The notes below the pieces were generated by a model. It ran no database searches and was not told the origin of the DNA. It saw only the letters and a list, made by a program, of their open reading frames with translations. Both the position numbers and the translations under genes were made by a program. From Ferruginibacter sp. (lineage in GTDB: Bacteria; Bacteroidota; Bacteroidia; Chitinophagales; Chitinophagaceae): a stretch of DNA of 64,000 nucleotides. The stretch lies in assembly GCA_028288705.1 (NCBI GenBank), contig JAQBNH010000007.1:310001-374000 (forward strand), in the 5' to 3' direction. Shown here piece by piece: positions 1 to 64,000 of this stretch. The stretch's first letter is position 1, and each line of letters opens with the position of its first letter.

Positions 1-236
1 AAAAAAACGGGAGCACAAGCTTATTCACGCAAACGCAAATCTTGATCGCACCGGGATACTGTTTTCGCATCGCGGATATGCTGATCACTAATTTTCATCA
101 GCCACAATCCACCTTGTTGTTACTGGTGGCGGCAGCAATAGGTTCTGACTGGAAAAAAATGTACAACTACGCGCTGGAAAATGATTTTCGGTTCCTGAGT
201 TATGGTGATGGAAACCTGATCTTTATTAACGGATAA
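1..236 (+). CDS. queA: tRNA preQ1 ribosyltransferase-isomerase QueA, C-terminal end (partial)
   Basis: The reading frame enters from the left edge of the window (codons in phase from base 3) and stops at 236, so only about the last 77 residues are present. They contain the QueA C-terminal signature: a PGY-x-FR segment, then TNFHQPQSTLLLLV and a final RFLSYGDGNLIF. QueA transfers and isomerises the ribose of S-adenosylmethionine onto preQ1 in tRNA, the penultimate step of queuosine synthesis, in the cytoplasm. The gene converges on the L,D-transpeptidase gene with no space between the stop codons and no obvious terminator. The identification rests on a short but distinctive tail. Confidence 0.9.
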   Translation, partial: KNGSTSLFTQTQILIAPGYCFRIADMLITNFHQPQSTLLLLVAAAIGSDWKKMYNYALENDFRFLSYGDGNLIFING

Positions 237-818
237 TTAAGGTTGAATCGTCACCCTTGTCCCAACCTGGATATAACTGAAGAGGTCCTTCATTTCAGAA
301 TATTTTACAGAAACGCAACCATCCGTCCAGTTGTAGAAATTATCTACCGTCCATTCTTCTTCCGGACGTGTGGCATGGATCGCAATTCCATCACCAATCT
401 TTGCATTTGCAGGCAACTGACCTTTGGCTTTTCGTTCATTAAAGCGGCGGAAACTTTCTGCAGTAGGATAATCCAGTAAGAGTTCCGGCCCCCATTTATT
501 ATGGATTTTTTTAAGCACGATCTTAAACGTGCCGGTTGGCGTGCGGCGATCCCCTTCGCGCATTTTATCACTCAGGTCTTTACTGCCAAAAACGATCGGG
601 TAGGTTGCGTACCAACCTTCGTCGTCAAAAACTTTAAGTTCGTAATCGCTTTTGTCGATAATGATATAGTAGGGATTTTCCGCAAGCGTAGCAAATTTGC
701 GCGCAACGCCAGCGCTCTTATGAACATATTTTTTGTTGTTGCCAGGCACAAATGCCATCAGCAACAGCAGTGGAGCGAGAGCGTAATAAGCCGGAGAAAA
801 GCGGAGTTTCATTTTCAA
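237..818 (-). CDS. L,D-transpeptidase (YkuD/ErfK family)
   Basis: This 193-residue protein has a short N-terminal hydrophobic segment (about residues 9-25, signal peptide or anchor) followed by one YkuD domain. The domain starts with YYIIIDKSDYELKVF and ends with the active-site block: an IHAT histidine, then WTDGC with the nucleophilic cysteine at residue 168. The TDGC form replaces the textbook SHGC and is common in the ErfK/YafK branch. Such enzymes form 3-3 peptidoglycan cross-links or attach proteins to peptidoglycan in the periplasm. It stands alone between queA and a beta-barrel gene. The exact reaction cannot be told from sequence. Confidence 0.88.
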   Translation of the reverse strand: MKMKLRFSPAYYALAPLLLLMAFVPGNNKKYVHKSAGVARKFATLAENPYYIIIDKSDYELKVFDDEGWYATYPIVFGSKDLSDKMREGDRRTPTGTFKIVLKKIHNKWGPELLLDYPTAESFRRFNERKAKGQLPANAKIGDGIAIHATRPEEEWTVDNFYNWTDGCVSVKYSEMKDLFSYIQVGTRVTIQP

Positions 819-973
819 TAGATTTGTGCGCTAGTTGTCAAACGACATGCCACAGACTTATATTATTTACCTGTGGATAACATTAACAAACAATAGTGAA
901 ATTAAATTCTTTTTATATCCCTTCCTTTTAAAAATTGGTAAATTTTCTTAACAGATATCGGAATGTGAACAAA

Positions 974-1019
974 TAAAAAACCTCCGCCTGCTTTGAAATT
1001 TCTTTGCAGGGCGAAGGTC
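974..1019 (-). terminator. Rho-independent terminator after the beta-barrel gene
   Basis: Read on the minus strand, ACCTTCGCCCTGC can pair with GCAGGCGGAGGT (one bulge, one G-T pair) around an A/T-rich loop and is followed by a T run. It lies just past the stop of the beta-barrel gene and would end the ECF sigma operon. Confidence 0.75.
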
Positions 1020-1037
1020 GCTGAGAAGTATTTTTAT

Positions 1038-1919
1038 CTACCAGTTGCTAAAACGGAAACCGAGTGTGAACGGGCGCATATCAAGGCTATGTTCGTACAT
1101 TGATTTCGGACTGTAAGACCCATACAGTTTCACCGGGCCAAGGCCGAGCTCAGCTACATAACTCAATTTAAATTTCTCCAAATCGTATTCACCTTTATTT
1201 TTTTGTTTACCGCGTTCGTCGCTTTTTTGTTTGTTACGCTGACTATACAGATAGCCGGCACTCACGCCAAAACCTACACTTACACCACGTTTGTCCGGCG
1301 CATGATTGGAGGCGAAATTCAGCATCAATGGCACCGTCAGGTAATCTGCTGCGAGTTTATTTTTTGAGAAGCTGATCGAGTCGCGAAAAATATATGGGGC
1401 GTTTGTCGGCAAACTGCTGGTGTAAGGCCTTTGACCTCCTTCTTTATAACTGATGGCTGATTTGTAGCGGTAGTTGTTCAGCTCTAATCCAAGTCCGTAT
1501 TGCAGGCTGACATTTCTTTTCACCAGGTTCAGGCGTTGCAGGAAGAACCAGATATTTACGTTGATGCTTTTGCCGGAACGCAATTTAAAATCGGATTCAC
1601 CCAATGCTGCCGTTAGTGGTTTATTAACGAGGTAAGAACCCGTGTTGCCATAGTCAGTCTGATCGCTGTAATTAGAAAATCCTAAATCAAAAACAAACCA
1701 GTTAGTGCTGATGCGTGATGAAGTTTTCTTTTCGTATTTCCTGCCCATTACAACGGTTGTACTTTTGCCACTGTCGGTAGAATTTTTCCCTCTCTTAATG
1801 ATCAGGATATTACCGATGCGCATCGTATCGTTATTCTTTGGATTGTACGTGGTATCGGTTTGTGCCATCGCCGTTAAGCCCAGGGCGCAGGTTGCTGTTA
1901 AGAGGATAAGTCTTTTCAT
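1038..1919 (-). CDS. Outer-membrane beta-barrel protein (PorT-like family)
   Basis: This 293-residue protein has a clear signal peptide ending at AMAQ (about residue 20). The mature part alternates polar and hydrophobic residues and ends in FTLGFRFSNW, an outer-membrane barrel ending with a terminal aromatic residue. It resembles the eight-stranded PorT/OmpW-like barrels frequent in Bacteroidota. It is the last gene of the apparent operon ECF sigma, anti-sigma, barrel and is followed by a strong terminator. The context suggests it is made together with the sigma/anti-sigma pair, perhaps as part of an envelope-stress circuit. That role is inference and no ligand can be named. Confidence 0.7.
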   Translation of the reverse strand: MKRLILLTATCALGLTAMAQTDTTYNPKNNDTMRIGNILIIKRGKNSTDSGKSTTVVMGRKYEKKTSSRISTNWFVFDLGFSNYSDQTDYGNTGSYLVNKPLTAALGESDFKLRSGKSINVNIWFFLQRLNLVKRNVSLQYGLGLELNNYRYKSAISYKEGGQRPYTSSLPTNAPYIFRDSISFSKNKLAADYLTVPLMLNFASNHAPDKRGVSVGFGVSAGYLYSQRNKQKSDERGKQKNKGEYDLEKFKLSYVAELGLGPVKLYGSYSPKSMYEHSLDMRPFTLGFRFSNW

Positions 1920-1946
1920 CTTCGTTCTTTTTAAATGTTGATTGAT

Positions 1947-3041
1947 TTATTTTGCTGCCAGTTCAAACCCCGCAATCCTGATCCCGTTGCCGGTGATAAC
2001 TTTTGCGTTGCGTTCTACCATTCTTTTTATTTTTCGAAGGAAGCCACCAGCTTTTGTACGGGTTAAATTTTCTTCGCTCATATATAAAATACGGTCCGGG
2101 TCTTCTTCCTGTGTAATGTCTGCTAAACCTGCGGTGCGCGCCGTAATATTATCCATTGGTTTCAGGTTTACATCCGTTAAGGATTGTGCCTGTTCCGGGC
2201 GTGTCGTTGGGTTTGTTACCACGAGTTCACCAACGGCTCGTTCCGGACTAACCTTTTTCCCCGGCAGTACTACATTGTTTGCGAGCAATCTGTTTTCATC
2301 AGGCTGATTTTCTGTGGTAACCGGTGAGGCCGCGTTTACTTTTACCTGATCTTTTTTAGCCAAAGTCAGGTTTGTGGGCTCAGAATTGTTCGTTCCTGTC
2401 GTTTGCGGATTGCTTTTAGCATGGACTGCTGATTGGCCTGTTTCAGCTATTTCCGTGGAGGTAATAGTTGCAGGACTTTTTATGTTCACAATATTATTAT
2501 TCTTTCCATTAACAGCAACTGCGGACTGATCAGTTGAATGCTGCTGATCCATAAATTTCAGGCCGATAAAAATTCCACCGCCGATTAACAGTGCGGCAAC
2601 GGCCCAGCGCATCATCCGCACAATCACGACGCCTTTCCTTTCTTTGCGATACAATGATTGTTTATCAGGAAAGCTGATTATTTCGGCAGCATCCAGTTTT
2701 GTTTGTTGCAGGATCGCCCATTCTGTTTGTAAAGATTTACTGCTATTAATTTTTTCTGCAAGTTCTTTCGATTTGTCTGCCGCGAGCTCTCCATCCAGGT
2801 GCATTAATAAATCATCCTGTAAAGCTTCATTCATGGCAACCGATTTATATAAAGTTTCTTTCCCCGAAAAGACGATTGGCTCATCTGCCGGCAGCACCAG
2901 CTCCTGCAACTGCATGAATTCTTCATACAATTCCGGGTTTGCCGCCACATACGCTGCTACTTCTGCTCTCTCCGCTGCAGACAACTCATTGTCTACATAC
3001 AGCAGGAAAAACATTTCGTAATTATCGTGGTTGATGTTCAT
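1947..3041 (-). CDS. Probable anti-sigma factor, single-pass membrane protein
   Basis: This 364-residue protein has an acidic cytoplasmic N-terminal half with two similar segments (DNELSAAERAEVAAYVAANPEL near the start and DGELAADKSKELAEKI near residue 80). One membrane helix follows at about residues 145-165, then a long low-complexity periplasmic tail. The repeated short helical segments before a single membrane span are typical of anti-sigma factors. The gene lies 20 bp after the ECF sigma gene in the same direction, the usual sigma/anti-sigma order. It probably holds the sigma factor inactive at the membrane. The signal it senses is unknown. Confidence 0.7.
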   Translation of the reverse strand: MNINHDNYEMFFLLYVDNELSAAERAEVAAYVAANPELYEEFMQLQELVLPADEPIVFSGKETLYKSVAMNEALQDDLLMHLDGELAADKSKELAEKINSSKSLQTEWAILQQTKLDAAEIISFPDKQSLYRKERKGVVIVRMMRWAVAALLIGGGIFIGLKFMDQQHSTDQSAVAVNGKNNNIVNIKSPATITSTEIAETGQSAVHAKSNPQTTGTNNSEPTNLTLAKKDQVKVNAASPVTTENQPDENRLLANNVVLPGKKVSPERAVGELVVTNPTTRPEQAQSLTDVNLKPMDNITARTAGLADITQEEDPDRILYMSEENLTRTKAGGFLRKIKRMVERNAKVITGNGIRIAGFELAAK

Positions 3042-3061
3042 TTTCTTTTTTCAATTATTTC

Positions 3062-3547
3062 TTAGATCACATTTTCGGGCTTAACGATATAAGCTTTCAG
3101 TTGTAAACGTGCGCGATGCAGGTATACTTTTACCTGGCTCTCATTCAGGCCCGTGATCTGGCCGATCTCTGCATAATTATAACCTTCATAGTCCTTCAGC
3201 ATAACCAGGCTACGTTGTGTTTCACTCAGGCGGCTTAAGGCTTCCTGCAAAATTCGGCTGCCGTTGTTTTGTTGCGATCCCGCTCCTAAGGCGGTCTCCG
3301 TAAATTCTTCTCTCAGGCTGATCCTTTTATTCTTCCTGATATGATCGATCATCTGGTTATAAGCCACCGTAAATAAAAAACTCTTGCTTTTCTCACTGAT
3401 CACCTGCTCCCTGTTCACCCACATCTTTTCAAACGCACCCTGCACCACATCTTTTGCATCCTCCTCGTTACGAAGGTTCTTCAGGATAAAGCGGTAAACG
3501 TTATCTGAATAAAGATGCACACAGTCGTTATATTCTCTCTCAGTCAT
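3062..3547 (-). CDS. ECF-type RNA polymerase sigma factor
   Basis: The 161-residue protein has sigma region 2 (residues about 10-75, with NEEDAKDVVQGAFEKMW) and region 4 (about 105-155, with the helix-turn-helix YAEIGQITGLNESQVKVYLHRAR). There is no region 1 or 3, which defines the extracytoplasmic-function class. It directs RNA polymerase to a small set of promoters. The next genes in the operon are a likely anti-sigma factor and an outer-membrane barrel. A 12-nt motif upstream (3616-3627) recurs before the neighbouring small gene, which suggests that this factor may control itself and that gene. Confidence 0.92.
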   Translation of the reverse strand: MTEREYNDCVHLYSDNVYRFILKNLRNEEDAKDVVQGAFEKMWVNREQVISEKSKSFLFTVAYNQMIDHIRKNKRISLREEFTETALGAGSQQNNGSRILQEALSRLSETQRSLVMLKDYEGYNYAEIGQITGLNESQVKVYLHRARLQLKAYIVKPENVI

Positions 3548-3615
3548 TACAGTATTTGCAGGCGGTAAAATTATGTCAACAGGCTTATTTATATCTTATA
3601 CGTCGCAACCTTTTC

Positions 3616-3627
3616 AAAAGTTACAGC
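3616..3627 (-). promoter_or_regulatory. Candidate ECF sigma -35 element upstream of the sigma gene
   Basis: On the minus strand this reads GCTGTAACTTTT, about 70 nt before the sigma start codon. The same 12 nt occur at 3872-3883 before the small gene. A CGT-containing segment (GCGACGTATAA) follows 10-13 nt further on and could serve as the -10 element. Confidence 0.4.
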
Positions 3628-3638
3628 GATGTAGAAAT

Positions 3639-3836
3639 TTAAACCGAGAAATGTAGGAATCCCTCTGTCATGAAGTTCCATGGTGAAACAGGCTTCGTGG
3701 ATTTATCGATTTTATAACAAGCTGTATGCATTTTTTTAGGAGCCGGGGCAGCGTTGTTGCCGCTGGCTGCGATCAGCAACCCGCCCGATATTAATACGAG
3801 GGCAGAGGAGAGCATCAGGTCTTTTTTGAGTGGCAT
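3639..3836 (-). CDS. Small hypothetical exported or membrane peptide (65 aa)
   Basis: The 65-residue product begins MPLKKDLM, followed by a hydrophobic stretch (about residues 8-25) and a short polar tail rich in lysine and proline. It looks like an exported or membrane-anchored peptide. No family is recognised. It sits upstream of the ECF sigma gene in the same direction but with its own putative promoter. That promoter carries the same 12-nt element as the sigma gene, so it may belong to the sigma regulon. Because it is short, it could be a chance frame, but the upstream motif argues for a real gene. Confidence 0.45.
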   Translation of the reverse strand: MPLKKDLMLSSALVLISGGLLIAASGNNAAPAPKKMHTACYKIDKSTKPVSPWNFMTEGFLHFSV

Positions 3837-3871
3837 GTTAGTTGATTTCTGGTGAAACGAAAGTAAAACGA

Positions 3872-3883
3872 AAAAGTTACAGC
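3872..3883 (-). promoter_or_regulatory. Second copy of the candidate ECF -35 element
   Basis: Minus strand GCTGTAACTTTT, 36 nt upstream of the small gene's ATG and identical to the element before the sigma gene. A TTTCGTTTC segment 9-12 nt downstream could be the -10 region. Confidence 0.4.
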
Positions 3884-3888
3884 CTATG

Positions 3889-3925
3889 CACCTGATTGTT
3901 AAATATCATTAAATTTAATCAGGTG
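3889..3925. promoter_or_regulatory. Inverted repeat between the small gene and kbl
   Basis: CACCTGATT (3889-3897) is perfectly inverted as AATCAGGTG (3917-3925) with a 19-nt A/T-rich spacer. It lies in the divergent intergenic region upstream of kbl. It could be an operator for a dimeric regulator or form a hairpin; no regulator is identified. Confidence 0.35.
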
Positions 3926-3964
3926 TAATTGGGAAAGAAACTGGGTTTGCTGCTGTTGAGGCTG

Positions 3965-3972
3965 TAGATTTG
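3965..3972 (+). promoter_or_regulatory. Bacteroidota-type -7 promoter box before kbl
   Basis: TAGATTTG fits the TAnnTTTG -7 consensus of the Bacteroidota housekeeping sigma factor and lies 30 nt before the kbl start. A TTTG at 3946-3949 could be the -33 box, but the 15-nt gap is shorter than usual. Confidence 0.4.
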
Positions 3973-4001
3973 CAGGCTATTTAATCATCCAACTAAAATA
4001 T

Positions 4002-5189
4002 ATGAACGCCAATTTCGCAACCAGAATCGGAACAGAACTGGAAGAGATCCAAAACGCAGGGCTTTTTAAGAAAGAACGCGTGATCAGCAGTGAACAGGGT
4101 GCTGAGATCATCGTGAACGGACATACCGTTTTAAATTTTTGTGCAAATAACTACCTCGGGCTTTCTTCACACCCGAAAGTGCTGGAAGCGGCTAAAAAAT
4201 ACATCGACCTGCGTGGATTTGGCATGAGCAGTGTCCGTTTCATCTGCGGAACGCAGGATATTCATAAAGAGCTGGAACAAAAGCTCTCCACTTTTCTCGT
4301 AACTGAAGACACGATCTTATATGCGGCAGCTTTTGATGCAAACTGCGGTGTATTCGAGCCATTATTCAATGAGCAGGACGCGATTATCAGCGATGCGTTG
4401 AATCATGCCTCGATCATCGACGGCGTTCGTTTATGTAAAGCGCAACGGTACCGGTATGAACACAACAATATGGCTGATCTCGAAGAGAAGCTAAAAGAAT
4501 CAGCGCATCTCCGCAGCCGGATCATTGTAACGGATGGTTCATTCAGCATGGATGGAACCATCGCCCAACTCGATCAAATCTGCGATCTGGCGGATAAATA
4601 TGATGCGATCGTTATGATCGATGAGTGTCATTCCTCAGGTTTCTTAGGCAAGAATGGCCGCGGCACACATGAATACAGAAACGTAATGGGCCGGATAGAT
4701 ATCATCACCGGCACCCTTGGAAAAGCCCTGGGTGGCGCAAGCGGCGGTTTTACTTCAGGAAAAAAAGAGATCATAGAAATGCTGCGCCAGCGTAGCCGTC
4801 CTTACCTGTTTAGCAATACGCTCGCGCCGAGTATCGTTGGTGCATCGATCGCGGTTTTAGATATGCTGAGCCACACCACAGAACTGCGCGACAAACTGGA
4901 AGAGAACACGAAGTACTTCCGGGAGAAAATGACGGCTGCAGGTTTTGATATTAAACCGGGCGAACACCCGATCGTTCCTATCATGTTATATGATGCGGTA
5001 ATCGCGCAAAACTTTGCGGCTGCATTACTGGAAGAAGGTATTTATGTGATCGGATTTTTCTTTCCTGTAGTGGCAAAAGGTCAGGCGAGAATTCGCGTAC
5101 AGTTAAGCGCCGCGCACAACCGGCAGCACCTGGATAAAGCCATTGCAGCCTTCACAAAAGTGGGTAAGCAGCTGGGCGTTCTGAAATAA
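4002..5189 (+). CDS. kbl: Glycine C-acetyltransferase (2-amino-3-ketobutyrate CoA ligase)
   Basis: This 395-residue PLP enzyme belongs to the alpha-oxoamine synthase family. It shows the NNYLGLSSHP segment near residue 50, an IDECHSSGFLG block, and the PLP-binding lysine K241 in GTLGKALGGASGG. The length matches Kbl (about 398 residues). Kbl interconverts 2-amino-3-oxobutyrate plus CoA with glycine plus acetyl-CoA, the second step of threonine breakdown. No threonine dehydrogenase gene is seen nearby. KAS-type relatives (serine palmitoyltransferase, BioF) are possible, but the residues around the lysine and the GFGMSSVRFICGTQ block favour Kbl. A bidirectional terminator follows the gene. Confidence 0.88.
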   Translation: MNANFATRIGTELEEIQNAGLFKKERVISSEQGAEIIVNGHTVLNFCANNYLGLSSHPKVLEAAKKYIDLRGFGMSSVRFICGTQDIHKELEQKLSTFLVTEDTILYAAAFDANCGVFEPLFNEQDAIISDALNHASIIDGVRLCKAQRYRYEHNNMADLEEKLKESAHLRSRIIVTDGSFSMDGTIAQLDQICDLADKYDAIVMIDECHSSGFLGKNGRGTHEYRNVMGRIDIITGTLGKALGGASGGFTSGKKEIIEMLRQRSRPYLFSNTLAPSIVGASIAVLDMLSHTTELRDKLEENTKYFREKMTAAGFDIKPGEHPIVPIMLYDAVIAQNFAAALLEEGIYVIGFFFPVVAKGQARIRVQLSAAHNRQHLDKAIAAFTKVGKQLGVLK

Positions 5190-5212
5190 AGGAGCTCGGT
5201 TATGAAAATATA

Positions 5213-5244
5213 AAAAGGCTTTAGTTATCAAACCAAAGCCTTTT
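5213..5244. terminator. Bidirectional terminator between kbl and the TPP riboswitch
   Basis: AAAAGGCTTT (5213-5222) pairs with AAAGCCTTTT (5235-5244). On the plus strand it would end kbl. On the minus strand it lies 7 nt after the TPP aptamer and is followed by TTATATTTTC, so it could also be the expression platform of that riboswitch. Confidence 0.75.
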
Positions 5245-5250
5245 GTATTT

Positions 5251-5338
5251 CGGTGCTTTTTAATTCCCTGCGCCGGCATTACCCGGATCAGGTGATTTGG
5301 GTATAATCTCAGATTCTTTCGAAACACCCCCAACACCG
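5251..5338 (-). ncRNA. TPP (thiamine pyrophosphate) riboswitch, orphan
   Basis: Read on the minus strand, the segment carries all conserved THI-box parts in order: GGGGTG (5325-5330), CTGAGA (5307-5312), ACCC, then CACCTGATCCGGGTAATG, and GCGCAGGGAA ending at 5264. An outer P1 stem is formed by CGGTG (5334-5338) and CACCG (5251-5255). The aptamer binds thiamine pyrophosphate and normally controls thiamine synthesis or transport genes. Here no such gene follows: the next minus-strand feature is a terminator and then the antisense strand of kbl. It may be a relic of a lost gene, a free-standing regulatory RNA, or a source of kbl antisense RNA. Confidence 0.92.
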
Positions 5339-5482
5339 TAACGACTTTATTATAGTCAATTTCGTGCCAAACAGGCGCTAAGCGGTTGAATTTTTTGCAC
5401 AAAAAAGCAGTCGGTTAATACCTTTTGTAAGGGCTTAACTGGTTGATTATGCTTTACCTTCGCTAACGTTTAAGCGATACTC

Positions 5483-6859
5483 ATGTCAGAGAATGCAGAT
5501 TTATTTATAGCCAAAAGCACGATCAAGGCGGCCGACCTGGAGCATCGCCGTAAAATCAATTTTAATATCGGGCGCTACAATGCCGTGGTGCCTATGGGCA
5601 AGCAGCAATTTGAAAATGTTCATCTCGCACGGGAACAGGCAAAAAACGTAAAATGGCGAGCGATCGAAACGCTCGATCAGCAACTTGAAAACTTCGAACT
5701 GAATTTTACAAAGCGCGGTGGCAAAGTCATCTGGGCTGAAAATAGCGAACAGGCGATTGACGCGATCGTAGAGATCTGCAAGGCAAAAAATTGCAAAACG
5801 CTGGTGAAGAGCAAGAGCATGGTTACGGAGGAAATACACCTCAATAAAGCCATGGAGAAGCACGGTATCGAAAGTATAGAAACAGATCTTGGTGAATATA
5901 TCCAGCAACTGGACGATGAACCACCCTATCATATTGTTACGCCGGCCATGCATAAAAGTAAGGAGGACGTCGCCAAACTATTTAATGAAAAGTTAGGAAC
6001 ACCGATCGATCTTACGCCGACAGAACTTACACAGGTTGCCAGAAGGATCCTGCGGGAAAAATATGTTCAGGCAGAAGTGGGCGTAACGGGCGCGAATTTT
6101 ATCATCAGTGATATCGGCGCGGTTGCGGTCACCGAAAATGAGGGGAATGCCAGATTGAGTTGCGCTTTTCCAAAAACCCATATTGTAATTGTAGGTATTG
6201 AAAAAATGCTGCCCTCCGTTTCAGACCTCGCTCTTTTCTGGCCACTACTTAGTACGTTTGGTACGGGTCAGAAAATTACGGTTTATAACAGCATCATCGC
6301 CGGTCCGCGCCAACCGAATGAAACCGACGGCCCGGAAGAAATGTATGTGATCCTGCTGGACAATGGCCGGACGAACATTTTAAAAGACCCCGTTCAGCGG
6401 GAAAGTCTTTATTGCATTCGTTGCGGCGCCTGTTTAAATGCATGTCCGGTGTATAAAAATATTGGCGGCCATACTTATGGCGCTACTTACAGTGGACCGA
6501 TAGGAAGCGTGATCACACCGCACCTGCAAGGCATGGAAGACTTTAAGCACCTCAGCTTTGCCTCATCTCTTTGCGGAAATTGCACGGAAGTTTGCGCGGT
6601 GAAAATCAACCTGCACGAACTCTTGCTAGATAACCGGAAACAAGCTGTTGAAGAAGGACTGGCAACTTTTTCCGAGAAGGCGGCATGGAGGATCTGGAAG
6701 ATGGCCAGCCTTAGCCGGCGCATGATGAACCTGGGCTCCGGACCCTTAAAGAATAAGGTGGTCAATGGCTTATTTACCGATTGGAAAAAGCACCGGGGCG
6801 ATTTGCATTTCAGCCAGAAAACATTTAATCAACTCTGGAAAGAACAACGTAAGAAATAA
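5483..6859 (+). CDS. lutB: LutB-type iron-sulfur lactate utilization protein
   Basis: This 458-residue protein has an N-terminal LUD domain (about residues 60-290, with the GVTGANFIISDIGAV segment) and a ferredoxin-like C-terminal part. Cluster cysteines are visible at C311, C314, C317 and C321 (CIRCGACLNAC) and at C364, C367 and C371 (CGNCTEVC). LutB is the iron-sulfur subunit of the LutABC system that oxidises L-lactate to pyruvate. The expected partners lutA and lutC do not adjoin it; a LutC homologue lies at 26100-26729. A small hairpin just before the ATG could affect translation. Other electron-transfer roles for LUD proteins cannot be excluded. Confidence 0.88.
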   Translation: MSENADLFIAKSTIKAADLEHRRKINFNIGRYNAVVPMGKQQFENVHLAREQAKNVKWRAIETLDQQLENFELNFTKRGGKVIWAENSEQAIDAIVEICKAKNCKTLVKSKSMVTEEIHLNKAMEKHGIESIETDLGEYIQQLDDEPPYHIVTPAMHKSKEDVAKLFNEKLGTPIDLTPTELTQVARRILREKYVQAEVGVTGANFIISDIGAVAVTENEGNARLSCAFPKTHIVIVGIEKMLPSVSDLALFWPLLSTFGTGQKITVYNSIIAGPRQPNETDGPEEMYVILLDNGRTNILKDPVQRESLYCIRCGACLNACPVYKNIGGHTYGATYSGPIGSVITPHLQGMEDFKHLSFASSLCGNCTEVCAVKINLHELLLDNRKQAVEEGLATFSEKAAWRIWKMASLSRRMMNLGSGPLKNKVVNGLFTDWKKHRGDLHFSQKTFNQLWKEQRKK

Positions 6860-6902
6860 ACATCGTATCGTATATTACTTACCGTTATAAACGGATTTAT
6901 AC

Positions 6903-8186
6903 ATGATCCTGATCTATTCTCCCAGCAGCAATCCCAGGCTTCAGTATATCTGTCGCTTTATCTTTGCCGAACAGTTTGGTGTTACCTATAACCTCACCAC
7001 GCATGCAGAAAGTTTTAGTACGCATGATGGAGCAAAAATCAATTACAGCGATGAAACGCTGGCAGGCACTATATTCCAGCTTCGTCCGCATGGATTGCTT
7101 TCCGAGGCAGATGTGCGCACACAGCCTATCGATTGTTTCGAAATAAATGGCCAGAAGGCATTCTTCGCTACCGCCGGCGATTATCCTTTCGATATTTTCT
7201 CAGCAGCTTTTTACCTGATCAGCCGTTACGAAGAATACCTCCCGCACGACCTGGATATGTACGGACGTTATGCGCACGAAAATTCACTGGCTTTTCGCGA
7301 AGGATTTTTAAAACTGCCGTTGGTGAATATCTGGCTGCAACAGTTTGCTAAATCACTAACGGAAAAATTTGGCTCACTTAAATTTAGATGGCCGGAATAC
7401 AAGTTTCAGCCAACCTACGACATTGACATGGCCTGGTCTTTTAAAAATAAAGGCATCTTCAGAAACCTGGGCGGCTTTTTTAAAAAACCTTCTCTAAACA
7501 GGTTAACTGTACTCACAGGAATGCAAAAAGATCCTTACGATTGCTATGATGAACTGGACCGCCTTCATGCAGCGTACAAACTGGATCCGGTCTATTTTTT
7601 CCTCGTGGCAACGACGAACAGCGCTTATGATAAAAATATTTCGCCTTATGCGCACCCGATGTGGCAACTGATAAAGCGCCATGCAAAAAAATACAGCATT
7701 GGTCTTCATCCATCCTGGAAAAGCGACAGCAAACTGCCAGCGATTGAAAAGGAAAAAAAGATTTTAGAAACAGCTGCAAAAACGGCCGTTGTCTTTTCCC
7801 GCCAGCATTATATAAAGTTTGCAGCCCCCACCACGTTCGCCAACTTATGGGATGCCGGCATCAGGGAAGAATTTAGTATGGGATACGGCAGCATCAACGG
7901 TTTCAGGGCTTCAACAGCTTCCTCTTATTTTTGGTATGACCTGCAAACGGAAAAAATTACGCAATTGCGTATTCACCCTTTTTGCTTTATGGATGCCAAC
8001 AGTCATTTTGAGCAAAAATTTTCGCTGGCAGAAACAACAGCAGAACTTCAGTATTATGCCGGCATTTGCAAACAGGTGAATGGCACATTCATCAGCATCT
8101 TTCACAACAATATTCTGGGTAGCGATCCTGCATTTACAGGCTGGTGGGAGATGTATGAAGCTTTTATTGCTCAGGCTCAGCGATAA
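6903..8186 (+). CDS. Polysaccharide deacetylase-like protein (DUF7033-type)
   Basis: The 427-residue protein has no signal peptide. The N-terminal third matches the domain that precedes NodB-like folds in Bacteroidota (AGDYPFDIFSAAFYLISRYEEYLPH, about residues 95-120). The second part resembles a NodB barrel: PTYDIDMAWSF at about residue 165 stands where CE4 enzymes have TFDDG, GLHPSW at about residue 265 is where the histidine motif would be, and an HNN near the C-terminus. The metal-binding residues are only partly kept, so activity is uncertain. It follows lutB by 43 bp and ends inside the convergent EamA gene (23-bp overlap). Confidence 0.65.
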   Translation: MILIYSPSSNPRLQYICRFIFAEQFGVTYNLTTHAESFSTHDGAKINYSDETLAGTIFQLRPHGLLSEADVRTQPIDCFEINGQKAFFATAGDYPFDIFSAAFYLISRYEEYLPHDLDMYGRYAHENSLAFREGFLKLPLVNIWLQQFAKSLTEKFGSLKFRWPEYKFQPTYDIDMAWSFKNKGIFRNLGGFFKKPSLNRLTVLTGMQKDPYDCYDELDRLHAAYKLDPVYFFLVATTNSAYDKNISPYAHPMWQLIKRHAKKYSIGLHPSWKSDSKLPAIEKEKKILETAAKTAVVFSRQHYIKFAAPTTFANLWDAGIREEFSMGYGSINGFRASTASSYFWYDLQTEKITQLRIHPFCFMDANSHFEQKFSLAETTAELQYYAGICKQVNGTFISIFHNNILGSDPAFTGWWEMYEAFIAQAQR

Positions 8187-9096
8187 TATTTTTTCTCTGT
8201 TTGCGTATGCTGTAATTCACAAGAAAAACGCCGGCTAATGTTACGATCGCACCCCATAAAATATATCCCGTAATTTTTTCGTCAAGCAAAACAGCACCCA
8301 GCAACATTGCAACCAACGGATTGATGTATGCATATAGTGAGGCAACAGCAGGCGACAATTTACGCATTGAATAAATGAATGCGATAAAACTAAGTACCGA
8401 ACCAAACAATACCAGGTAGCCGATCAGCAACCATGCTTTGCCCGATATACTTGCAACAGGCACAGTCGGCTGCGTAGCTTCCGACAAGATGAAGAGCATC
8501 ATTGAGCCAATGAGCATCTGCCAGCCCGTTCCATAATAAGGATTCATATTGGTTTTGTTCCGCGACAGAAAAACTGTTCCGAAACTCCAGGAAAGCATCG
8601 CGATCGCTGAAAGCGTAATGCCCGTTAGGAATGCCGGCCCGTAATGGTTGAAAGCATTTTCATAAAACACGATGCCAACACCAGTAATGCCCAAAAACAA
8701 CCCGATGAAAGTCAGGGCGGTGAGCTTCGCCGTTTTGTAAAAGATTTTTTCAATGATCACCACACTTAACGGATACAAGGCGCCGATTAACGCGCTGAGG
8801 CCTGTTGGAATGTATTGCAGGCTCCAGGTGCTGAGGCCGTTGGCAAACACAAACATCAGCACGGCCATTACAAACAGCCAGCGAAACTGGCGCGCAGAAG
8901 GGAAGCCGGCCTTTTTATATATCAGAAAAAATAACACAAAGCAAAGCCCTGCGATTAGTTGTCGGATAGCGGCCATTTGCAGCGCAGGCATTTCATGCAC
9001 CGCAAATTTGCTGGCGATCCAGGTTGTTCCCCAAACGATACTGGTAACGCCCAGCGCCAGATATCCTCTTCCTTTTCCGTTTTGGGGATCCGTCAT
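8164..9096 (-). CDS. EamA-family (DMT) membrane transporter
   Basis: This 310-residue integral membrane protein has about ten hydrophobic helices arranged as two similar five-helix EamA halves. The first half begins LGVTSIVWGTTWIASKFAV and the second contains ALLSWSFG-like and YAYINPLVAMLLG segments. EamA/RhaT proteins export or import metabolites such as amino acids and nucleosides across the inner membrane, but the substrate cannot be read from sequence. It lies 2 bp after purH on the same strand and may be cotranscribed with it. Its 3' end overlaps the deacetylase-like gene by 23 bp, tail to tail. Confidence 0.9.
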   Translation of the reverse strand: MTDPQNGKGRGYLALGVTSIVWGTTWIASKFAVHEMPALQMAAIRQLIAGLCFVLFFLIYKKAGFPSARQFRWLFVMAVLMFVFANGLSTWSLQYIPTGLSALIGALYPLSVVIIEKIFYKTAKLTALTFIGLFLGITGVGIVFYENAFNHYGPAFLTGITLSAIAMLSWSFGTVFLSRNKTNMNPYYGTGWQMLIGSMMLFILSEATQPTVPVASISGKAWLLIGYLVLFGSVLSFIAFIYSMRKLSPAVASLYAYINPLVAMLLGAVLLDEKITGYILWGAIVTLAGVFLVNYSIRKQRKNIIAEPEQ

Positions 9097-9098
9097 GA

Positions 9099-10634
9099 TT
9101 AATGTTTGAAATGCCGCAGCCCGGTGATGACCATAGGCAAACCATGCTCTTTACAATAGTTAATAGAATCTACATCACGGATCGAACCTCCGGGTTGAAT
9201 GAAAGCTGCAACACCAGCGGCATGCGCGATTTTTACACAGTCGTCAAACGGAAAAAAAGCGTCGCTCGCCAACACAGTACCGTTCAGATCAAAACCAAAT
9301 TGTTTGGCCTTGTCAATGGCGTGGCGCAGCGCATCGATGCGGCTCGTTTGCCCGCAACCTTTACCAATCAGCTGCAGATCTTTCACCAGCGCGATCGCAT
9401 TACTTTTTAAATGTTTCGCAAGAATATTCGCGAAGACCAGGTCTTCTATTTCACCTGCATTGCAATCCCGGCCTCCTGCTTCTTTCCATTCTGTAAAATT
9501 GCCTGCATCATTTTGTTGCAATAAAATGCCGTTGAGTAAAGATTTATATTGATTCTTTGGAAGAGTCATTTCTTTCAGTTGTAAAAGGATGCGGTTCTTT
9601 TTTGCCTTAAGAATATCCAATGCCGCCGCATCAAAAGATGGCGCGATCAGCACTTCAAAAAAGATCTCATTTATCGCCGAGGCCGTTGCTGCATCAATCT
9701 CCCGGTTACAAACCAAAACGCCACCAAAGGCACTTTCGGGATCGCCAGCTAATGCTTTATCCCAGGCAGCTTTTATATTGACTCCTTGTGCCACACCACA
9801 AACATTGGTATGCTTGATCACAGCAAAAGTTGTGTCGGGAAATTCTTTGATCAGGTGTATCGCGGCATCTACGTCTACAAGGTTGTTGTACGATAATTCT
9901 TTGCCGTGCAACTGGTCGAAAATTGCAGAAAGGTCACCAAAAAAACTGGCCGGCTGATGAGGGTTTTCGCCATACCGCAGGCTTTTGGTGTCTTTATTAA
10001 AAGGCGTTTCTACTGTGAATCCGTTAAAGTAACCGGAGATCGCGGTATCGTAAGCCGTGCAAACATCGAAAGCTTTACCTGCCAGCATTCTCCTTTGCTC
10101 TATTGTAGTTAGAGCTTGCTGGCCGACCAATATCTCTTCGAGGTAATTGTATTCTTTTTTAGAAGCAATAACGACAACATCGCGATGATTTTTTGCAGCA
10201 GCGCGGATCATTGATGGTCCGCCGATGTCAATTTTTTCGATGATGAGTTGTTCCTTTTCTTCCGGCGTTCCTTCAAAATCAGGTGCCATTACTGTCTTCA
10301 ATGTTTCTTCAAACGGATAAAGATCCACGATAACGAGGTCCATTTCCGGGATATCATATTGTTTCATCTCCGCCACATGCATAGCATCATTCCTCTTGCC
10401 CAAAATACCGCCAAACACAGAAGGATGAAGCGTTTTCACACGCCCCCCCAAAATGGAAGGATAACTTGTTAACGACTCAACCGGAACACAGGCCACACCA
10501 AGCTTTTCAATAAAATCCTGCGTGCCACCCGTGCTATAAATAGTGGCTCCCAGTTTCGACAAAGCGAGAATAATGTTTTCCAGTCCGTCTTTGTAAAAAA
10601 CGGAGATCAAAGCTGATTGAATTTTTTTCTGCAT
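9099..10634 (-). CDS. purH: Bifunctional AICAR formyltransferase / IMP cyclohydrolase
   Basis: The chosen start at 10634 gives 511 residues beginning MQKKIQSALISVFYKDGL, the typical PurH start; an in-frame codon 14 residues earlier would add an unrelated extension. The N-terminal MGS-like domain contains KLGATIYSTGGT and carries the cyclohydrolase activity. The C-terminal domain contains SLRYGENPHQ and AVIKHTNVCGVA with the formyltransferase Lys-His pair. The enzyme performs the last two steps of purine synthesis, from AICAR to IMP, in the cytoplasm. It follows comEC on the same strand by 53 bp. No purine riboswitch is seen. Confidence 0.97.
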   Translation of the reverse strand: MQKKIQSALISVFYKDGLENIILALSKLGATIYSTGGTQDFIEKLGVACVPVESLTSYPSILGGRVKTLHPSVFGGILGKRNDAMHVAEMKQYDIPEMDLVIVDLYPFEETLKTVMAPDFEGTPEEKEQLIIEKIDIGGPSMIRAAAKNHRDVVVIASKKEYNYLEEILVGQQALTTIEQRRMLAGKAFDVCTAYDTAISGYFNGFTVETPFNKDTKSLRYGENPHQPASFFGDLSAIFDQLHGKELSYNNLVDVDAAIHLIKEFPDTTFAVIKHTNVCGVAQGVNIKAAWDKALAGDPESAFGGVLVCNREIDAATASAINEIFFEVLIAPSFDAAALDILKAKKNRILLQLKEMTLPKNQYKSLLNGILLQQNDAGNFTEWKEAGGRDCNAGEIEDLVFANILAKHLKSNAIALVKDLQLIGKGCGQTSRIDALRHAIDKAKQFGFDLNGTVLASDAFFPFDDCVKIAHAAGVAAFIQPGGSIRDVDSINYCKEHGLPMVITGLRHFKH

Positions 10635-10687
10635 GACTGGTTGATGAAGATGTTGCCAAAACGGCCGTAAAATCAAGGTGCCGGCTG

Positions 10688-12778
10688 TTATTTTGCATCG
10701 AGGATAAATGCTCCCGATTCGCTAACAGCATGGCAGCGCAAAAGTAATTGTTCGCACTGTTTTTTCCAGTACGCAATTTTCCACAAACTGTTAGAAGCGT
10801 CGGGAACCACGATGGGCTTGCCGATGCGCGGAATTATTGTTGTGAGATCAACCCTGGCATTGCGGGAAATCAGCAGGACATCGACAGGCATTTCGCCGAT
10901 AGATGTGAGATCAACAGGCTTGTCTAACCAAAGGATTTTCTTGCTGCCGAAGCTTCCGTAACTGCCTGGGCATAGCAGGTTTCCGTTCCCGATATTTTTT
11001 TCATGCGCCATAAAGAGCACACGTGCAGGTTTGATATTGTATTGAAAGAGTAACGGATCCCGGAGGACAGCCGAATCGCCGGAAAACGAAACTTCATTAC
11101 CGCGTATAAAATCTACAGCAGAATGCCGGGTTATATTGTATACGATCAGCTGTTGTTGCCGGGACGTTCTAACCTTTACGAATCCCATCAAGGCGCAAAA
11201 CCAGCAGAGTGAAAAGAAAGAGCAATACATCCATTTTTTGCTCGGTTGAAGCATCGCTGTTGCTGCGGAAAAAATAACCATGTATAGCAAGAACGTTGTT
11301 ATCACAGACGCATAAATCGCATCGGTAACAGCAAAAGGAACACGGTCAAAAGTTTCAATAATTCCATTCATTAACTGAATGAGCAATGCTGTTCCTTTTC
11401 CTGCAAGGCTTGCCAGCAAAGGATTCCAGCAAAGTAATAATAGTAATATTTCTGCAAATAAGATCAGTGTAGATAAAGGCACTGCAAGCAGGTTTGTGAG
11501 TAAAAACAAATTAGGAAACTGGTGAAAATAAAAGATGCAGATCGGAAAACTGACGATTTGCGCTGCAATCGTAACGGCTGCCATTTCCCAGATCTTCCGT
11601 ATCCAGCCATGTTTGCAATACCAACAGCGATAGATCGGCCGCTGCAACCAAACGATACCAACGACGGCGAGATAACTTAACTGGAAACCAACATCCCACA
11701 AGAAATAAGGGTTATAACAGAGCAGCACAAACGCAGATGCAGCAAGAGAATTATATACTGAAGTTTCGCGAAAAAAGTTTTTACCGATCACGATGCAGGT
11801 GAACATGACGGCGCTACGCAAAACGGAAGCAGAAGCTCCAGTCAACAAGGCAAATAACCAAAGACAACCAAGGATCAAAAAAGCACGGCCCAGTTTTGAT
11901 TTTTTTATACCTGGCAGCCGGGTGAAGATCCATAACAAGAGCATATAGATCAGCCCAAGGTGCAGGCCGGAGATCGCGATGATATGAACAACACCGGTGT
12001 TACTATAAGCGCGCACCAATTCCGGATCGAGGTCTTGTTTGTAGCCGATTAGCAATGCTTCGGCTAAACCACTGATCTTTTTATCAGCAGGTAAATATTT
12101 TTGTAAAGAAGAAACGATTGCCGCACGCGCTGCAAAGATCCGGGCTGATAAATAACCAGGTTGCTGCCTTCCCACTTTCTGATACATCCCCTTCTTCAAA
12201 AAAACCTGCTGGAAAATTCCCTGGAAAGCAGCATAGCGGCTGTAATCAAAGGCTCCCGGATTGCCGGAATTTTTTACCTGTAGCAGCGGTGCATTGATCA
12301 GCAGCAGATCGCCATGTTGTAATGATGTCTCATCTAAAGGAAAATAAACAAGTAATTTACCTGATACTTTTTTCTGCCCCTTTTCTTCCATTACTGCCAA
12401 TACATCCGCTTCTGTTTTAATAGATCTTAATTTCTGCTCCGGTGGTGCACTGATGCGCAAAACTAACGTGGAACCGGCCTGCAGTTGGTGACCATACCAG
12501 CTGCTGTTATTCCGCATATCGGCATGCCAGGTTATTAACATTGCCAGTAACATTATGATCAGTTGAATGATCAATCCGCGGAACGACTGCAATAAATACT
12601 GAATGGCCAGCGGTAAATATTGCAGGAGGAAACCTGCGATCGTAAACGAAAGTAAGGCGCAAACAACCATCACTATGGGAATCGGGCAATACCATTGGAG
12701 CAGGATACCGAAACTAAAAGGCAACAGTAGGCGAAGGAAAGGCGCTTTTTTCCAGGCAGGAATTTGTTGGACTTGCAT
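10688..12778 (-). CDS. comEC: ComEC/Rec2-type DNA uptake channel protein
   Basis: This 696-residue protein has N-terminal membrane helices, a periplasmic OB-like domain (about residues 95-200, DUF4131), and the competence-domain helices with the hallmark NTGVVHIIAISGLHLGLIY. The C-terminal region (about 555-696) looks like a worn metallo-beta-lactamase domain: it starts QQLIVYNITRHSAVDF but lacks the HxHxDH metal motif. ComEC forms the inner-membrane channel for single-stranded DNA during natural transformation. Bacteroidota versions are often of this shorter kind. No other competence genes are nearby. Confidence 0.88.
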   Translation of the reverse strand: MQVQQIPAWKKAPFLRLLLPFSFGILLQWYCPIPIVMVVCALLSFTIAGFLLQYLPLAIQYLLQSFRGLIIQLIIMLLAMLITWHADMRNNSSWYGHQLQAGSTLVLRISAPPEQKLRSIKTEADVLAVMEEKGQKKVSGKLLVYFPLDETSLQHGDLLLINAPLLQVKNSGNPGAFDYSRYAAFQGIFQQVFLKKGMYQKVGRQQPGYLSARIFAARAAIVSSLQKYLPADKKISGLAEALLIGYKQDLDPELVRAYSNTGVVHIIAISGLHLGLIYMLLLWIFTRLPGIKKSKLGRAFLILGCLWLFALLTGASASVLRSAVMFTCIVIGKNFFRETSVYNSLAASAFVLLCYNPYFLWDVGFQLSYLAVVGIVWLQRPIYRCWYCKHGWIRKIWEMAAVTIAAQIVSFPICIFYFHQFPNLFLLTNLLAVPLSTLILFAEILLLLLCWNPLLASLAGKGTALLIQLMNGIIETFDRVPFAVTDAIYASVITTFLLYMVIFSAATAMLQPSKKWMYCSFFSLCWFCALMGFVKVRTSRQQQLIVYNITRHSAVDFIRGNEVSFSGDSAVLRDPLLFQYNIKPARVLFMAHEKNIGNGNLLCPGSYGSFGSKKILWLDKPVDLTSIGEMPVDVLLISRNARVDLTTIIPRIGKPIVVPDASNSLWKIAYWKKQCEQLLLRCHAVSESGAFILDAK

Positions 12779-12809
12779 GCCTGAAAATAACAGCCTGCAA
12801 CATCTTTAT

Positions 12810-13421
12810 TTAGTGTTTTGAACCAGTTGATGGAGTGGAAATTCCCAAACCGTTGTAGAAAGCTTCCGCAGATAATTCGCGGACTTCACCGGGTTTCAGA
12901 TCTCCCAATTCAAGGCCGCTGATCGAAAGCCGTATCAGCCGCTGGCAACGATGTCGTAATGCCAGCACCATTTTCCGCACCTGGCGGAATTTTCCTTCCG
13001 TTAAATTAATCAGCAACCAGGTATGCGCATAGGCTTTGCGATGATCGGTTGCAAACGGATATAATTTTTCAGGATCGGTTATGCGCAGGACGCTTGCGGG
13101 TTTAGCCAGGTGAAAAGCATCATTGCCCACCCGGATAGGAACGCCGTTTTCCAGTGTTGAAAACGTTTCCTCCGTCATTTCGTTTTGAACCATCACCAAA
13201 TAACTGCGCTCATGTGGCTTCTCTGCGAGAAATACCAGCCGCGTTATTCGCTTATCAGTCGTTAATAATAACAACCCTTCCGAATCGAGGTCAAGCCTTC
13301 CGATCGCATGTGTGCCTTCCGGGAAATCGAAATCAAGATCGCCCAGCAAACCAACGGCATGCGGACTCACGAATTGCGAGACCATTCCTTTTGGCTTATT
13401 GAGGAGAAAATAGCGGTTCAT
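12810..13421 (-). CDS. rRNA pseudouridine synthase (RsuA/RluE family)
   Basis: The 203-residue protein starts with MNRYFLLNKPKGMVSQF, the usual start of S4-less RluE-like enzymes. It carries the catalytic aspartate D44 in GRLDLDSEGLLLLT and the late family motif LTEGKFRQVRKM. It converts a uridine in rRNA to pseudouridine; E. coli RluE acts on 23S U2457, and that target is only a guess here. No S4 RNA-binding domain is present, as in RluE. It sits between carB and comEC on the same strand, 20 bp after carB. Confidence 0.9.
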   Translation of the reverse strand: MNRYFLLNKPKGMVSQFVSPHAVGLLGDLDFDFPEGTHAIGRLDLDSEGLLLLTTDKRITRLVFLAEKPHERSYLVMVQNEMTEETFSTLENGVPIRVGNDAFHLAKPASVLRITDPEKLYPFATDHRKAYAHTWLLINLTEGKFRQVRKMVLALRHRCQRLIRLSISGLELGDLKPGEVRELSAEAFYNGLGISTPSTGSKH

Positions 13422-13441
13422 TTTTTTGCAGGAACTGCGGC

Positions 13442-16282
13442 TTATTTACTCAGGTGCATGCTTCTCTCTTTATACAACTGGCGGAAATACGGATCGCGCA
13501 GGTCTTTAATAAACCGGATCGCCTCACCGGTACTCTTCATCTCCGGGCCAAGTTCTTTATTAACACCGGGGAATTTATTAAAGGAGAACACGGGCTCTTT
13601 AATCGCAAAACCTTCCAGCTTTTTTTCGAAAGTGAAATCTTTCAGCTTTGCTGCTTCCAGCATCACTTTCGTCGCAATATTGAGGTAAGGGATCTGGTAT
13701 GCTTTTGCGATGAAAGGCGTGGTACGGCTCGCTCTTGGATTCGCTTCTATTACGAAGACATTGCCATTTTTTATCGCGAACTGTATATTGATCAACCCCT
13801 GGATATTTAGGGCCCGGGCGATCTTCTCTGCGTATTCTTCCATCGTGTGAACGATCAGTGGCGACAAATTAAATTGTGGTAATACGGCATTGCTATCACC
13901 CGAATGAATACCTGCGGGTTCTATATGTTCCATTACGCCCATCACATGAAAATCAGTGCCATCAAAGATCCCATCGATCTCTGCTTCCTGGCAACGATCG
14001 AGAAAATGATCGATCAGAATTTTATTACCCGGCAAATGTTTGATCAGGCTTAATACGCCTTTTTCCAGCTCTTCATCATTCAACACGATGCGCATTCTTT
14101 GTCCGCCCAACACGTAACTCGGACGAATTAACACCGGGTAACCAACTGTTTTCGCTACTTCGATCGCATCATCAGTATTGTAAGCCGTGCCATACATCGG
14201 GTAAGGAATTTCCAGATGTTTCAGCATATCGCTGAAGCGTCCGCGATCTTCGGCAATATCCATATTATCGAAGGAAGTACCGATGATCTTAATGCCGCGT
14301 TCATGCAGCGTTCGCGCCAGTTTAAGTGCTGTTTGTCCACCGAGTTGCACGATCACACCGTACGGTTTTTCGTGCTCGATGATCTCCCAGATATGTTCCA
14401 AAAATACCGGTTCAAAATAGAGCTTATCAGCAATATCAAAATCAGTGGAAACCGTTTCGGGGTTGCAATTCACCATGATCGCCTCATAGCCGCATTCTTT
14501 GATCGCCAGCAATCCGTGTACACAACAGTAATCGAATTCGATGCCCTGCCCGATGCGGTTTGGTCCGCTGCCCAACACGATCACTTTCTTTTTATCAGAA
14601 ACAACAGATTCATTTGAGATCAGTGTTTTTTGAACAGGCGCGTCTTCAAACGTAGAATAGAAATATGGCGTTTTTGCTTCGAACTCTGCACTGCATGTAT
14701 CCACCATTTTAAATACACGCGTTAAGCCCATTGCTTTACGGCGCTGGTAAATTTTATCTGCATCTTCTTCCTGCATAATGCGAACGATTTGTTCATCGCT
14801 GAACCCGAGCACTTTCGCTTCTTTTAAAACATCATCAGGTAAAGTTGATAAACCATATTGCGCGATCTTTTTCTCACAATCGCAGATCTTTTGGATCTGG
14901 TAAATGAACCAGCGATCGATCAGGGTGCTTTCGCAAATTCGTTTCACGCTCACACCGGCCATCAAAGCATCTTTGATCCGGAAAATGCGATCCCATTTAG
15001 GAGTTTTAATATATTCGATCAGTTCGTCTGAACGCATCAGGCTTTTGCCGTAATAGCCCAAACCAACTGCCTCGTTCTCTAAACTCTGACAAGCTTTTTG
15101 AACTGCTTCAGCGAAACTGCGGCCGATCGCCATCACTTCTCCTACACTTTTCATCTGCAATCCGAGCGTATCGTTGGCGCCTTTGAATTTGTCGAAATTC
15201 CAGCGCGGTATTTTCACGATCACGTAATCCAGTGCCGGTTCAAAATATGCCGAGGTAGATTGGGTGATCTGGTTTTTCAATTCATCCAGGTTGTAGCCGA
15301 TCGCTAGTTTTGCAGCGATCTTCGCAATCGGGTACCCGGTTGCTTTGCTTGCCAATGCAGAGGAGCGGCTCACGCGCGGGTTAATCTCGATCGCAATAAT
15401 CTCTTCTGTTTGTGGGTTCAAAGCAAACTGTACGTTACAGCCGCCGGCAAAATTCCCGAGATCGCGCATCATCGCAATCGCCGTGTTTCTCATCAGCTGG
15501 TAAGCCGTATCGCTTAACGTCATCGCCGGTGCAACGGTAATGCTGTCGCCGGTATGAACACCCATCGGGTCAAAATTTTCTACCGTACAAATGATCACGA
15601 CGTTGTCATTTGCATCGCGTAACAACTCCAGTTCAAATTCCTTCCAGCCGAGCACCGCTTTTTCTACCAGCACTTCATGAATCGGCGAAGCTGTAAGACC
15701 ATTATTTAATGCCTCATCCAGATCATCCTTGCTATGTACAAAACCACCGCCGCTGCCGCCCAGTGTAAATGATGGCCGGATCACCAGCGGAAATCCAATC
15801 TCCTGCGCAAATTCTTTCCCTTCTAAAAACGAGTTGGCCGTCCGGGCAGTAGCTACAGGGATACCCATCTGGATCATCCACTGGCGAAACTTTTCCCGAT
15901 CTTCTGCTTTATCAATCGCTTTAATATCCACGCCGATCAGCTTCACATTAAATTTTTCCCAGATGCCGAGTTCATCTACTTCTTTGCAAAGGTTCAACGC
16001 AGTTTGTCCGCCCATCGTTGGAAGCACAGCATCTATATTATTTTCCTGCAGGATTTGTTCAATACTTTCCACCGTAAGTGGCAGGAGGTAAACCTTGTCT
16101 GCCATCATCGGGTCGGTCATGATGGTGGCTGGATTGCTGTTAATCAGGATCACGTTGATGCCTTCTTCACGCAAGCTGCGCGCAGCCTGGGTACCGCTAT
16201 AATCAAACTCACAGGCCTGGCCGATAACGATCGGGCCGGAACCAATGATCAAAACAGATTGAATGGAATTGTTTTTAGGCAT
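13442..16282 (-). CDS. carB: Carbamoyl-phosphate synthase large subunit, lacking the allosteric domain
   Basis: At 946 residues the protein holds both CarB halves: the first ATP-grasp region begins GSGPIVIGQACEFDYSG, the second GSGPNRIGQGIEFDYCC. It makes carbamoyl phosphate from glutamine-derived ammonia, bicarbonate and two ATP for pyrimidine and arginine synthesis. Enterobacterial CarB is about 1070 residues; here the protein ends soon after the second ATP-grasp unit, at a natural stop, so the C-terminal MGS-like domain that binds UMP, IMP and ornithine is absent. Short CarB proteins are known in Bacteroidota. The small subunit carA is not in the window. A TACTTTTG promoter box lies about 27 nt upstream. 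Confidence 0.96.
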   Translation of the reverse strand: MPKNNSIQSVLIIGSGPIVIGQACEFDYSGTQAARSLREEGINVILINSNPATIMTDPMMADKVYLLPLTVESIEQILQENNIDAVLPTMGGQTALNLCKEVDELGIWEKFNVKLIGVDIKAIDKAEDREKFRQWMIQMGIPVATARTANSFLEGKEFAQEIGFPLVIRPSFTLGGSGGGFVHSKDDLDEALNNGLTASPIHEVLVEKAVLGWKEFELELLRDANDNVVIICTVENFDPMGVHTGDSITVAPAMTLSDTAYQLMRNTAIAMMRDLGNFAGGCNVQFALNPQTEEIIAIEINPRVSRSSALASKATGYPIAKIAAKLAIGYNLDELKNQITQSTSAYFEPALDYVIVKIPRWNFDKFKGANDTLGLQMKSVGEVMAIGRSFAEAVQKACQSLENEAVGLGYYGKSLMRSDELIEYIKTPKWDRIFRIKDALMAGVSVKRICESTLIDRWFIYQIQKICDCEKKIAQYGLSTLPDDVLKEAKVLGFSDEQIVRIMQEEDADKIYQRRKAMGLTRVFKMVDTCSAEFEAKTPYFYSTFEDAPVQKTLISNESVVSDKKKVIVLGSGPNRIGQGIEFDYCCVHGLLAIKECGYEAIMVNCNPETVSTDFDIADKLYFEPVFLEHIWEIIEHEKPYGVIVQLGGQTALKLARTLHERGIKIIGTSFDNMDIAEDRGRFSDMLKHLEIPYPMYGTAYNTDDAIEVAKTVGYPVLIRPSYVLGGQRMRIVLNDEELEKGVLSLIKHLPGNKILIDHFLDRCQEAEIDGIFDGTDFHVMGVMEHIEPAGIHSGDSNAVLPQFNLSPLIVHTMEEYAEKIARALNIQGLINIQFAIKNGNVFVIEANPRASRTTPFIAKAYQIPYLNIATKVMLEAAKLKDFTFEKKLEGFAIKEPVFSFNKFPGVNKELGPEMKSTGEAIRFIKDLRDPYFRQLYKERSMHLSK

Positions 16283-16308
16283 GATAAAAGACCTTTTTAG
16301 TGGGCGTG

Positions 16309-16316
16309 CAAAAGTA
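16309..16316 (-). promoter_or_regulatory. Bacteroidota-type -7 promoter box before carB
   Basis: On the minus strand this reads TACTTTTG, a full match to TAnnTTTG, ending 26 nt before the carB start codon. A clear TTTG -33 box is not visible. Confidence 0.45.
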
Positions 16317-16458
16317 CTTGTAAAAAAGAAATTGCTTGGCGATTTTATGAGTTTATTAGAATTAATGCTGAAACGCGACTGTATCTTTATCCGGTAACCT
16401 GTTTCAATGTTGGTGTAGTGTTTGATTGAACGGTTATCATACTAAACAGCAGATATAT

Positions 16459-18168
16459 ATGAAAAAAATCGCGATCCCATTTTCGCTTGCATTGGTGCTC
16501 TCATTTTCCCTGTTAAATGGTTTCGCGCAATTGTTTGACAACAAATCTTACCCGCAAAATTATTTTGTCTGGCCTGTTGACGCCAAGATCGCGATTGTTG
16601 CGAATTTCGGCGAACTGCGCCCCAATCATTATCATATGGGCCTCGATTGCAGAACAGATCAGAAAGAAAATGTACGCGTGCTGGCTTCCGCTCCCGGCTA
16701 TATCGCCAAAGTGAAGATTGAACCGTTTGGTTTTGGACGCTGCATTTATATCAATCATCCAAATGGTTTCACCACGCTTTACGCTCATTTAAATAATTTT
16801 AATCCTGCGCTGGAAAAATATGTAACCGAACAACAATACAAACAAAAAAGCTGGCGCGTTTTCCTGGACATTCCGGCTAATCTTTTCCCGGTGAACCAGG
16901 GCGACTTTATTGCATACAGCGGAAATACCGGTGGCTCGCAGGGCCCGCACGTTCATTTCGAGATCAGGGAAACTAAAACCGATAAAGTTTTAAACCCGTT
17001 GCTATTTAATATGCCGCTGGAAGACCGCATTGCGCCGGATGTTTTGCGGCTCGCTGTTTACGACAGAACAAAAAGCACATATGAACAAACGCCCCGTTAC
17101 ATCCCGATCCGCAAACTAAATGGCGTATACAGCCCGGTTAGCGGAATGGTGAATGTGAACAGCAGCAAGGCCAGTTTTGCAATCACTGCCTACGACAGGT
17201 ATAATGGCGCCAACAACCAGAACGGCATTTACGAAGCAACGTTATATGATAATGATAAAGCCGTTTGTGGCTTCAGGATGAACAATATCAGTTATGACGA
17301 AACACGGTATTTAAATGCGCACATCGATTACAAAACCAGGAGCAACGGCGGACCGTTTTTGCAACATCTCTCGCGGTTGCCCGGATATACAAATGGCATT
17401 TACAGCGGAGATGGCAGCGATGGGGTGATTGATCTCACTGCGGGAGAAACTCATGCCGTGAAGATCATCGTTGCGGATGCCGCAGGCAATAAATCCCAGG
17501 TGAATTTTATGCTGAATTCAACAGCAACGGCTGCTCCTGCTGCGCCGGCGATGAGCAGCACTCGTTTTCAACCTGGCGCTGTCAATATTTTTGAAAACAG
17601 CAATGCAAGCTTTTATCTGCCTGAAAACTACCTCTACGATTCCTTTAATTTTATATACCATGAAACGCCCGCCGCGAATGGCAAAACGATTTTCCAGTTG
17701 CACAATCCATCTGTACCGCTGCAAGGCTACTTCACTATAAAACTGAAAGATCATTTGTTGTATGCTGCCAGTGATAAAATGGTGATGCAGCGCTTTTATG
17801 GCGGCAAAAAAGATTATGTGAAAGCGGTTTTTGAAAAAGGCTGGTATAAGGCTACGTTCCGCGAGTTTGGAAATTTTCAGCTGATGATCGATGAAGAACC
17901 GCCGGTGGTAAATGCAGTAGGCTTTCGCGATAATATGAATGCAGCAGGACTGAAACGGCTCGTATTTTCAGTTTCAGACAATACAGAAGAGATCAATAGT
18001 TTCACTGCCCTGCTCGATGGCAACTGGCTGCGTTTTTCAAATGATAAGGGCAGAAATTTTATTTATAATTTTGATGAATATTGCGGCTCCGGCGCGCATG
18101 AACTGAAGATCAGGGTAGAAGACCAGGTAGGCAATGTAACGGAAAGGACTTACCATTTTACAAGATAA
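16459..18168 (+). CDS. Secreted M23-family metallopeptidase
   Basis: From the ATG at 16459 the protein has 569 residues and starts with a signal peptide (MKKIAIPFSLALVL, cleaved near GFAQ). An upstream TTG in the same frame would only add a polar extension before the signal peptide. The M23 (LytM) domain occupies about residues 30-175 with zinc motifs HMGLD (H59, D63) and HVH (H164, H166), so it looks catalytically complete. The remaining 400 residues are beta-rich and not recognised. M23 enzymes cut peptidoglycan peptides in the periplasm. It is first in a tight run with bcp (2-bp gap), a small HExxH gene and a subtilase. Confidence 0.88.
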   Translation: MKKIAIPFSLALVLSFSLLNGFAQLFDNKSYPQNYFVWPVDAKIAIVANFGELRPNHYHMGLDCRTDQKENVRVLASAPGYIAKVKIEPFGFGRCIYINHPNGFTTLYAHLNNFNPALEKYVTEQQYKQKSWRVFLDIPANLFPVNQGDFIAYSGNTGGSQGPHVHFEIRETKTDKVLNPLLFNMPLEDRIAPDVLRLAVYDRTKSTYEQTPRYIPIRKLNGVYSPVSGMVNVNSSKASFAITAYDRYNGANNQNGIYEATLYDNDKAVCGFRMNNISYDETRYLNAHIDYKTRSNGGPFLQHLSRLPGYTNGIYSGDGSDGVIDLTAGETHAVKIIVADAAGNKSQVNFMLNSTATAAPAAPAMSSTRFQPGAVNIFENSNASFYLPENYLYDSFNFIYHETPAANGKTIFQLHNPSVPLQGYFTIKLKDHLLYAASDKMVMQRFYGGKKDYVKAVFEKGWYKATFREFGNFQLMIDEEPPVVNAVGFRDNMNAAGLKRLVFSVSDNTEEINSFTALLDGNWLRFSNDKGRNFIYNFDEYCGSGAHELKIRVEDQVGNVTERTYHFTR

Positions 18169-18170
18169 CT

Positions 18171-18647
18171 ATGACGCATTTACAGGAAGGAAAAAAAGCG
18201 CCGGCATTTTCGGCACAGGATCAAAACGGGGAGATAGTTTCATCGAAAGATTTTACCGGCAAAAAGCTGGTCGTATATTTTTATCCCGAAGACATGACAG
18301 AAACCTGCACCATCCAGGCCTGCAATCTCCGCGATCATTTTGGCCTGCTTAAAAACAACGGCATAAAGGTCATTGGCATCAGTCCTGATGAGCCGAAGAA
18401 ACATAAAAAGTTTGAAACAAAATACGATCTGCCCTTCACGTTACTGGCAGATCCGGAACATAAGATCATTGATAAATACGGTGTTTGGGGTGAAAAAAAA
18501 TTGTACGGCCGCGAATACCTGGGTTTACACCGAACGACTTTTTTGATAGATGAGAAAGGCATCATCCGGAAGATCTTCCTGAAGCCAAAAAGCAAGCAGC
18601 ATGCTGAAGAAATCCTCGCAGCATGGGCTGATCTTGAAAAGAAATAA
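18171..18647 (+). CDS. bcp: Thioredoxin-dependent thiol peroxidase (BCP/PrxQ)
   Basis: The 158-residue protein is a peroxiredoxin of the BCP/PrxQ type. The peroxidatic cysteine C46 sits in TETCTIQAC and the resolving cysteine C51 five residues later, as in E. coli BCP. The motifs FYPEDMTETC and GVWGEKK (the latter where family members have GVWGEK) support this. It reduces hydroperoxides in the cytoplasm using thioredoxin. Start and stop lie within 2 bp of both neighbours, which suggests one transcript with the M23 peptidase before it and the small HExxH gene after it. Confidence 0.95.
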   Translation: MTHLQEGKKAPAFSAQDQNGEIVSSKDFTGKKLVVYFYPEDMTETCTIQACNLRDHFGLLKNNGIKVIGISPDEPKKHKKFETKYDLPFTLLADPEHKIIDKYGVWGEKKLYGREYLGLHRTTFLIDEKGIIRKIFLKPKSKQHAEEILAAWADLEKK

Positions 18648-18649
18648 TT

Positions 18650-18946
18650 ATGCTTCCGCAAGGCATTAACATCAAAGAAAGATCATGGCTGGCCGCTATT
18701 GCCGCCAGAAAATTAGGAAGCCGGCAAGTCGCCATGGTGTTAGGAAAAACGATTCACCTGGCAGGCCTTTCCAGGCAGGAATTTTTGGCAGATGAACGTT
18801 GGGTAAAGCATGAACTTTGCCATGTAAAACAATTTGCAGACCATGGATTTTTTATGTTCCTGATGAAATATCTTTATGAGTCGGTCAGAACCGGCTATCA
18901 TGCGAATAAGTTTGAGGCGGAAGCGAGAGCAGCCGAAGAGCAGTAG
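18650..18946 (+). CDS. Small HExxH protein (DUF4157-like)
   Basis: The 98-residue protein has one clear motif, KHELCHVKQF, with H54, E55 and H58 in a zinc-protease-like HExxH arrangement. The surrounding text resembles the DUF4157 family, in which this short domain often occurs alone or attached to toxins. No signal peptide is visible. The third zinc ligand could be the E of KFEAEARAAEE near the C-terminus. Proteolytic activity is not proven for such small forms. It lies 2 bp after bcp and 16 bp before a large secreted protease. Confidence 0.65.
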   Translation: MLPQGINIKERSWLAAIAARKLGSRQVAMVLGKTIHLAGLSRQEFLADERWVKHELCHVKQFADHGFFMFLMKYLYESVRTGYHANKFEAEARAAEEQ

Positions 18947-18962
18947 CCGATAATTCAAATCC

Positions 18963-21740
18963 ATGCGTTACCTAAAGATCATTTCGCCGCTGCTGCTTAT
19001 TCTATTGCTGCTACCTGAGCGGTCGTTCTGCCAGCAGCAAAAATTGCTGCAACCTTACCATAGTTTTTTTTCAGCAACGCAAACAGGCCAATACCTTACA
19101 GTTTCAACACTGAAAACAATCAGGGAAAATCCGGGCTGGAAATTATTGCGTCAACTAAACGATTCTGTTTTTATTATTAGCGCTAAAACTGCGCCTGCCC
19201 ATTCATTACCGGCAAACAACTACTGGAAACTTTCACCCACTCTTTTAGCCAAATCCGGCGACCTGATTTTCCCGCAATCGTTGCTTGTAATGGCAGATCG
19301 TAAGGACGCATTGTTGAATTGGGCGGAATGGGGGAAAAGGGAAATTCAGCCAACAGCAAATCCCGATATTTTTATGGTAGCCATCCGGGAGCTGGCATCT
19401 TTCAACGAATTGCTTCAATTGGAGGCGGTGAGTTTTGTTGGAGAAAACCATCAAACCATCCGCGAAGAATTGCAGATCAATAACCTCGATCTGAGCACCA
19501 ATAAAATCAATAAAATGCACAGCCGTTATCCTTCGCTCAATGGCGCAGGCATGACCATTTCCATTAAAGAAAACAATCCCGATTCAACAGACATAGATTT
19601 TAAAGGGCGATATGTGGGTAATCCCCTTGCAGCGCCGAACCCAAGTTCTCACGCAGGCATTATGGCTACGATGGCGTCAGGCGGGGGAAATAGCTGGTAT
19701 CGCGGCAAGGGCGTGGCATGGGGCGCGAACATCAGCTCATCCAGTTCAGCCAATTTGCTGCCTGATGCAGCCAGTAATTACCTGCAGTACGGCATCAGCG
19801 TCCAGAATCATTCATACGGAGTTGGAATCGAAAATTTTTACGGTGCCGATGCCGCCGCTTATGATGCGTCCAGCCTGGTAAATGATCAATTGCTGTTCGT
19901 TTTTTCCGCAGGTAACTCCGGGCTATTGCAATCATCAACAGGAAGTTATTCAGCCATTGCCGGTTATGCAAACCTGACGGGCAGCTTTAAACAGGCGAAA
20001 AATATTATCACCGTTGGCGCTGTAGATTCTTTTGCGCAGGTGCCCAATTTAAGTTCGCGCGGACCAGCATTCGACGGTCGCCTGAAACCGGAACTGGTGG
20101 CCTATGGTGAAGACGGGAGCTCTGGCGCTGCAGCATTGGTTTCCGGAACAGCAGCGGTGTTACAGCAAGCCTATAAAAATGTAAACGCTGGCGCAACGCC
20201 TTCGTCCGCGTTAATAAAAGCGGCTATTCTTAACAGTTGTACCGATGTTGGAACCCCGGGCATTGATTTTAAATCGGGCTATGGAAATCTTGATGCATCG
20301 AAAGCAGTGGAAGCGATTCTGCAGCAACATTATTTTTCGGGCACAGTCAACAATGGTGGAACAACTTCTTTTATTTTAAGCGTTCCATCCGGCATCAGCA
20401 AATTAAAAGTGATGCTTGTTTGGAATGATGTTCCTGCGGCTGCCAATGCGTTTCGTGCTTTACAAAATGACCTGGATCTTAAAGTCAGTTCTGCCACAGG
20501 AACCTGGCTGCCATGGGTGTTGAATCCTTCTCCCTCCATTGATTCGCTCATTTTGTTGCCCGTTAGAAAACGTGACAGCCTGAATAATACCGAACAGGTA
20601 ACGATCGATGCGCCGGCTGCCGGGACTTACCAGCTGACGGTAAACAGTTTTACAATGACGACTGCGGCACAATCCTTTTCGATCGTTTATCAAATAGATA
20701 CACTGCAAACATTTTCCTGGGATTTTCCTGCAGCGCAGGATAACATCTTCCCTGCAGTCACTAACCTGGTTCGCTGGACCAGCAACCTGCCGGGCAATGG
20801 AACAATCGAATATAGTATTGACGGAACCGCCTGGACACCGGTGGCAACAGTACCGCTCACTGCAACTAATTTTCGCTGGCCGGCACCGGATACAAATGCC
20901 CTCGCCATGCTGCGTATGCGGGTAGGCTCCTCTGTTTATTTATCAGACAGTTTTTCCATTTCTGCGAAGCCGGATCTTCATATCGGGTTCAATTGCGCCG
21001 ACTCCATATTGCTGTACTGGACGAAATTGAAAGGCATCTCTTCTTATACATTGTTTAATCCTGGCACCAAATACCTGCAGCCGTTTTTCAATGTGGCAGA
21101 TACGCAGGTCGTATTACCGAAGAGTTTGCTGAGTAATGGCAATATCGCTGTGGCGTCAGTTTTGGGAGCGCGCACGGGCGTAAAAAGCTACACAACGGAT
21201 TACCATACCCAGGGAGTGGACTGTTATTTCAGTAACCTGATTGCAGACCTGCTGAACATTGACCAGGGGAAACTCCAGTTAAGCCTCGGAACCACCTACC
21301 AGGTTGCTAAAATTGTTTTTGAGAAAAAAGTTGGCAACGCATTTATAACGCTGTCTCAAACTACTGCTATAAACAGCTTGCAGTACAATACTGTTGATCC
21401 GCTTTTGCAAAAGGGGTTGAGCCTGTATCGGGTGGCCTTACACCTCCGCGACGGAAGCATCTTGTATAGTAATATTGTTTCCATCCTTTATTTACAAGGC
21501 GATGAGCTGATTGTGTTTCCGAACCCGGTACAACAAAAAGAATTTATTCACCTCCGTTTTGCGGCGATTAAAAATCAGGTGGTTCGCCTGGCAGATATCA
21601 GGGGAAGAGTTGTCTTTCGTAAAAAGATGACTTCCACCGACTTCCAGTTTCCTGCAGATTATGCGAAGGGAATTTACCTGTTGTCGGTGGAAGATCCCCT
21701 GTCTAAAACTGTCATTAATCAGCGCATCGTCATTCTCTAA
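18963..21740 (+). CDS. Secreted S8 subtilase with type IX secretion sorting domain
   Basis: This 925-residue protein has a signal peptide (cleaved near FCQQ), a prodomain, a subtilisin-like domain (about residues 190-450), a beta-rich middle and a C-terminal type A sorting domain (VFPNP, then GIYLLSVED and a final RIVIL). Catalytic residues seen are H230 in SHAGIMATM, the oxyanion N of FSAGNSG and S387 in GSSGAA. The aspartate motif is unusual (SIKENNPDSTDID instead of DTG), as in other Bacteroidota enzymes of this group. It is exported by the Sec pathway and then the type IX system to the cell surface or medium. Confidence 0.88.
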   Translation: MRYLKIISPLLLILLLLPERSFCQQQKLLQPYHSFFSATQTGQYLTVSTLKTIRENPGWKLLRQLNDSVFIISAKTAPAHSLPANNYWKLSPTLLAKSGDLIFPQSLLVMADRKDALLNWAEWGKREIQPTANPDIFMVAIRELASFNELLQLEAVSFVGENHQTIREELQINNLDLSTNKINKMHSRYPSLNGAGMTISIKENNPDSTDIDFKGRYVGNPLAAPNPSSHAGIMATMASGGGNSWYRGKGVAWGANISSSSSANLLPDAASNYLQYGISVQNHSYGVGIENFYGADAAAYDASSLVNDQLLFVFSAGNSGLLQSSTGSYSAIAGYANLTGSFKQAKNIITVGAVDSFAQVPNLSSRGPAFDGRLKPELVAYGEDGSSGAAALVSGTAAVLQQAYKNVNAGATPSSALIKAAILNSCTDVGTPGIDFKSGYGNLDASKAVEAILQQHYFSGTVNNGGTTSFILSVPSGISKLKVMLVWNDVPAAANAFRALQNDLDLKVSSATGTWLPWVLNPSPSIDSLILLPVRKRDSLNNTEQVTIDAPAAGTYQLTVNSFTMTTAAQSFSIVYQIDTLQTFSWDFPAAQDNIFPAVTNLVRWTSNLPGNGTIEYSIDGTAWTPVATVPLTATNFRWPAPDTNALAMLRMRVGSSVYLSDSFSISAKPDLHIGFNCADSILLYWTKLKGISSYTLFNPGTKYLQPFFNVADTQVVLPKSLLSNGNIAVASVLGARTGVKSYTTDYHTQGVDCYFSNLIADLLNIDQGKLQLSLGTTYQVAKIVFEKKVGNAFITLSQTTAINSLQYNTVDPLLQKGLSLYRVALHLRDGSILYSNIVSILYLQGDELIVFPNPVQQKEFIHLRFAAIKNQVVRLADIRGRVVFRKKMTSTDFQFPADYAKGIYLLSVEDPLSKTVINQRIVIL

Positions 21741-21837
21741 TTTGCAACCGCGTTACAATAAGATTTTTGGATGATATGCTAATGTTTTCATAATTTTTGG
21801 TTGTTAAAAACCTTTTCTTATAAAAATTGTCGCTATT

Positions 21838-22647
21838 ATGAAAAAAATTCTTGTTTGCAGTTTGATGCTAGCCTCATTGTATTCCTGTAAAAAAACTTCC
21901 GACCAGGCGATGGAGTCTGACGGTATTTCTTCGGAAACAAAAGCAAAAATTTCTAATCTTGGTTTTTCTTCGAGCAATGTTCACAAAACGGATGAAGGGT
22001 ATATCGTAGAGGGCGATATCGTTTTGACAGATGAATTGCTGAACAGCACACCGGAACAAACGCTGATGCGTATCGCGGGTGATGAACAATACAGAACTAC
22101 TAACCTGGTAAAAAATCTTCCACGTGTCATTAAAGTTGCTGTTACCGGCCTGGGTACTGCGTTCGTTTCAGGAACAGACCTTGCGATTGCACGTTATAAT
22201 GCACTGGGTTTGAAAATGACTTTCCAGCGTGTTACTTCGGGCAGTGCTGATATTACGATCCAGGGTTTCAACCAGGGTCCTAGTGGCGGTTACATTACAC
22301 TTGGCTCATCCGGTTTCCCTACAAGACAAGGGAATCCTTATGGTACTGTAAAGATGAACACTAATCAATATGCTTATGGTTCAAACCCTGATGTAAATTA
22401 TGTAGGAAGTGTGATCCAGCATGAGATCGGTCATTGTATCGGTATGCGTCATACAGATTATTACAACAGGGCTTATAGCTGCGGCGGCGCTGCTTCTAAT
22501 GAAGGGGCTTCCAATGTTGGCGCTATCCTGATCCCTGGCACCCCGTCAACTGCTAACGCAGGTTCATGGATGCTGGCTTGTTCAAATGGCGGCGATCGTA
22601 CCTTCAACAGCAATGATGTTATCGGGTTGAACTATCTCTACAAATAG
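21838..22647 (+). CDS. M57-family metalloprotease lipoprotein
   Basis: The 269-residue protein starts with a lipoprotein signal (MKKILVCSLMLASLYSC, lipobox cysteine at 17). The catalytic segment HEIGHCIGMRH (H195, E196, H199, H205) is a full metzincin motif HExxHxxGxxH and matches the M57 group of 'dual-action HEIGH' metallopeptidases. It should act outside the inner membrane, anchored by its lipid. The substrate is unknown. It follows the subtilase by about 100 bp of A/T-rich DNA, probably with its own promoter. A strong bidirectional terminator separates it from convergent birA. Confidence 0.88.
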   Translation: MKKILVCSLMLASLYSCKKTSDQAMESDGISSETKAKISNLGFSSSNVHKTDEGYIVEGDIVLTDELLNSTPEQTLMRIAGDEQYRTTNLVKNLPRVIKVAVTGLGTAFVSGTDLAIARYNALGLKMTFQRVTSGSADITIQGFNQGPSGGYITLGSSGFPTRQGNPYGTVKMNTNQYAYGSNPDVNYVGSVIQHEIGHCIGMRHTDYYNRAYSCGGAASNEGASNVGAILIPGTPSTANAGSWMLACSNGGDRTFNSNDVIGLNYLYK

Positions 22648-22663
22648 ACCCATACGATTTAAT

Positions 22664-22694
22664 AAAAAAGCCCTGCAAAAAACAGGGCTTTTTT
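22664..22694. terminator. Bidirectional terminator between the M57 protease and birA
   Basis: AAAAAAGCCCTG (22664-22675) and CAGGGCTTTTTT (22683-22694) form a perfect 12-bp stem with a 7-nt loop and U tracts in both directions, fitting for two convergent genes. Confidence 0.85.
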
Positions 22695-22701
22695 TATGTT
22701 T

Positions 22702-23484
22702 TCAGAGCCACTCCACCGAACCAAACTCAAAGGCGTTTTCTCCGTGTGAACCTGTAATCAATTTCCCGTTCTCTATTACTTCTTTCACTTCCGTTTCAAA
22801 AACGCGGTTTTCGTGCCGCATCTTCATTTTTCTGCCCCTGCCATACAATTTACTGTTGTATTCAGTAAGTTTCTCTGCAAACGGAACGGATCCGATCTTT
22901 TCGACTTCTTCCAAAACCATTTCGTAAATCTGGTGGGCTAAAGTAACCGTATCGTACATTTTGCGGGTTACCTGGTGAAGTGAAACAGGGTTTTTCATTC
23001 CTTGCCGGAAACTCTCCTGGTTCACGTTAAAGCCAATGCCTGCCACTGCAAATTTCCATTCTTCTCCCTGCACCTGGTTTTCAATCAGGATGCCTCCTGC
23101 CTTTCTGTCACGCCAATATATATCGTTGGGCCATTTTATAAAACAATCGTCACCGGCAAACTGGCTTAGAAATCGATGACAAGCTAGAGAAACTGCTACC
23201 GAAAGCTGGAAGCTTTGAACCAGTGAAAGTCCCTGTGGATAAAGCACAATGCTTAGCGCAATGTTTTGCCGGTGACCGGTTTGCCAGGTTTTTCCACGTT
23301 GTCCTTTACCCGCCGTTTGTTCGTGTGCAAACCATGCCATACCGTGCTTCGCCAAACCCGCATGAACCTTCCGCATGGCATAGTTGTTGGTACTATCCAC
23401 GCTATTCAAAATGCTAAATAAATCCGCAGGCCTCATAATATCTCGACAGGTAAGAAAAGAATTGTACTTTTGATAAAGATGCAA
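22702..23484 (-). CDS. birA: Biotin--[acetyl-CoA-carboxylase] ligase, single-domain
   Basis: The 260-residue protein contains the biotin ligase core: SVDSTNNYAM near residue 30, the biotinyl-AMP loop GKGQRGKTW, KWPNDIY, and a GILIEN segment. There is no N-terminal helix-turn-helix, so it is a class I ligase that biotinylates carboxylase carrier proteins but does not repress biotin genes. The start is uncertain: a second methionine 16 residues in (23436) would give the more usual N-terminus. It is divergent from rsfS with only about 67 bp between the starts. Confidence 0.93.
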   Translation of the reverse strand: MHLYQKYNSFLTCRDIMRPADLFSILNSVDSTNNYAMRKVHAGLAKHGMAWFAHEQTAGKGQRGKTWQTGHRQNIALSIVLYPQGLSLVQSFQLSVAVSLACHRFLSQFAGDDCFIKWPNDIYWRDRKAGGILIENQVQGEEWKFAVAGIGFNVNQESFRQGMKNPVSLHQVTRKMYDTVTLAHQIYEMVLEEVEKIGSVPFAEKLTEYNSKLYGRGRKMKMRHENRVFETEVKEVIENGKLITGSHGENAFEFGSVEWL

Positions 23485-23551
23485 GCTACTATTTTTTCTG
23501 CCTGCTAATCATGGGTTTTCCATGGAATTATATAAATAAAATGAATTTAGT

Positions 23552-23956
23552 TTGAACAATCTTACCGCCTTACAAAGCCGTAAAAAAGCTCTTACCCGGC
23601 TTACACGCAATAGCAAAATCTTCAAAACAATTATCAACGCGATCCAGGAGAAAAAAGGAGAGAAGATCGTAAGCCTTGATCTTCGTAAAATACCCGAAGC
23701 CGTAGCTGATTTTTTTATCATATGTGAAGCAAGCAACAATACCCAATTGAGAGCCATTGCTGATTTTGTGGAATTTGACGTGAAGGAAAAATGTAACGAA
23801 CCCGCCTATAAACATGAAGGTCGCCAGGCACAGCAATGGATCCTGATCGATTACGTAAATGTGGTTGTTCATATCATGCTTCCGGAACCCCGCAAATTTT
23901 ACCAGCTGGAAGAAATGTGGAGTGACGCTTCTTCGATGGAGCATCCCGATCAATAG
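23552..23956 (+). CDS. rsfS: Ribosome silencing factor RsfS
   Basis: The 134-residue protein matches RsfS (YbeB/Iojap): IVSLDLRKIPEAVADFFIICEASNNTQ, then KHEGRQAQQWILIDYVNVVVHIM and a final YQLEEMW. It binds ribosomal protein uL14 on the 50S subunit and blocks joining when nutrients are scarce. No in-frame ATG precedes the conserved part; the ATG at 23541 is out of frame and runs into a stop, so TTG at 23552 is the likely start. It begins the probable operon rsfS-ftsH-lutC; rsfS next to ftsH is often seen in Bacteroidota. Confidence 0.93.
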   Translation: MNNLTALQSRKKALTRLTRNSKIFKTIINAIQEKKGEKIVSLDLRKIPEAVADFFIICEASNNTQLRAIADFVEFDVKEKCNEPAYKHEGRQAQQWILIDYVNVVVHIMLPEPRKFYQLEEMWSDASSMEHPDQ

Positions 23957-23990
23957 GACTTTTTACACAGGCTATCCTGAAACTTAAGAA

Positions 23991-26090
23991 ATGGCACAAC
24001 CAAATATGAATCAGCAAAATACTAAAAGAAAGATCTCCCCGGATAATATTCCGCCAGTTGGCGAAGACCCTAAGAAAAAACCAAGGTTCAATATTTACTG
24101 GATCTACGGTATTCTTTTCCTTTCCATCATTGCCTGGAACCTTTACCGCAGTGTAAACAGCGCGGGCATTGAAATTAATCCAGTTCACTACCAGGACATA
24201 TTAAAGGCAGGTGATGTTTCTCAGGACGCAAAAGAAAAAGAGAAAAACGGATTGGTAGTTGTTCGGAATAAAAAGATCGTACGCCTGTTTCTTAATCCTG
24301 ACAGCGTAAAAAACAAGCCCGGACTTTATAAAACGTTTCTTACCGGCGACGAGTATACCATGCTCAGCAAAGCCTCAGCACCCCAGGTATATTTCAGTAT
24401 CGTAGAAGATAAATCTTTTGGTCCGGAGCTAAACACTTTTTACAAAGACAATCCAACGGTTAAGCAAATTCAACCCGTTTATACCGACGAAGGTGAATGG
24501 TTTGGCCAGGTGGTAAGCACGCTACTGCCAATCTTATTGATTGGACTGTTATTCGTGATGATGATGCGAAAAGTGGGCGGACCCGGTGGCAGTGGCGGAC
24601 CCGGTGGCATTTTCAATATTGGAAAATCAAAGGCAACATTATTTGATAAAGGCACACGCGTGAACATCAATTTCGGTGACGTTGCCGGTTTGGATGAAGC
24701 AAAAGTGGAAGTAATGGAGATCGTTGATTTCCTGAAAAATCCTAAAAAATATACCGCACTCGGTGGTAAGATCCCGAAAGGCGCTTTACTCGTTGGCCCT
24801 CCGGGTACGGGTAAAACTTTACTGGCAAAAGCAGTTGCCGGCGAAGCGCAGGTTCCTTTCTTCAGCCTGAGTGGTAGTGATTTCGTGGAGATGTTTGTTG
24901 GTGTTGGTGCGAGCCGCGTTCGTGACCTGTTTAAGCAGGCACGTGAAAAAGCACCTTGTATCATTTTCATTGATGAGATCGATGCGATTGGCCGTGCACG
25001 TGGCAAGAACGTGATGATGAGTAACGATGAAAGGGAAAATACCCTCAACCAATTGCTCGTGGAAATGGATGGTTTCGGAACCGATTTAGGCATTATCATC
25101 CTGGCGGCAACCAATCGTCCGGATGTACTGGATAACGCCTTACTTCGCCCGGGCCGCTTCGACAGGCAGATCACCATCGATCGCCCGGACCTCGTTGGCC
25201 GCGAAGCCATCTTCAAAGTTCACCTGATTCCAATCAAAATTTCTCAGAAACTGGATATTCATAAACTCGCAGAACAAACTCCGGGATTTGCCGGTGCGGA
25301 TATCGCCAATGTTTGTAATGAAGCCGCGTTGATTGCAGCAAGGAAGAACAAAGATGCGGTGGATATGAGCGACTTCCAGGATGCAATTGATCGTGTGATT
25401 GGCGGACTTGAAAAAAAGAATAAGATCATATCTCCTGAAGAAAAAGAGATCATTGCTTACCATGAAGCGGGTCATGCGATCTGTGGCTGGTACCTGGAGC
25501 ATGCTTATCCTTTATTGAAAGTAACGATCGTTCCGCGCGGTACGGCTGCATTAGGTTATGCGCAATACACACCAAAGGAGCAATACTTATATAATACCGA
25601 TCAACTGATCGACCAGATCTGTATGACGCTGGGTGGCCGTGCAAGTGAAGATATTTTCTTCGGCAAAATCAGCACCGGTGCCAGTAACGATCTGCAACAG
25701 ATCACCAAGATCGCCTACAGCATGGTGACCATGTATGGTATGAATGACAAAGTAGGTAATATCAGTTTCTACGATCCTTCTCAGGAAAATTATTTCACCA
25801 AACCTTATAGCGAGGAAACTGGTAAAATGATTGATGAAGAAGTTCGAAAACTGATCGACGGCGCTTATGTGAAAACGAAAGAATTGCTGACAGAAAAACG
25901 GGAAGCCGTTGAATTACTGGCGAAAGAGTTATTGGTGAAAGAAGTATTGTTCAAAAGTGATGTAGAAGCCCTGATCGGTAAAAGGCCATACGAAGAGAAG
26001 AAATTACTCGATGTAGAACCTGAAACGCTGATCGCCCCGGAACCATCCACCACACTGCCGGATGAACTGAAAAATCCACCGAATATTTAA
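23991..26090 (+). CDS. ftsH: ATP-dependent zinc metalloprotease FtsH
   Basis: The 699-residue membrane AAA protease has two membrane helices (about residues 35-52 and 172-192) around a periplasmic domain, then the AAA module with Walker A GPPGTGKT (269-276), Walker [12 protein letters not shown] and the zinc site HEAGH (491-495). [12 protein letters not shown] linker precedes the AAA domain. FtsH degrades unassembled membrane proteins and selected cytoplasmic proteins. It begins 34 bp after rsfS, and the lutC-like gene follows after 9 bp. All catalytic motifs are intact and the length is usual for Bacteroidota. Confidence 0.98.
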
Positions 26091-26099
26091 TGGTCGTTC

Positions 26100-26729
26100 A
26101 TGGCAACATCACCCGCTAAAGAAAATATTTTAAAAAAAATACGGCAGGCACTGAGTAATCCGGTGCCTTTGCCTTTTCCCAACAGTGAGGGAACGCAGGA
26201 CCTGTACAAGAAGGAAGCAGAAGACGATGCGATTGTGTTCGCAGAAGAATTTACAAAGCTGCAGGGGAAATTTGCGTTTTGTGCGGATGAGGCAGATTTG
26301 TTTTTTCAATTGCAGGAACTGATCAAAGCAAAAAGCTGGAGCAACATTTTTTGTAAAGAAGATAAGTTGAAACCGTTGTTGCAAAACGCAGGCATTCAGC
26401 CTTACGCTGATCTTGCGTTATGCGATGTTTCGATCACCGGCTGTGAATATTTGGTAGCGCGAACCGGCACCATCGTGCTGAGTTCTGCCGAACAAAGCGG
26501 CCGCACAACAAGTGTGTATGCGCCGATCCATATTTGCATCGCTTATAACAGGCAATTGGTCTATGATATAAAAGATGCCTTACAGTTTTTAAAAGAGAAG
26601 TATGGGCAACAGTTCCCATCGTTCATAAGTTTCGCGAGCGGGCCAAGCCGTACTGCGGATATAGAAAAAACATTAGTCACGGGTGTGCACGGCCCAAAAG
26701 AAGTGTATTGCTTTTTAGTAGAAGCCTGA
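26100..26729 (+). CDS. lutC: LUD-domain protein (LutC/YkgG family)
   Basis: This 209-residue protein is a single LUD domain. The end is typical: SFASGPSRTADIEKTLVTGVHGPKEVY, and the middle has EYLVARTGTIVLSS. LutC is the small subunit of the LutABC L-lactate oxidation system. Here it sits 9 bp behind ftsH, 19 kb away from lutB (5483-6859), and no lutA is in the window. The ftsH-LUD pairing is often met in Bacteroidota, so the gene may be tied to proteostasis genes by history rather than function. The lactate role is inferred from the family. Confidence 0.82.
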   Translation: MATSPAKENILKKIRQALSNPVPLPFPNSEGTQDLYKKEAEDDAIVFAEEFTKLQGKFAFCADEADLFFQLQELIKAKSWSNIFCKEDKLKPLLQNAGIQPYADLALCDVSITGCEYLVARTGTIVLSSAEQSGRTTSVYAPIHICIAYNRQLVYDIKDALQFLKEKYGQQFPSFISFASGPSRTADIEKTLVTGVHGPKEVYCFLVEA

Positions 26730-26747
26730 ACGTGCTAAACCGACAAC

Positions 26748-27176
26748 ATGAATACGCCCATTTATCAATTATTTGTATATGGTTCCCTGCGCAGTGGTTT
26801 TCGTAATCCTGCCTACCAATACCTTACCCGCTATTTCCATCTATTAGGCGAAGCTGTGGTGAAAGGGAAATTCTTTGATAACGGAAATTATCCCGTTGCG
26901 GTTCCAACCAGTGAAGAACATTTTATTACCGGGGAATTGTACGTACTTAATAATCCGGATGAATTTAACTGGGCACTGGCGCAGCTGGATGATTATGAAG
27001 GATTGAATGTAGAATCCGGTGAGCATCCGTTGTATAAAAGAGAAATGGTGAACGTATTTCAGCAGGGACAGCCTTCTGAAGCCTGGATATACTGGTTTAA
27101 TGGTGATACCGCTCATATGAATGAGATTGACACCGGCGACGTGTTGAAATACCTGCAGGAAAAAAACAAACCCTGA
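26748..27176 (+). CDS. Gamma-glutamylcyclotransferase-like protein (GGCT/YtfP family)
   Basis: The 142-residue protein has the family's opening motif FVYGSLRSGF and a later QLDDYEG where the fold carries its conserved acidic residue. Members release 5-oxoproline from gamma-glutamyl compounds or have unknown roles (YtfP). The fold is small and activity cannot be assumed. It lies 18 bp after lutC and 7 bp before lpxH, so it is probably on the ftsH transcript. Confidence 0.82.
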   Translation: MNTPIYQLFVYGSLRSGFRNPAYQYLTRYFHLLGEAVVKGKFFDNGNYPVAVPTSEEHFITGELYVLNNPDEFNWALAQLDDYEGLNVESGEHPLYKREMVNVFQQGQPSEAWIYWFNGDTAHMNEIDTGDVLKYLQEKNKP

Positions 27177-27183
27177 TCAACGA

Positions 27184-27939
27184 ATGAACCTGACTGCTAA
27201 AAAAATATATTTTTTATCTGATTTCCACCTGGGTGCGCCAACGGCTGCTGCAAGCCTGGTGCGTGAGAAAAAAATTGTTCGTTTTTTAGACAGCATTAAA
27301 AAGGAGGCAGAGCAAATCTTCATCGTTGGCGACTTGTTTGATTTCTGGTATGAATACCGCAAAGTTGTTCCCCGCGGCTATACCAGGATCCTCGGCAAAC
27401 TGGCCGAACTAACAGATGCGGGTATCCCGGTTCATTTTTTCGTGGGCAACCATGATATGTGGATGAAGGACTATTTCCAGACGGAATTGAACATTCCTGT
27501 TTATTTTGAACCAAAAGATTTTGAATTCAGCGGAAAAAAATTTCTTGTAGGGCATGGCGATGGCCTAGGTCCGGGTGATAACGGTTATAAATTTTTAAAA
27601 AAGATCTTTCGAAACAAGGCCTGCCAGTGGATGTTTGGCATCCTTCCTCCTGCCGTGGGCATGGGGCTCGCGAATTATTTCAGCAGGAAAAGCCGTGCAC
27701 AAACCGGCATGACCGACGAGCATTTTTTAGGTGAAAATGAAGAATGGCTCGTTTTGTATAGCCGTGATATCCTTAAACAAAAACATTACGACTATTTTGT
27801 TTTCGGCCACAGGCATCTGCCGCTGGACATTGCGCTGGAAAAAAACAGCCGTTATATCAACCTTGGAGACTGGATAAAATATTTCACCTATGCCGTATTT
27901 GATGGCAACAGCATTCAGTTAAATACCTACGAAAATTAA
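27184..27939 (+). CDS. lpxH: UDP-2,3-diacylglucosamine diphosphatase (LpxH-type)
   Basis: The 251-residue protein is a calcineurin-like phosphoesterase with all metal motifs: SDFHLG (D13, H15), GDLFDFW, GNHDMW, GHGDG and FGHRH. The pattern and length match the LpxH group, which hydrolyses UDP-2,3-diacylglucosamine to lipid X in lipid A synthesis at the inner membrane. Other lpx genes are not in the window. Bacteroidota often encode more than one such phosphoesterase, so a different pyrophosphate substrate is possible. It lies 2 bp before the following gene. Confidence 0.85.
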   Translation: MNLTAKKIYFLSDFHLGAPTAAASLVREKKIVRFLDSIKKEAEQIFIVGDLFDFWYEYRKVVPRGYTRILGKLAELTDAGIPVHFFVGNHDMWMKDYFQTELNIPVYFEPKDFEFSGKKFLVGHGDGLGPGDNGYKFLKKIFRNKACQWMFGILPPAVGMGLANYFSRKSRAQTGMTDEHFLGENEEWLVLYSRDILKQKHYDYFVFGHRHLPLDIALEKNSRYINLGDWIKYFTYAVFDGNSIQLNTYEN

Positions 27940-27941
27940 GC

Positions 27942-28790
27942 TTGAAAAATATTATTATATACCTGCTTTGTTTATCTGCTGTTTCCGGCTTCGCACAAAC
28001 GCGGCCGATCCTCGATACGCTGCCCGAGATTCCCTCGTTAAAGGATTCAGGCTTTCGTTATTACCGGCGTATTCCGGGAAATTTTAGCAGCGTCAGCATC
28101 GATGTACTGGATAATATTTACCTGATCACGGCCGGAAACCAACTGAAAAAACTAAATGCCAATGGCGATTCCATCGCAGCATTCAGCGAAGTAAAAAAAT
28201 ATGGCAATCCTTCGCTGATAGATGTCAGCAACCCATTGAAGGTGCTGGTGTATTATAAAAATTTCTCTACGGTTGTGGCATTGGATCGGTTGTTAAGCCT
28301 GCGCAATACGATCAACTTTCGTAAACAGAATATCTTCACGGTAAAAACATTAGCCAATTCTTACGATAACAATATCTGGTTGTTTGATGAGCAGGACCTG
28401 AAATTGAAAAAGATCAGCGAAGAAGGAAAACTGTTGCAGGAATCTACAGACTGGCGTTTGTTATTTGATACAGTTCCCTCGCCGTCGCAGATCATCGACA
28501 GTGATAATTTTGTTTACCTGTATGATGAAGCTAAAGGCTTTTATATTTTTGATTACTACGGAAGTTTTAAAAACCTGTTGCCTTTTTTACACTGGGAACA
28601 TGTGGCTGTTTCGGGCAACAAATTGTATGGCATTTTTAACAACAACCTGTACAGTTACGAGTTGAAATCATTGCGTTTGCGAAACTACCCGCTGCCGGCT
28701 TTCTTTGGCGAATACACCGATATTAAAGCCATGAACGGTAAGGTTTATTTACTGAAGAAAGATGGCCTTGAAATTTATAGTTTATTATAA
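27942..28790 (+). CDS. Exported protein of unknown function, probable beta-propeller
   Basis: The 282-residue product starts at a TTG and has a signal peptide (KNIIIYLLCLSAVSGFAQ). The rest contains repeated short beta segments such as DVLDNIYLITAGNQLKKLNANGD and DSDNFVYLYDEAKGFYIFD, which resemble the blades of an NHL-like propeller. No enzyme motif is seen. It lies 2 bp after lpxH and 9 bp before an MscS-like channel gene. An envelope role is plausible from the context but not shown. Confidence 0.6.
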   Translation: MKNIIIYLLCLSAVSGFAQTRPILDTLPEIPSLKDSGFRYYRRIPGNFSSVSIDVLDNIYLITAGNQLKKLNANGDSIAAFSEVKKYGNPSLIDVSNPLKVLVYYKNFSTVVALDRLLSLRNTINFRKQNIFTVKTLANSYDNNIWLFDEQDLKLKKISEEGKLLQESTDWRLLFDTVPSPSQIIDSDNFVYLYDEAKGFYIFDYYGSFKNLLPFLHWEHVAVSGNKLYGIFNNNLYSYELKSLRLRNYPLPAFFGEYTDIKAMNGKVYLLKKDGLEIYSLL

Positions 28791-28799
28791 TATTGCCTG

Positions 28800-29930
28800 A
28801 TGGACTTTTTAGAACAGATATATTTCGACAACAGCGTGAAAAGCTACCTGGTGGTGCTCGCAACCATCCTGCTTGTCCTCATGTTCAAACGACTGCTGTC
28901 GCACTATATCGCTTCGCTGTTGTTTATTTTTGTGAAGCGCACCTGGAGTACGATTGACAAAAAACAATTCGTTGCCTTAACGGTTCGTCCTTTGGGATGG
29001 TTCATCGCCGTCTCCGTTTCTGTCTTCGCAATTGATAAATTAAATTTTCCTGCTGCCTGGCAATTTAAAATTTATGGGCATGGATCTGAAGAGATCCTCC
29101 AACGCCTTGGCCTGGTCGCTATTATCATCAGCTTTGTGATGCTTGTTGTTCGGCTGGTAGATTTTGTTGCACTGATCCTTCATCAAAAAGTTGCGGCCAC
29201 CAGTCATCGCGGTGATGATCAGCTCATCACCTTCTTTCGTGATTTTGCAAAAGTGCTGATCAATATCATTGGGTTATTGTTCCTGATAAAAGTTGCGTTC
29301 AATCAAAATATCGGCAGCCTGCTCACAGGCCTGAGTATCGTTGGTGCGGCATTGGCGCTTGCAGCGAAAGAAAGCCTGGAAAACCTGATCGCCTCTTTTA
29401 TTATCTTCTTCGACAAACCTTTTTTTACCGGCGATACATTAAAGGTGAACAACGTTGCAGGAACGGTTGAGCGTATTGGCTTAAGAAGCACGCGCATCCG
29501 CACGGCGGAAAAAACACTGGTGACAGTGCCCAACAAGCAAATGGTGGATAGTGTTGTAGATAACATGAGTTTCCGTAACCAAAGACGCACGGAAATGAAA
29601 CTCGAGATGTCTGAAAAGACCTCGCTGGAAGATGCGCAGGCTTTTATCGGAGAGGTGAAGAAAATAATGGAAGCGAAGAAAGCCCTGGTTCAAAATTATA
29701 CGGTCTTCATCACAGAATTCAGCAAGAATGGCATTACCGCAACGCTTGAATTTTTTACAGGCCATATCCCGATGGCAGAATATAATTTATTAAAACAGGA
29801 GATCAATATTGAGATGATCAAACTACGGAACACATCGCATGTTGAATTCCCGGCCTCCAGCACCAGTGTAAATATCTTTAATGCAGATGGTGAGCCTGCC
29901 GCTCCGAAAAATACCAATTCAATTATCTGA
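28800..29930 (+). CDS. MscS-family mechanosensitive ion channel
   Basis: The 376-residue protein has about four membrane helices; the last, pore-lining region reads LLTGLSIVGAALALAAKESLENLIASFIIFFDKPF, the core MscS signature. A beta domain follows with GTVERIGLRSTRIRT and VPNKQMVDSVVDNMS. These channels open under membrane tension and release solutes during osmotic downshock in the inner membrane. It is the last gene of the rsfS-ftsH run. It meets the 134-aa membrane protein gene tail to tail, with stop codons adjacent. Confidence 0.93.
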   Translation: MDFLEQIYFDNSVKSYLVVLATILLVLMFKRLLSHYIASLLFIFVKRTWSTIDKKQFVALTVRPLGWFIAVSVSVFAIDKLNFPAAWQFKIYGHGSEEILQRLGLVAIIISFVMLVVRLVDFVALILHQKVAATSHRGDDQLITFFRDFAKVLINIIGLLFLIKVAFNQNIGSLLTGLSIVGAALALAAKESLENLIASFIIFFDKPFFTGDTLKVNNVAGTVERIGLRSTRIRTAEKTLVTVPNKQMVDSVVDNMSFRNQRRTEMKLEMSEKTSLEDAQAFIGEVKKIMEAKKALVQNYTVFITEFSKNGITATLEFFTGHIPMAEYNLLKQEINIEMIKLRNTSHVEFPASSTSVNIFNADGEPAAPKNTNSII

Positions 29931-30335
29931 TCATAACACTCCATCCCACTGCTCGCGGTCGTCCTTGATCATCCGCTGGTGAACGATCAGCGATTTATTT
30001 GTTTCTGTAATCTGCATCCAAACCACCAGCACCAGCGAGTACAAAAACAGGAGCACCAGCACCAGCAGGAAAACCATGCTGAGCATTACATAAGATTCTA
30101 CCAGGAATAACAAAATCGTATTCACAAGGATTATCCAAAATGCATAGGCTGATTTTTTTGCGAGGAGCAGGAAGCCGATCGCCGAAGAAATATAAACAGC
30201 AGCGATCACGAAACTGATCCAGTGTGGCAGCATAAAAACAAATTGCTGCAGGAGGCAAGTCAGGGAAAGCAATACACCGGCGAGACCGGCATTTTCACAA
30301 AAGCTGGCCTCGCTTTTCGTCAGGTTGGTATCCAT
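29931..30335 (-). CDS. Hypothetical four-helix membrane protein
   Basis: The 134-residue product has about four hydrophobic helices (residues about 20-38, 40-60, 65-82 and 85-110), then a short charged tail. No family is recognised. It starts 4 bp after the stop of the thioredoxin-like gene on the same strand and is the last gene of that minus-strand run, so it is probably cotranscribed. The regular spacing supports a real gene. Confidence 0.65.
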   Translation of the reverse strand: MDTNLTKSEASFCENAGLAGVLLSLTCLLQQFVFMLPHWISFVIAAVYISSAIGFLLLAKKSAYAFWIILVNTILLFLVESYVMLSMVFLLVLVLLFLYSLVLVVWMQITETNKSLIVHQRMIKDDREQWDGVL

Positions 30336-30339
30336 ACGA

Positions 30340-30858
30340 TTAAAAACTATGTAGCAGGTCTGCTAATTCTTTATCCCATTTTCCGGTTTTGCCGTATTCC
30401 ACTACGCGGCCAATCTCTTTACCGTCTTTCATCACGATAATGGTGGGAACATTTGTGATCTTAAACGCTGAGGCAACATTACCCAGTGTTTGCTTACTGC
30501 GGTCTACAGCGAAAAAGCTCACGTTTTTATCAGGCACGCCGGCGGTTTCCTGCAGTTTGAAAAATTTTGGTAAGATGAACTGCGTATCCTCGCACCAGGT
30601 GCCGCCAAATACAACATACTGAATGTTGTCTTTTGTTTTTCCAAGCGCATTGATCGTCGCTGTGTCTGCCTGGTAAGCAACCTGGTTGGCAGCATACCAT
30701 TTAAACGATGGATCATTTTGTAAAATATATTTCGAGATAATGCCTTTCAGGATCGTGACGTCTGCATGATTGGGATCTTTGGAAGAAGTATACGGTGTTT
30801 GTGCGGTTGCAGCAAGGGCAGCGGTCGATATAGCGAAAAACAGGATAAATTTTTTCAT
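30340..30858 (-). CDS. Exported thioredoxin-fold protein with a single active-site cysteine
   Basis: The 172-residue protein has a signal peptide (cleaved near ATAQT) and a thioredoxin fold: FGGTWCEDTQ carries the active-site region and FKITNVPTIIVMKDGKEIGRVVEYG carries the cis-proline loop. Only the first cysteine of the usual CxxC is present (CEDT), so it cannot form an internal disulfide there. Single-cysteine forms may act through mixed disulfides. It should work in the periplasm. It lies 6 bp after the MerR gene and 4 bp before a membrane protein gene. Confidence 0.82.
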   Translation of the reverse strand: MKKFILFFAISTAALAATAQTPYTSSKDPNHADVTILKGIISKYILQNDPSFKWYAANQVAYQADTATINALGKTKDNIQYVVFGGTWCEDTQFILPKFFKLQETAGVPDKNVSFFAVDRSKQTLGNVASAFKITNVPTIIVMKDGKEIGRVVEYGKTGKWDKELADLLHSF

Positions 30859-30864
30859 CGGATC

Positions 30865-31512
30865 TTAAAAATTTGCTTTCAGTTCGTGTAAAAATGATTT
30901 TATTTTTTTCAATTCTTCTATCAGCGCAAAGTTCTGTTCAGTCTTTTTATTCTTTTTTAAAAATTCTTTCGCGCCTTCGATGGTATATTTTCTTTCCCGG
31001 AGGAGATGGTGAATGATCTTCAGGTTCTTGATATCTTCCGGGCGAAAATGACGATCGCCTTTGCCATTCTTTTTTGGCTTGAGGATATCGAACTCATTTT
31101 CCCAGAAACGGATCAGCGAGATATTTACTTTAAACATTTCCGACACGGTGCCAATGCTGTAATAACTTTTTTGAAACAGGATCTCATCTTCCGGGATTTC
31201 AATCAGGTCTGCACCAATATGCATATCCGATAAACGCATCCTGCCGCGCGTAGATTTTCTTGCTGTCAGTTCTTTCGTCTTAACCGGCGCAGAAATAAAT
31301 TCCACTTCACGGATTTCTTCGTCAATAGCGAGTTGTATCGGAGCGTTCTCTTCCACCAGCGATTCATTGGTTTCAGACTCCGTTAGTTCCCGACTTGTTT
31401 TTATTTCCGCCTTTTCTTCCGGGGCTTCAGCAGGCATTTTTTTAGCGGCCGGTTCCTGGGGTTCCGGTGCATCGCTGAAATCAAATGCTATTTGTTTGAA
31501 AGCCATAATCAA
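30865..31512 (-). CDS. MerR-family transcriptional regulator
   Basis: The 215-residue protein has a MerR helix-turn-helix in its C-terminal half (about residues 115-190): YSIGTVSEMFKVNISLIRFWENEFDILKPKK, then RHFRPEDIKNLKIIHHLL. The N-terminal 100 residues are acidic and low in complexity, with no known fold. No metal-binding cysteines follow the DNA-binding domain, so it is not a classic metal sensor. It sits between an M23 peptidase gene and a thioredoxin-like gene in one run; MerR next to M23 is recurrent in Bacteroidota. Targets are unknown. Confidence 0.88.
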   Translation of the reverse strand: MIMAFKQIAFDFSDAPEPQEPAAKKMPAEAPEEKAEIKTSRELTESETNESLVEENAPIQLAIDEEIREVEFISAPVKTKELTARKSTRGRMRLSDMHIGADLIEIPEDEILFQKSYYSIGTVSEMFKVNISLIRFWENEFDILKPKKNGKGDRHFRPEDIKNLKIIHHLLRERKYTIEGAKEFLKKNKKTEQNFALIEELKKIKSFLHELKANF

Positions 31513-31514
31513 AA

Positions 31515-32489
31515 TTAGTCAAAACTCTTGGCACTGCCTGTGGCCGCGATCTTCAATAAGCGATCGTACTCTTCTGCATTCAGGTCATTGTAAAAGAAAT
31601 ATACCGGATCTACGGCATTACCGTTGATATGCACTTCGTAATGGCAATGGGGACCAGTACTTTTACCCGTACTGCCAACCCAGCCAATTACTTCACCACG
31701 TTTTACCCGCTGGCCAAGGCGCACTTTTACTTTTACCATATGCCCATACAATGTTTCATATCCGTAACCATGGTTGATCTCCACGTGGTTGCCATAACCA
31801 CCTTCCGAATAACCGGAAACACTGATGGTTCCATCACCCGTTGCGTAGATCGGTGTACCCTGGGGTGCAGTAAAATCCAAGCCTTTATGCATTTTAGGTG
31901 TTCCGTAAACCGGGTCAATGCGCATACCAAAGCCACTCGCGATCCTGTCCAACTGACGGTTACTCACAGGCTGAATTGCGGGAATACTGGCGAGCTTTAC
32001 ATCCTGGTTTTTGATCAGCTTCTCTATCCCGTCGTAACTTTTAAACTGGTAGGCGATGCGCGCACTCATCGTATTTAATTGCTGCGCGATATCCTTCCCG
32101 ATCACGCCCTCGTCAATACTGCTCACTTTATCCAGTTCTTTTTGCTTTTCGATAATTTTCGCCCGGGCACTATCCGGCACCGGGTTCGCTTCAAAAATAG
32201 AGCGGTAAACTTCATTATCTCTTTTCTCCAGTGTGGCCATCTGGCTCTCCAGTGATTTCATTTTGCCCGTGATCGTATTATAGCGGTCACGCATCAGCTC
32301 GTATTTTTTATTCGCTTCGATATCGGTTGGGCGTGGGAAGAACCGGTTGTATAAATAAATAACGATGGCAGAACTTACCAGCAATGCTGAGAGAAAGCCG
32401 AAAAAACGCAGGAGCTTCACGCGAAGCGGCGTGATGAGTTTTTCGTACCGGAGTGTATGTGTATTATAGTAGTATTTTATTTTTTTCAT
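31515..32489 (-). CDS. Membrane-anchored M23 peptidase with coiled coil
   Basis: The 324-residue protein has one membrane helix (about residues 30-48), a coiled-coil segment (about 60-120, with RYNTITGKMKSLESQMATLEKR) and a C-terminal M23 domain with HKGLDF and GPHCHYEV zinc motifs intact. The coiled coil plus LytM plan is that of cell-wall endopeptidases used in growth or division. It faces the periplasm. It is first in a minus-strand operon with a MerR regulator (2-bp gap). A TATATTTG promoter box lies about 140 nt upstream at 32632-32639, overlapping the alaS leader. Confidence 0.9.
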   Translation of the reverse strand: MKKIKYYYNTHTLRYEKLITPLRVKLLRFFGFLSALLVSSAIVIYLYNRFFPRPTDIEANKKYELMRDRYNTITGKMKSLESQMATLEKRDNEVYRSIFEANPVPDSARAKIIEKQKELDKVSSIDEGVIGKDIAQQLNTMSARIAYQFKSYDGIEKLIKNQDVKLASIPAIQPVSNRQLDRIASGFGMRIDPVYGTPKMHKGLDFTAPQGTPIYATGDGTISVSGYSEGGYGNHVEINHGYGYETLYGHMVKVKVRLGQRVKRGEVIGWVGSTGKSTGPHCHYEVHINGNAVDPVYFFYNDLNAEEYDRLLKIAATGSAKSFD

Positions 32490-32536
32490 AAAACCTAAAA
32501 GCCAATTGCCTGCCTTTAAAACTCATGCTTAATTAC

Positions 32537-32544
32537 TAAATTTG
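32537..32544 (+). promoter_or_regulatory. Bacteroidota-type -7 promoter box for alaS
   Basis: TAAATTTG matches TAnnTTTG and would give an alaS leader of about 130 nt. No clear TTTG -33 box is placed at the right distance. Confidence 0.4.
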
Positions 32545-32590
32545 CTGCTTTACAAAACAGGGATGCCCGTTATTCTTTCCTCTTTGTCCG

Positions 32591-32613
32591 GAGCGCAGTG
32601 AACAACCGCGCTC
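32591..32613 (+). promoter_or_regulatory. Inverted repeat in the alaS leader
   Basis: GAGCGC (32591-32596) is inverted as GCGCTC (32608-32613) with an 11-nt spacer, about 70 nt before the alaS start. It lies in the untranslated leader and could be an operator or RNA hairpin; the E. coli AlaRS protein is known to repress its own gene at a palindrome, which is only an analogy here. Confidence 0.3.
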
Positions 32614-32631
32614 AACTTTTATCGAAGCGTA

Positions 32632-32639
32632 CAAATATA
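32632..32639 (-). promoter_or_regulatory. Bacteroidota-type -7 promoter box for the minus-strand M23 operon
   Basis: The minus strand reads TATATTTG, a full consensus match. It lies downstream of the plus-strand alaS box, so the two divergent transcripts would overlap by about 75 nt. Confidence 0.4.
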
Positions 32640-32683
32640 AACCGATAAATAACAATTAGCAACCCATTCAAATAAATGAACAT

Positions 32684-35302
32684 ATGCAGAGTGCTTCCGC
32701 AATAAGGCAACAATTCCTCGATTTCTTCCAATCAAAGCAACATAGCATTGTTCCTTCTGCCCCCATCGTTGTAAAAAATGATCCAACGCTTTTGTTTACG
32801 AATGCGGGGATGAACCAGTTTAAAGATTATTTCTTAGGCAATAAAACAGCGCCATCACCACGTATTGCAGATACACAGAAATGCCTGCGTGTGAGCGGTA
32901 AGCACAACGACCTGGAAGAAGTGGGCGTAGATACCTATCACCATACCATGTTTGAAATGCTGGGCAACTGGAGCTTTGGTGATTATTTTAAATCAGAAGC
33001 CATTGCCTGGAGCTGGGAGCTGCTGACAGAAGTGTACAAGATCCCAAAAGAGCACTTATACGTTACCGTTTTTGAAGGTGATGAAAAAGAAGGCCTGCCA
33101 AAAGACGAAGAGGCCTGGAACGAATGGAAAAAATATGTCTCAGAAGACCATATCCTCCTGGGCAATAAAAAAGACAATTTTTGGGAGATGGGCGATACGG
33201 GTCCTTGCGGGCCATGTACCGAGATCCACGCGGATTGCCGTACGGAAGAAGAGAAACTGGCGGTGAGCGGAGCAACGCTAGTAAACAATGATCATCCGCA
33301 GGTCATCGAGATCTGGAACAATGTATTTATCCAGTACAATCGGAAAAAAGATGGCAACCTGGAACCTCTGCCTGCAAGGCATGTAGATACCGGGATGGGT
33401 TTCGAACGTTTAGTCCGCGTCTTGCAAAACAAACAAAGTAATTACGATACGGATGTATTCTCCGGAACAATTGCGGCAACTGCTGCTATCGTGAACAAAA
33501 CTTATCAATCTGATGACAGCAAAGCATCCGTTGCATTTCGTGTGCTTGCAGATCATATCCGTGCCATCAGTTTTACAATTGCAGACGGACAACTTCCTGC
33601 GAATACAGGTGCGGGTTATGTGATCCGCCGTATCCTCCGGAGAGCAGTGCGCTATTATTATTCTTACCTCGATTACAAGCAACCTTTATTGCATCAACTC
33701 TTACCCGTGATCGCGCAGCAATTTGCCAACGTTTTTCCTGAGTTACTGGCACAGGAAGAATTTGTTGGGAAAGTGATCCGCGAAGAAGAAGAAGCCTTCC
33801 TGCGTACGCTGGATAAAGGGTTGAAGAAAATGGATTCGATCATCAGTTCGGCCCAGGGCGGAACGATTGGCGGCGCCGACGCATTTGAACTGCTCGATAC
33901 CTTTGGTTTCCCGATCGATCTTACCCGGTTGATCGCTTCTGAAAATAACCTGCAGGTAGATGACGCAGGTTTTGAAAAAGAAATGCTGGAACAAAAGACG
34001 AGGAGCCGCGCAGCCACCGCTATGGATACGGAAGACTGGCAGCAGGTGAACGCAGGCGACCGAAGCAACTTTATTGGCTATGATTCCCTGGAAACCAAAA
34101 CAAAAATATTACGCTACCGTAAAGTGAGTGGCAAAGGAAAAGAATTATTTCAGCTCGTATTGGAGCAAACACCGTTTTATGCGGAGAGTGGCGGACAGGT
34201 AGGTGATTCCGGGATACTGGAATTGAACGGGCAGCCTTTAAAGATCATCAACACGAAAAAAGAAAATGACCTGATCATACATTTTGCAGAACTGTTGCCG
34301 GAAGATCTCTCTGGTGAAGTAACGGCGAAAGTAGACAAAAGCCGCAGGCAATCGATCAGCCTGCACCATAGCGTCACCCATTTGATGCATGCCGCCCTTC
34401 GCGAAGTGCTGGGTAAACATGTGGCGCAAAAAGGAAGCCTGGTCAACGACGAGCATCTGCGCTTCGATTTCTCGCATTTTGCAAAAGTTACGGATGAAGA
34501 GCTGGCGAAAGTGGAGCAGATCGTGAATGAAAAGATCAGGCAGAATATTCCTGTCGTAATTAAAAGCATGGGCAAAGACGAAGCTGTCGCCATGGGCGCG
34601 ATGGCTTTATTTGGTGAAAAATATGGCGATACGGTGCGGGTGGTGATGATGGATCCTGCTTATTCCATTGAACTTTGTGGCGGAACGCATGTGGGCAATA
34701 CCGGCGAGATCGGTTTTTTCAAGATCAAACATGAAGCAGCCGTTGCTGCAGGCGTACGCAGGATTGAAGCCGTATCCGGACTTGCGGCTGAGCAACTCGT
34801 AAATAAAGAACTGGAGCAGGTAAAGCAACTGCGGGAAACATTGAAAGGGTCGAAAGATCTGCAGAAATCACTGGAGAACCTGCTGGCGGAGAATGCCCAG
34901 TTCAGCAAACGCATCGAATCTTTGGAAGCACGCCAGCTGGTAGGCATCCGCAACGAACTTTTGCAAAAGGATGAGATCATCAATAATGTAAGTTTTATCG
35001 GCCAGGTGGTAGAGGTAAGCAGTGCCGACAGCCTGAAAAAACTTTGCTTCGACATGAAAAACCACCTGCACGATCATTTCCTGGTATTGTGCAGCAATAT
35101 CGGCGGTAAGGCCCACGTTGTAGTGGGGATAAGTGATACCGTTGTGGCCGCAAAAGGCCTGGATGCCGGTAAATTGATAAAGGATGTCGTGAGCCCGGCG
35201 ATTACTGGTGGTGGTGGCGGACAAAAGACGCTGGCAACTGCCGGCGGACAAAATACATCGGGCTTTGCAGCATTGATCGAGCAACTGCGGTCTATGATCT
35301 GA
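32684..35302 (+). CDS. alaS: Alanyl-tRNA synthetase
   Basis: The 872-residue protein shows the class II catalytic domain (FTNAGMNQFKDYFLG, then MFEMLGNWSFGDYFK), the editing domain with HxxxH (H562, H566) and CGGTH (C665, H669), a coiled linker, and the C-terminal C-Ala domain (GGGGGQKTLATAGG). It charges tRNA-Ala and removes misattached serine or glycine. The length fits the family. The gene is divergent from the M23 operon and has an untranslated leader of about 130 nt with a short inverted repeat. A GNAT gene follows after 32 bp. Confidence 0.98.
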   Translation: MQSASAIRQQFLDFFQSKQHSIVPSAPIVVKNDPTLLFTNAGMNQFKDYFLGNKTAPSPRIADTQKCLRVSGKHNDLEEVGVDTYHHTMFEMLGNWSFGDYFKSEAIAWSWELLTEVYKIPKEHLYVTVFEGDEKEGLPKDEEAWNEWKKYVSEDHILLGNKKDNFWEMGDTGPCGPCTEIHADCRTEEEKLAVSGATLVNNDHPQVIEIWNNVFIQYNRKKDGNLEPLPARHVDTGMGFERLVRVLQNKQSNYDTDVFSGTIAATAAIVNKTYQSDDSKASVAFRVLADHIRAISFTIADGQLPANTGAGYVIRRILRRAVRYYYSYLDYKQPLLHQLLPVIAQQFANVFPELLAQEEFVGKVIREEEEAFLRTLDKGLKKMDSIISSAQGGTIGGADAFELLDTFGFPIDLTRLIASENNLQVDDAGFEKEMLEQKTRSRAATAMDTEDWQQVNAGDRSNFIGYDSLETKTKILRYRKVSGKGKELFQLVLEQTPFYAESGGQVGDSGILELNGQPLKIINTKKENDLIIHFAELLPEDLSGEVTAKVDKSRRQSISLHHSVTHLMHAALREVLGKHVAQKGSLVNDEHLRFDFSHFAKVTDEELAKVEQIVNEKIRQNIPVVIKSMGKDEAVAMGAMALFGEKYGDTVRVVMMDPAYSIELCGGTHVGNTGEIGFFKIKHEAAVAAGVRRIEAVSGLAAEQLVNKELEQVKQLRETLKGSKDLQKSLENLLAENAQFSKRIESLEARQLVGIRNELLQKDEIINNVSFIGQVVEVSSADSLKKLCFDMKNHLHDHFLVLCSNIGGKAHVVVGISDTVVAAKGLDAGKLIKDVVSPAITGGGGGQKTLATAGGQNTSGFAALIEQLRSMI

Positions 35303-35334
35303 CGGAAAGAAAATAGCAACATACAATTAGCGAT

Positions 35335-35847
35335 ATGCACTTGGTTTTCGAAACGCCCCGGCTTTGGCTTCGCCGCTTTACCTTAGCGGATACAGACCTG
35401 TTATTGCGTTTAAACAGCGACCCGGAAGTGTTGAAATATCTGCATGAACCTTTGTTGCACGATGAAGAACATGCCCAACAGATCCTGAGGGATAATATTT
35501 TACCGCAATACTTTAAAAACCTCGGGCGCTGGGCGGTATTTACCCGTGGAGACAACCAGTTCATCGGCTGGTGCGGGTTGAAACACCGGCAGGATCTGAA
35601 TGAAATTGACCTTGGTTACCGGTTTCTCCCCATCGCCTGGGGAAAAGGCTATGCTACTGAGGCTTCACAGGAAACCTTGCATCATGGGTTTCACCAACTC
35701 AGCCTCCCGTTAATTACGGGCCGCGCCCATATCCACAATATCGCCTCGATAAAAGTGCTCCAAAAGATCGGGATGCAATACAAAGGGGAAGGCATCGTAG
35801 ATAATTGCCCGGTTCACACCTATACTGCGGTGAATCCTTTTAATTAA
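35335..35847 (+). CDS. GNAT-family N-acetyltransferase (RimJ/RimL type)
   Basis: The 170-residue protein begins HLVFETPRLWLRRFTLADTD, typical of the RimJ/RimL-like branch, and has the acetyl-CoA loop region IDLGYRFLPIAWGKGYATEA. Members acetylate protein N-termini, antibiotics or small amines with acetyl-CoA; the substrate here is unknown. It lies 32 bp after alaS and may share its transcript. A repeat-rich intergenic stretch follows. Confidence 0.9.
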   Translation: MHLVFETPRLWLRRFTLADTDLLLRLNSDPEVLKYLHEPLLHDEEHAQQILRDNILPQYFKNLGRWAVFTRGDNQFIGWCGLKHRQDLNEIDLGYRFLPIAWGKGYATEASQETLHHGFHQLSLPLITGRAHIHNIASIKVLQKIGMQYKGEGIVDNCPVHTYTAVNPFN

Positions 35848-35850
35848 TTT

Positions 35851-35977
35851 TTTGTGGCAATTTTTTGACGCTGGTTTTCTTTGCAACAGCCTTGCAACAA
35901 TTTTCCTTGCTACATTTTAATTTGCCACAAAACATTTTGTTGCAAAATCTTTTGTGGCAAAATTACTTGTGGCAAAA
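35851..35977. repeat. Cluster of TTTTGTGGCAAAA-like short repeats
   Basis: Several copies of TTTGTGGCAA or close relatives occur: 35851-35860, 35950-35962 and 35966-35977 in direct orientation, 35921-35932 inverted, plus variants TTTGCAACA (35880-35888), TTGCAACAA (35892-35900) and TTTTGTTGCAAAA (35936-35946 and flanks). Spacing is irregular (4-40 nt), so this is not a CRISPR array. Copies also occur at 50875-50886 (direct) and 50906-50913 (inverted). They could be binding sites or remnants of a small repeat family. Confidence 0.6.
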
Positions 35978-36105
35978 AGCCCTGGCCCTTCCCAGTTGAG
36001 TAATCATCCAACCTATCTCCCAAAAACAGCACCAGGGAAGATGAGCTACATTCCCAGGACCCTGATGGATTTTTCAACAATTTGTTAAAGAAAAAATATT
36101 ATTTG

Positions 36106-36117
36106 CGAAATGTTTCG
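36106..36117. promoter_or_regulatory. Short palindrome CGAAATGTTTCG before the PDZ gene
   Basis: CGAAA and TTTCG flank a 2-nt centre, about 20 nt upstream of the -7 box, where an activator or repressor could bind. Confidence 0.25.
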
Positions 36118-36135
36118 TAATTAAAAAAATCCTCC

Positions 36136-36165
36136 TACATTTGATGTACTAAAACTTTCGTACAT
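36136..36165 (+). promoter_or_regulatory. -7 promoter box and adjoining palindrome before the PDZ gene
   Basis: TACATTTG (36136-36143) matches the Bacteroidota -7 consensus. Directly after it, ATGTAC (36144-36149) is inverted as GTACAT (36160-36165) with a 10-nt spacer. The palindrome covers the expected transcription start, the position of a repressor operator. Confidence 0.45.
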
Positions 36166-36179
36166 AAATATAAACGATC

Positions 36180-37199
36180 ATGAAAAAAGTAGTTTTCGCT
36201 TTCCTGCCCTGGTTATTTTCCGCTTTTTCTTACAAGGCGATGGCCCAGGTAACCCCACCAGCTGAAAAGGATAAAAAAGAGTCCCAGGAAATTATTATCC
36301 GAAAAAAAGGGACAAAAGATGCGACACTCACGCTGCAGATCACCGGTGATAAAGTATTGATCAATGGCAAACCACTCGTTGAATTTAAAGATGACGAGAT
36401 CACGATCAATAAAAAGAAAATTATCATCAAAGATGGCAAGTCTCTCAACATCGACGGGATGAATTTCAATATGGATTTTGATGGAGAAGGATTAACCGGC
36501 ATGTTTGCGCCGGCTGGTAAGCAAACTTTCCTCGGTGTAAGCACTGCAAAAACGGATGATGGCGTAAAGATCTTTGAAGTCGTAAAAAACAGCCCTGCTG
36601 AAAAGGCCGGACTAAAAATAGACGACATCATCACGAAAATTGGCGACCAGCAAATCGACAGCCCCGAGGAATTATCTGAAGTCATCCAGGGACAAAAAGC
36701 CAACAACGAGGTGAAAATCTCCTATAAAAGAGATGGCAAAGAGAAAAGCCTTAAAACCAAACTCGAAGAAAGAGATAACATGCGTAGTTTCTCTATTCGT
36801 ACGCCGGAAGGGGGCATAAAAGCCTATTCCTTCCCAAAAACCCCGGCGATGCCCCGTACTATGGTTCCGGGAGTATGGAATAATGATGTGGAAGCATTGT
36901 CAATGTATGGTGGCTGGAACAAATCCAGGCTGGGTTTAAAAATCCAGGATACAGAGGAAGGGAGCGGTGTGAAAATATTAAGTGTTGAAGACAGCTCGAA
37001 TGCAGCAACTGCCGGATTAAAAGCCGATGACGTTATCACAGAGATCTCCGGAAAAAAAGTGACGAATACAGATGAAGCCAGGGAAGCATTCCAGGAAAAC
37101 AGGGAAAAAGCATCTTATCCCGTGAAAATAAAACGCAACGGCAGTGAAATGAACCTGACGATTAAAATTCCAAAAAAATTAAAGACCGCCAACTTATAA
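36180..37199 (+). CDS. Exported protein with two PDZ domains
   Basis: The 339-residue protein has a signal peptide (cleaved near AMAQV), a short beta-rich N-terminal region (about 35-105), then two PDZ domains: the first around FLGVSTAKTDDGVKIFEVVKNSPAEKAGLKIDDIITKIG (about 118-200), the second around LGLKIQDTEEGSGVKILSVEDSSNAATAGLKADDVI (about 255-335). No protease domain is present, so it probably binds peptide ends or protein tails in the periplasm, perhaps as an adaptor. It stands alone with its own promoter and terminator. Confidence 0.85.
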   Translation: MKKVVFAFLPWLFSAFSYKAMAQVTPPAEKDKKESQEIIIRKKGTKDATLTLQITGDKVLINGKPLVEFKDDEITINKKKIIIKDGKSLNIDGMNFNMDFDGEGLTGMFAPAGKQTFLGVSTAKTDDGVKIFEVVKNSPAEKAGLKIDDIITKIGDQQIDSPEELSEVIQGQKANNEVKISYKRDGKEKSLKTKLEERDNMRSFSIRTPEGGIKAYSFPKTPAMPRTMVPGVWNNDVEALSMYGGWNKSRLGLKIQDTEEGSGVKILSVEDSSNAATAGLKADDVITEISGKKVTNTDEAREAFQENREKASYPVKIKRNGSEMNLTIKIPKKLKTANL

Positions 37200-37219
37200 G
37201 ATAGCCAGGTAAAACAGCA

Positions 37220-37245
37220 GCACCGGTTTTTGCCGGTGCTTTTTT
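37220..37245 (+). terminator. Rho-independent terminator after the PDZ gene
   Basis: GCACCGG (37220-37226) and CCGGTGC (37233-37239) pair around a 6-nt loop and are followed by six T. A TTG codon inside this hairpin (37230) is in frame with gatB but is an unlikely start. Confidence 0.88.
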
Positions 37246-37286
37246 ATGCCCGTTATATCCCCGTTGTTTTTGGTTATTTTTGCCCC

Positions 37287-38738
37287 GTGAATCATCAGGA
37301 GAAATACGAAACCGTTGTTGGTCTGGAAGTGCATGCACAATTATCTACTGTTAGCAAACTTTTTTGTGCGGATCCGGTTCTTTTTGGCGCCGCGCCCAAT
37401 ACACAGGTAAGCCCGATCTCCCTCGCCCACCCCGGCACTTTGCCCGTAATGAACGAGGCTGTGATTGAGAAAGCAGTTAAACTTGGCCTCGCTCTGAATT
37501 GTACGATCGTCGCCAAAAATTATTTCGCCCGTAAAAATTATTTCTATCCTGATCTCCCGAAAGGTTACCAGGTGAGTCAGCATACAGCGCCTATTTGCCT
37601 CGGCGGCTATCTTGCTATCAGCACTGCTGCAGGTAAGAAAAATGTTCAGTTGAACCGGATTCATATGGAAGAAGATGCGGGGAAAAGTCTGCATGACCAG
37701 GATGAAAACAATACCTGCATCGACCTGAATCGCGCAGGAACTCCTTTACTTGAAATCGTTACCGAGCCTGATTTACACAGTGCCGACGAAGCCTATAGTT
37801 ACCTCGTAGCGTTGAGGAAATTACTCCGCTGGCTGGACGTTTGTGATGGCAATATGGAAGAGGGAAGTATGCGTTGCGATGCGAATATTTCCATCCGGTT
37901 AAAAGGAGTAAGCACTTTAGGAACGCGCGTGGAGGTAAAAAATCTCAACAGCATCCGCAATGTAAAAAAAGCCATTGAAATTGAAGTGGCAAGGCTAATC
38001 AATATTGTTGAAAGCGGCCAGGAGATCCGGCAGGAAACAAGAAGCTTTAATGCTGATAACAACACAACCTTTTCCCTACGCAGCAAAGAAGACGCAGACG
38101 ATTACCGTTACTTCCCGGAGCCCGATCTGCCGCCATTTGATATCAGTGCAGAAACCATTCAACAGATCCGCTCCGCGATGCCGATGCTACCCGCTGAGCT
38201 GGAGGCGAAATATAAAACCAGTTTCGGACTGAATGACTACGATGCTGCAGCCATTTGCGCCGATAGGGACGATGCCCGGTTATTCGAAGCGATCATCCGT
38301 GATACTACACATTATAAAGCGGTCGCCAACTGGATGACCGGCCCTTTACGCTCCTTTGCGAACGAACAAAATATGGAACTCATTGCCATCCCGTTGCCGC
38401 CTGTAAAAATGGCTGAACTGGTAAATGCGGTAGAAGATGGATTGATTAGTTTAGCAAACGCTGCCCATAAAATTTTACCGGAACTGATTGCTGATCCAGC
38501 AGCAACCGTGCTTTCCGTTGCGGAACGTTTACATCTGGTACAAGAATCCGGTACTTCAGCCCTGGAAACATGGATCGGAGAAACGCTGGCTTCCATGCCT
38601 GAAAAAGTACAGGAGTACAAATCAGGCAAGAAAAACCTGCTGGGCCTTTTTGCCGGTGATGTAAAAAAACGCAGTAAAGGGAAAGCAGATATGCAGCAGG
38701 TAATGGAACTGCTCACAAAAAAATTAAACAACATTTAA
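37287..38738 (+). CDS. gatB: Aspartyl/glutamyl-tRNA amidotransferase subunit B
   Basis: From GTG at 37287 the protein has 483 residues and starts (M)NHQEKYETVVGLEVHAQL, the usual GatB start. An earlier in-frame TTG lies inside a terminator hairpin and is rejected. The protein contains CADPVLFGAAPNTQ, KNYFYPDLPKGYQVSQ and MRCDANISIR, all GatB signatures, and a C-terminal tRNA-binding tail (YqeY-like, ending LLGLFAGDVKKRSKGKAD). GatCAB converts Glu-tRNA(Gln) or Asp-tRNA(Asn) to the amide form. gatA and gatC are not in the window. A TlpA-like gene follows after 8 bp. Confidence 0.96.
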   Translation: MNHQEKYETVVGLEVHAQLSTVSKLFCADPVLFGAAPNTQVSPISLAHPGTLPVMNEAVIEKAVKLGLALNCTIVAKNYFARKNYFYPDLPKGYQVSQHTAPICLGGYLAISTAAGKKNVQLNRIHMEEDAGKSLHDQDENNTCIDLNRAGTPLLEIVTEPDLHSADEAYSYLVALRKLLRWLDVCDGNMEEGSMRCDANISIRLKGVSTLGTRVEVKNLNSIRNVKKAIEIEVARLINIVESGQEIRQETRSFNADNNTTFSLRSKEDADDYRYFPEPDLPPFDISAETIQQIRSAMPMLPAELEAKYKTSFGLNDYDAAAICADRDDARLFEAIIRDTTHYKAVANWMTGPLRSFANEQNMELIAIPLPPVKMAELVNAVEDGLISLANAAHKILPELIADPAATVLSVAERLHLVQESGTSALETWIGETLASMPEKVQEYKSGKKNLLGLFAGDVKKRSKGKADMQQVMELLTKKLNNI

Positions 38739-38746
38739 ATTCAAGT

Positions 38747-39901
38747 ATGACAAAACATTTCTTCATTGTATTGCTGTTCGGTGTTACAATATTTTCCTGT
38801 AAAGAAAAAGATGAAAAAGGCAAATTCACTGTCAGCGGTGAGATCAAAAATGTGCCTGACCAAAAAATTTATTTAGAGCAATTGTTCTTCAGTCAGAAAA
38901 ATCCTGAAGTCCTCGATACGGCAGAAGTAAAAGGCGGGAAATTCAGCCTGGGTGCCGTTGGATCAGAAGAAGGCTTGTATCGCCTCCGCCTGGAAAAAGT
39001 GGAAAGTGGTTTCGTCTTCATCAACGACAAAGCCGATATTAAATTTAAAGCAGACATTAATGACCTGACGCTGGAAGGCCCTGATTTCAATACGCCTGCC
39101 AATCATGCTTTTAAAGGTTTTCTTGTTAATATCAATAATCGCAGTAAAGCTTTGAGCGCCCAGGCCGATAAGCTGGAAGCGTTGAAAACGACGAAAAATA
39201 ACGACAGCCTCGTGGCCATTCAGACAGAACAGATGGATAAAATGGAAGATGATTTCAGGGGTTTCATTGTGAAATCCATTGATACGATCAACGACCCTGT
39301 TATTGCCATGTTCGCCCTTGGATATACGCGGCAGGTTGATCCGCAATTATTAAAGGCCCCGGTGGCAAACCTTGCCAAACGATTTCCCAACCACCAGGGC
39401 ATCGCCTCTGTTGTTACCCAATTCAATCAAATGCTGCTTGCGGCAAACCAGCCCGCGCCGTCCAACGCCAAAAAAGGTATGCCAACCGTTGGGATGATGG
39501 CGCCTGATTTCACCATGAACGATACCACCGGAAAGGCATTCAGTCTTTCGCAGCTAAAAGGAAAATATGTGCTCGTAGATTTTTGGGCCAGCTGGTGCGG
39601 ACCATGTCGCGGGGAAAATCCAAATGTTGTGGCTGCGTATAACAAGTACAAAAACAAAAACTTCACCATCCTTGGGGTTTCGCTGGATGAGAATAAAGCC
39701 GCGTGGTTAAAAGCCATCAAAGACGACAAATTAACCTGGCAGCATGTAAGTGATTTGAAAGGATGGACGAATGCAACAGTTGCATTATATGGTTATGAAG
39801 GCATTCCGTATAATGTGTTGCTCGATCCACAGGGAAAGATCATCGCCACAGAATTAAGGGAAGCAGCGCTGGAACAAAAACTTGCAGCCATTTTAAAATA
39901 A
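38747..39901 (+). CDS. TlpA-like thiol-disulfide lipoprotein with DUF4369 domain
   Basis: The 384-residue protein has a lipoprotein signal (FGVTIFSC, cysteine at residue 18), an N-terminal DUF4369 beta domain (about 25-130) common in Bacteroidota, and a C-terminal thioredoxin fold with WCGPCR (C284, C287) and GIPYNVLLDPQG as cis-proline loop. It probably reduces or exchanges disulfides in the periplasm, for example in cytochrome or secreted-protein maturation; the partner is unknown. It lies 8 bp after gatB, and a long palindromic terminator follows. Confidence 0.9.
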   Translation: MTKHFFIVLLFGVTIFSCKEKDEKGKFTVSGEIKNVPDQKIYLEQLFFSQKNPEVLDTAEVKGGKFSLGAVGSEEGLYRLRLEKVESGFVFINDKADIKFKADINDLTLEGPDFNTPANHAFKGFLVNINNRSKALSAQADKLEALKTTKNNDSLVAIQTEQMDKMEDDFRGFIVKSIDTINDPVIAMFALGYTRQVDPQLLKAPVANLAKRFPNHQGIASVVTQFNQMLLAANQPAPSNAKKGMPTVGMMAPDFTMNDTTGKAFSLSQLKGKYVLVDFWASWCGPCRGENPNVVAAYNKYKNKNFTILGVSLDENKAAWLKAIKDDKLTWQHVSDLKGWTNATVALYGYEGIPYNVLLDPQGKIIATELREAALEQKLAAILK

Positions 39902-39907
39902 AAACAT

Positions 39908-39954
39908 GCGCATAAAAAAACGGGCTGAAAATTTCAGCCCGTTTTTTTATGCGC
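39908..39954. terminator. Long perfect palindromic bidirectional terminator
   Basis: The 23 nt from 39908 (GCGCATAAAAAAACGGGCTG plus AAA) are exactly inverted at 39932-39954, with only one central base. The central G/C stem with A/T tracts on both sides can end transcription from both convergent genes. The extra GCGCAT arms are longer than usual. Confidence 0.85.
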
Positions 39955-39966
39955 TATAATTTGAAA

Positions 39967-40461
39967 TTAGTCTAATACTAAAACATTCACTGCATAAGGG
40001 ATCAATTGCTGACCATTATCCAATGTTACCAGGAAGTAAAAAGCCCTTGGTAAGTTCGCATTAGATGTTGGAGGATTTGGCGTGATGGTAGGATTCTTTA
40101 CAAAGAATTCTGCCAGCGTTGTATTGAACGTAACTGTTCTGCCATTCCCTGCGATCGGTGCTGCGTTATAAGCTGCAGTTGAATTTTGCACTGCTGCATA
40201 AGAGGTAGACGCAACCACTTTCGTGATTTCTTTGATCGTGCGCCCGCTGTTTGCCGGAATTTCAAGTGTAATGCTGATAGCACCACCTGCCGCTTTTGAC
40301 GTACGAACTGCGGGGCCTGGCCTGAAGTCTGTTGCATTGGCAACAGTTACAGGTACATCAGGACGGGTATCCTGTAAAGGAATAGAATCTTCTTCTTTCA
40401 TACAACCCGTGAACACAGCCGCGAGAGAAGCGATAACAAATAACCTGGATATATATTTCAT
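39967..40461 (-). CDS. Lipoprotein of unknown function in the SusCD operon
   Basis: The 164-residue protein has a lipoprotein signal (AAVFTGC, cysteine at about residue 20). The mature part is rich in small and polar residues with beta-like text (GAISITLEIPANSG). No family is firmly recognised. It lies 28 bp after the SusD-like gene on the same strand, where Bacteroidota nutrient-uptake operons often have an extra surface lipoprotein. It may bind the same ligand as SusC/SusD, which is inferred from position only. Confidence 0.65.
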   Translation of the reverse strand: MKYISRLFVIASLAAVFTGCMKEEDSIPLQDTRPDVPVTVANATDFRPGPAVRTSKAAGGAISITLEIPANSGRTIKEITKVVASTSYAAVQNSTAAYNAAPIAGNGRTVTFNTTLAEFFVKNPTITPNPPTSNANLPRAFYFLVTLDNGQQLIPYAVNVLVLD

Positions 40462-40489
40462 GTAATTAATTATTTAGAGTGTATAAAAA

Positions 40490-41947
40490 TTATAGTCCCC
40501 ACCATACTTTCACGTCTGTTTTCGTGCGTGGGTTTGGTGTGTTTGGATTGCTTGACAATTCACTTGCAACATATGGATACCTTTTCGGGATCACTGAAGG
40601 ATTATCCCCTGCAGTCACCAATGGTAAAGCAAGTGTAGGAATGCCTGTTCTTCTATAATCATTATAAGCTTCGATATCCATTCCTGTGAATGCGATATAT
40701 TTTTGTGTAACGATCTGTTGCAGTTTGTTCGCCTGTGTTCCAGACAAAGTAACGATGGTTGGGTTCGTTGTAAAGTAGTTCGTGATCTCTGCAGTCGTCA
40801 TACCAATTTTGGTCATATGCGCAGTGATACCCGCTTTATACAAAGAATCCGCGTTACCCGGAAGGTTCAGTCTTACGATATTTTCCGCAAGGTTCAGGTT
40901 GGTCTGGAAGTTTGTGAGGATCTTAATAGACGCTTCACCAGCTGCACCATTGATGTAAGTGTTAAATACTGATCTTGTTGCCGGAGTAGTTCCAGCAGGA
41001 GCAGCAGCACCATTGTTTGTTGAAACAAACTGGCCACCTGGTTTGGTGTACAGTTTAGATAAACGCAATGTGTCGTTCAATGAACGGCTCAGCGTTAAAT
41101 AACGTGTACTCAGCATTTGATCCGTAGAACGGTTGATGATATTGAATGCGTAATGATAGTTTTGGCTACCGGTAGCAGTACCGAAAGGTACTTCCATATC
41201 AAGGCTATTGTTATTGATATAGTTATTTGCTGCAGTTACTTCATTGGTAACAGTTGCTGCCAGTGTTGGGTTAATAACAGAAACGGTGTTAGCAAATTTC
41301 AGCAGCATGGAGTAAGCTGCTCTTCTCCATTTGGTCAGGTCGCCTTTGTAGATCATGTCATCAGCATTACCCGGAACAAGAATACTAGGTTTCGCCAGAT
41401 CAGCGATACCAGCCCTTACCAGGTCAAAAATGCTCGTGATACCTAAACCTGTGTTACCCTGGTAGATATCTTCCTGTTTGTCGTAGCGTGGCTGCGGGAA
41501 TTTAGTACCCTGGCCAGCCTGGCTGTATGGAACATCACCCCAAAGATCTGTAAGCAGGGAATATGCATAAGCCATCTGGATTTTTGCAATACCTGAATAA
41601 GCAGGGCTGGTAGCAGATGTCTTATCGATAATGATCTGAAGGTTGTTGATCGTTCCAACAAACAATTCATAATCCCATGAGTTGTTACCTAAACCATCCA
41701 ATACGAACTGGTCGTAGCTAAATTGCTGGCTCGCGATACCGGCATTATGCTGGATCAAAACAGAAGCAGCGCGGTTCAGTTCTCCTGAGCTTGCATTCGC
41801 CATACCAACCTGGGTTGTAGGTAAAAGCAACGCTGGTGGAACGTCCGTCGGTGAGTTTGGATTCTCATTTACATCCATGAATTTCTTACAACTGCCCAGG
41901 AATAAGGACAAGCTGAGAATTCCGATGATATATTTATTTCTTTTCAT
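40490..41947 (-). CDS. SusD/RagB-family outer-membrane lipoprotein (SusD-like_2 type)
   Basis: The 485-residue protein starts with a lipoprotein signal (LSLFLGSCKKF, cysteine at 20), followed by DVNENPNSPTDVPPALLLPTT, the opening typical of the SusD-like_2 group. Further signs are the helical text QMAYAYSLLTDLWGDVPYSQA and an ending with YNDYRRTGIPTL. It is the surface lid over the SusC channel that captures ligand. It follows susC by 19 bp on the same strand. Without a neighbouring hydrolase, the ligand (glycan, peptide or other) cannot be told. Confidence 0.93.
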   Translation of the reverse strand: MKRNKYIIGILSLSLFLGSCKKFMDVNENPNSPTDVPPALLLPTTQVGMANASSGELNRAASVLIQHNAGIASQQFSYDQFVLDGLGNNSWDYELFVGTINNLQIIIDKTSATSPAYSGIAKIQMAYAYSLLTDLWGDVPYSQAGQGTKFPQPRYDKQEDIYQGNTGLGITSIFDLVRAGIADLAKPSILVPGNADDMIYKGDLTKWRRAAYSMLLKFANTVSVINPTLAATVTNEVTAANNYINNNSLDMEVPFGTATGSQNYHYAFNIINRSTDQMLSTRYLTLSRSLNDTLRLSKLYTKPGGQFVSTNNGAAAPAGTTPATRSVFNTYINGAAGEASIKILTNFQTNLNLAENIVRLNLPGNADSLYKAGITAHMTKIGMTTAEITNYFTTNPTIVTLSGTQANKLQQIVTQKYIAFTGMDIEAYNDYRRTGIPTLALPLVTAGDNPSVIPKRYPYVASELSSNPNTPNPRTKTDVKVWWGL

Positions 41948-41966
41948 GATTCGTTTTTGTCTTTAA

Positions 41967-44900
41967 TTAGAAAGTGAATTTAATGTTAGCGCCGATTGTA
42001 CGTGTGTTAGGGCCGCTCTGTAATTCTAAACCACGGATATTACCCGCACCTTGAGAATTCACTTCCGGATCGATTGGAACCTGAGGTGCATAATACCAAA
42101 GGTTACGACCGAATACGCCGAAACGGATTCCTTTTACGAACATTTTTTCTGGCAAAGCAGACGCCGGAACATCATAACCAAATGATAATTCTCTCAGCCT
42201 GATCACACTTGCATCATAAACATTCAGATCTGTTTGTAAACCACCGTAAGCGCTACCGCTGTTCCAGTAAGTTTGAGCAGGGATCTGGATATTGTTCGGA
42301 CGGTATTTGCCCGGAGCTGTTTCAATCACACCTTGCAGGATCTTTGGTTTATCACGATCGATACCAGTGATGTCCAGTACGCCTGATGATTTAAATAACG
42401 CTGAACTGAAAGACAACAGATCAGATCCTTTACGGTAATCAACCAGGAAAGACAGGTAAATACCTTTGTATTTAAATGAATTGGTAACACCTAAAGTGAA
42501 ATCAGGATTCGGGTTAGAGATCGGAGAATTCGCGATCGCTGTTTTGTATAAACCTGTAGTTGAATCTACCAGGCGCTGACCAGCAGCATTTGTAGGAATT
42601 TTGTTTCCAAGGATGATACCGTAAGGCTGACCAACCATGAAAGAAGCGATACTACCGGTAAATCCGCTACCATTGATAGAAGAACTTGTTACACCCGGAG
42701 CAATATACTCAACATTGTTTTTGATGTGAGAGAAGTTCGCAGTGATATCCCAACGGAAATCGTTTGTGATAACCGGCGCAACGTTCAACAACACCTCGAT
42801 ACCTTTATTGGTCATTTTACCAGCGTTCGTCCAACGGCTGTCGAAACCTGTAGAAGTTGGAATGGTTAACTGAAGGATCTGGTCTTTACTAACTGAGTTA
42901 AAATAAGTAACATCCAGGTTTACCCTGTTTTTCCAGAAACCTAAGTTCACACCAAATTCTGAAGACGTAGTAAACTCAGGGCTTAACGTGTTGGAAGCAA
43001 TGGTAGAAGCTGCACCAAAACCTGGGTAGATAATTCCACCTGCAGTTAATGGGAAACTGTTACTTGCTACGTTATTACCGTAAGAATATTTCACGAATGA
43101 GTTAGACAAAATGTATGGATCAGCATCTTTACCAACTTTTGCATAGTTCGCACGGATCTTAGCATAAGAAAGAATATCTGAACGTAAAGAAGGGATCGCA
43201 TCTGTGATCACGAAACTTGTACTGATCGCAGGGTAGAAATACAACGCGTTGTCTTTTGGAAGCGTTGAAGATTTATCCGCTCTGCCAGTCAGCTCCAAAA
43301 ACAGGTAGTCTTTGAAAGAGAAGGAAGTCTGCGCATAAAAACCAAGTAAGCGTTGTAATGAATGAAACTCACCACTATTAGTGAATACCGATGCATTACT
43401 TACGTTGTAGAAATTAGGAATAGACAACTGGTCACCGCGTGAAGTAATCCTTTGGTAACGGCGTTGGTTAACGTTCTGTCCTAACAACAATGTTGCCTTG
43501 ATATTGCGCGTAAAGAAGTTATTCGTTTTAGCAGAAATCAACAGGTCACCATTGATCTCGCTACGGAAATAGCTGTTTTCTGCAACAGTACCGGTTGTGT
43601 TCTGACCGATTGTACCGATGGCGAAAATTTGTTTCTTACGATCTGTGTAAGCATCCACACCTAAGCGGTAGCCAACATTCAACCATGATGTTAAATCCAG
43701 GCCAAGGTTAATGTTACCGTTAACACGTGTTACATTACTGGTTACCGGGTTTTCGTATGCATAAAACGCAGGGTTCGCCTGGCCGGCAATTGGCCAGTTG
43801 TTCGTACCATCCGGGTTTTTGTAATTCTTTTTATAGAAAGCAACATCCAGGTTACGTGGTAAACCAGAGATCAAACGACCAAGGGCAGAGTTACCATTAC
43901 CGGTTAAAACACCTGTTTGAGCTGTATTGGTGAAAGTTACTTTACCACCAACCGTTAATTTTTCTTTGATCACGGTGTTCATACCAAAAGATACATTGGT
44001 ACGATCCAGTTTCGTGTTTGGCAAAATACCTTTCTGGTTAACATTACCAATGCTGAAACTTGCATTTTGCTTGGCGTCGCCAGAGTTAATGCTTAAGTTA
44101 TTATCCCAGGTTGTTCCTACGTCAAAGAAATCGTTGTAGTTACTTGGAAAAGCTTTGTATGGAATAACGGCACCTGTAGAAGTTAATAAACCGTTCGCCA
44201 ATGTAGGTGTTGAACCGAAAGCCGGGCCAAATGACAATGCCTGGGTAGCAGCATAAACGCCGTTAGCACCCTGGCCATATTGGTTTTGGAATTTAGGTAA
44301 CCCACTTGCATATTGGTATGAGTAGTTAGAATTCAGGGTAATATCTACACGTCCACGTGCACCTGAACCTTTTTTAGTAGTGATGATGATCGCACCTGAA
44401 GATGCCCTTGAACCATACAATGCAGCAGCTGCAGGGCCTTTGAGGATATTCACCGACTCGATGTTATTTGGATCGATATCCAACGCACGGTTAGACTGGT
44501 CATTACCCAAAGTTCCTAATGAACCCGCGTTGCGCGTATCCACATCGTTACTTACAGGAATACCATCGATAACAAACAAAGGCTGGTTACTACCATTGAA
44601 AGATTGAATACCCCTGATATTAATATTTACAGAAGCACCCGGAGCACCACCGGCACCAACGATATCCACACCTGATACTTTACCCTGTAAAGAGCTTACA
44701 ATATCAGTTGCACCGCGGTTAGCCAATTGGTCGCCTTTGATATTTTGTGTTGCATAACCCAAAGATTTTTTATCTCTTACGATACCGAGGGCTGTTACCA
44801 CTACTTCTTCCAGTTTCTTATCAGAAGAAGCCAGGGAAGCATTTACCTCGTTGCCAGAGATCGTTTTAACCGCAGGCTCATGATTTACGTAGGAAAATAA

Positions 44901-45110
44901 TAAGGTTTTTACGGCTGTTGGTAAAGTCAGGCTGAACCTACCGCTCTTGTCGGTTTGTGTACCATATTTGCCATCAGTGGAAGTAACCGATACACCTTGC
45001 AACGGTGCATTTTTGTCATCAGTAACCATCCCGGTCACTGTGCGGTTTTGAGCTGCTGCAGAAAGCACGAAGCCCAGGACAACCATTAAGGTTGAAATAA
45101 ATTTTCTCAT
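41967..45110 (-). CDS. SusC/RagA-family TonB-linked outer-membrane transporter
   Basis: The 1047-residue protein has a signal peptide (cleaved near SAAAQN), a carboxypeptidase-like regulatory domain (about 22-95, GMVTDDKNAPLQGVSVTSTDG), a plug domain (about 105-225, with VIDGIPVSND and GPAAAALYGSRASSGAIIITTKKG) and a 22-strand barrel ending NIKFTF. SusC proteins take up oligomers through the outer membrane with energy from TonB. There is no N-terminal STN domain, so direct sigma-factor signalling is unlikely. It pairs with the SusD gene after 19 bp. A TATATTTG promoter box is at 45132-45139. Confidence 0.96.
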   Translation of the reverse strand: MRKFISTLMVVLGFVLSAAAQNRTVTGMVTDDKNAPLQGVSVTSTDGKYGTQTDKSGRFSLTLPTAVKTLLFSYVNHEPAVKTISGNEVNASLASSDKKLEEVVVTALGIVRDKKSLGYATQNIKGDQLANRGATDIVSSLQGKVSGVDIVGAGGAPGASVNINIRGIQSFNGSNQPLFVIDGIPVSNDVDTRNAGSLGTLGNDQSNRALDIDPNNIESVNILKGPAAAALYGSRASSGAIIITTKKGSGARGRVDITLNSNYSYQYASGLPKFQNQYGQGANGVYAATQALSFGPAFGSTPTLANGLLTSTGAVIPYKAFPSNYNDFFDVGTTWDNNLSINSGDAKQNASFSIGNVNQKGILPNTKLDRTNVSFGMNTVIKEKLTVGGKVTFTNTAQTGVLTGNGNSALGRLISGLPRNLDVAFYKKNYKNPDGTNNWPIAGQANPAFYAYENPVTSNVTRVNGNINLGLDLTSWLNVGYRLGVDAYTDRKKQIFAIGTIGQNTTGTVAENSYFRSEINGDLLISAKTNNFFTRNIKATLLLGQNVNQRRYQRITSRGDQLSIPNFYNVSNASVFTNSGEFHSLQRLLGFYAQTSFSFKDYLFLELTGRADKSSTLPKDNALYFYPAISTSFVITDAIPSLRSDILSYAKIRANYAKVGKDADPYILSNSFVKYSYGNNVASNSFPLTAGGIIYPGFGAASTIASNTLSPEFTTSSEFGVNLGFWKNRVNLDVTYFNSVSKDQILQLTIPTSTGFDSRWTNAGKMTNKGIEVLLNVAPVITNDFRWDITANFSHIKNNVEYIAPGVTSSSINGSGFTGSIASFMVGQPYGIILGNKIPTNAAGQRLVDSTTGLYKTAIANSPISNPNPDFTLGVTNSFKYKGIYLSFLVDYRKGSDLLSFSSALFKSSGVLDITGIDRDKPKILQGVIETAPGKYRPNNIQIPAQTYWNSGSAYGGLQTDLNVYDASVIRLRELSFGYDVPASALPEKMFVKGIRFGVFGRNLWYYAPQVPIDPEVNSQGAGNIRGLELQSGPNTRTIGANIKFTF

Positions 45111-45131
45111 CTTCAGTTTAGTTTATGGCAA

Positions 45132-45139
45132 CAAATATA
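45132..45139 (-). promoter_or_regulatory. Bacteroidota-type -7 promoter box before susC
   Basis: The minus strand reads TATATTTG, a consensus -7 element 21 nt before the susC start. No good -33 element is evident. Confidence 0.45.
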
Positions 45140-45238
45140 TAGTAGAATTACTAACATCGCCGATAAACAGACAAGATTATTTAGGATTTTGCTGCATTTA
45201 CAACCGCTTAACAAAGCTAATTTTCCACCCGTGTGGAT

Positions 45239-47569
45239 TTAACTTAACTGCTTACCGGGTTTTTTATTAAAGAGGAGAAGCAATACGGGGAGGAGCAACA
45301 GGTTGGTGATCGTAGCCGTTAACAAAGTGACAGATGTTAGCCAGCCCAGCGCGAAAGTGCCGCCAAAACTACTGGCACAAAAGATCACGAAGCCCGCCGT
45401 TAAAACAAGAGAGGTATAAATGATACTGAGGCCTGTCTGACGGATCGTCGCTTTAACCGCCGCTTCCACATTATACCCCTGCTCGGGCAATACCTGCTTA
45501 TAATTCACCAGGAACCGGATCGTGATATCCACCGCGATCCCAAGCGCCACACTAAATACGAGTACGGTGGATGGCTTTAGCGGAACGCCCGCCCAGCCCA
45601 TGATTCCGGCGGTAATGACCAGTGGAATCAGGTTGGGTATCAGCGAACAAATAAGGATACGGAACGACCTGAACAGGTAGAGCATACAAATCGCAATGAG
45701 CAGGAACGCCCAAAATATACTTTCCTTCAACCCGTTGATGATGAACCGGCTGCCTTCCAAAAAGCTGATACTGGTTCCCGTTAGGGTGACTTTATAACTG
45801 CTGTCGAATAACTGATCAGCGCGGTATCGGATACTGTCCAGCAAAATAGGCAATGCCTTTGTACCTACATCGGCCATACTGATACTAATCCGCGTGGACT
45901 GCCTGGAGGTATCCATGAAGGAATGGAGCATTTTGGTGAAATTGTTTTGCTCCTGCCCTTTATTAGGGCGAAGATATTCCCCTACAAATGCCCCGTCGAA
46001 ACTGTTTGGTAAGAGGTAATTGCTGGAATCACCCTCATAAAATGCCTGCTTCGCAAATTTCAATCCTTCTGCAATACTCAGCGGGCGATTCATCTCTTTT
46101 CTTCCCGAAATAAATTGCGCCAGGGAATCTACTTTCTCATACACGGCCAACGCACGCATGCCCGAAAGGCCATTTCTCTTCTTCGTATCCACTACGATCT
46201 CCAATGGCATCACCCCGTGAAAATTGGTTTCGAAAAATTTCAGGTCGGTATACACGACATCGGTTTTCGGCAGATCATCAACGATAAAAGCGACGGTTTT
46301 CAACTTTGTAATGCCGATGATGGCTGCAACAAGAACCAATGCTGTCGTTCCTAAAACTGCTCCTTTGTGATGGAATGCCCAGGTTTCCAGCCGCGTTAAT
46401 ACAGATATGATCCATTTACTCTCCAGGTATTTCAGCTGATTTTTTTTCGGCGCAGGTAAAAAACTTAAAGCTGATGGCAGTAATATAAACGAAACAAAAA
46501 AGATCACCATAATACTCAACCCGGCGCCAACCCCAAACTCTTTTAATATGGCGCTTTTTGTTAGGGCAAATACCGCAAATCCAATGGCAGCGGTAATATT
46601 ACAGAATAAGGTCACCACGCCCATCTTGCTCACCATATTCACCAGCGACTGTTCTTTTTCACCGGTTTGGATATAAGAGGTATGGTATTTATTGATAAAA
46701 TAGATGCAATTGGGGATCCCGATCACGACGACCAGTGAAGGAATCAGCGCCGTTAATAAGGTGATCTGGTAGCCGCATAAGTAAATCAGGCCAACCGTCC
46801 AGATAACACCAATCAATACCACTGCTAATGACAGCAATGTCGTACTGATGGATCGGAAAAATATCAATAGAATCAATACACTAAAGGCCAAAGAGCCGAG
46901 CAAGAACAATTTCATTTCCTTCTGGATCCTGTCTGCAACAACTGTCCGGATGAGCGGCAATCCACTCAAATGAGTTTCAATACCTGTCTGGTTTTTATAT
47001 TGAACCACGGCAGAATCAATAGCAGCGATTACTTTGGATCTCGCGGGTGAAGCCAGCACCTCTTTATTAATATGTACACCGGTTAAATAGGCGTTCGCTT
47101 CCGGATTATATAGCAATGAATGATAAAAGGGAAGGTTACGAAAAACAGTCTGCAAGCTGTCGAGTTGCTCCTGGGATTGGATCGTATCGGGAAAGATCTT
47201 TACCGCATTCAGCTTTTCTGTGGCGCTGTCTTTTTGGAGGTTGATGGCCCCGGGTACACTTAAAATATCTTCTACTGCAGGGATTTTTTTAAAACGGGCG
47301 AGCAATTGCTGGTAAGCCTGGAAATTTTTTAACCCGAAAAAATCCGGTGACTTTACACCCATCACGAGCATGTTGCCATCATCACCAAACTTCGATTTAA
47401 ACGACTGGAATTCTTTGTATTTGGGGTTATCGGTGGGTATCGCCCTGCTGAACTCGTAACTCAGTTTTACCTTCGAGGCAAAGTATCCCATCACGGCAGT
47501 ACTTAATAATAATACGATCAAAAGCACTACCCTGTTTTTTATAACGAACTTTGCCAGTTGCTGCCACAT
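45239..47569 (-). CDS. RND-superfamily transporter (MMPL type)
   Basis: The 776-residue protein has the RND plan in two halves: an N-terminal membrane helix (about 10-30), a periplasmic domain (about 35-210), five or so helices (about 215-385), a second single helix (about 405-425), a second periplasmic domain, and five more helices (about 620-770). SSD-like text LIALIPSLVVVIGIPNCIYFINKYH and its second copy SVALGIAVDITIRFLVNYKQ support this. MMPL-like members export lipids or hopanoids with proton motive force. No membrane-fusion or outer-membrane partner is adjacent, unlike drug pumps. The cargo is unknown. Confidence 0.9.
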   Translation of the reverse strand: MWQQLAKFVIKNRVVLLIVLLLSTAVMGYFASKVKLSYEFSRAIPTDNPKYKEFQSFKSKFGDDGNMLVMGVKSPDFFGLKNFQAYQQLLARFKKIPAVEDILSVPGAINLQKDSATEKLNAVKIFPDTIQSQEQLDSLQTVFRNLPFYHSLLYNPEANAYLTGVHINKEVLASPARSKVIAAIDSAVVQYKNQTGIETHLSGLPLIRTVVADRIQKEMKLFLLGSLAFSVLILLIFFRSISTTLLSLAVVLIGVIWTVGLIYLCGYQITLLTALIPSLVVVIGIPNCIYFINKYHTSYIQTGEKEQSLVNMVSKMGVVTLFCNITAAIGFAVFALTKSAILKEFGVGAGLSIMVIFFVSFILLPSALSFLPAPKKNQLKYLESKWIISVLTRLETWAFHHKGAVLGTTALVLVAAIIGITKLKTVAFIVDDLPKTDVVYTDLKFFETNFHGVMPLEIVVDTKKRNGLSGMRALAVYEKVDSLAQFISGRKEMNRPLSIAEGLKFAKQAFYEGDSSNYLLPNSFDGAFVGEYLRPNKGQEQNNFTKMLHSFMDTSRQSTRISISMADVGTKALPILLDSIRYRADQLFDSSYKVTLTGTSISFLEGSRFIINGLKESIFWAFLLIAICMLYLFRSFRILICSLIPNLIPLVITAGIMGWAGVPLKPSTVLVFSVALGIAVDITIRFLVNYKQVLPEQGYNVEAAVKATIRQTGLSIIYTSLVLTAGFVIFCASSFGGTFALGWLTSVTLLTATITNLLLLPVLLLLFNKKPGKQLS

Positions 47570-47671
47570 AATATTTATATTGAATAATAGATTCCTGCCG
47601 GTTGGCGGGATTTTGCAAAGAAAGTTGATTTCACCTAATCGGGCAGAATTGCCGCTGCTTATTTAAAAACA

Positions 47672-48418
47672 ATGACGCATAAGACCAAAGGAATTGTATT
47701 GCGCTCTATCAAATATGGCGAGACCAGCCTGGTGGTCACCATTTTTACCGAGTTGTTTGGTGCGCAGACCTATATGGTGAATGGTGCGCGCACGGCAAAA
47801 AAAGGAAATGCAAAAGCCAGCCTGTATCAGCCTTCCTCTATTCTTGACCTGGAAGTATATCATAATGAATTGAAGGGCATGCAACGGATCAAAGAGGCAA
47901 ACCGGGCGATTATCTACCAGGATAATTTAAGTGATGTTTTAAAGAACAGCATCGCCCTGTACATGGTGGAACTCCTGCAAAAAACTTTAAAACAGCCCGA
48001 AGCGAATGCCGACCTTTTCTATTTTTGTGAAGACGCCCTGGTGCAACTGGATCAGTCGGGCAGCGCAGTTGCAGCAAATTTTCCTTTGTTTTTCAGCTTA
48101 CACCTCGCGCAATTCTTCGGCTTTCGTCTCAGCAATATTGAATCAGCTATGCACGACAGTGAGCAGATCTATATTGACCTGGCAGAAGGCTATTTCACCA
48201 CCTCGCATCCCGGCCATCCTTACTTCCTCGAAGGAGAAAATGCCCTGCTGACGATGGAATTACTGAATATCATGCAACCCGAAGAATTGTCTCAACTGAA
48301 ACTCAACCAGCAAAAACGCCGCGAGCTGCTGGCGAAATACCAGGAATTTTATGTGCTGCATATCCCTGATTTCGGGCAGATGAAAACACTGCCGATCCTG
48401 CATGAAGTATTGGGTTAA
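47672..48418 (+). CDS. recO: DNA repair protein RecO
   Basis: The 248-residue protein starts THKTKGIVLRSIKYGETSLVVTIFTELFG, the OB-fold N-terminus of RecO, followed by the helical C-terminal domain (about 85-240). RecO anneals single strands and loads RecA on SSB-coated DNA in gap repair. The zinc cysteines present in some RecO proteins are missing here, as in many Bacteroidota. Its 3' end overlaps the convergent amidohydrolase gene by 4 bp. Confidence 0.92.
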   Translation: MTHKTKGIVLRSIKYGETSLVVTIFTELFGAQTYMVNGARTAKKGNAKASLYQPSSILDLEVYHNELKGMQRIKEANRAIIYQDNLSDVLKNSIALYMVELLQKTLKQPEANADLFYFCEDALVQLDQSGSAVAANFPLFFSLHLAQFFGFRLSNIESAMHDSEQIYIDLAEGYFTTSHPGHPYFLEGENALLTMELLNIMQPEELSQLKLNQQKRRELLAKYQEFYVLHIPDFGQMKTLPILHEVLG

Positions 48419-49572
48419 ATAAGGCGCTGCGCCTGCATTTCCGGGGAAATCAACACGATGCCCGGTTTTTTCCCGGGTTCAATTGTTCCATACTGGTCAT
48501 CCATTCCCAATGCTTTCGCCCCATTGCGGGTGGCCCAGCTAAGGATCGTTTCCAAAGAAATCTGGGGGAAATTATGGCGGATGCAATTGATCTCTTCCAT
48601 CATATTCAGTTGGCGGTTGCTGGCATAACTATCTGTACCTATTACCAACGGGAAACCGGATGCCTGAAGCATTTCTACGGGAGGAAGTTTATTTTCAATG
48701 AACAGATTCGCATTTGGGCAAAGGCAAAAATAAAGCTGCTGGCCACGAGTGTCGATTTCATCTTTGGCAAAAACAATATCTGCCGGGGAACTGCAGCTAT
48801 TGTGTACAGATAAAACGGTTATCGGCTGATCTAAATAGGGAAACCAGCTCTGGAAACTGGATTTTCCTGTCGGAGAAAAACCACTGATATCGATGCCGAA
48901 ATTGTCGTACAATTCTAAAAATCGCCCGGATTTATTCTGGTACAACGCATCTTCATCCCGGGTTTCCTGGTTGTGGATACTCGTGATTTTTCCGGCTAGT
49001 TGCTCATTCAATAAACCAAACATGGTTTTGGAAACAGAGTAAGGCGCATGCGGACTTAAAGAAACCTGCCCCGGTTGGGTAGATTGAAAATGCGCGGCCA
49101 GTTGCCAGGCGTCATTTACCCTTTTTTCTGCTGCGCTATCAATAAAACCCGTTACCTCCATGAAGTTATGCCAGCGCAACGGGCTGTCAATTTTCAGGGC
49201 AAGGGAATCAGCTGTATTGCAGATATCTCCAACAGCAACGGTTCCGGAATCATACAATTCTTTAATGGCCGCCTGCATCGCCGGCAACTTTTCTTCTGTC
49301 GTTGCCGCCCGGCTCTTCATCACCCATTGCACAAAATCCACCAGCCCGGTATGCTCGGGAATCCTTCCCCTCATATGGCTCAATTCGATATGACAATGGC
49401 AGTTAATAAAGCCCGGACTGAGGATTCCATCCAGTTGTTCAATGCCATCTCCTCCTTCGCTTTCCGGAATAATATCTTCAATGCTACCTTCTTCTGTACA
49501 AATTAATACCTGCCCTTTTTCCAGGAAATGAAGGCCGTTAAAAATTCTGCTTGGTTTAAATTTTCTGTACAA
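48415..49572 (-). CDS. Amidohydrolase-family protein (deaminase-like)
   Basis: The 385-residue enzyme has the metal motifs of the ATZ/TRZ and aminofutalosine-deaminase branch of amidohydrolases: GFINCHCHIELSHM (HxH), SPHAPYSVS, SIHNQETRDE and GTDSYASN with the late aspartate. It probably deaminates or dechlorinates an aromatic or nucleoside-like compound. A role as aminodeoxyfutalosine deaminase in menaquinone synthesis is possible but unproven, since no other mqn genes are near. It overlaps recO tail to tail by 4 bp and is divergent from prfA. Confidence 0.85.
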   Translation of the reverse strand: MYRKFKPSRIFNGLHFLEKGQVLICTEEGSIEDIIPESEGGDGIEQLDGILSPGFINCHCHIELSHMRGRIPEHTGLVDFVQWVMKSRAATTEEKLPAMQAAIKELYDSGTVAVGDICNTADSLALKIDSPLRWHNFMEVTGFIDSAAEKRVNDAWQLAAHFQSTQPGQVSLSPHAPYSVSKTMFGLLNEQLAGKITSIHNQETRDEDALYQNKSGRFLELYDNFGIDISGFSPTGKSSFQSWFPYLDQPITVLSVHNSCSSPADIVFAKDEIDTRGQQLYFCLCPNANLFIENKLPPVEMLQASGFPLVIGTDSYASNRQLNMMEEINCIRHNFPQISLETILSWATRNGAKALGMDDQYGTIEPGKKPGIVLISPEMQAQRLI

Positions 49573-49592
49573 AATGATTGCTTGAGATCATG

Positions 49593-49600
49593 TAATTTTG
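49593..49600 (+). promoter_or_regulatory. Bacteroidota-type -7 promoter box before prfA
   Basis: TAATTTTG matches TAnnTTTG 45 nt before the prfA start codon. A -33 element at a normal distance is not clear. Confidence 0.4.
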
Positions 49601-49645
49601 CCGGCTTGAAAGGCAATGCCTGTAAGGGTTGAATAAAATTACATT

Positions 49646-50710
49646 ATGTTAGATAAACTGGACGCGATAAAAGCAAAATTCGACAACCTGGCCGTGGCCC
49701 TGACCAACCCGGAGATCGTGAGCGATAATAAGAAGTATAGTGCCATGAGCAAGGAATATCGCAGCCTGGAAAAACTGGTGAATGAACGCAATGCTTATGT
49801 AAAATTGCTGGATGATATTGAATTCAACAAGGAAGTGCTGAATGACAATGATGAGGAGATGCGTGACCTGGCGAAGAAAGAATTGCCCATCCTGGAAGAG
49901 AAAAAAGATGCGCAGGAAAAACTCCTGCGCAATATGCTGATCCCGAAAGATCCTTACGATGAAAAGAACGCGATCCTCGAGATCCGTGCCGGAACCGGTG
50001 GTGATGAAGCTTCTCTCTTTGCCGGCGACTTGTTTCGCATGTATATGAAATATTGCGAAAGGAAAGGCTGGAAAACCGCTTTACTAAGTGAAAGTGAAGG
50101 AACCGTTGGGGGTTATAAAGAGGTGCAGGTAGAAGTGGTAGGCGATGATGTGTATGGCACATTAAAATTTGAAAGTGGTGTTCACCGCGTGCAACGTGTG
50201 CCGGATACTGAAGCCAGTGGCCGTGTTCATACCAGCGCTGTTACGGTGGCAGTAATGCCTGAAGCAGAAGAAGTGGATTTTGAACTGAAAGAAAGTGATG
50301 TAAAAATGGAGACCGCCCGAAGTGGTGGTGCCGGCGGACAAAATGTAAACAAAGTAGAAACGAAAGTTTTCCTCACCCATAAGCCGACGGGAATTGTGGT
50401 GATGTGCCAGACAGATCGCTCGCAGCTCGGAAATAAACTGAAGGCCATGGAAATGCTGCGGACGAAATTATATGACGAGGAAGTCCGTAAGGCCGAGGAA
50501 GCCATTTCACATTTACGGAAAAGCCTGGTAAGTACCGGCGACAGGAGTGCAAAAATTCGTACGTATAATTTCCCGCAGGGACGTGTAACGGATCACCGGA
50601 TTGGGTTAACCGTTTATAATTTAGAGACCGTTCTGAACGGTGAAGTAGGCGAATTCATCGAAGCCCTGCAGTTCGCTGAAAATGCGGAGAAGCTGACAAC
50701 GCAGAATTAG
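49646..50710 (+). CDS. prfA: Peptide chain release factor 1
   Basis: The 354-residue protein carries the release-factor signatures: the anticodon-like region [19 protein letters not shown] (PxT type, recognising UAA and UAG) and [13 protein letters not shown] with the GGQ catalytic motif near residue 232. Domain 1 is helical (residues 1-100). It terminates translation on the ribosome. The length (354-360) fits RF1 and no frameshift is present. The release-factor methyltransferase gene that often follows it is not there. Confidence 0.97.
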
Positions 50711-50874
50711 TTGACTGGTTGATGAGTTAAAGGTTGCAGGTTGAAGGTTATATCTTAGGGAGAAAGAATGGTATATGAGTTCCAGCAGGTATTATATTGC
50801 GCCATTTTTCTGCTTCAAAGAAAACTGGCGACATTGTCTGCGCCAAAAAAATTGCCCCCGGAAAATTGCGCAGG

Positions 50875-50913
50875 TTTTGTGGCAAACAATAAATTTCGAA
50901 AATAGTTGCCACA
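50875..50913. repeat. Two TTGTGGCAA-type elements in inverted orientation
   Basis: TTTTGTGGCAAA (50875-50886) and TTGCCACA (50906-50913) face each other across 19 nt and could also pair as a hairpin (TGTGGCAA with TTGCCACA). They match the repeat cluster at 35851-35977. Confidence 0.5.
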
Positions 50914-50920
50914 GATTGTT

Positions 50921-50963
50921 TTGTTAAAAAGGCACTGGGTATTGCAAGATTAGAGAGTGCCTT
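50921..50963 (-). terminator. Terminator of the minus-strand lipoprotein gene
   Basis: On the minus strand AAGGCACT (50956-50963) pairs with AGTGCCTT (50929-50936) over a 19-nt loop and is followed by TTT and an A/T tract. It lies about 55 nt after the lipoprotein stop codon. Confidence 0.55.
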
Positions 50964-51018
50964 ATTAAATTGGCCGTAATTACTCGTTTTTCATAAAGAG
51001 GAACAAAAGGCTTTATTC

Positions 51019-51783
51019 TTATAGCTCCTTATGGGGGAAATAAGGTATTTGATGAACTTCTTTAAAACTGATGACAGGAAGCTTGGTGGTAGCAGCATTT
51101 TCTTTCCATTTACGGAAGATTTTTTCTTCGTTGGCTGTTAGATTTTCTCTTTCAATAGCGTATTCGAAAGTAGCCCCGATCACAGCATTGGAATCCACTA
51201 AGTCTGTCCGCACAATCTTACAATTTGGATATTTTTTTTCCAGGCGGCGGTCCAGGGAGAACATACTTTGTTTCGCAGGGCACTTGAAATAAATAATATA
51301 TTCATCCTTAAAGGGTTTATACATATTTACTGTTTTCAGTCGTTTGAAAATGCTCCCGTCAATCGTTGTATCGGGCAGTGAGATTAGGCTGTCAGCACGA
51401 TTTTCAAAACTATTATCATTGTAAAATCCCCATCCTACAGCTTCACCCTTTTCCTTGTGCAAAATATAATTGGTAAAAGGCCTAGCAGTATCACTAAAAT
51501 TATAATAATCTTGGCAACGCATGGTTTTAAGGTCTAGGAAGCTATATTTATATAAGTCATATCCTTCGTATATCACCGAATCGTTAAGCTCTTCTTTTCT
51601 GTAGGCGCGCGCAGCGCAGATGATCATGCTATCTTTAAACCACAATTTGTTTATCTGGCCCTCACGAATAAATCCGGTATAAGAATAGGATTGTATGCCT
51701 TCATGCTGATAGGATGTAAACCTGTGAGAACACCCTACAAGGGCCCCCATCAAAATACCAAATGTTATAAGTATTTTATTCAT
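51019..51783 (-). CDS. Lipoprotein of unknown function
   Basis: The 254-residue protein begins MNKILITFGILMGALVGCSH, a lipoprotein signal with the cysteine at residue 18. The mature part has mixed beta and helix text and many aromatic residues (YEGYDLYKYSFLDLKTMRC), resembling GLPGLI-type or similar Bacteroidota envelope lipoproteins, but no family is firmly recognised. It stands alone with a terminator downstream and a long non-coding region upstream. The base composition is a little more A/T-rich than that of its neighbours. Confidence 0.6.
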   Translation of the reverse strand: MNKILITFGILMGALVGCSHRFTSYQHEGIQSYSYTGFIREGQINKLWFKDSMIICAARAYRKEELNDSVIYEGYDLYKYSFLDLKTMRCQDYYNFSDTARPFTNYILHKEKGEAVGWGFYNDNSFENRADSLISLPDTTIDGSIFKRLKTVNMYKPFKDEYIIYFKCPAKQSMFSLDRRLEKKYPNCKIVRTDLVDSNAVIGATFEYAIERENLTANEEKIFRKWKENAATTKLPVISFKEVHQIPYFPHKEL

Positions 51784-52044
51784 ACTTTTTTAAAAAAAAA
51801 ACAATTGACGCCTGCCAGGTTTTAGGATTTTCATAAGTAAGTGATAACGGATAAGGCGGCTGATTCGGCAAAATTTGAAACAAATCGTTTTACAATTTTA
51901 GGGAATAGTGAAGTTTTCATAAATAAATTTTTAGGGTATGGAAATTTAAGCCTCTGTTATATCCCAAATTATTTTTCTATGTTTAAATTCAAAAAAATGG
52001 TTTACAAATAAACATTCGATTTTTAACAAATCAGCGTTTCTTTT

Positions 52045-52060
52045 TGGCACCCGATTTGTA
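52045..52060 (+). promoter_or_regulatory. Candidate sigma54 (RpoN) promoter
   Basis: TGGCACCCGATTTGTA matches the -24/-12 pattern TGGCAC-N5-TTGC at all positions but the last C (T here), with the 12-nt spacing between the first G of GG and the -12 G kept. It is the only such site found in a non-coding region of this window with correct spacing. Sigma54 promoters need an activator; none is encoded nearby. Confidence 0.45.
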
Positions 52061-52071
52061 AATACTACATC

Positions 52072-52151
52072 ATACAACGATAAATTTTAAATTTTCTCAT
52101 AAGCAGTTAGTTTTGGTAAACGGCCCTTGTTTCTACAAGGGCTTCTCTTTT
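52072..52151 (+). ncRNA. Possible small RNA or attenuated leader (about 80 nt)
   Basis: From a start about 12 nt after the -12 box the transcript would run through A/T-rich DNA and end at the hairpin GCCCTTG/CAAGGGC at 52123-52142 with a T-rich tail. No coding frame of note lies inside. It may be a free small RNA or the leader of the 1154-residue protein gene, read through on a signal. No known RNA family is recognised. Confidence 0.3.
52123..52151 (+). terminator. Hairpin terminator in the 52-kb intergenic region
   Basis: GCCCTTG (52123-52129) pairs with CAAGGGC (52136-52142) around a 6-nt loop and is followed by TTCTCTTTT. It lies 165 nt before the next gene and not directly after one, so it ends something starting inside the intergenic region. 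Confidence 0.65.
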
Positions 52152-52315
52152 GCCCCTACCTGAAAGAATATTTACATGTTGTGGAATTAAATATTTTTGT
52201 TGTAGAATTTTTTTACCGGTTACTGTGGCGTTAAAATCCCGTTAACTAACAAGCCGTTGTTTCCTTTCGTCATGGATCATCACAACTTTGCCGAAATTAC
52301 CCAGCCCTCCCAACC

Positions 52316-55300
52316 ATGGATCATTCCAGACAAATTTTTGAAACCCCCAGCCCCGCCCGCTGGAAGAGCATTAAATGGACGAGCCGCGTTGTTGCCATCA
52401 TCGTCATCTTTTTCCTCACAGTGCTTATAATGGCGCTGGTTCGCGGTTCCTCGCCATCATTACCGAATCTGCAGGAACGCTCACGCGAATACAAGAACAA
52501 ACTCGATCCTGCTAACCCGCTCACCCTTTCCTACAGCGGCAATAAGAAAATCAAAGGATTTAAGGATTTTTTATCCAGGAAACAAAAGGAAGAAGGCCTC
52601 AATAATCGTATCGTTAACCCGGCAAAGGCCCTTCCCTTTATCCGCGCCGCGTTTTATACCCCCTGGACAGCGAAAACAGCCCTGCCTGAACTGGAGAAAA
52701 ACGGTGATAAACTCAACACGATCTTTCCTGAATGGTTTTTTATCGATACGCTCACGCATACGCTGCAAACGAGGATTGATACGGCCGGACTTAACCTGAT
52801 GCGAAAAAAAGATCTTCGTATCGTACCCATGCTCACGAACTTTAATTCCTCCCGGGGCAAAGCCCGTTTCGACGGCGACCTGTTACACGGCATCTTAAAT
52901 GACCCAGCAAAACGGAGTGCTTTTATCCGCCAGCTAACAGATACGATCATGCATTACCAGTTGCAGGGCGTGAACATCGATTTCGAGGAACTGAAAGAAA
53001 AATCCAACGTTCCGCTCACCAATTTTCAGAAAGAATTATTTGAAAATTTTCACCCGCGTAACCTGCTGGTAACAATGGACGTGGCCACACGGAATGACGA
53101 TTACGATTACGAAAAACTGGCGGCGTATAATGACTATGTGATTCTGATGGCTTACGACCAGTTTAATGAGAGCAGCGGTGCAGGGCCCATCAGTTCCCAA
53201 AAATGGATTGAAGATAATTTAGAATGGACGGCCGCTAAGATCGATCCGGCAAAGATCATTCTCGGCGTTGCCGGATATGGTTACGACTGGTCGAACGGCA
53301 AACTTGACAGCACCTACACTTATAACAGCGCCCTCAACAAAGCCCGTTCGCTCAATGCGGATATCCGTTACGATAACGATTCCTATAACCTGCATTTTTC
53401 TTACACTGCAGATGGAGATGGCGAAAAAGCTGAACATGAGGTCTGGTTTACTGATGCCGCTTCTACGTTCAACACACTTCGGTTCAGCGATGAATTTGGA
53501 ACCGCGGGGACTGCTTTATGGCGGCTCGGTGGTGAGGATAGCCGTATCTGGAAATTCTACAACAGGAATCTCAGCAATGCAGCGCTGGAAAAAAATCCAT
53601 TCGATTTCAACAGCCTGCAAACGATTCCCATCATCCCAAACAGTGTCGGCTTTACCGGCGAAGGGGAAGTCCTGAGTATTTTATACACACCGCAGGAAGG
53701 AAAGATCGCGATGGAAATTGACAGCGCGGAACAATTGATCGCTGAACAGTCTTACCTGCAGTTACCTTCAGGTTACATCATCCGCAAATTTGCAGAAGAC
53801 AATACCGTTGGCCGCGGCCATAAACTGATCTTGAGTTTTGATGACGGTCCGAGCGACGTTTATACGCCCAAAATTCTCGACATCCTGGAAAGGGAAAAAA
53901 TCCCTGCCAGCTTCTTTATTGTAGGGCTGGAAGCAGAAAAAAATATCCCCCTGCTCCGGCGGATTTATAAGGATGGCTTCGAGATCGGCAACCACACATT
54001 TACGCATAATAACCTGGCAAAAATGAGCCTGAAGCGGGCGAGTATCGAAATGAAAGCAACGCGCTTACTCATCGAATGCACGACCGGCAGATCCACAATC
54101 CTGTTCCGGGCGCCTTACAATGCGGATAGTGAGCCCCAGACTTTTGAAGAACTCGAACCCATCGCGCGCAGCCGTGCCGAAAATTATTTAACGATCGGCG
54201 AAAGTATTGACCCGATGGACTGGCAGCCCGGCGTTACTGCCGACAGCATTTTCAGCCGCGTAGTCCGGCAGGTTGAAGATAAAAATGCCAGTATTATTTT
54301 GTTACATGATGCCGGCGGGGAAACAAGGCAGGCCACAGTGGATGCACTCCCACGAATCATCAAATATTTTAAAGACAAAGGCTACGATTTCACCACGATC
54401 GCCGACCTGATGGGGAAAACAAAAAACGATGTAATGCCCGCCGTTCCTGAATCACGGGACAGCTGGATGATGAAGATGAATTTTCTATTAGCCGAAGGTG
54501 GCTATTGGGGCAGCGAAATATTATTCTCCCTGTTTATTGTCGGAATATTTTTATCGGTGGGGCGTATCCTGCTGACAGCGATCCTGGCTTACCGGCAAAA
54601 ACAAAAAGATGCCATTGCGCCGGCTATGACGACACATCCTGCCGTAAGCGTTATCGTTCCGGCTTATAATGAAGAACTGAATTCTATCCGTACGATCGAA
54701 AGTTTGTTACAACAGGATTATCCCAACCTGGAAGTGATTTACGTGGATGACGGAAGTTCTGACAATAGCTATCGAATTGTAAAAGATCATTACGGCCAGC
54801 ATCCGTCTGTAAAAGTGCTCACAAAAACAAATGGTGGTAAGGCCACAGCACTTAACTATGGGATCAATTTCAGCGATAATGAATTTATAGTTTGCATTGA
54901 TGCGGATACACAATTGAAAAAAGATGCCGTAACTGAATTAATGAAAAAATTTGCCCCGCTTTCTCCCGGTGCGGAAGTTGGCGCCGTGGCCGGAAATGTA
55001 AAAGTGGGGAACGAGGTGAATATGATCACCCGCTGGCAAAGCATTGAGTATATCACCTCGCAAAATTTCGATCGGCGGGCTTTTGACCTGTTGAATTGCA
55101 TCACGGTAGTTCCGGGCGCGATCGGGGCGTTTAGAAAGAAAGCGGTTGTGGAAGCCGGGGGCTTTACGAGCGATACCCTTGCCGAAGACTGCGACCTTAC
55201 GATGCGCCTGCACCGCTGTGGGTACAGGATCGTGAATTGCACCACCGCGATATCCTATACTGAAGCACCGGAAACGATGAAACAGTTTTTAAAACAACGG

Positions 55301-55780
55301 TTTCGCTGGAGCTTTGGCGTTTTACAAAGTTTCTGGAAACACCGCGATGCTTTGCTCAATCCGCGTTATAAAAATTTCGGACTGATCGCCATGCCGAATA
55401 TCCTCATCTTCCAGGTGATCCTGCCCTTTCTCGCGCCGCTGGCAGATTTAGTGCTGGTGATCAGCCTGCTGGCTGCGGCTTTCGGTATCATCCCGGCAAG
55501 TTTATACCATATTATTCTTTATTATTTTGTGTTCACGGTAGTTGATATTGCCGGTGCTGCAATTGCGTTCAATTTTGAAAATGCGCGAACGCCAGGCCAG
55601 GCCGCAATGAAAAAAGAAAACCCGTTGAAATTGCTTTGGATGATCCCGCAACGCCTGATCTATCGCCAGCTCATGTATTATATCCTGATCAAATCTTTCA
55701 ACAAAGCCCTAAAAGGCGAGTTGCAGGGATGGGGAACCTTAAAACGCACGGGCAATGTAAAACAGGTGGCAACTGTTTAA
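52316..55780 (+). CDS. Three-domain polysaccharide protein: GH18-like hydrolase, CE4 deacetylase, GT2 synthase
   Basis: The 1154-residue protein has an N-terminal membrane helix (about 22-42), a GH18-like barrel (about 105-430) with GVNIDFEE (D222, E224), a NodB/CE4 deacetylase (about 500-700) with SFDDGP (D509, D510), HTFTH (H560, H564) and LLHD (H664), a membrane helix (about 730-755), a GT2 synthase (about 775-1010) with VSVIVPAYNEE, DAD (862-864), EDCD (957-960) and QRFRW (994-998), and C-terminal membrane helices. It likely makes and trims an N-acetylhexosamine polymer at the inner membrane, doing in one chain what PgaB and PgaC do separately. Polymer identity is inference. The tatC gene follows after 42 bp. 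Confidence 0.9.
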   Translation: MDHSRQIFETPSPARWKSIKWTSRVVAIIVIFFLTVLIMALVRGSSPSLPNLQERSREYKNKLDPANPLTLSYSGNKKIKGFKDFLSRKQKEEGLNNRIVNPAKALPFIRAAFYTPWTAKTALPELEKNGDKLNTIFPEWFFIDTLTHTLQTRIDTAGLNLMRKKDLRIVPMLTNFNSSRGKARFDGDLLHGILNDPAKRSAFIRQLTDTIMHYQLQGVNIDFEELKEKSNVPLTNFQKELFENFHPRNLLVTMDVATRNDDYDYEKLAAYNDYVILMAYDQFNESSGAGPISSQKWIEDNLEWTAAKIDPAKIILGVAGYGYDWSNGKLDSTYTYNSALNKARSLNADIRYDNDSYNLHFSYTADGDGEKAEHEVWFTDAASTFNTLRFSDEFGTAGTALWRLGGEDSRIWKFYNRNLSNAALEKNPFDFNSLQTIPIIPNSVGFTGEGEVLSILYTPQEGKIAMEIDSAEQLIAEQSYLQLPSGYIIRKFAEDNTVGRGHKLILSFDDGPSDVYTPKILDILEREKIPASFFIVGLEAEKNIPLLRRIYKDGFEIGNHTFTHNNLAKMSLKRASIEMKATRLLIECTTGRSTILFRAPYNADSEPQTFEELEPIARSRAENYLTIGESIDPMDWQPGVTADSIFSRVVRQVEDKNASIILLHDAGGETRQATVDALPRIIKYFKDKGYDFTTIADLMGKTKNDVMPAVPESRDSWMMKMNFLLAEGGYWGSEILFSLFIVGIFLSVGRILLTAILAYRQKQKDAIAPAMTTHPAVSVIVPAYNEELNSIRTIESLLQQDYPNLEVIYVDDGSSDNSYRIVKDHYGQHPSVKVLTKTNGGKATALNYGINFSDNEFIVCIDADTQLKKDAVTELMKKFAPLSPGAEVGAVAGNVKVGNEVNMITRWQSIEYITSQNFDRRAFDLLNCITVVPGAIGAFRKKAVVEAGGFTSDTLAEDCDLTMRLHRCGYRIVNCTTAISYTEAPETMKQFLKQRFRWSFGVLQSFWKHRDALLNPRYKNFGLIAMPNILIFQVILPFLAPLADLVLVISLLAAAFGIIPASLYHIILYYFVFTVVDIAGAAIAFNFENARTPGQAAMKKENPLKLLWMIPQRLIYRQLMYYILIKSFNKALKGELQGWGTLKRTGNVKQVATV

Positions 55781-55822
55781 CGTATATATTTTACTTTTAC
55801 AACCCAACATTAAAACTACGCA

Positions 55823-56710
55823 GTGGCAACAACAGATCAGGCGAGAAGCTCATTTTTAAAAAAACTTCGTACAAAACAAACAGAAAACTCCACCGTGGAG
55901 ATGAGCTTCATCGATCACCTGGAAGCACTGCGCTGGCATCTGGTACGTGCAGTGATTGCGTGGGCCGTTGCTTTCGTAGCTATTTTCGTGAAGATCGACT
56001 GGGTGTTTGATAATATTATTTACGCCCCTGCCCGTTCCAATTTTGTTACCTATGGCGCACTTTGTAATCTTGGGCATAAGTTACATATCGGCGAATCGCT
56101 TTGTATGCCGCCGGTGAATATACCGTTGCAGGGTAATACGATCAGCGGACCATTTATGTCGGCCTTATCCATCTCGATGATCGGCGGAATTATCGTGGCG
56201 TTCCCGTATTTATTCTGGGAACTCTGGAAATTTGTGAAGCCCGCTTTGTCTGAAAAGGAAGTACGTTATTCCCGCGGAAGCATTTTCTGGGTGTCCGTCT
56301 GCTTTTTTGCCGGCGCTGCTTTTGGTTATTTCCTGCTGGCGCCTTTTACCTTTAATTTTCTCGCGAATTTCACGCTTGGTGGCGTTGGTGCTTATAAGTA
56401 CATGCCTACGCTGGATGATTATATCGATACGATCAACAATATTATCCTGGGTTGCGGACTTGCATTTGAATTGCCGATCCTGGCATTTGTGCTGGCTAAA
56501 ATCGGTATTATCTCGCATGATTTCCTCAAAAAATACCGCAAATATGCGTTCGTGATTATCCTCATCGTTGCGGCGGTGATTACGCCTTCCCCAGATTGGA
56601 CGAGCCAGGCATTGGTTTCTGTACCTTTGCTCTTGTTGTACTGGATCAGCGAACTGATCACGAAAAAAGTGGATAAGCAAAGAGCGAAGGAAGAAAAAGA
56701 ATGGAGCTAA
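55823..56710 (+). CDS. tatC: Twin-arginine translocase subunit TatC
   Basis: The 295-residue membrane protein starts at a GTG and has six predicted membrane helices. The family signature EMSFIDHLEALRWHLVRA lies before helix 1, and the conserved SxxI-like region continues with FPYLFWELWKFVKPALSEKEVRY. TatC recognises twin-arginine signal peptides of folded proteins. It is longer than E. coli TatC (258) because of an insertion after helix 1 (about residues 75-105, with two cysteines), as is usual in Bacteroidota. The rpiB gene follows after 34 bp. Confidence 0.96.
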   Translation: MATTDQARSSFLKKLRTKQTENSTVEMSFIDHLEALRWHLVRAVIAWAVAFVAIFVKIDWVFDNIIYAPARSNFVTYGALCNLGHKLHIGESLCMPPVNIPLQGNTISGPFMSALSISMIGGIIVAFPYLFWELWKFVKPALSEKEVRYSRGSIFWVSVCFFAGAAFGYFLLAPFTFNFLANFTLGGVGAYKYMPTLDDYIDTINNIILGCGLAFELPILAFVLAKIGIISHDFLKKYRKYAFVIILIVAAVITPSPDWTSQALVSVPLLLLYWISELITKKVDKQRAKEEKEWS

Positions 56711-56744
56711 TGTTGGCAACACCTAAAGCCTAAAAATTTACGCC

Positions 56745-57197
56745 ATGAATATATTTGATTTCAGTAAGCCCATCGCGATCGGTTGCGATCATGCGGGTTT
56801 TGATTGTAAAGAAGATTTGATCTCTTTCCTGGAAGGCGAAGGGAAAACGTATAAAGATTTTGGCACCTACAATAAAGACTCCGTTGATTATCCCGATTTC
56901 GCACATCCTGTTGCATCGGCCGTAGAAAATGGTGAAGCTGCTTTCGGAATATTACTTTGCGGAAGCGCAAACGGCGTGGCGATCACAGCCAATAAACACC
57001 AGGGTATTCGTGCTGCACTTTGCTGGGGCGAAGAAGTGGCAGAGCTCGCAAGAAAACATAACAACGCAAATATTATTTGTATCCCGGCTCGTTTCGTTCG
57101 TGATGGCGATGCAGAAAAAATGCTCGACATCTTTATGAATACTGCTTTTGAAGGTGGCCGTCACGCCAATCGCGTTGACAAGATCGCTGTGAGTTAG
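56745..57197 (+). CDS. rpiB: Ribose-5-phosphate isomerase B
   Basis: The 150-residue protein begins with IAIGCDHAGFDCKEDL (D15, H16) and carries the active cysteine C72 in FGILLCGSANG followed by VAITANKHQGIRAALCW. RpiB interconverts ribose-5-phosphate and ribulose-5-phosphate in the pentose phosphate path. The LacA/B branch is related but the residues fit RpiB. It lies 34 bp after tatC. A 12-bp hairpin with a GCGA loop follows in the intergenic region (57222-57249). Confidence 0.95.
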   Translation: MNIFDFSKPIAIGCDHAGFDCKEDLISFLEGEGKTYKDFGTYNKDSVDYPDFAHPVASAVENGEAAFGILLCGSANGVAITANKHQGIRAALCWGEEVAELARKHNNANIICIPARFVRDGDAEKMLDIFMNTAFEGGRHANRVDKIAVS

Positions 57198-57221
57198 ATT
57201 ATATTTTTTTGTCTTATAACA

Positions 57222-57249
57222 AATGGCAGGTGAGCGATCATCTGCCATT
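57222..57249 (+). other. Hairpin with GCGA tetraloop after rpiB
   Basis: AATGGCAGGTGA and TCATCTGCCATT form a 12-bp stem (one G-T pair) capped by GCGA, a GNRA loop. No T run follows on the plus strand, so it is not a standard terminator. It could protect the 3' end of the rpiB message or be a site for processing. Confidence 0.5.
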
Positions 57250-57311
57250 CATGTAATTCAGGATCAGTCAAGCTTTGTTTTAGTTATTTTACAGACCACT
57301 AATAATTTTAT

Positions 57312-58889
57312 ATGAAAAGAATTTGTTTAGCAACCGGGTTGCTGTTTTCGATTGCCGGCGTTTTTGCGCAAAATGGTGACGCGGCGAAATATGGTTCCAT
57401 TATTACCGGAACTGAATTGCAAAAGAAACTCACCATCGTTGCCAGCGATGAAATGCAGGGCCGCGAAACCGGAACGGAAGGTCAGCGACGCGCTGCAGCT
57501 TACATCGAAAGCCAGTTTAAAGCAATGGGTTTAAAAATGGCTGCAGGGATGAAATCTTATCAGCAGTATTACCCGCTTTACCAGGACAGCCTGGTGAAAT
57601 CTGAACTGGAGATCAACGGTAAAGATGCGATCTATGGCACGGATTATATTTCCTCAGCAATGACCAATGAGAGTACGAAATTCAAAGGAAAGAAAATCGT
57701 ATTTGCAGGTTATGGCATTGAAGATAAAAATTACAGTGATTATACAAACCTCGATGTAAAAGGAAAAGTGATCCTGATCTTTCTGGGCGAACCAAAAGAG
57801 AATGGAAAATTTGTCGTGAATGGCGGTACCCGCGGCAGCGACTGGAGTTTTCCCGGCCTCACAAAAAAATTAGCACTCGCCCGCCAGAAAGGTGCAGCGG
57901 GTGTTTTGGTAATCAATCCAACACAGCCAACGTTTACAACACGTACGATCGATAACAGCAAAAAGACGAGCGTGTACTATCCCCGCGCAACAGAGCCCAT
58001 GGTGAATTACGTAATGCTGAGTCCTGCTTATGCAAAAACGGCCATCGCAGACAACATCGATTCGCTGCTGTCTATGGCAAAATCTTCCCGTTCATTTGGC
58101 AGCGCTTATGCCTTTGAAAAAAATATCAAGTCGGCTTTTAAATTCAAGAAATACCGCACAACGATCAACGCCAGTAACGTGATCGGCATTATCGAGGGCA
58201 CGGATAAAAAAGACGAATACGTGTTCCTTACAGGCCACTATGATCATTTGGGCATGCGTGATGGAAAAATATATTATGGTGCAGATGATGATGGCAGCGG
58301 CACCGTAGCTGTAATGCAGATGGCAGAAGCATTTGCGAAAGCGAAAGCCGAAGGTAAAGGTCCGCGCCGCACGATCGTATTCATGACGGTAAGTGGTGAA
58401 GAAAAAGGATTATGGGGAAGTGAATATTATAGCGATCACCCGGTATATCCATTAGACAAAACTTCTGTAGATCTCAATACCGATATGGTTGGACGTATTG
58501 ATACCGAACGCAAACTTGCCGACACACTCAACTATGTGTATGTGATTGGCCATGATAAATTAAGCTCAGATCTGCCGGTTATCAATGAAAGCATGAATAC
58601 GAAGTACACGGGTCTTGTTCTCGATTATAAATTTGATGATGTGAACGATCCGAACAGGATTTATTTCCGCAGCGATCATTATAATTTTGCACGTAAGGGC
58701 GTTCCGATCTTATTTTTTTATGATGGTATGCTGAAAGCCGATTATCATAAACCAACCGATACGGTAGATAAGATCAATTTTCCCTTGTACGAAAAAAGGG
58801 TGCGGATGATCTTTCATACAGCCTGGGAAATGGCCAACCGCGATAATATGTTGAAACGCGATATCCCGCTATCAACCGCGACACGATAA
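57312..58889 (+). CDS. Secreted M28-family aminopeptidase
   Basis: The 525-residue protein has a signal peptide (cleaved near VFAQN), a PA-domain insertion (about 125-260), and the M28 zinc-peptidase core: TGHYDHLG, YGADDDGSGT, MTVSGEEKGLWGSEYY, DLNTDMVGR and a late RSDHYNFARKGVP histidine. All metal-binding residues appear present. It releases N-terminal residues from peptides outside the inner membrane. It follows rpiB by 114 bp and has its own terminator. Confidence 0.93.
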   Translation: MKRICLATGLLFSIAGVFAQNGDAAKYGSIITGTELQKKLTIVASDEMQGRETGTEGQRRAAAYIESQFKAMGLKMAAGMKSYQQYYPLYQDSLVKSELEINGKDAIYGTDYISSAMTNESTKFKGKKIVFAGYGIEDKNYSDYTNLDVKGKVILIFLGEPKENGKFVVNGGTRGSDWSFPGLTKKLALARQKGAAGVLVINPTQPTFTTRTIDNSKKTSVYYPRATEPMVNYVMLSPAYAKTAIADNIDSLLSMAKSSRSFGSAYAFEKNIKSAFKFKKYRTTINASNVIGIIEGTDKKDEYVFLTGHYDHLGMRDGKIYYGADDDGSGTVAVMQMAEAFAKAKAEGKGPRRTIVFMTVSGEEKGLWGSEYYSDHPVYPLDKTSVDLNTDMVGRIDTERKLADTLNYVYVIGHDKLSSDLPVINESMNTKYTGLVLDYKFDDVNDPNRIYFRSDHYNFARKGVPILFFYDGMLKADYHKPTDTVDKINFPLYEKRVRMIFHTAWEMANRDNMLKRDIPLSTATR

Positions 58890-58910
58890 CTTATATTTGT
58901 ATTAAGAAAA

Positions 58911-58937
58911 AAAGACAGCTGTATGGCTGTCTTTTTT
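58911..58937 (+). terminator. Terminator after the M28 peptidase
   Basis: AAAGACAGC (58911-58919) pairs with GCTGTCTTT (58926-58934), a 6-nt loop, followed by a T run. The A tract before it would let it act in both directions. Confidence 0.85.
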
Positions 58938-59031
58938 TTAATTAGCCATATCATCACAGTTCTATAACAGGCCGGGCGGCCCATTTTTTTTACCTTCGGT
59001 TGATACCACTATTGTTCAGTAAATAAGCAGG

Positions 59032-60219
59032 ATGACTATAGCTGTAATTATTACCTTATGTGTATTGATCCTAATCGCCTATTTGTTTGATGTAACGGCG
59101 GCATTTACGAAGATCCCTTCTGTTATATTACTACTTGCACTGGGTTGGCTGGTGAAGCAATTGTCTGTTTCGATGGAGATCGATATTCCCAATTTATCTG
59201 CCATACTACCGATCCTTGGTACGGTTGGGCTGATCCTCATTGTGCTCGAAGGTTCCCTCGAACTGGAACTGAATAAATCAAAGATCCCGCTTGTTAAAAA
59301 GTCTTTCCTCGTGGCTGTTATCCCGATGCTGGTGCTGGCTTTTTCTGCGGCAGCTATCATTAGCCTTTTGGCTGGCTACGATTATAAAACTGCCCTCACA
59401 AATGTTATTCCGCTCTGCGTGATCAGCAGTTCGATCGCGATCCCCAGCGCGAAGCGCTTCAGTTCTTATAACAAAGAATTTGTTACCTATGAAAGCAGCA
59501 TGTCGGATATCCTGGGCGTCATCTTTTTCAATTTTATCGGTCTTAATGCCAGTATCAACGCCGGTTCTTTTGGGATATTTTTTTTGCAGATCATAGTCAT
59601 TGTCATCGTTTCCTTTGTGGCTACAGCATTGCTGGCTTTGTTGCTTAGCCGGATCGAACACGACATAAAATTTGTGCCGATCATTCTACTGATTATCCTG
59701 ATCTATGAAGTGTCGAAGATTTTTCATTTGCCATCACTTGTTTTCATTTTAGTGTTTGGATTGTTCCTGGGCAATCTCGATGAGTTAAGACACGTGAAAT
59801 GGCTGAAAAGATTTAAGCCCAATGAACTCAATAAAGAAGCACACAAATTTCTGGGGTTTATTATGGAGATCACTTTTCTTATCCGGGCGTTATTTTTTCT
59901 CCTGTTCGGTTACCTGATCGATACCCAGGAATTATTAAATATAAACAGCCTCTCCTGGTCGGCTTGTATTACGGCGGGCATCTATCTTACACGAGCTGCA
60001 ATGCTAAAATTATCCCGGCTCCCGGTGCGCCCGCTCCTTTTCGTTGCTCCGCGCGGGCTCATCAACATCCTCCTGTTTCTCTCCATCCCGGTCGCTGCAG
60101 CTATGCCCGCATTGGATAAATCTGTAGTGATCCAGGTAATCATTCTTACATCGCTTGTAATGATGATCGGATCGATGCTGCCGGGGAAAGAAAAACCGGC
60201 AGCCTACGGTCAAAACTAA
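59032..60219 (+). CDS. Cation:proton antiporter (CPA family)
   Basis: The 395-residue membrane protein has about 11-12 helices. It carries the Na+/H+ exchanger pattern: PSVILLLALGWLVKQ near the start, EGSLELELN in the third helix, and VAPRGLINILLFLSIP near the C-terminus where NhaP-like proteins have their conserved arginine segment. It probably exchanges Na+ or K+ for H+ at the inner membrane; ion choice cannot be told. No C-terminal regulatory (TrkA) domain is present. It meets the M1 peptidase gene tail to tail with a 7-bp gap. Confidence 0.88.
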   Translation: MTIAVIITLCVLILIAYLFDVTAAFTKIPSVILLLALGWLVKQLSVSMEIDIPNLSAILPILGTVGLILIVLEGSLELELNKSKIPLVKKSFLVAVIPMLVLAFSAAAIISLLAGYDYKTALTNVIPLCVISSSIAIPSAKRFSSYNKEFVTYESSMSDILGVIFFNFIGLNASINAGSFGIFFLQIIVIVIVSFVATALLALLLSRIEHDIKFVPIILLIILIYEVSKIFHLPSLVFILVFGLFLGNLDELRHVKWLKRFKPNELNKEAHKFLGFIMEITFLIRALFFLLFGYLIDTQELLNINSLSWSACITAGIYLTRAAMLKLSRLPVRPLLFVAPRGLINILLFLSIPVAAAMPALDKSVVIQVIILTSLVMMIGSMLPGKEKPAAYGQN

Positions 60220-60226
60220 TTGCGGG

Positions 60227-62086
60227 TTATTTTACGATATAAATATTATCAGCCTTATTCGCATCCGGCACATAAGTACTGCCCAGGCTGATAGATTTTA
60301 TAGACTTAGCTGCATTGAATGTTACAACCAGCTTATCAGATTTTTCCCAAACAGCCATACTGCGGTGAATTTTCTCAACGCTGCCATCTGCGTAGGTAAT
60401 GCTGATATCAACCGGGACTGGCTTTGATCCTTTTGCCTCAATAAATAATTGTTTTTGTTTGCCGGTGCCAGACAGTTTTGTGATCGCGAGATCAGGAATA
60501 CCATTGTCGAAAAACCAACGTTTCCAGAACCAGTTTAAATTTTTACCGCTTCCTGCGTTCATGCTGTAAAAGAAATCATTAGGCAATGGGTGTTTGCTGT
60601 TCCAGTTACGGAAATAATTATGCAGCCCTTTATAAAACAGCTCATCACCCAGCATATCTTTTGCATATAAATAGCCAAGCGCAGGTTTTGGATAGTTATT
60701 GATAAAAGCTGTTGTTCCCGTGATCTGTGTGGTTAAGGTAACGATCGGCAGATCAACTTCTGTACCCGCCATTTTTTCGGTGGCAGACATACCATACTCA
60801 TCTACAATCGAGGAGTCGATCATGGGTGATATCAGCCATTCGCCAATTGTGGCCCAGCCTTCATCCATCCAGCCATATTTCGTTTCATTGATGCCCATGT
60901 AAAATGGAAACATCGTGTGGAAGATCTCATGATCTGTGAGCTCGATACTTTCTGCACGATCCTCCACAGGGTTATCATTCACCATCATCGGGTATTCCAT
61001 TTGGTCCAGCCCGTCAAATACGGTTTCATGACTATATGGATAAGGCCATTTCGGAAAGTTGAAACTCATCGCTCCCACCGTTTTACGGGCATCACTTAAT
61101 ACATGAAAGTAATCCCGGTGCACTTTATTGAAAACCGCGTCCACACGTGTTCTGCGCCCGGTTGCTTTATCAACAACGAGACTGCTTGATTGCCATAAAT
61201 AATGATCGCTGACCGCAATGGCAATGTCGGGAACGTTGGTAGCCTTAAATAGCCAGGACTTTTTGTTGTTCGTAGTAATATTTTTCGCGGCGATGTTATT
61301 GCTGTCGATCACATCCACAAATCCATCGTTTGTTTCTGCCTGCTGAAGTCGCTGAAGGATCGCGGGGTTAAAAACTTCACTGCTGTTTTTTAAATCGCCT
61401 GTTGCCCACACCGCATAATTGTCTGGCACTGAAACCGAAAATGTAAAATTGCAGAAATCGTTGTAAAACTCCTGGCTTCCCAAATACGGGTTGCGGTTCC
61501 AGCCTTCAGCATCATCGTATACGGCGATTCGCGGGAAAAAATAAGCGATAAAAAATGCACCTTCATCCACCTGGCCGGTGCGGATATGCGAACCTTTGTT
61601 GAGTGTATAAGAAAATTTAATATTGAATTTGATCGTTTGCTTTGGTGCCAGCGCCGGAATGCGCACATTCATATTAGTTGCATCAATCCGACGGGCTGAG
61701 GCCGGTTGCAAAGCATTGTTGACCTTCAGCTCTTCGATGATCAGTCCATCACCGGCGTCCGCATCGTCAATCTTCATCGCACGCGGAGAACCTTTTTTAT
61801 AGAGATTGGGATAAAGTTTGAACAGGATATCTTTTAATGTATCCGGGCTGCTATTTACATAGATGATTTCCTCTGAGCCGGAAAGCAATCTTGTTTGCGG
61901 ATCAAAGCTGATGTCAATGTGATAGTCGGCTGAATTTTGCCAGTAATTTTTCCCGGGCATGCCGTTAGTGCTTCGCGTTCCCTTATCATACGCTGCTTTC
62001 AGGTTGGCAGGCAATGGCAAAAGCGTTTGGGCAGATGCCAGCAAAAAGCAGCATGAGCCAATGATTGACGCAATGATATGTTTCAT
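60227..62086 (-). CDS. M1-family metallopeptidase
   Basis: The 619-residue protein has a signal peptide (cleaved near LASAQT), a beta-rich N-terminal domain (about 45-230) and the M1 catalytic domain with HEIFH (H386, E387, H390) and third zinc ligand E409 in WMDEGWA. The usual GAMEN exopeptidase motif appears as GLDQMEYPMM (DQMEY), so the substrate-binding glutamate is likely kept. It cleaves N-terminal residues in the periplasm or outside. Its stop nearly touches that of the antiporter gene. Confidence 0.93.
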   Translation of the reverse strand: MKHIIASIIGSCCFLLASAQTLLPLPANLKAAYDKGTRSTNGMPGKNYWQNSADYHIDISFDPQTRLLSGSEEIIYVNSSPDTLKDILFKLYPNLYKKGSPRAMKIDDADAGDGLIIEELKVNNALQPASARRIDATNMNVRIPALAPKQTIKFNIKFSYTLNKGSHIRTGQVDEGAFFIAYFFPRIAVYDDAEGWNRNPYLGSQEFYNDFCNFTFSVSVPDNYAVWATGDLKNSSEVFNPAILQRLQQAETNDGFVDVIDSNNIAAKNITTNNKKSWLFKATNVPDIAIAVSDHYLWQSSSLVVDKATGRRTRVDAVFNKVHRDYFHVLSDARKTVGAMSFNFPKWPYPYSHETVFDGLDQMEYPMMVNDNPVEDRAESIELTDHEIFHTMFPFYMGINETKYGWMDEGWATIGEWLISPMIDSSIVDEYGMSATEKMAGTEVDLPIVTLTTQITGTTAFINNYPKPALGYLYAKDMLGDELFYKGLHNYFRNWNSKHPLPNDFFYSMNAGSGKNLNWFWKRWFFDNGIPDLAITKLSGTGKQKQLFIEAKGSKPVPVDISITYADGSVEKIHRSMAVWEKSDKLVVTFNAAKSIKSISLGSTYVPDANKADNIYIVK

Positions 62087-62161
62087 GTAAATGTTTTTTC
62101 AGCAATAAGATCTGCAAACCTTCATCGGAATGGACGTTAATCATCCCCGCAACTTTACCAG

Positions 62162-62674
62162 TTAATTACTCTCCTTTTCTTCTTCCTCGCGGTTGAGGAT
62201 ATCCATTTTCATTTTGCAGCGGTCGATATCTTCCTGGTAAGTTTTTATTTTATCGTCATTCACGCAACAGAGAATGGCGAGTTCGTACTGCCGGATAGCA
62301 GCAGGAATATTCATCTGCAATTCCTGGCGGATCGCCTGTTTGCCGTAGATCCAGCTTTTTTCCAGCGTAACTACAGTCATGCATTTTTGCAGGTGGCGAT
62401 CGAGATCATCATAGCGTTCCAGATCAGTGAGAAACGTAGCATAATGAAAATACGGATGCGGATACAACGGATCGCTTTTGATCGCCGTCACGAAATGGTT
62501 TTCGGCCCGTTCGTAATCATCAAACTGCGTTTTAAACAACCAGCCCAGGGAATTATGCGCAGGTGCATGCCGCGGGTCTTCATACAAAATAGACTCACAT
62601 TTACGGAATGCATCTACATACATACTGTTCTTAATGTCTGCTTCCGATTCCAGGTATAGTTCGTCGATATTCAT
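62162..62674 (-). CDS. Tetratricopeptide-repeat protein
   Basis: The 170-residue protein is predicted to be all helical with two to three TPR units, for example ACESILYEDPRHAPAHNSLGWLFKTQFDDYERAENHFVTAIKSDPLYPHPYFHYATFL. No signal peptide is visible, so it acts in the cytoplasm, binding protein partners. It lies 25 bp after the deoxyhypusine-synthase-like gene in the same direction and may be cotranscribed. The partner is unknown. Confidence 0.82.
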   Translation of the reverse strand: MNIDELYLESEADIKNSMYVDAFRKCESILYEDPRHAPAHNSLGWLFKTQFDDYERAENHFVTAIKSDPLYPHPYFHYATFLTDLERYDDLDRHLQKCMTVVTLEKSWIYGKQAIRQELQMNIPAAIRQYELAILCCVNDDKIKTYQEDIDRCKMKMDILNREEEEKESN

Positions 62675-62699
62675 GTAAGCTTTTTAAAAGCATGATGCA

Positions 62700-63674
62700 T
62701 TACCAGCCCAGGATCCATGCGAAAATGAGCGGGCACACGATCGTCGCATCGCTTTCAACAATAAATTTGGGTGTACTGATATCCAGTTTGCCCCAGGTGA
62801 TTTTTTCATTCGGTACGGCGCCGCTGTAGGAGCCATACGAAGTTGTAGAATCCGACACCTGGCAGAAATAACTCCAGAACGGTACATCATGCCATTCCAG
62901 GTCCTGGTACATCATCGGCACCACGCATATCGGGAAATCTCCGGCGATACCACCACCAATCTGGAAAAAACCAACGCCTTTTCCGGAAGAATTATTCCTG
63001 TACCAGTCCGCCAGCCAAACCATATACTCTATTCCACTTTTCATCGTGGTGGCCTTCATTTCATTTTTTATAATATACGAAGCGAAAATATTTCCCATCG
63101 TGCTGTCTTCCCAGCCCGGTACTACGATCGGGATATTCTTCTTTGCTGCTGCGAGCATCCAGCTGTTCTTTGGATCGATCTCGTAGTATTGTTCGAGCAC
63201 ACCGCTTAACAACATTTTGTACATGTATTCGTGCGGAAAATAACGCTCGCCTTTATCATCGGCAACTTTCCATATTTTATGAATATGCTGCTGCAACCGG
63301 CGAAAAGCTTCTTCTTCCGGGATACAGGTATCTGTTACGCGGTTGTAATGATTTTCTAAAAGGTCCCATTCTTCCTGCGGACTAAGATCGCGGTAATTAG
63401 GAACGCGTTTGTAATGGCTATGCGCCACAAGGTTCATAATATCTTCTTCGAGGTTCGCTCCCGTGCAACTGATGATACTTACTTTATCCTGGCGGATCAT
63501 TTCCGCGAGGCTCAGGCCCAGCTCGGCCGTACTCATGGCTCCGGCAAGCGTGATCATCATCTTTCCACCTTCATCGAGGTGCGTCACGTATCCTTTTGCA
63601 GCATCCATCAAAGCAGCTGCATTAAAATGGCGATAGTGATGTTCTATAAAATTAGAAACGGGTCCCTGGCTCAT
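62700..63674 (-). CDS. Deoxyhypusine-synthase-like protein (bacterial DHS family)
   Basis: The 324-residue protein aligns by motif with deoxyhypusine synthase: FNAAALMDAAKGY, TLAGAMSTAELG, SCTGANLEED (NAD-binding region) and the late NEKITWGKL, where K296 matches the lysine that carries the aminobutyl group. Bacteria lack eIF5A, so a different job is expected. Bacterial homologues have been tied to polyamine synthesis, making homospermidine-type products from spermidine. Which reaction it does here is open. A TATTTTTG promoter box lies 21 nt upstream, and a TPR gene follows after 25 bp. Confidence 0.88.
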   Translation of the reverse strand: MSQGPVSNFIEHHYRHFNAAALMDAAKGYVTHLDEGGKMMITLAGAMSTAELGLSLAEMIRQDKVSIISCTGANLEEDIMNLVAHSHYKRVPNYRDLSPQEEWDLLENHYNRVTDTCIPEEEAFRRLQQHIHKIWKVADDKGERYFPHEYMYKMLLSGVLEQYYEIDPKNSWMLAAAKKNIPIVVPGWEDSTMGNIFASYIIKNEMKATTMKSGIEYMVWLADWYRNNSSGKGVGFFQIGGGIAGDFPICVVPMMYQDLEWHDVPFWSYFCQVSDSTTSYGSYSGAVPNEKITWGKLDISTPKFIVESDATIVCPLIFAWILGW

Positions 63675-63694
63675 GATTGTCGTGTTTAAGAGAA

Positions 63695-63702
63695 CAAAAA
63701 TA
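63695..63702 (-). promoter_or_regulatory. Bacteroidota-type -7 promoter box before the DHS-like gene
   Basis: The minus strand reads TATTTTTG, matching TAnnTTTG, 20 nt before the start codon. Confidence 0.45.
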
Positions 63703-63775
63703 TGGCTTTTCGCTTAAGCAGAACGTACGCTCCGCAAAGGCTGATTTTTAATGCTAACTTTATTAAAATCTTTGT

Positions 63776-64000
63776 ATGAAAAATTTAATGGTGTTGCTCG
63801 GTTTTCTATCTGCGGCAACATGCACGCGGGCTCAGCAATTAAACGGTACATGGGAAGGAAATATCAGTGTAAAAGAGCAGTTGATCCCGATCATCTTTCA
63901 TCTCAAAACGGACAGTAAAATTTACAAAGCAAGTTTTGATAGTCCTTCACAAAAAGCATTTAATATTCCATGCTCGGGAGTTGAAACAAGAAATGACAGC
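63776..64000 (+). CDS. Probable exported alpha/beta hydrolase, N-terminal end (partial)
   Basis: The frame opens at ATG 63776 and runs off the right edge after 75 codons. It has a signal peptide (KNLMVLLGFLSAATCTRAQ), then LNGTWEGNISVKEQLIPIIFHL and a SFDSPSQKAFNIPC segment. This N-terminal domain is found in Bacteroidota secreted alpha/beta hydrolases of the serine aminopeptidase kind. The catalytic part lies outside the window, so the call rests on the lead domain only. It is divergent from the DHS-like gene. Confidence 0.6.
   Translation, partial: MKNLMVLLGFLSAATCTRAQQLNGTWEGNISVKEQLIPIIFHLKTDSKIYKASFDSPSQKAFNIPCSGVETRNDS

Follow-up and report, generated by a model that had tools for sequence, protein, structure and literature searches.

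The TPP riboswitch is one of the best-known riboswitch classes and is taught as a leader that acts in cis on thiamine genes. Metabolite-binding leaders can also yield small RNAs that act in trans, as described for SreA (SAM) and for Rli55 and EutX (B12) (PMC8383071), and a passage in Barrick and Breaker (2007) records a handful of aptamers distant from related genes, for which trans-acting RNAs or recent orphans were proposed (PMC2258182). In the DRAGIN study, free aptamer RNAs could alter the cell's content of their ligand (PMC6200808). The element described here resembles the TPP riboswitch (THI element, RF00059) in its CTGAGA core, and its copy in the window (the whole 64-kb stretch of Ferruginibacter sp. 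DNA analysed) scores above the Rfam cut-off, but it and its relatives have no downstream thi gene, a long P1, a terminator of their own and another promoter type. SreA, Rli55 and EutX are comparable by analogy as metabolite-binding small RNAs. They arise from riboswitch leaders and their targets are known; the present element belongs to the TPP ligand class and shows no sign of a leader role. Unlike the aptamers of Barrick and Breaker, the present elements form a recurrent set with a common promoter type and terminator. The analogy with DRAGIN lies in the free aptamer RNA, although its aminoglycoside aptamers were expressed on purpose and the relevant portion of that paper holds no natural TPP case (PMC6200808). 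In the open-licence literature, preprints excluded, we found no free-standing TPP small RNA described. We put at about 80% the probability that the locus is a free-standing, probably sigma-54-driven gene for a TPP-binding small RNA which controls no downstream gene; it is probably neither a broken leftover nor an antisense RNA to kbl. The locus comprises the following features.

4002..5189, plus strand: kbl, glycine C-acetyltransferase, convergent neighbour (NCBIfam TIGR01822, 688 bits against a cut-off of 493)
5213..5244, minus strand: intrinsic terminator hairpin and U tract (13 bp, by folding)
5251..5257, minus strand: 3' arm of P1, AGCACCG, pairing with 5338-5332
5307..5312, minus strand: CTGAGA, J3/2 of the aptamer, conserved core
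5332..5338, minus strand: 5' arm of P1, CGGTGTT, forming a 7-bp helix with 5257-5251
5341..5248, minus strand: TPP riboswitch aptamer RF00059 (cmscan, 61.4 bits against a gathering score of 54.3, E 1.3e-9)
5343, minus strand: predicted transcription start, placed from the -12 position; P1 begins 5 nt later
5354..5369, minus strand: putative sigma-54-like -24/-12 promoter element, TGGCACGAAATTGACT
5483..6859, plus strand: lutB/lldF-like iron-sulfur protein gene, divergent neighbour (NCBIfam TIGR00273, 457 bits against 444.8)

The first-pass annotation had described a complete TPP aptamer on the minus strand, followed by a hairpin terminator and by no thiamine gene. The RF00059 covariance search bears out the aptamer, which is the only match above any gathering score in the 64-kb window; the terminator is confirmed as a strong hairpin at 5244-5213 with a U tract, and at this locus no thiamine gene follows. 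Upstream, the element reaches beyond the interval first given, 5208-5338, as far as a promoter-like site at 5369-5354. The conserved aptamer core (CTGAGA in J3/2 and the P4/P5 block) is present, P1 has a mean pair probability of 0.88, and six bases link P1 to the terminator hairpin. Folding of 5343..5205 gave -49.9 kcal/mol (z -6.5), which none of 200 shuffles matched, and a separate fold run of the whole element gave a z of -5.0 against shuffles. The hairpin pattern AAGGCTTT-N4..20-AAAGCCTT occurs at one place only in the 3.72-Mb genome, the window terminator. On the plus strand, 5213-5244 reads as the same hairpin with a T-rich tail, and from its sequence this hairpin could also end kbl transcripts.

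The element had been placed antisense to the 3' end of kbl, whose nearest named relatives come from Chitinophagaceae and Sediminibacterium. The predicted RNA is convergent with kbl. As judged from sequence, its 3' end lies near 5208, which leaves about 19 nt between it and the stop codon of kbl (5187-5189); unless there is read-through, it does not overlap the coding sequence, and from its predicted end it would share with the kbl transcript at most the untranslated 3' end. A TPP-controlled antisense RNA that ties thiamine to glycine metabolism through kbl, as the earlier annotation had speculated, would fit the convergent arrangement and this overlap of untranslated sequence, but the predicted RNA ends before the kbl coding sequence, other copies of the element adjoin serS, ppa, DUF72, Usp and other genes, and no kbl is found among the first ORFs listed for the other 62 copies. 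We regard such a role as highly improbable.

We compared the positions of kbl and of TPP matches among genus relatives. The window genome contains one further TPP match above the cut-off, and the gene behind it encodes a TonB-receptor plug domain; the usual TPP sites of the genus, among loci read, are TonB-dependent receptor genes, PnuT-like transporter genes (PF04973) and thi operons. kbl was found with at least 82% identity in 53 of the 59 genus genomes sampled, the other six having distant relatives only. In 30 genus genomes other than that of the window, BLAST located the kbl 3' end and a lutB-like start on one strand and less than 1 kb apart; in 22 of them the two pieces lie within 250 bases. 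A kbl orthologue and an RF00059 match were both found in 76 genus genomes and stand side by side only in that of the window; the next nearest pair is 53 kb apart (G302), and in the remaining genomes the two are on different contigs. As this adjacency occurs in 1 of 76 genomes, the sequences indicate that, among the genus genomes compared, the window genome alone has gained the element here or has retained it. An RF00059-led thi gene at the kbl-lutB place was not found in the genus relatives, a sample without near sister species, and when 20 of the 80 kbl loci from named genomes were scanned with Rfam (flanks of up to 3 kb), no match exceeded any cut-off.

A BLAST search of 93 genus genomes with this region matched window positions 5208-5330, at 73%, to an unrelated place in G302, convergent with serS. 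Its RF00059 score of 49.6 is below the cut-off and its promoter spacing, 23 nt, is off. Differences between the two copies in P1, P3 and P4 are compensatory, with five pairs changed on both sides, three of them in P1, and 12 of 13 terminator pairs are identical. Over both sequences 98.5% of cells are paired, and a shift of the partner by 1-3 columns lowers this to 38-59%; in this comparison of only two sequences, 11 to 16 of 500 column shuffles reach the same values.

These comparisons bear on whether the element is a relic, left behind by a thiamine gene that has been lost and retained by chance beside a kbl terminator. With a second TPP riboswitch in the genome, ahead of a TonB-dependent receptor, redundancy is possible. 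Thiamine transport genes are reported to have been lost in gut Bacteroidetes, the TPP riboswitch being mostly kept on the splitting of operons, in an account that describes no orphan (PMC5613172). Set against this, relatives keep the kbl-lutB adjacency without an RF00059 match, the two most similar copies at different loci have five pairs changed on both sides at 98.5% pairing, and the 63 copies assembled below share P1 length and promoter type beyond the aptamer and terminator used for their selection. The reading first offered of a leftover from a thi operon once present here was dropped after the comparison of TPP and kbl coordinates in the 76 genomes, and we consider retention by chance very unlikely. 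The thi gene that the first-pass annotation had suggested looking for in close relatives did not turn up among the relatives sampled.

A covariance model that joins aptamer and terminator (R1), built from the window element and its G302 counterpart only, matched 159 of 394 family genomes at E<=1e-3, in part over its full length and in part over the aptamer only. The starting list of 88 loci comprised the full-length R1 places among the matches listed together with some comparison loci; 84 passed a filter for the CTGAG core (L291, L301, L310 and L315 were dropped), and a script found a terminator-like hairpin in 69 of these. L271, L275, L307, L311, L313, L314 and L318 were removed as thi-type, all seven having same-strand ORFs downstream that read like those behind ordinary TPP matches, and L293 was re-added after reading its sequence. 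At least 63 elements were retained. They come from at least 58 genomes in at least 27 genera, 56 of the genomes belonging to the 394 and the other two being G302 and G289. The promoter was no selection criterion for these 63 copies, although many promoters were already seen when the list was fixed; the copies are related and the counts made on them are not independent. Dozens of similar elements across the family thus support the stand-alone small RNA that had been among the original proposals.

CTGAGA and a loose core-block pattern occur in 63 of 63 copies, loci without CTGAG having been removed beforehand. The RF00059 gathering score was passed by 33 of the 60 copies scanned out of 63, including that of the window (16/20, 9/20 and 8/20), and 27 of the 60 fell below it. 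Several genomes have more than one stand-alone element at different loci, namely two each in G213 (about 5 kb apart), G352 and G129, and three in G038. In an alignment of the copies, the P3 region of L286, L298, L241, L247, L251 and L288 is extended by a long additional insert. Among 46 named genomes, R1 gave matches in 23, and 17 of the 32 places were read. Clear copies were found in Chitinophaga sp. Ak27 (L356) and Chitinophagaceae BIN25 (L357); the latter is probably L276 of G388, already counted, because the place has the same contig number and coordinates. The top-scoring place among the named genomes, in Fibrella, was rejected, as it carries a TTTACCTTTG-type promoter as in ordinary leaders. 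Five more cases without a thi gene were recognised by reading in other families of the class (G785, G481, G695, G494 and G786), the last with no TGGCA box in the stretch inspected. A second model (R2), made from the 63 sequences, was too general, matching 332 of the 395 class genomes; most of the 29 R2 loci inspected besides the window read as ordinary TPP leaders.

For contrast, we assembled an ordinary set of 90 RF00059 loci, the best-scoring ones returned with any neighbours, of which 87 with CTGAGA were counted. In four of the ordinary loci (L093, L097, L099 and L107) CTGAG is absent from the expected stretch, and the anchor may be wrong. One of the 87, L108, proved to be a free-standing copy at the same place as L260; promoters were therefore counted in 85, leaving out L108 and, on suspicion only, L223. 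The next mechanical ORF of at least 90 residues is on the same strand in 36 of the 63 copies and on the opposite strand in 27, as compared to the same strand in 87 of 87 ordinary loci. With one gene behind each of 85 ordinary matches plus PnuT as protein queries, no thiamine-type gene was found at E<=1e-5 among the same-strand ORFs in the 1.4 kb downstream of the 63 copies, the exceptions in this comparison being two alignments of 20 and 37 residues. The window element itself, being convergent with kbl, does not lie in the 5' leader of a same-strand thiamine gene.

P1 also separates the two sets. It could be parsed in 59 of the 63 copies (4 were unparsable), with a mean score of 7.8 against 5.1 in 83 ordinary loci (rank test, p about 1e-17); a score of at least 8 was reached by 27 of the 59 and by none of the 83, and a score of at least 7 by 42 of the 59 compared with 8.6% of shuffles. 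The P1 signal came with the introduction of distance limits, in a second analysis on the same data, an earlier parser that ignored the distance to P2 having given almost no signal (real mean 5.7, shuffled 5.5). Over the copies the pairing probability of P1 has a median of 0.79 and is at least 0.9 in 34%. In the folds of five copies, P1 and the terminator stand side by side with no shared strand and no antiterminator evident. For this reason P1, a helix often involved in switching, looks fixed in these models, and the terminator looks constitutive.

A cis-acting attenuator would call for a different picture, in which TPP regulates the terminator and read-through reaches a downstream gene that is the real target in some copies, for instance ppa in G281, DUF72 in L241 and L247, or a methyltransferase in G289. 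A same-strand ORF does begin within 150 nt of the terminator in 25 of the 63 copies. Yet the next ORF lies on the opposite strand in 27, that of the window included, the neighbour families vary, and the five folds, without overlap of P1 and terminator, offer no antiterminator. We judge attenuation, and equally the targets named, to be quite unlikely, and a TPP sink or sensor to be more likely than a cis switch.

The promoter region of the proposed small RNA gene sets the copies apart from ordinary leaders as well. The motif (T/C)GGCA(C/T) was found at -110 to -30 of the core in 54 of the 63 copies, leaving 9 without it, against 3 of 85 ordinary loci, whereas a TAnnTT(T/C)G box was found in 3 of 63 against 64 of 85; TAnnTTTG is the usual promoter box of Bacteroidetes (PMC7366714). 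The sigma-54 consensus for -24/-12 is quoted as TGGCAC-N5-7-TTGCT (PMC12316311), and in the window the -24 box is exact and the -12 box reads TTGAC. In 55 of the 69 terminator-bearing loci, aligned on GGCA (rows L260 and L304 being anchored on a GGCA close to the core), T predominates at position 11 (92%) and position 12 (83%), the commonest base at position 14 is C (38%) and A or T occupies position 15 (86%), in the register of a sigma-54 -12 box. Across the set this box is loose, with G at -13 in 21% and C at -12 in 38%. A start predicted 12 nt past the -12 box falls at a median of 4.5 nt before P1 (interquartile range 3 to 6, 50 copies).

A match to PF04552 identifies rpoN in the window genome (G000:C19:454268-454741, E 5.8e-54). 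As a discriminating gene rpoN was useless, being present in 87 of 93 genus genomes; because it is near universal in the genus, its co-occurrence with the element proves nothing. A motif whose -24/-12 elements are typical of sigma-54 has been mapped in Flavobacterium psychrophilum, and mutated at one operon; it precedes genes for protein quality, envelope stress and motility (PMC9723704), and a survey ties GrpE and GroES of Bacteroidota to sigma-54 (PMC12316311). Transcription of the free-standing element by sigma-54 is likely on this sequence evidence. The same free-standing RNA might instead have a promoter read by an ECF or another sigma factor, in agreement with the degenerate -12 box and with the genome-wide pattern: TGGCAYRNNNTTNNCW has 13 matches in the window genome, the window site included and most of them inside a mechanical ORF, compared with 14 for a backwards control, and thus no enrichment. 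TGGCA at -24, TT and (C)(A/T) in the sigma-54 register, a predicted start that falls at P1 and the motif known from F. psychrophilum (PMC9723704) argue against another factor, which we consider unlikely.

The neighbours of the proposed sigma-54-driven RNA genes were compared with Pfam for 103 of 126 ORFs, as raw counts with no background rate for such genes. Among the first 25 of 91 families, the commonest are DUF4142 (7), DUF305 (7, overlapping DUF4142 at least in L246), DUF763 (4) and Methyltransf_28 (4), followed by short-chain dehydrogenases (3), DUF892 (3), KGG (3), HisKA (3), Usp (2) and DUF2383 (2), and none of these 25 is a thiamine synthesis family. Our impression is that the neighbourhoods look like stress islands.

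Several single loci are worth recording. A transketolase gene, whose product uses TPP, adjoins one stand-alone element (L277:1878-3122), the only such case seen. In L316 (G281) the TPP element and terminator precede an inorganic pyrophosphatase gene (PF00719), and in L321 (G289) a gene that reads as a pyrophosphatase begins about 1.3 kb upstream on the same strand. The elements of L246, L270 and L280 (G106, G390 and G460) follow a same-strand stop codon by 25, 3 and 3 nt, the preceding gene of L246 being DUF4142, and have no TGGCA box; on account of this position and the missing box they may be elements of 3' untranslated regions. L258, L269, L276 and L248 have a second TGGCAT/TGGCAC/CGGCAC box directly past the terminator, as if the gene that follows shared the promoter class.

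The aptamer, P1, the terminator, the absence of a downstream thi gene and the recurrence at unrelated loci can all be read directly from the sequences. In the mechanism we propose, a sigma-54-type promoter, perhaps under stress, would drive transcription of an RNA that starts at P1 and is about 135 nt long in the window and roughly 110-160 nt over the copies. In this RNA a long P1 helix would close the TPP aptamer, and a short linker would lead to an intrinsic terminator that acts constitutively; the RNA would bind TPP. As to its function, our tentative first choice, at a little under even odds, is that the RNA holds TPP as a sink or reservoir, or that its lifetime depends on bound TPP; next comes a TPP-gated RNA that acts in trans on an mRNA or protein, which we regard as possible. 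We lean towards an RNA that holds TPP or reports it through its stability because little unpaired sequence is left for a seed. On balance we favour the existence of a natural Bacteroidota family of sigma-54-driven, free-standing TPP-binding RNAs without an expression platform, serving as a stress-induced TPP reservoir or a TPP-gated trans regulator.

Annotation based on Rfam would call such copies plain TPP riboswitches. If our reading is true, they would represent an aptamer living as an independent RNA gene, with the ligand-binding core kept, a fixed closing helix and another promoter type. Two questions would then become directly testable: do cells store or buffer a cofactor with RNA, and is TPP status coupled to a sigma-54 or stress response in Bacteroidota?
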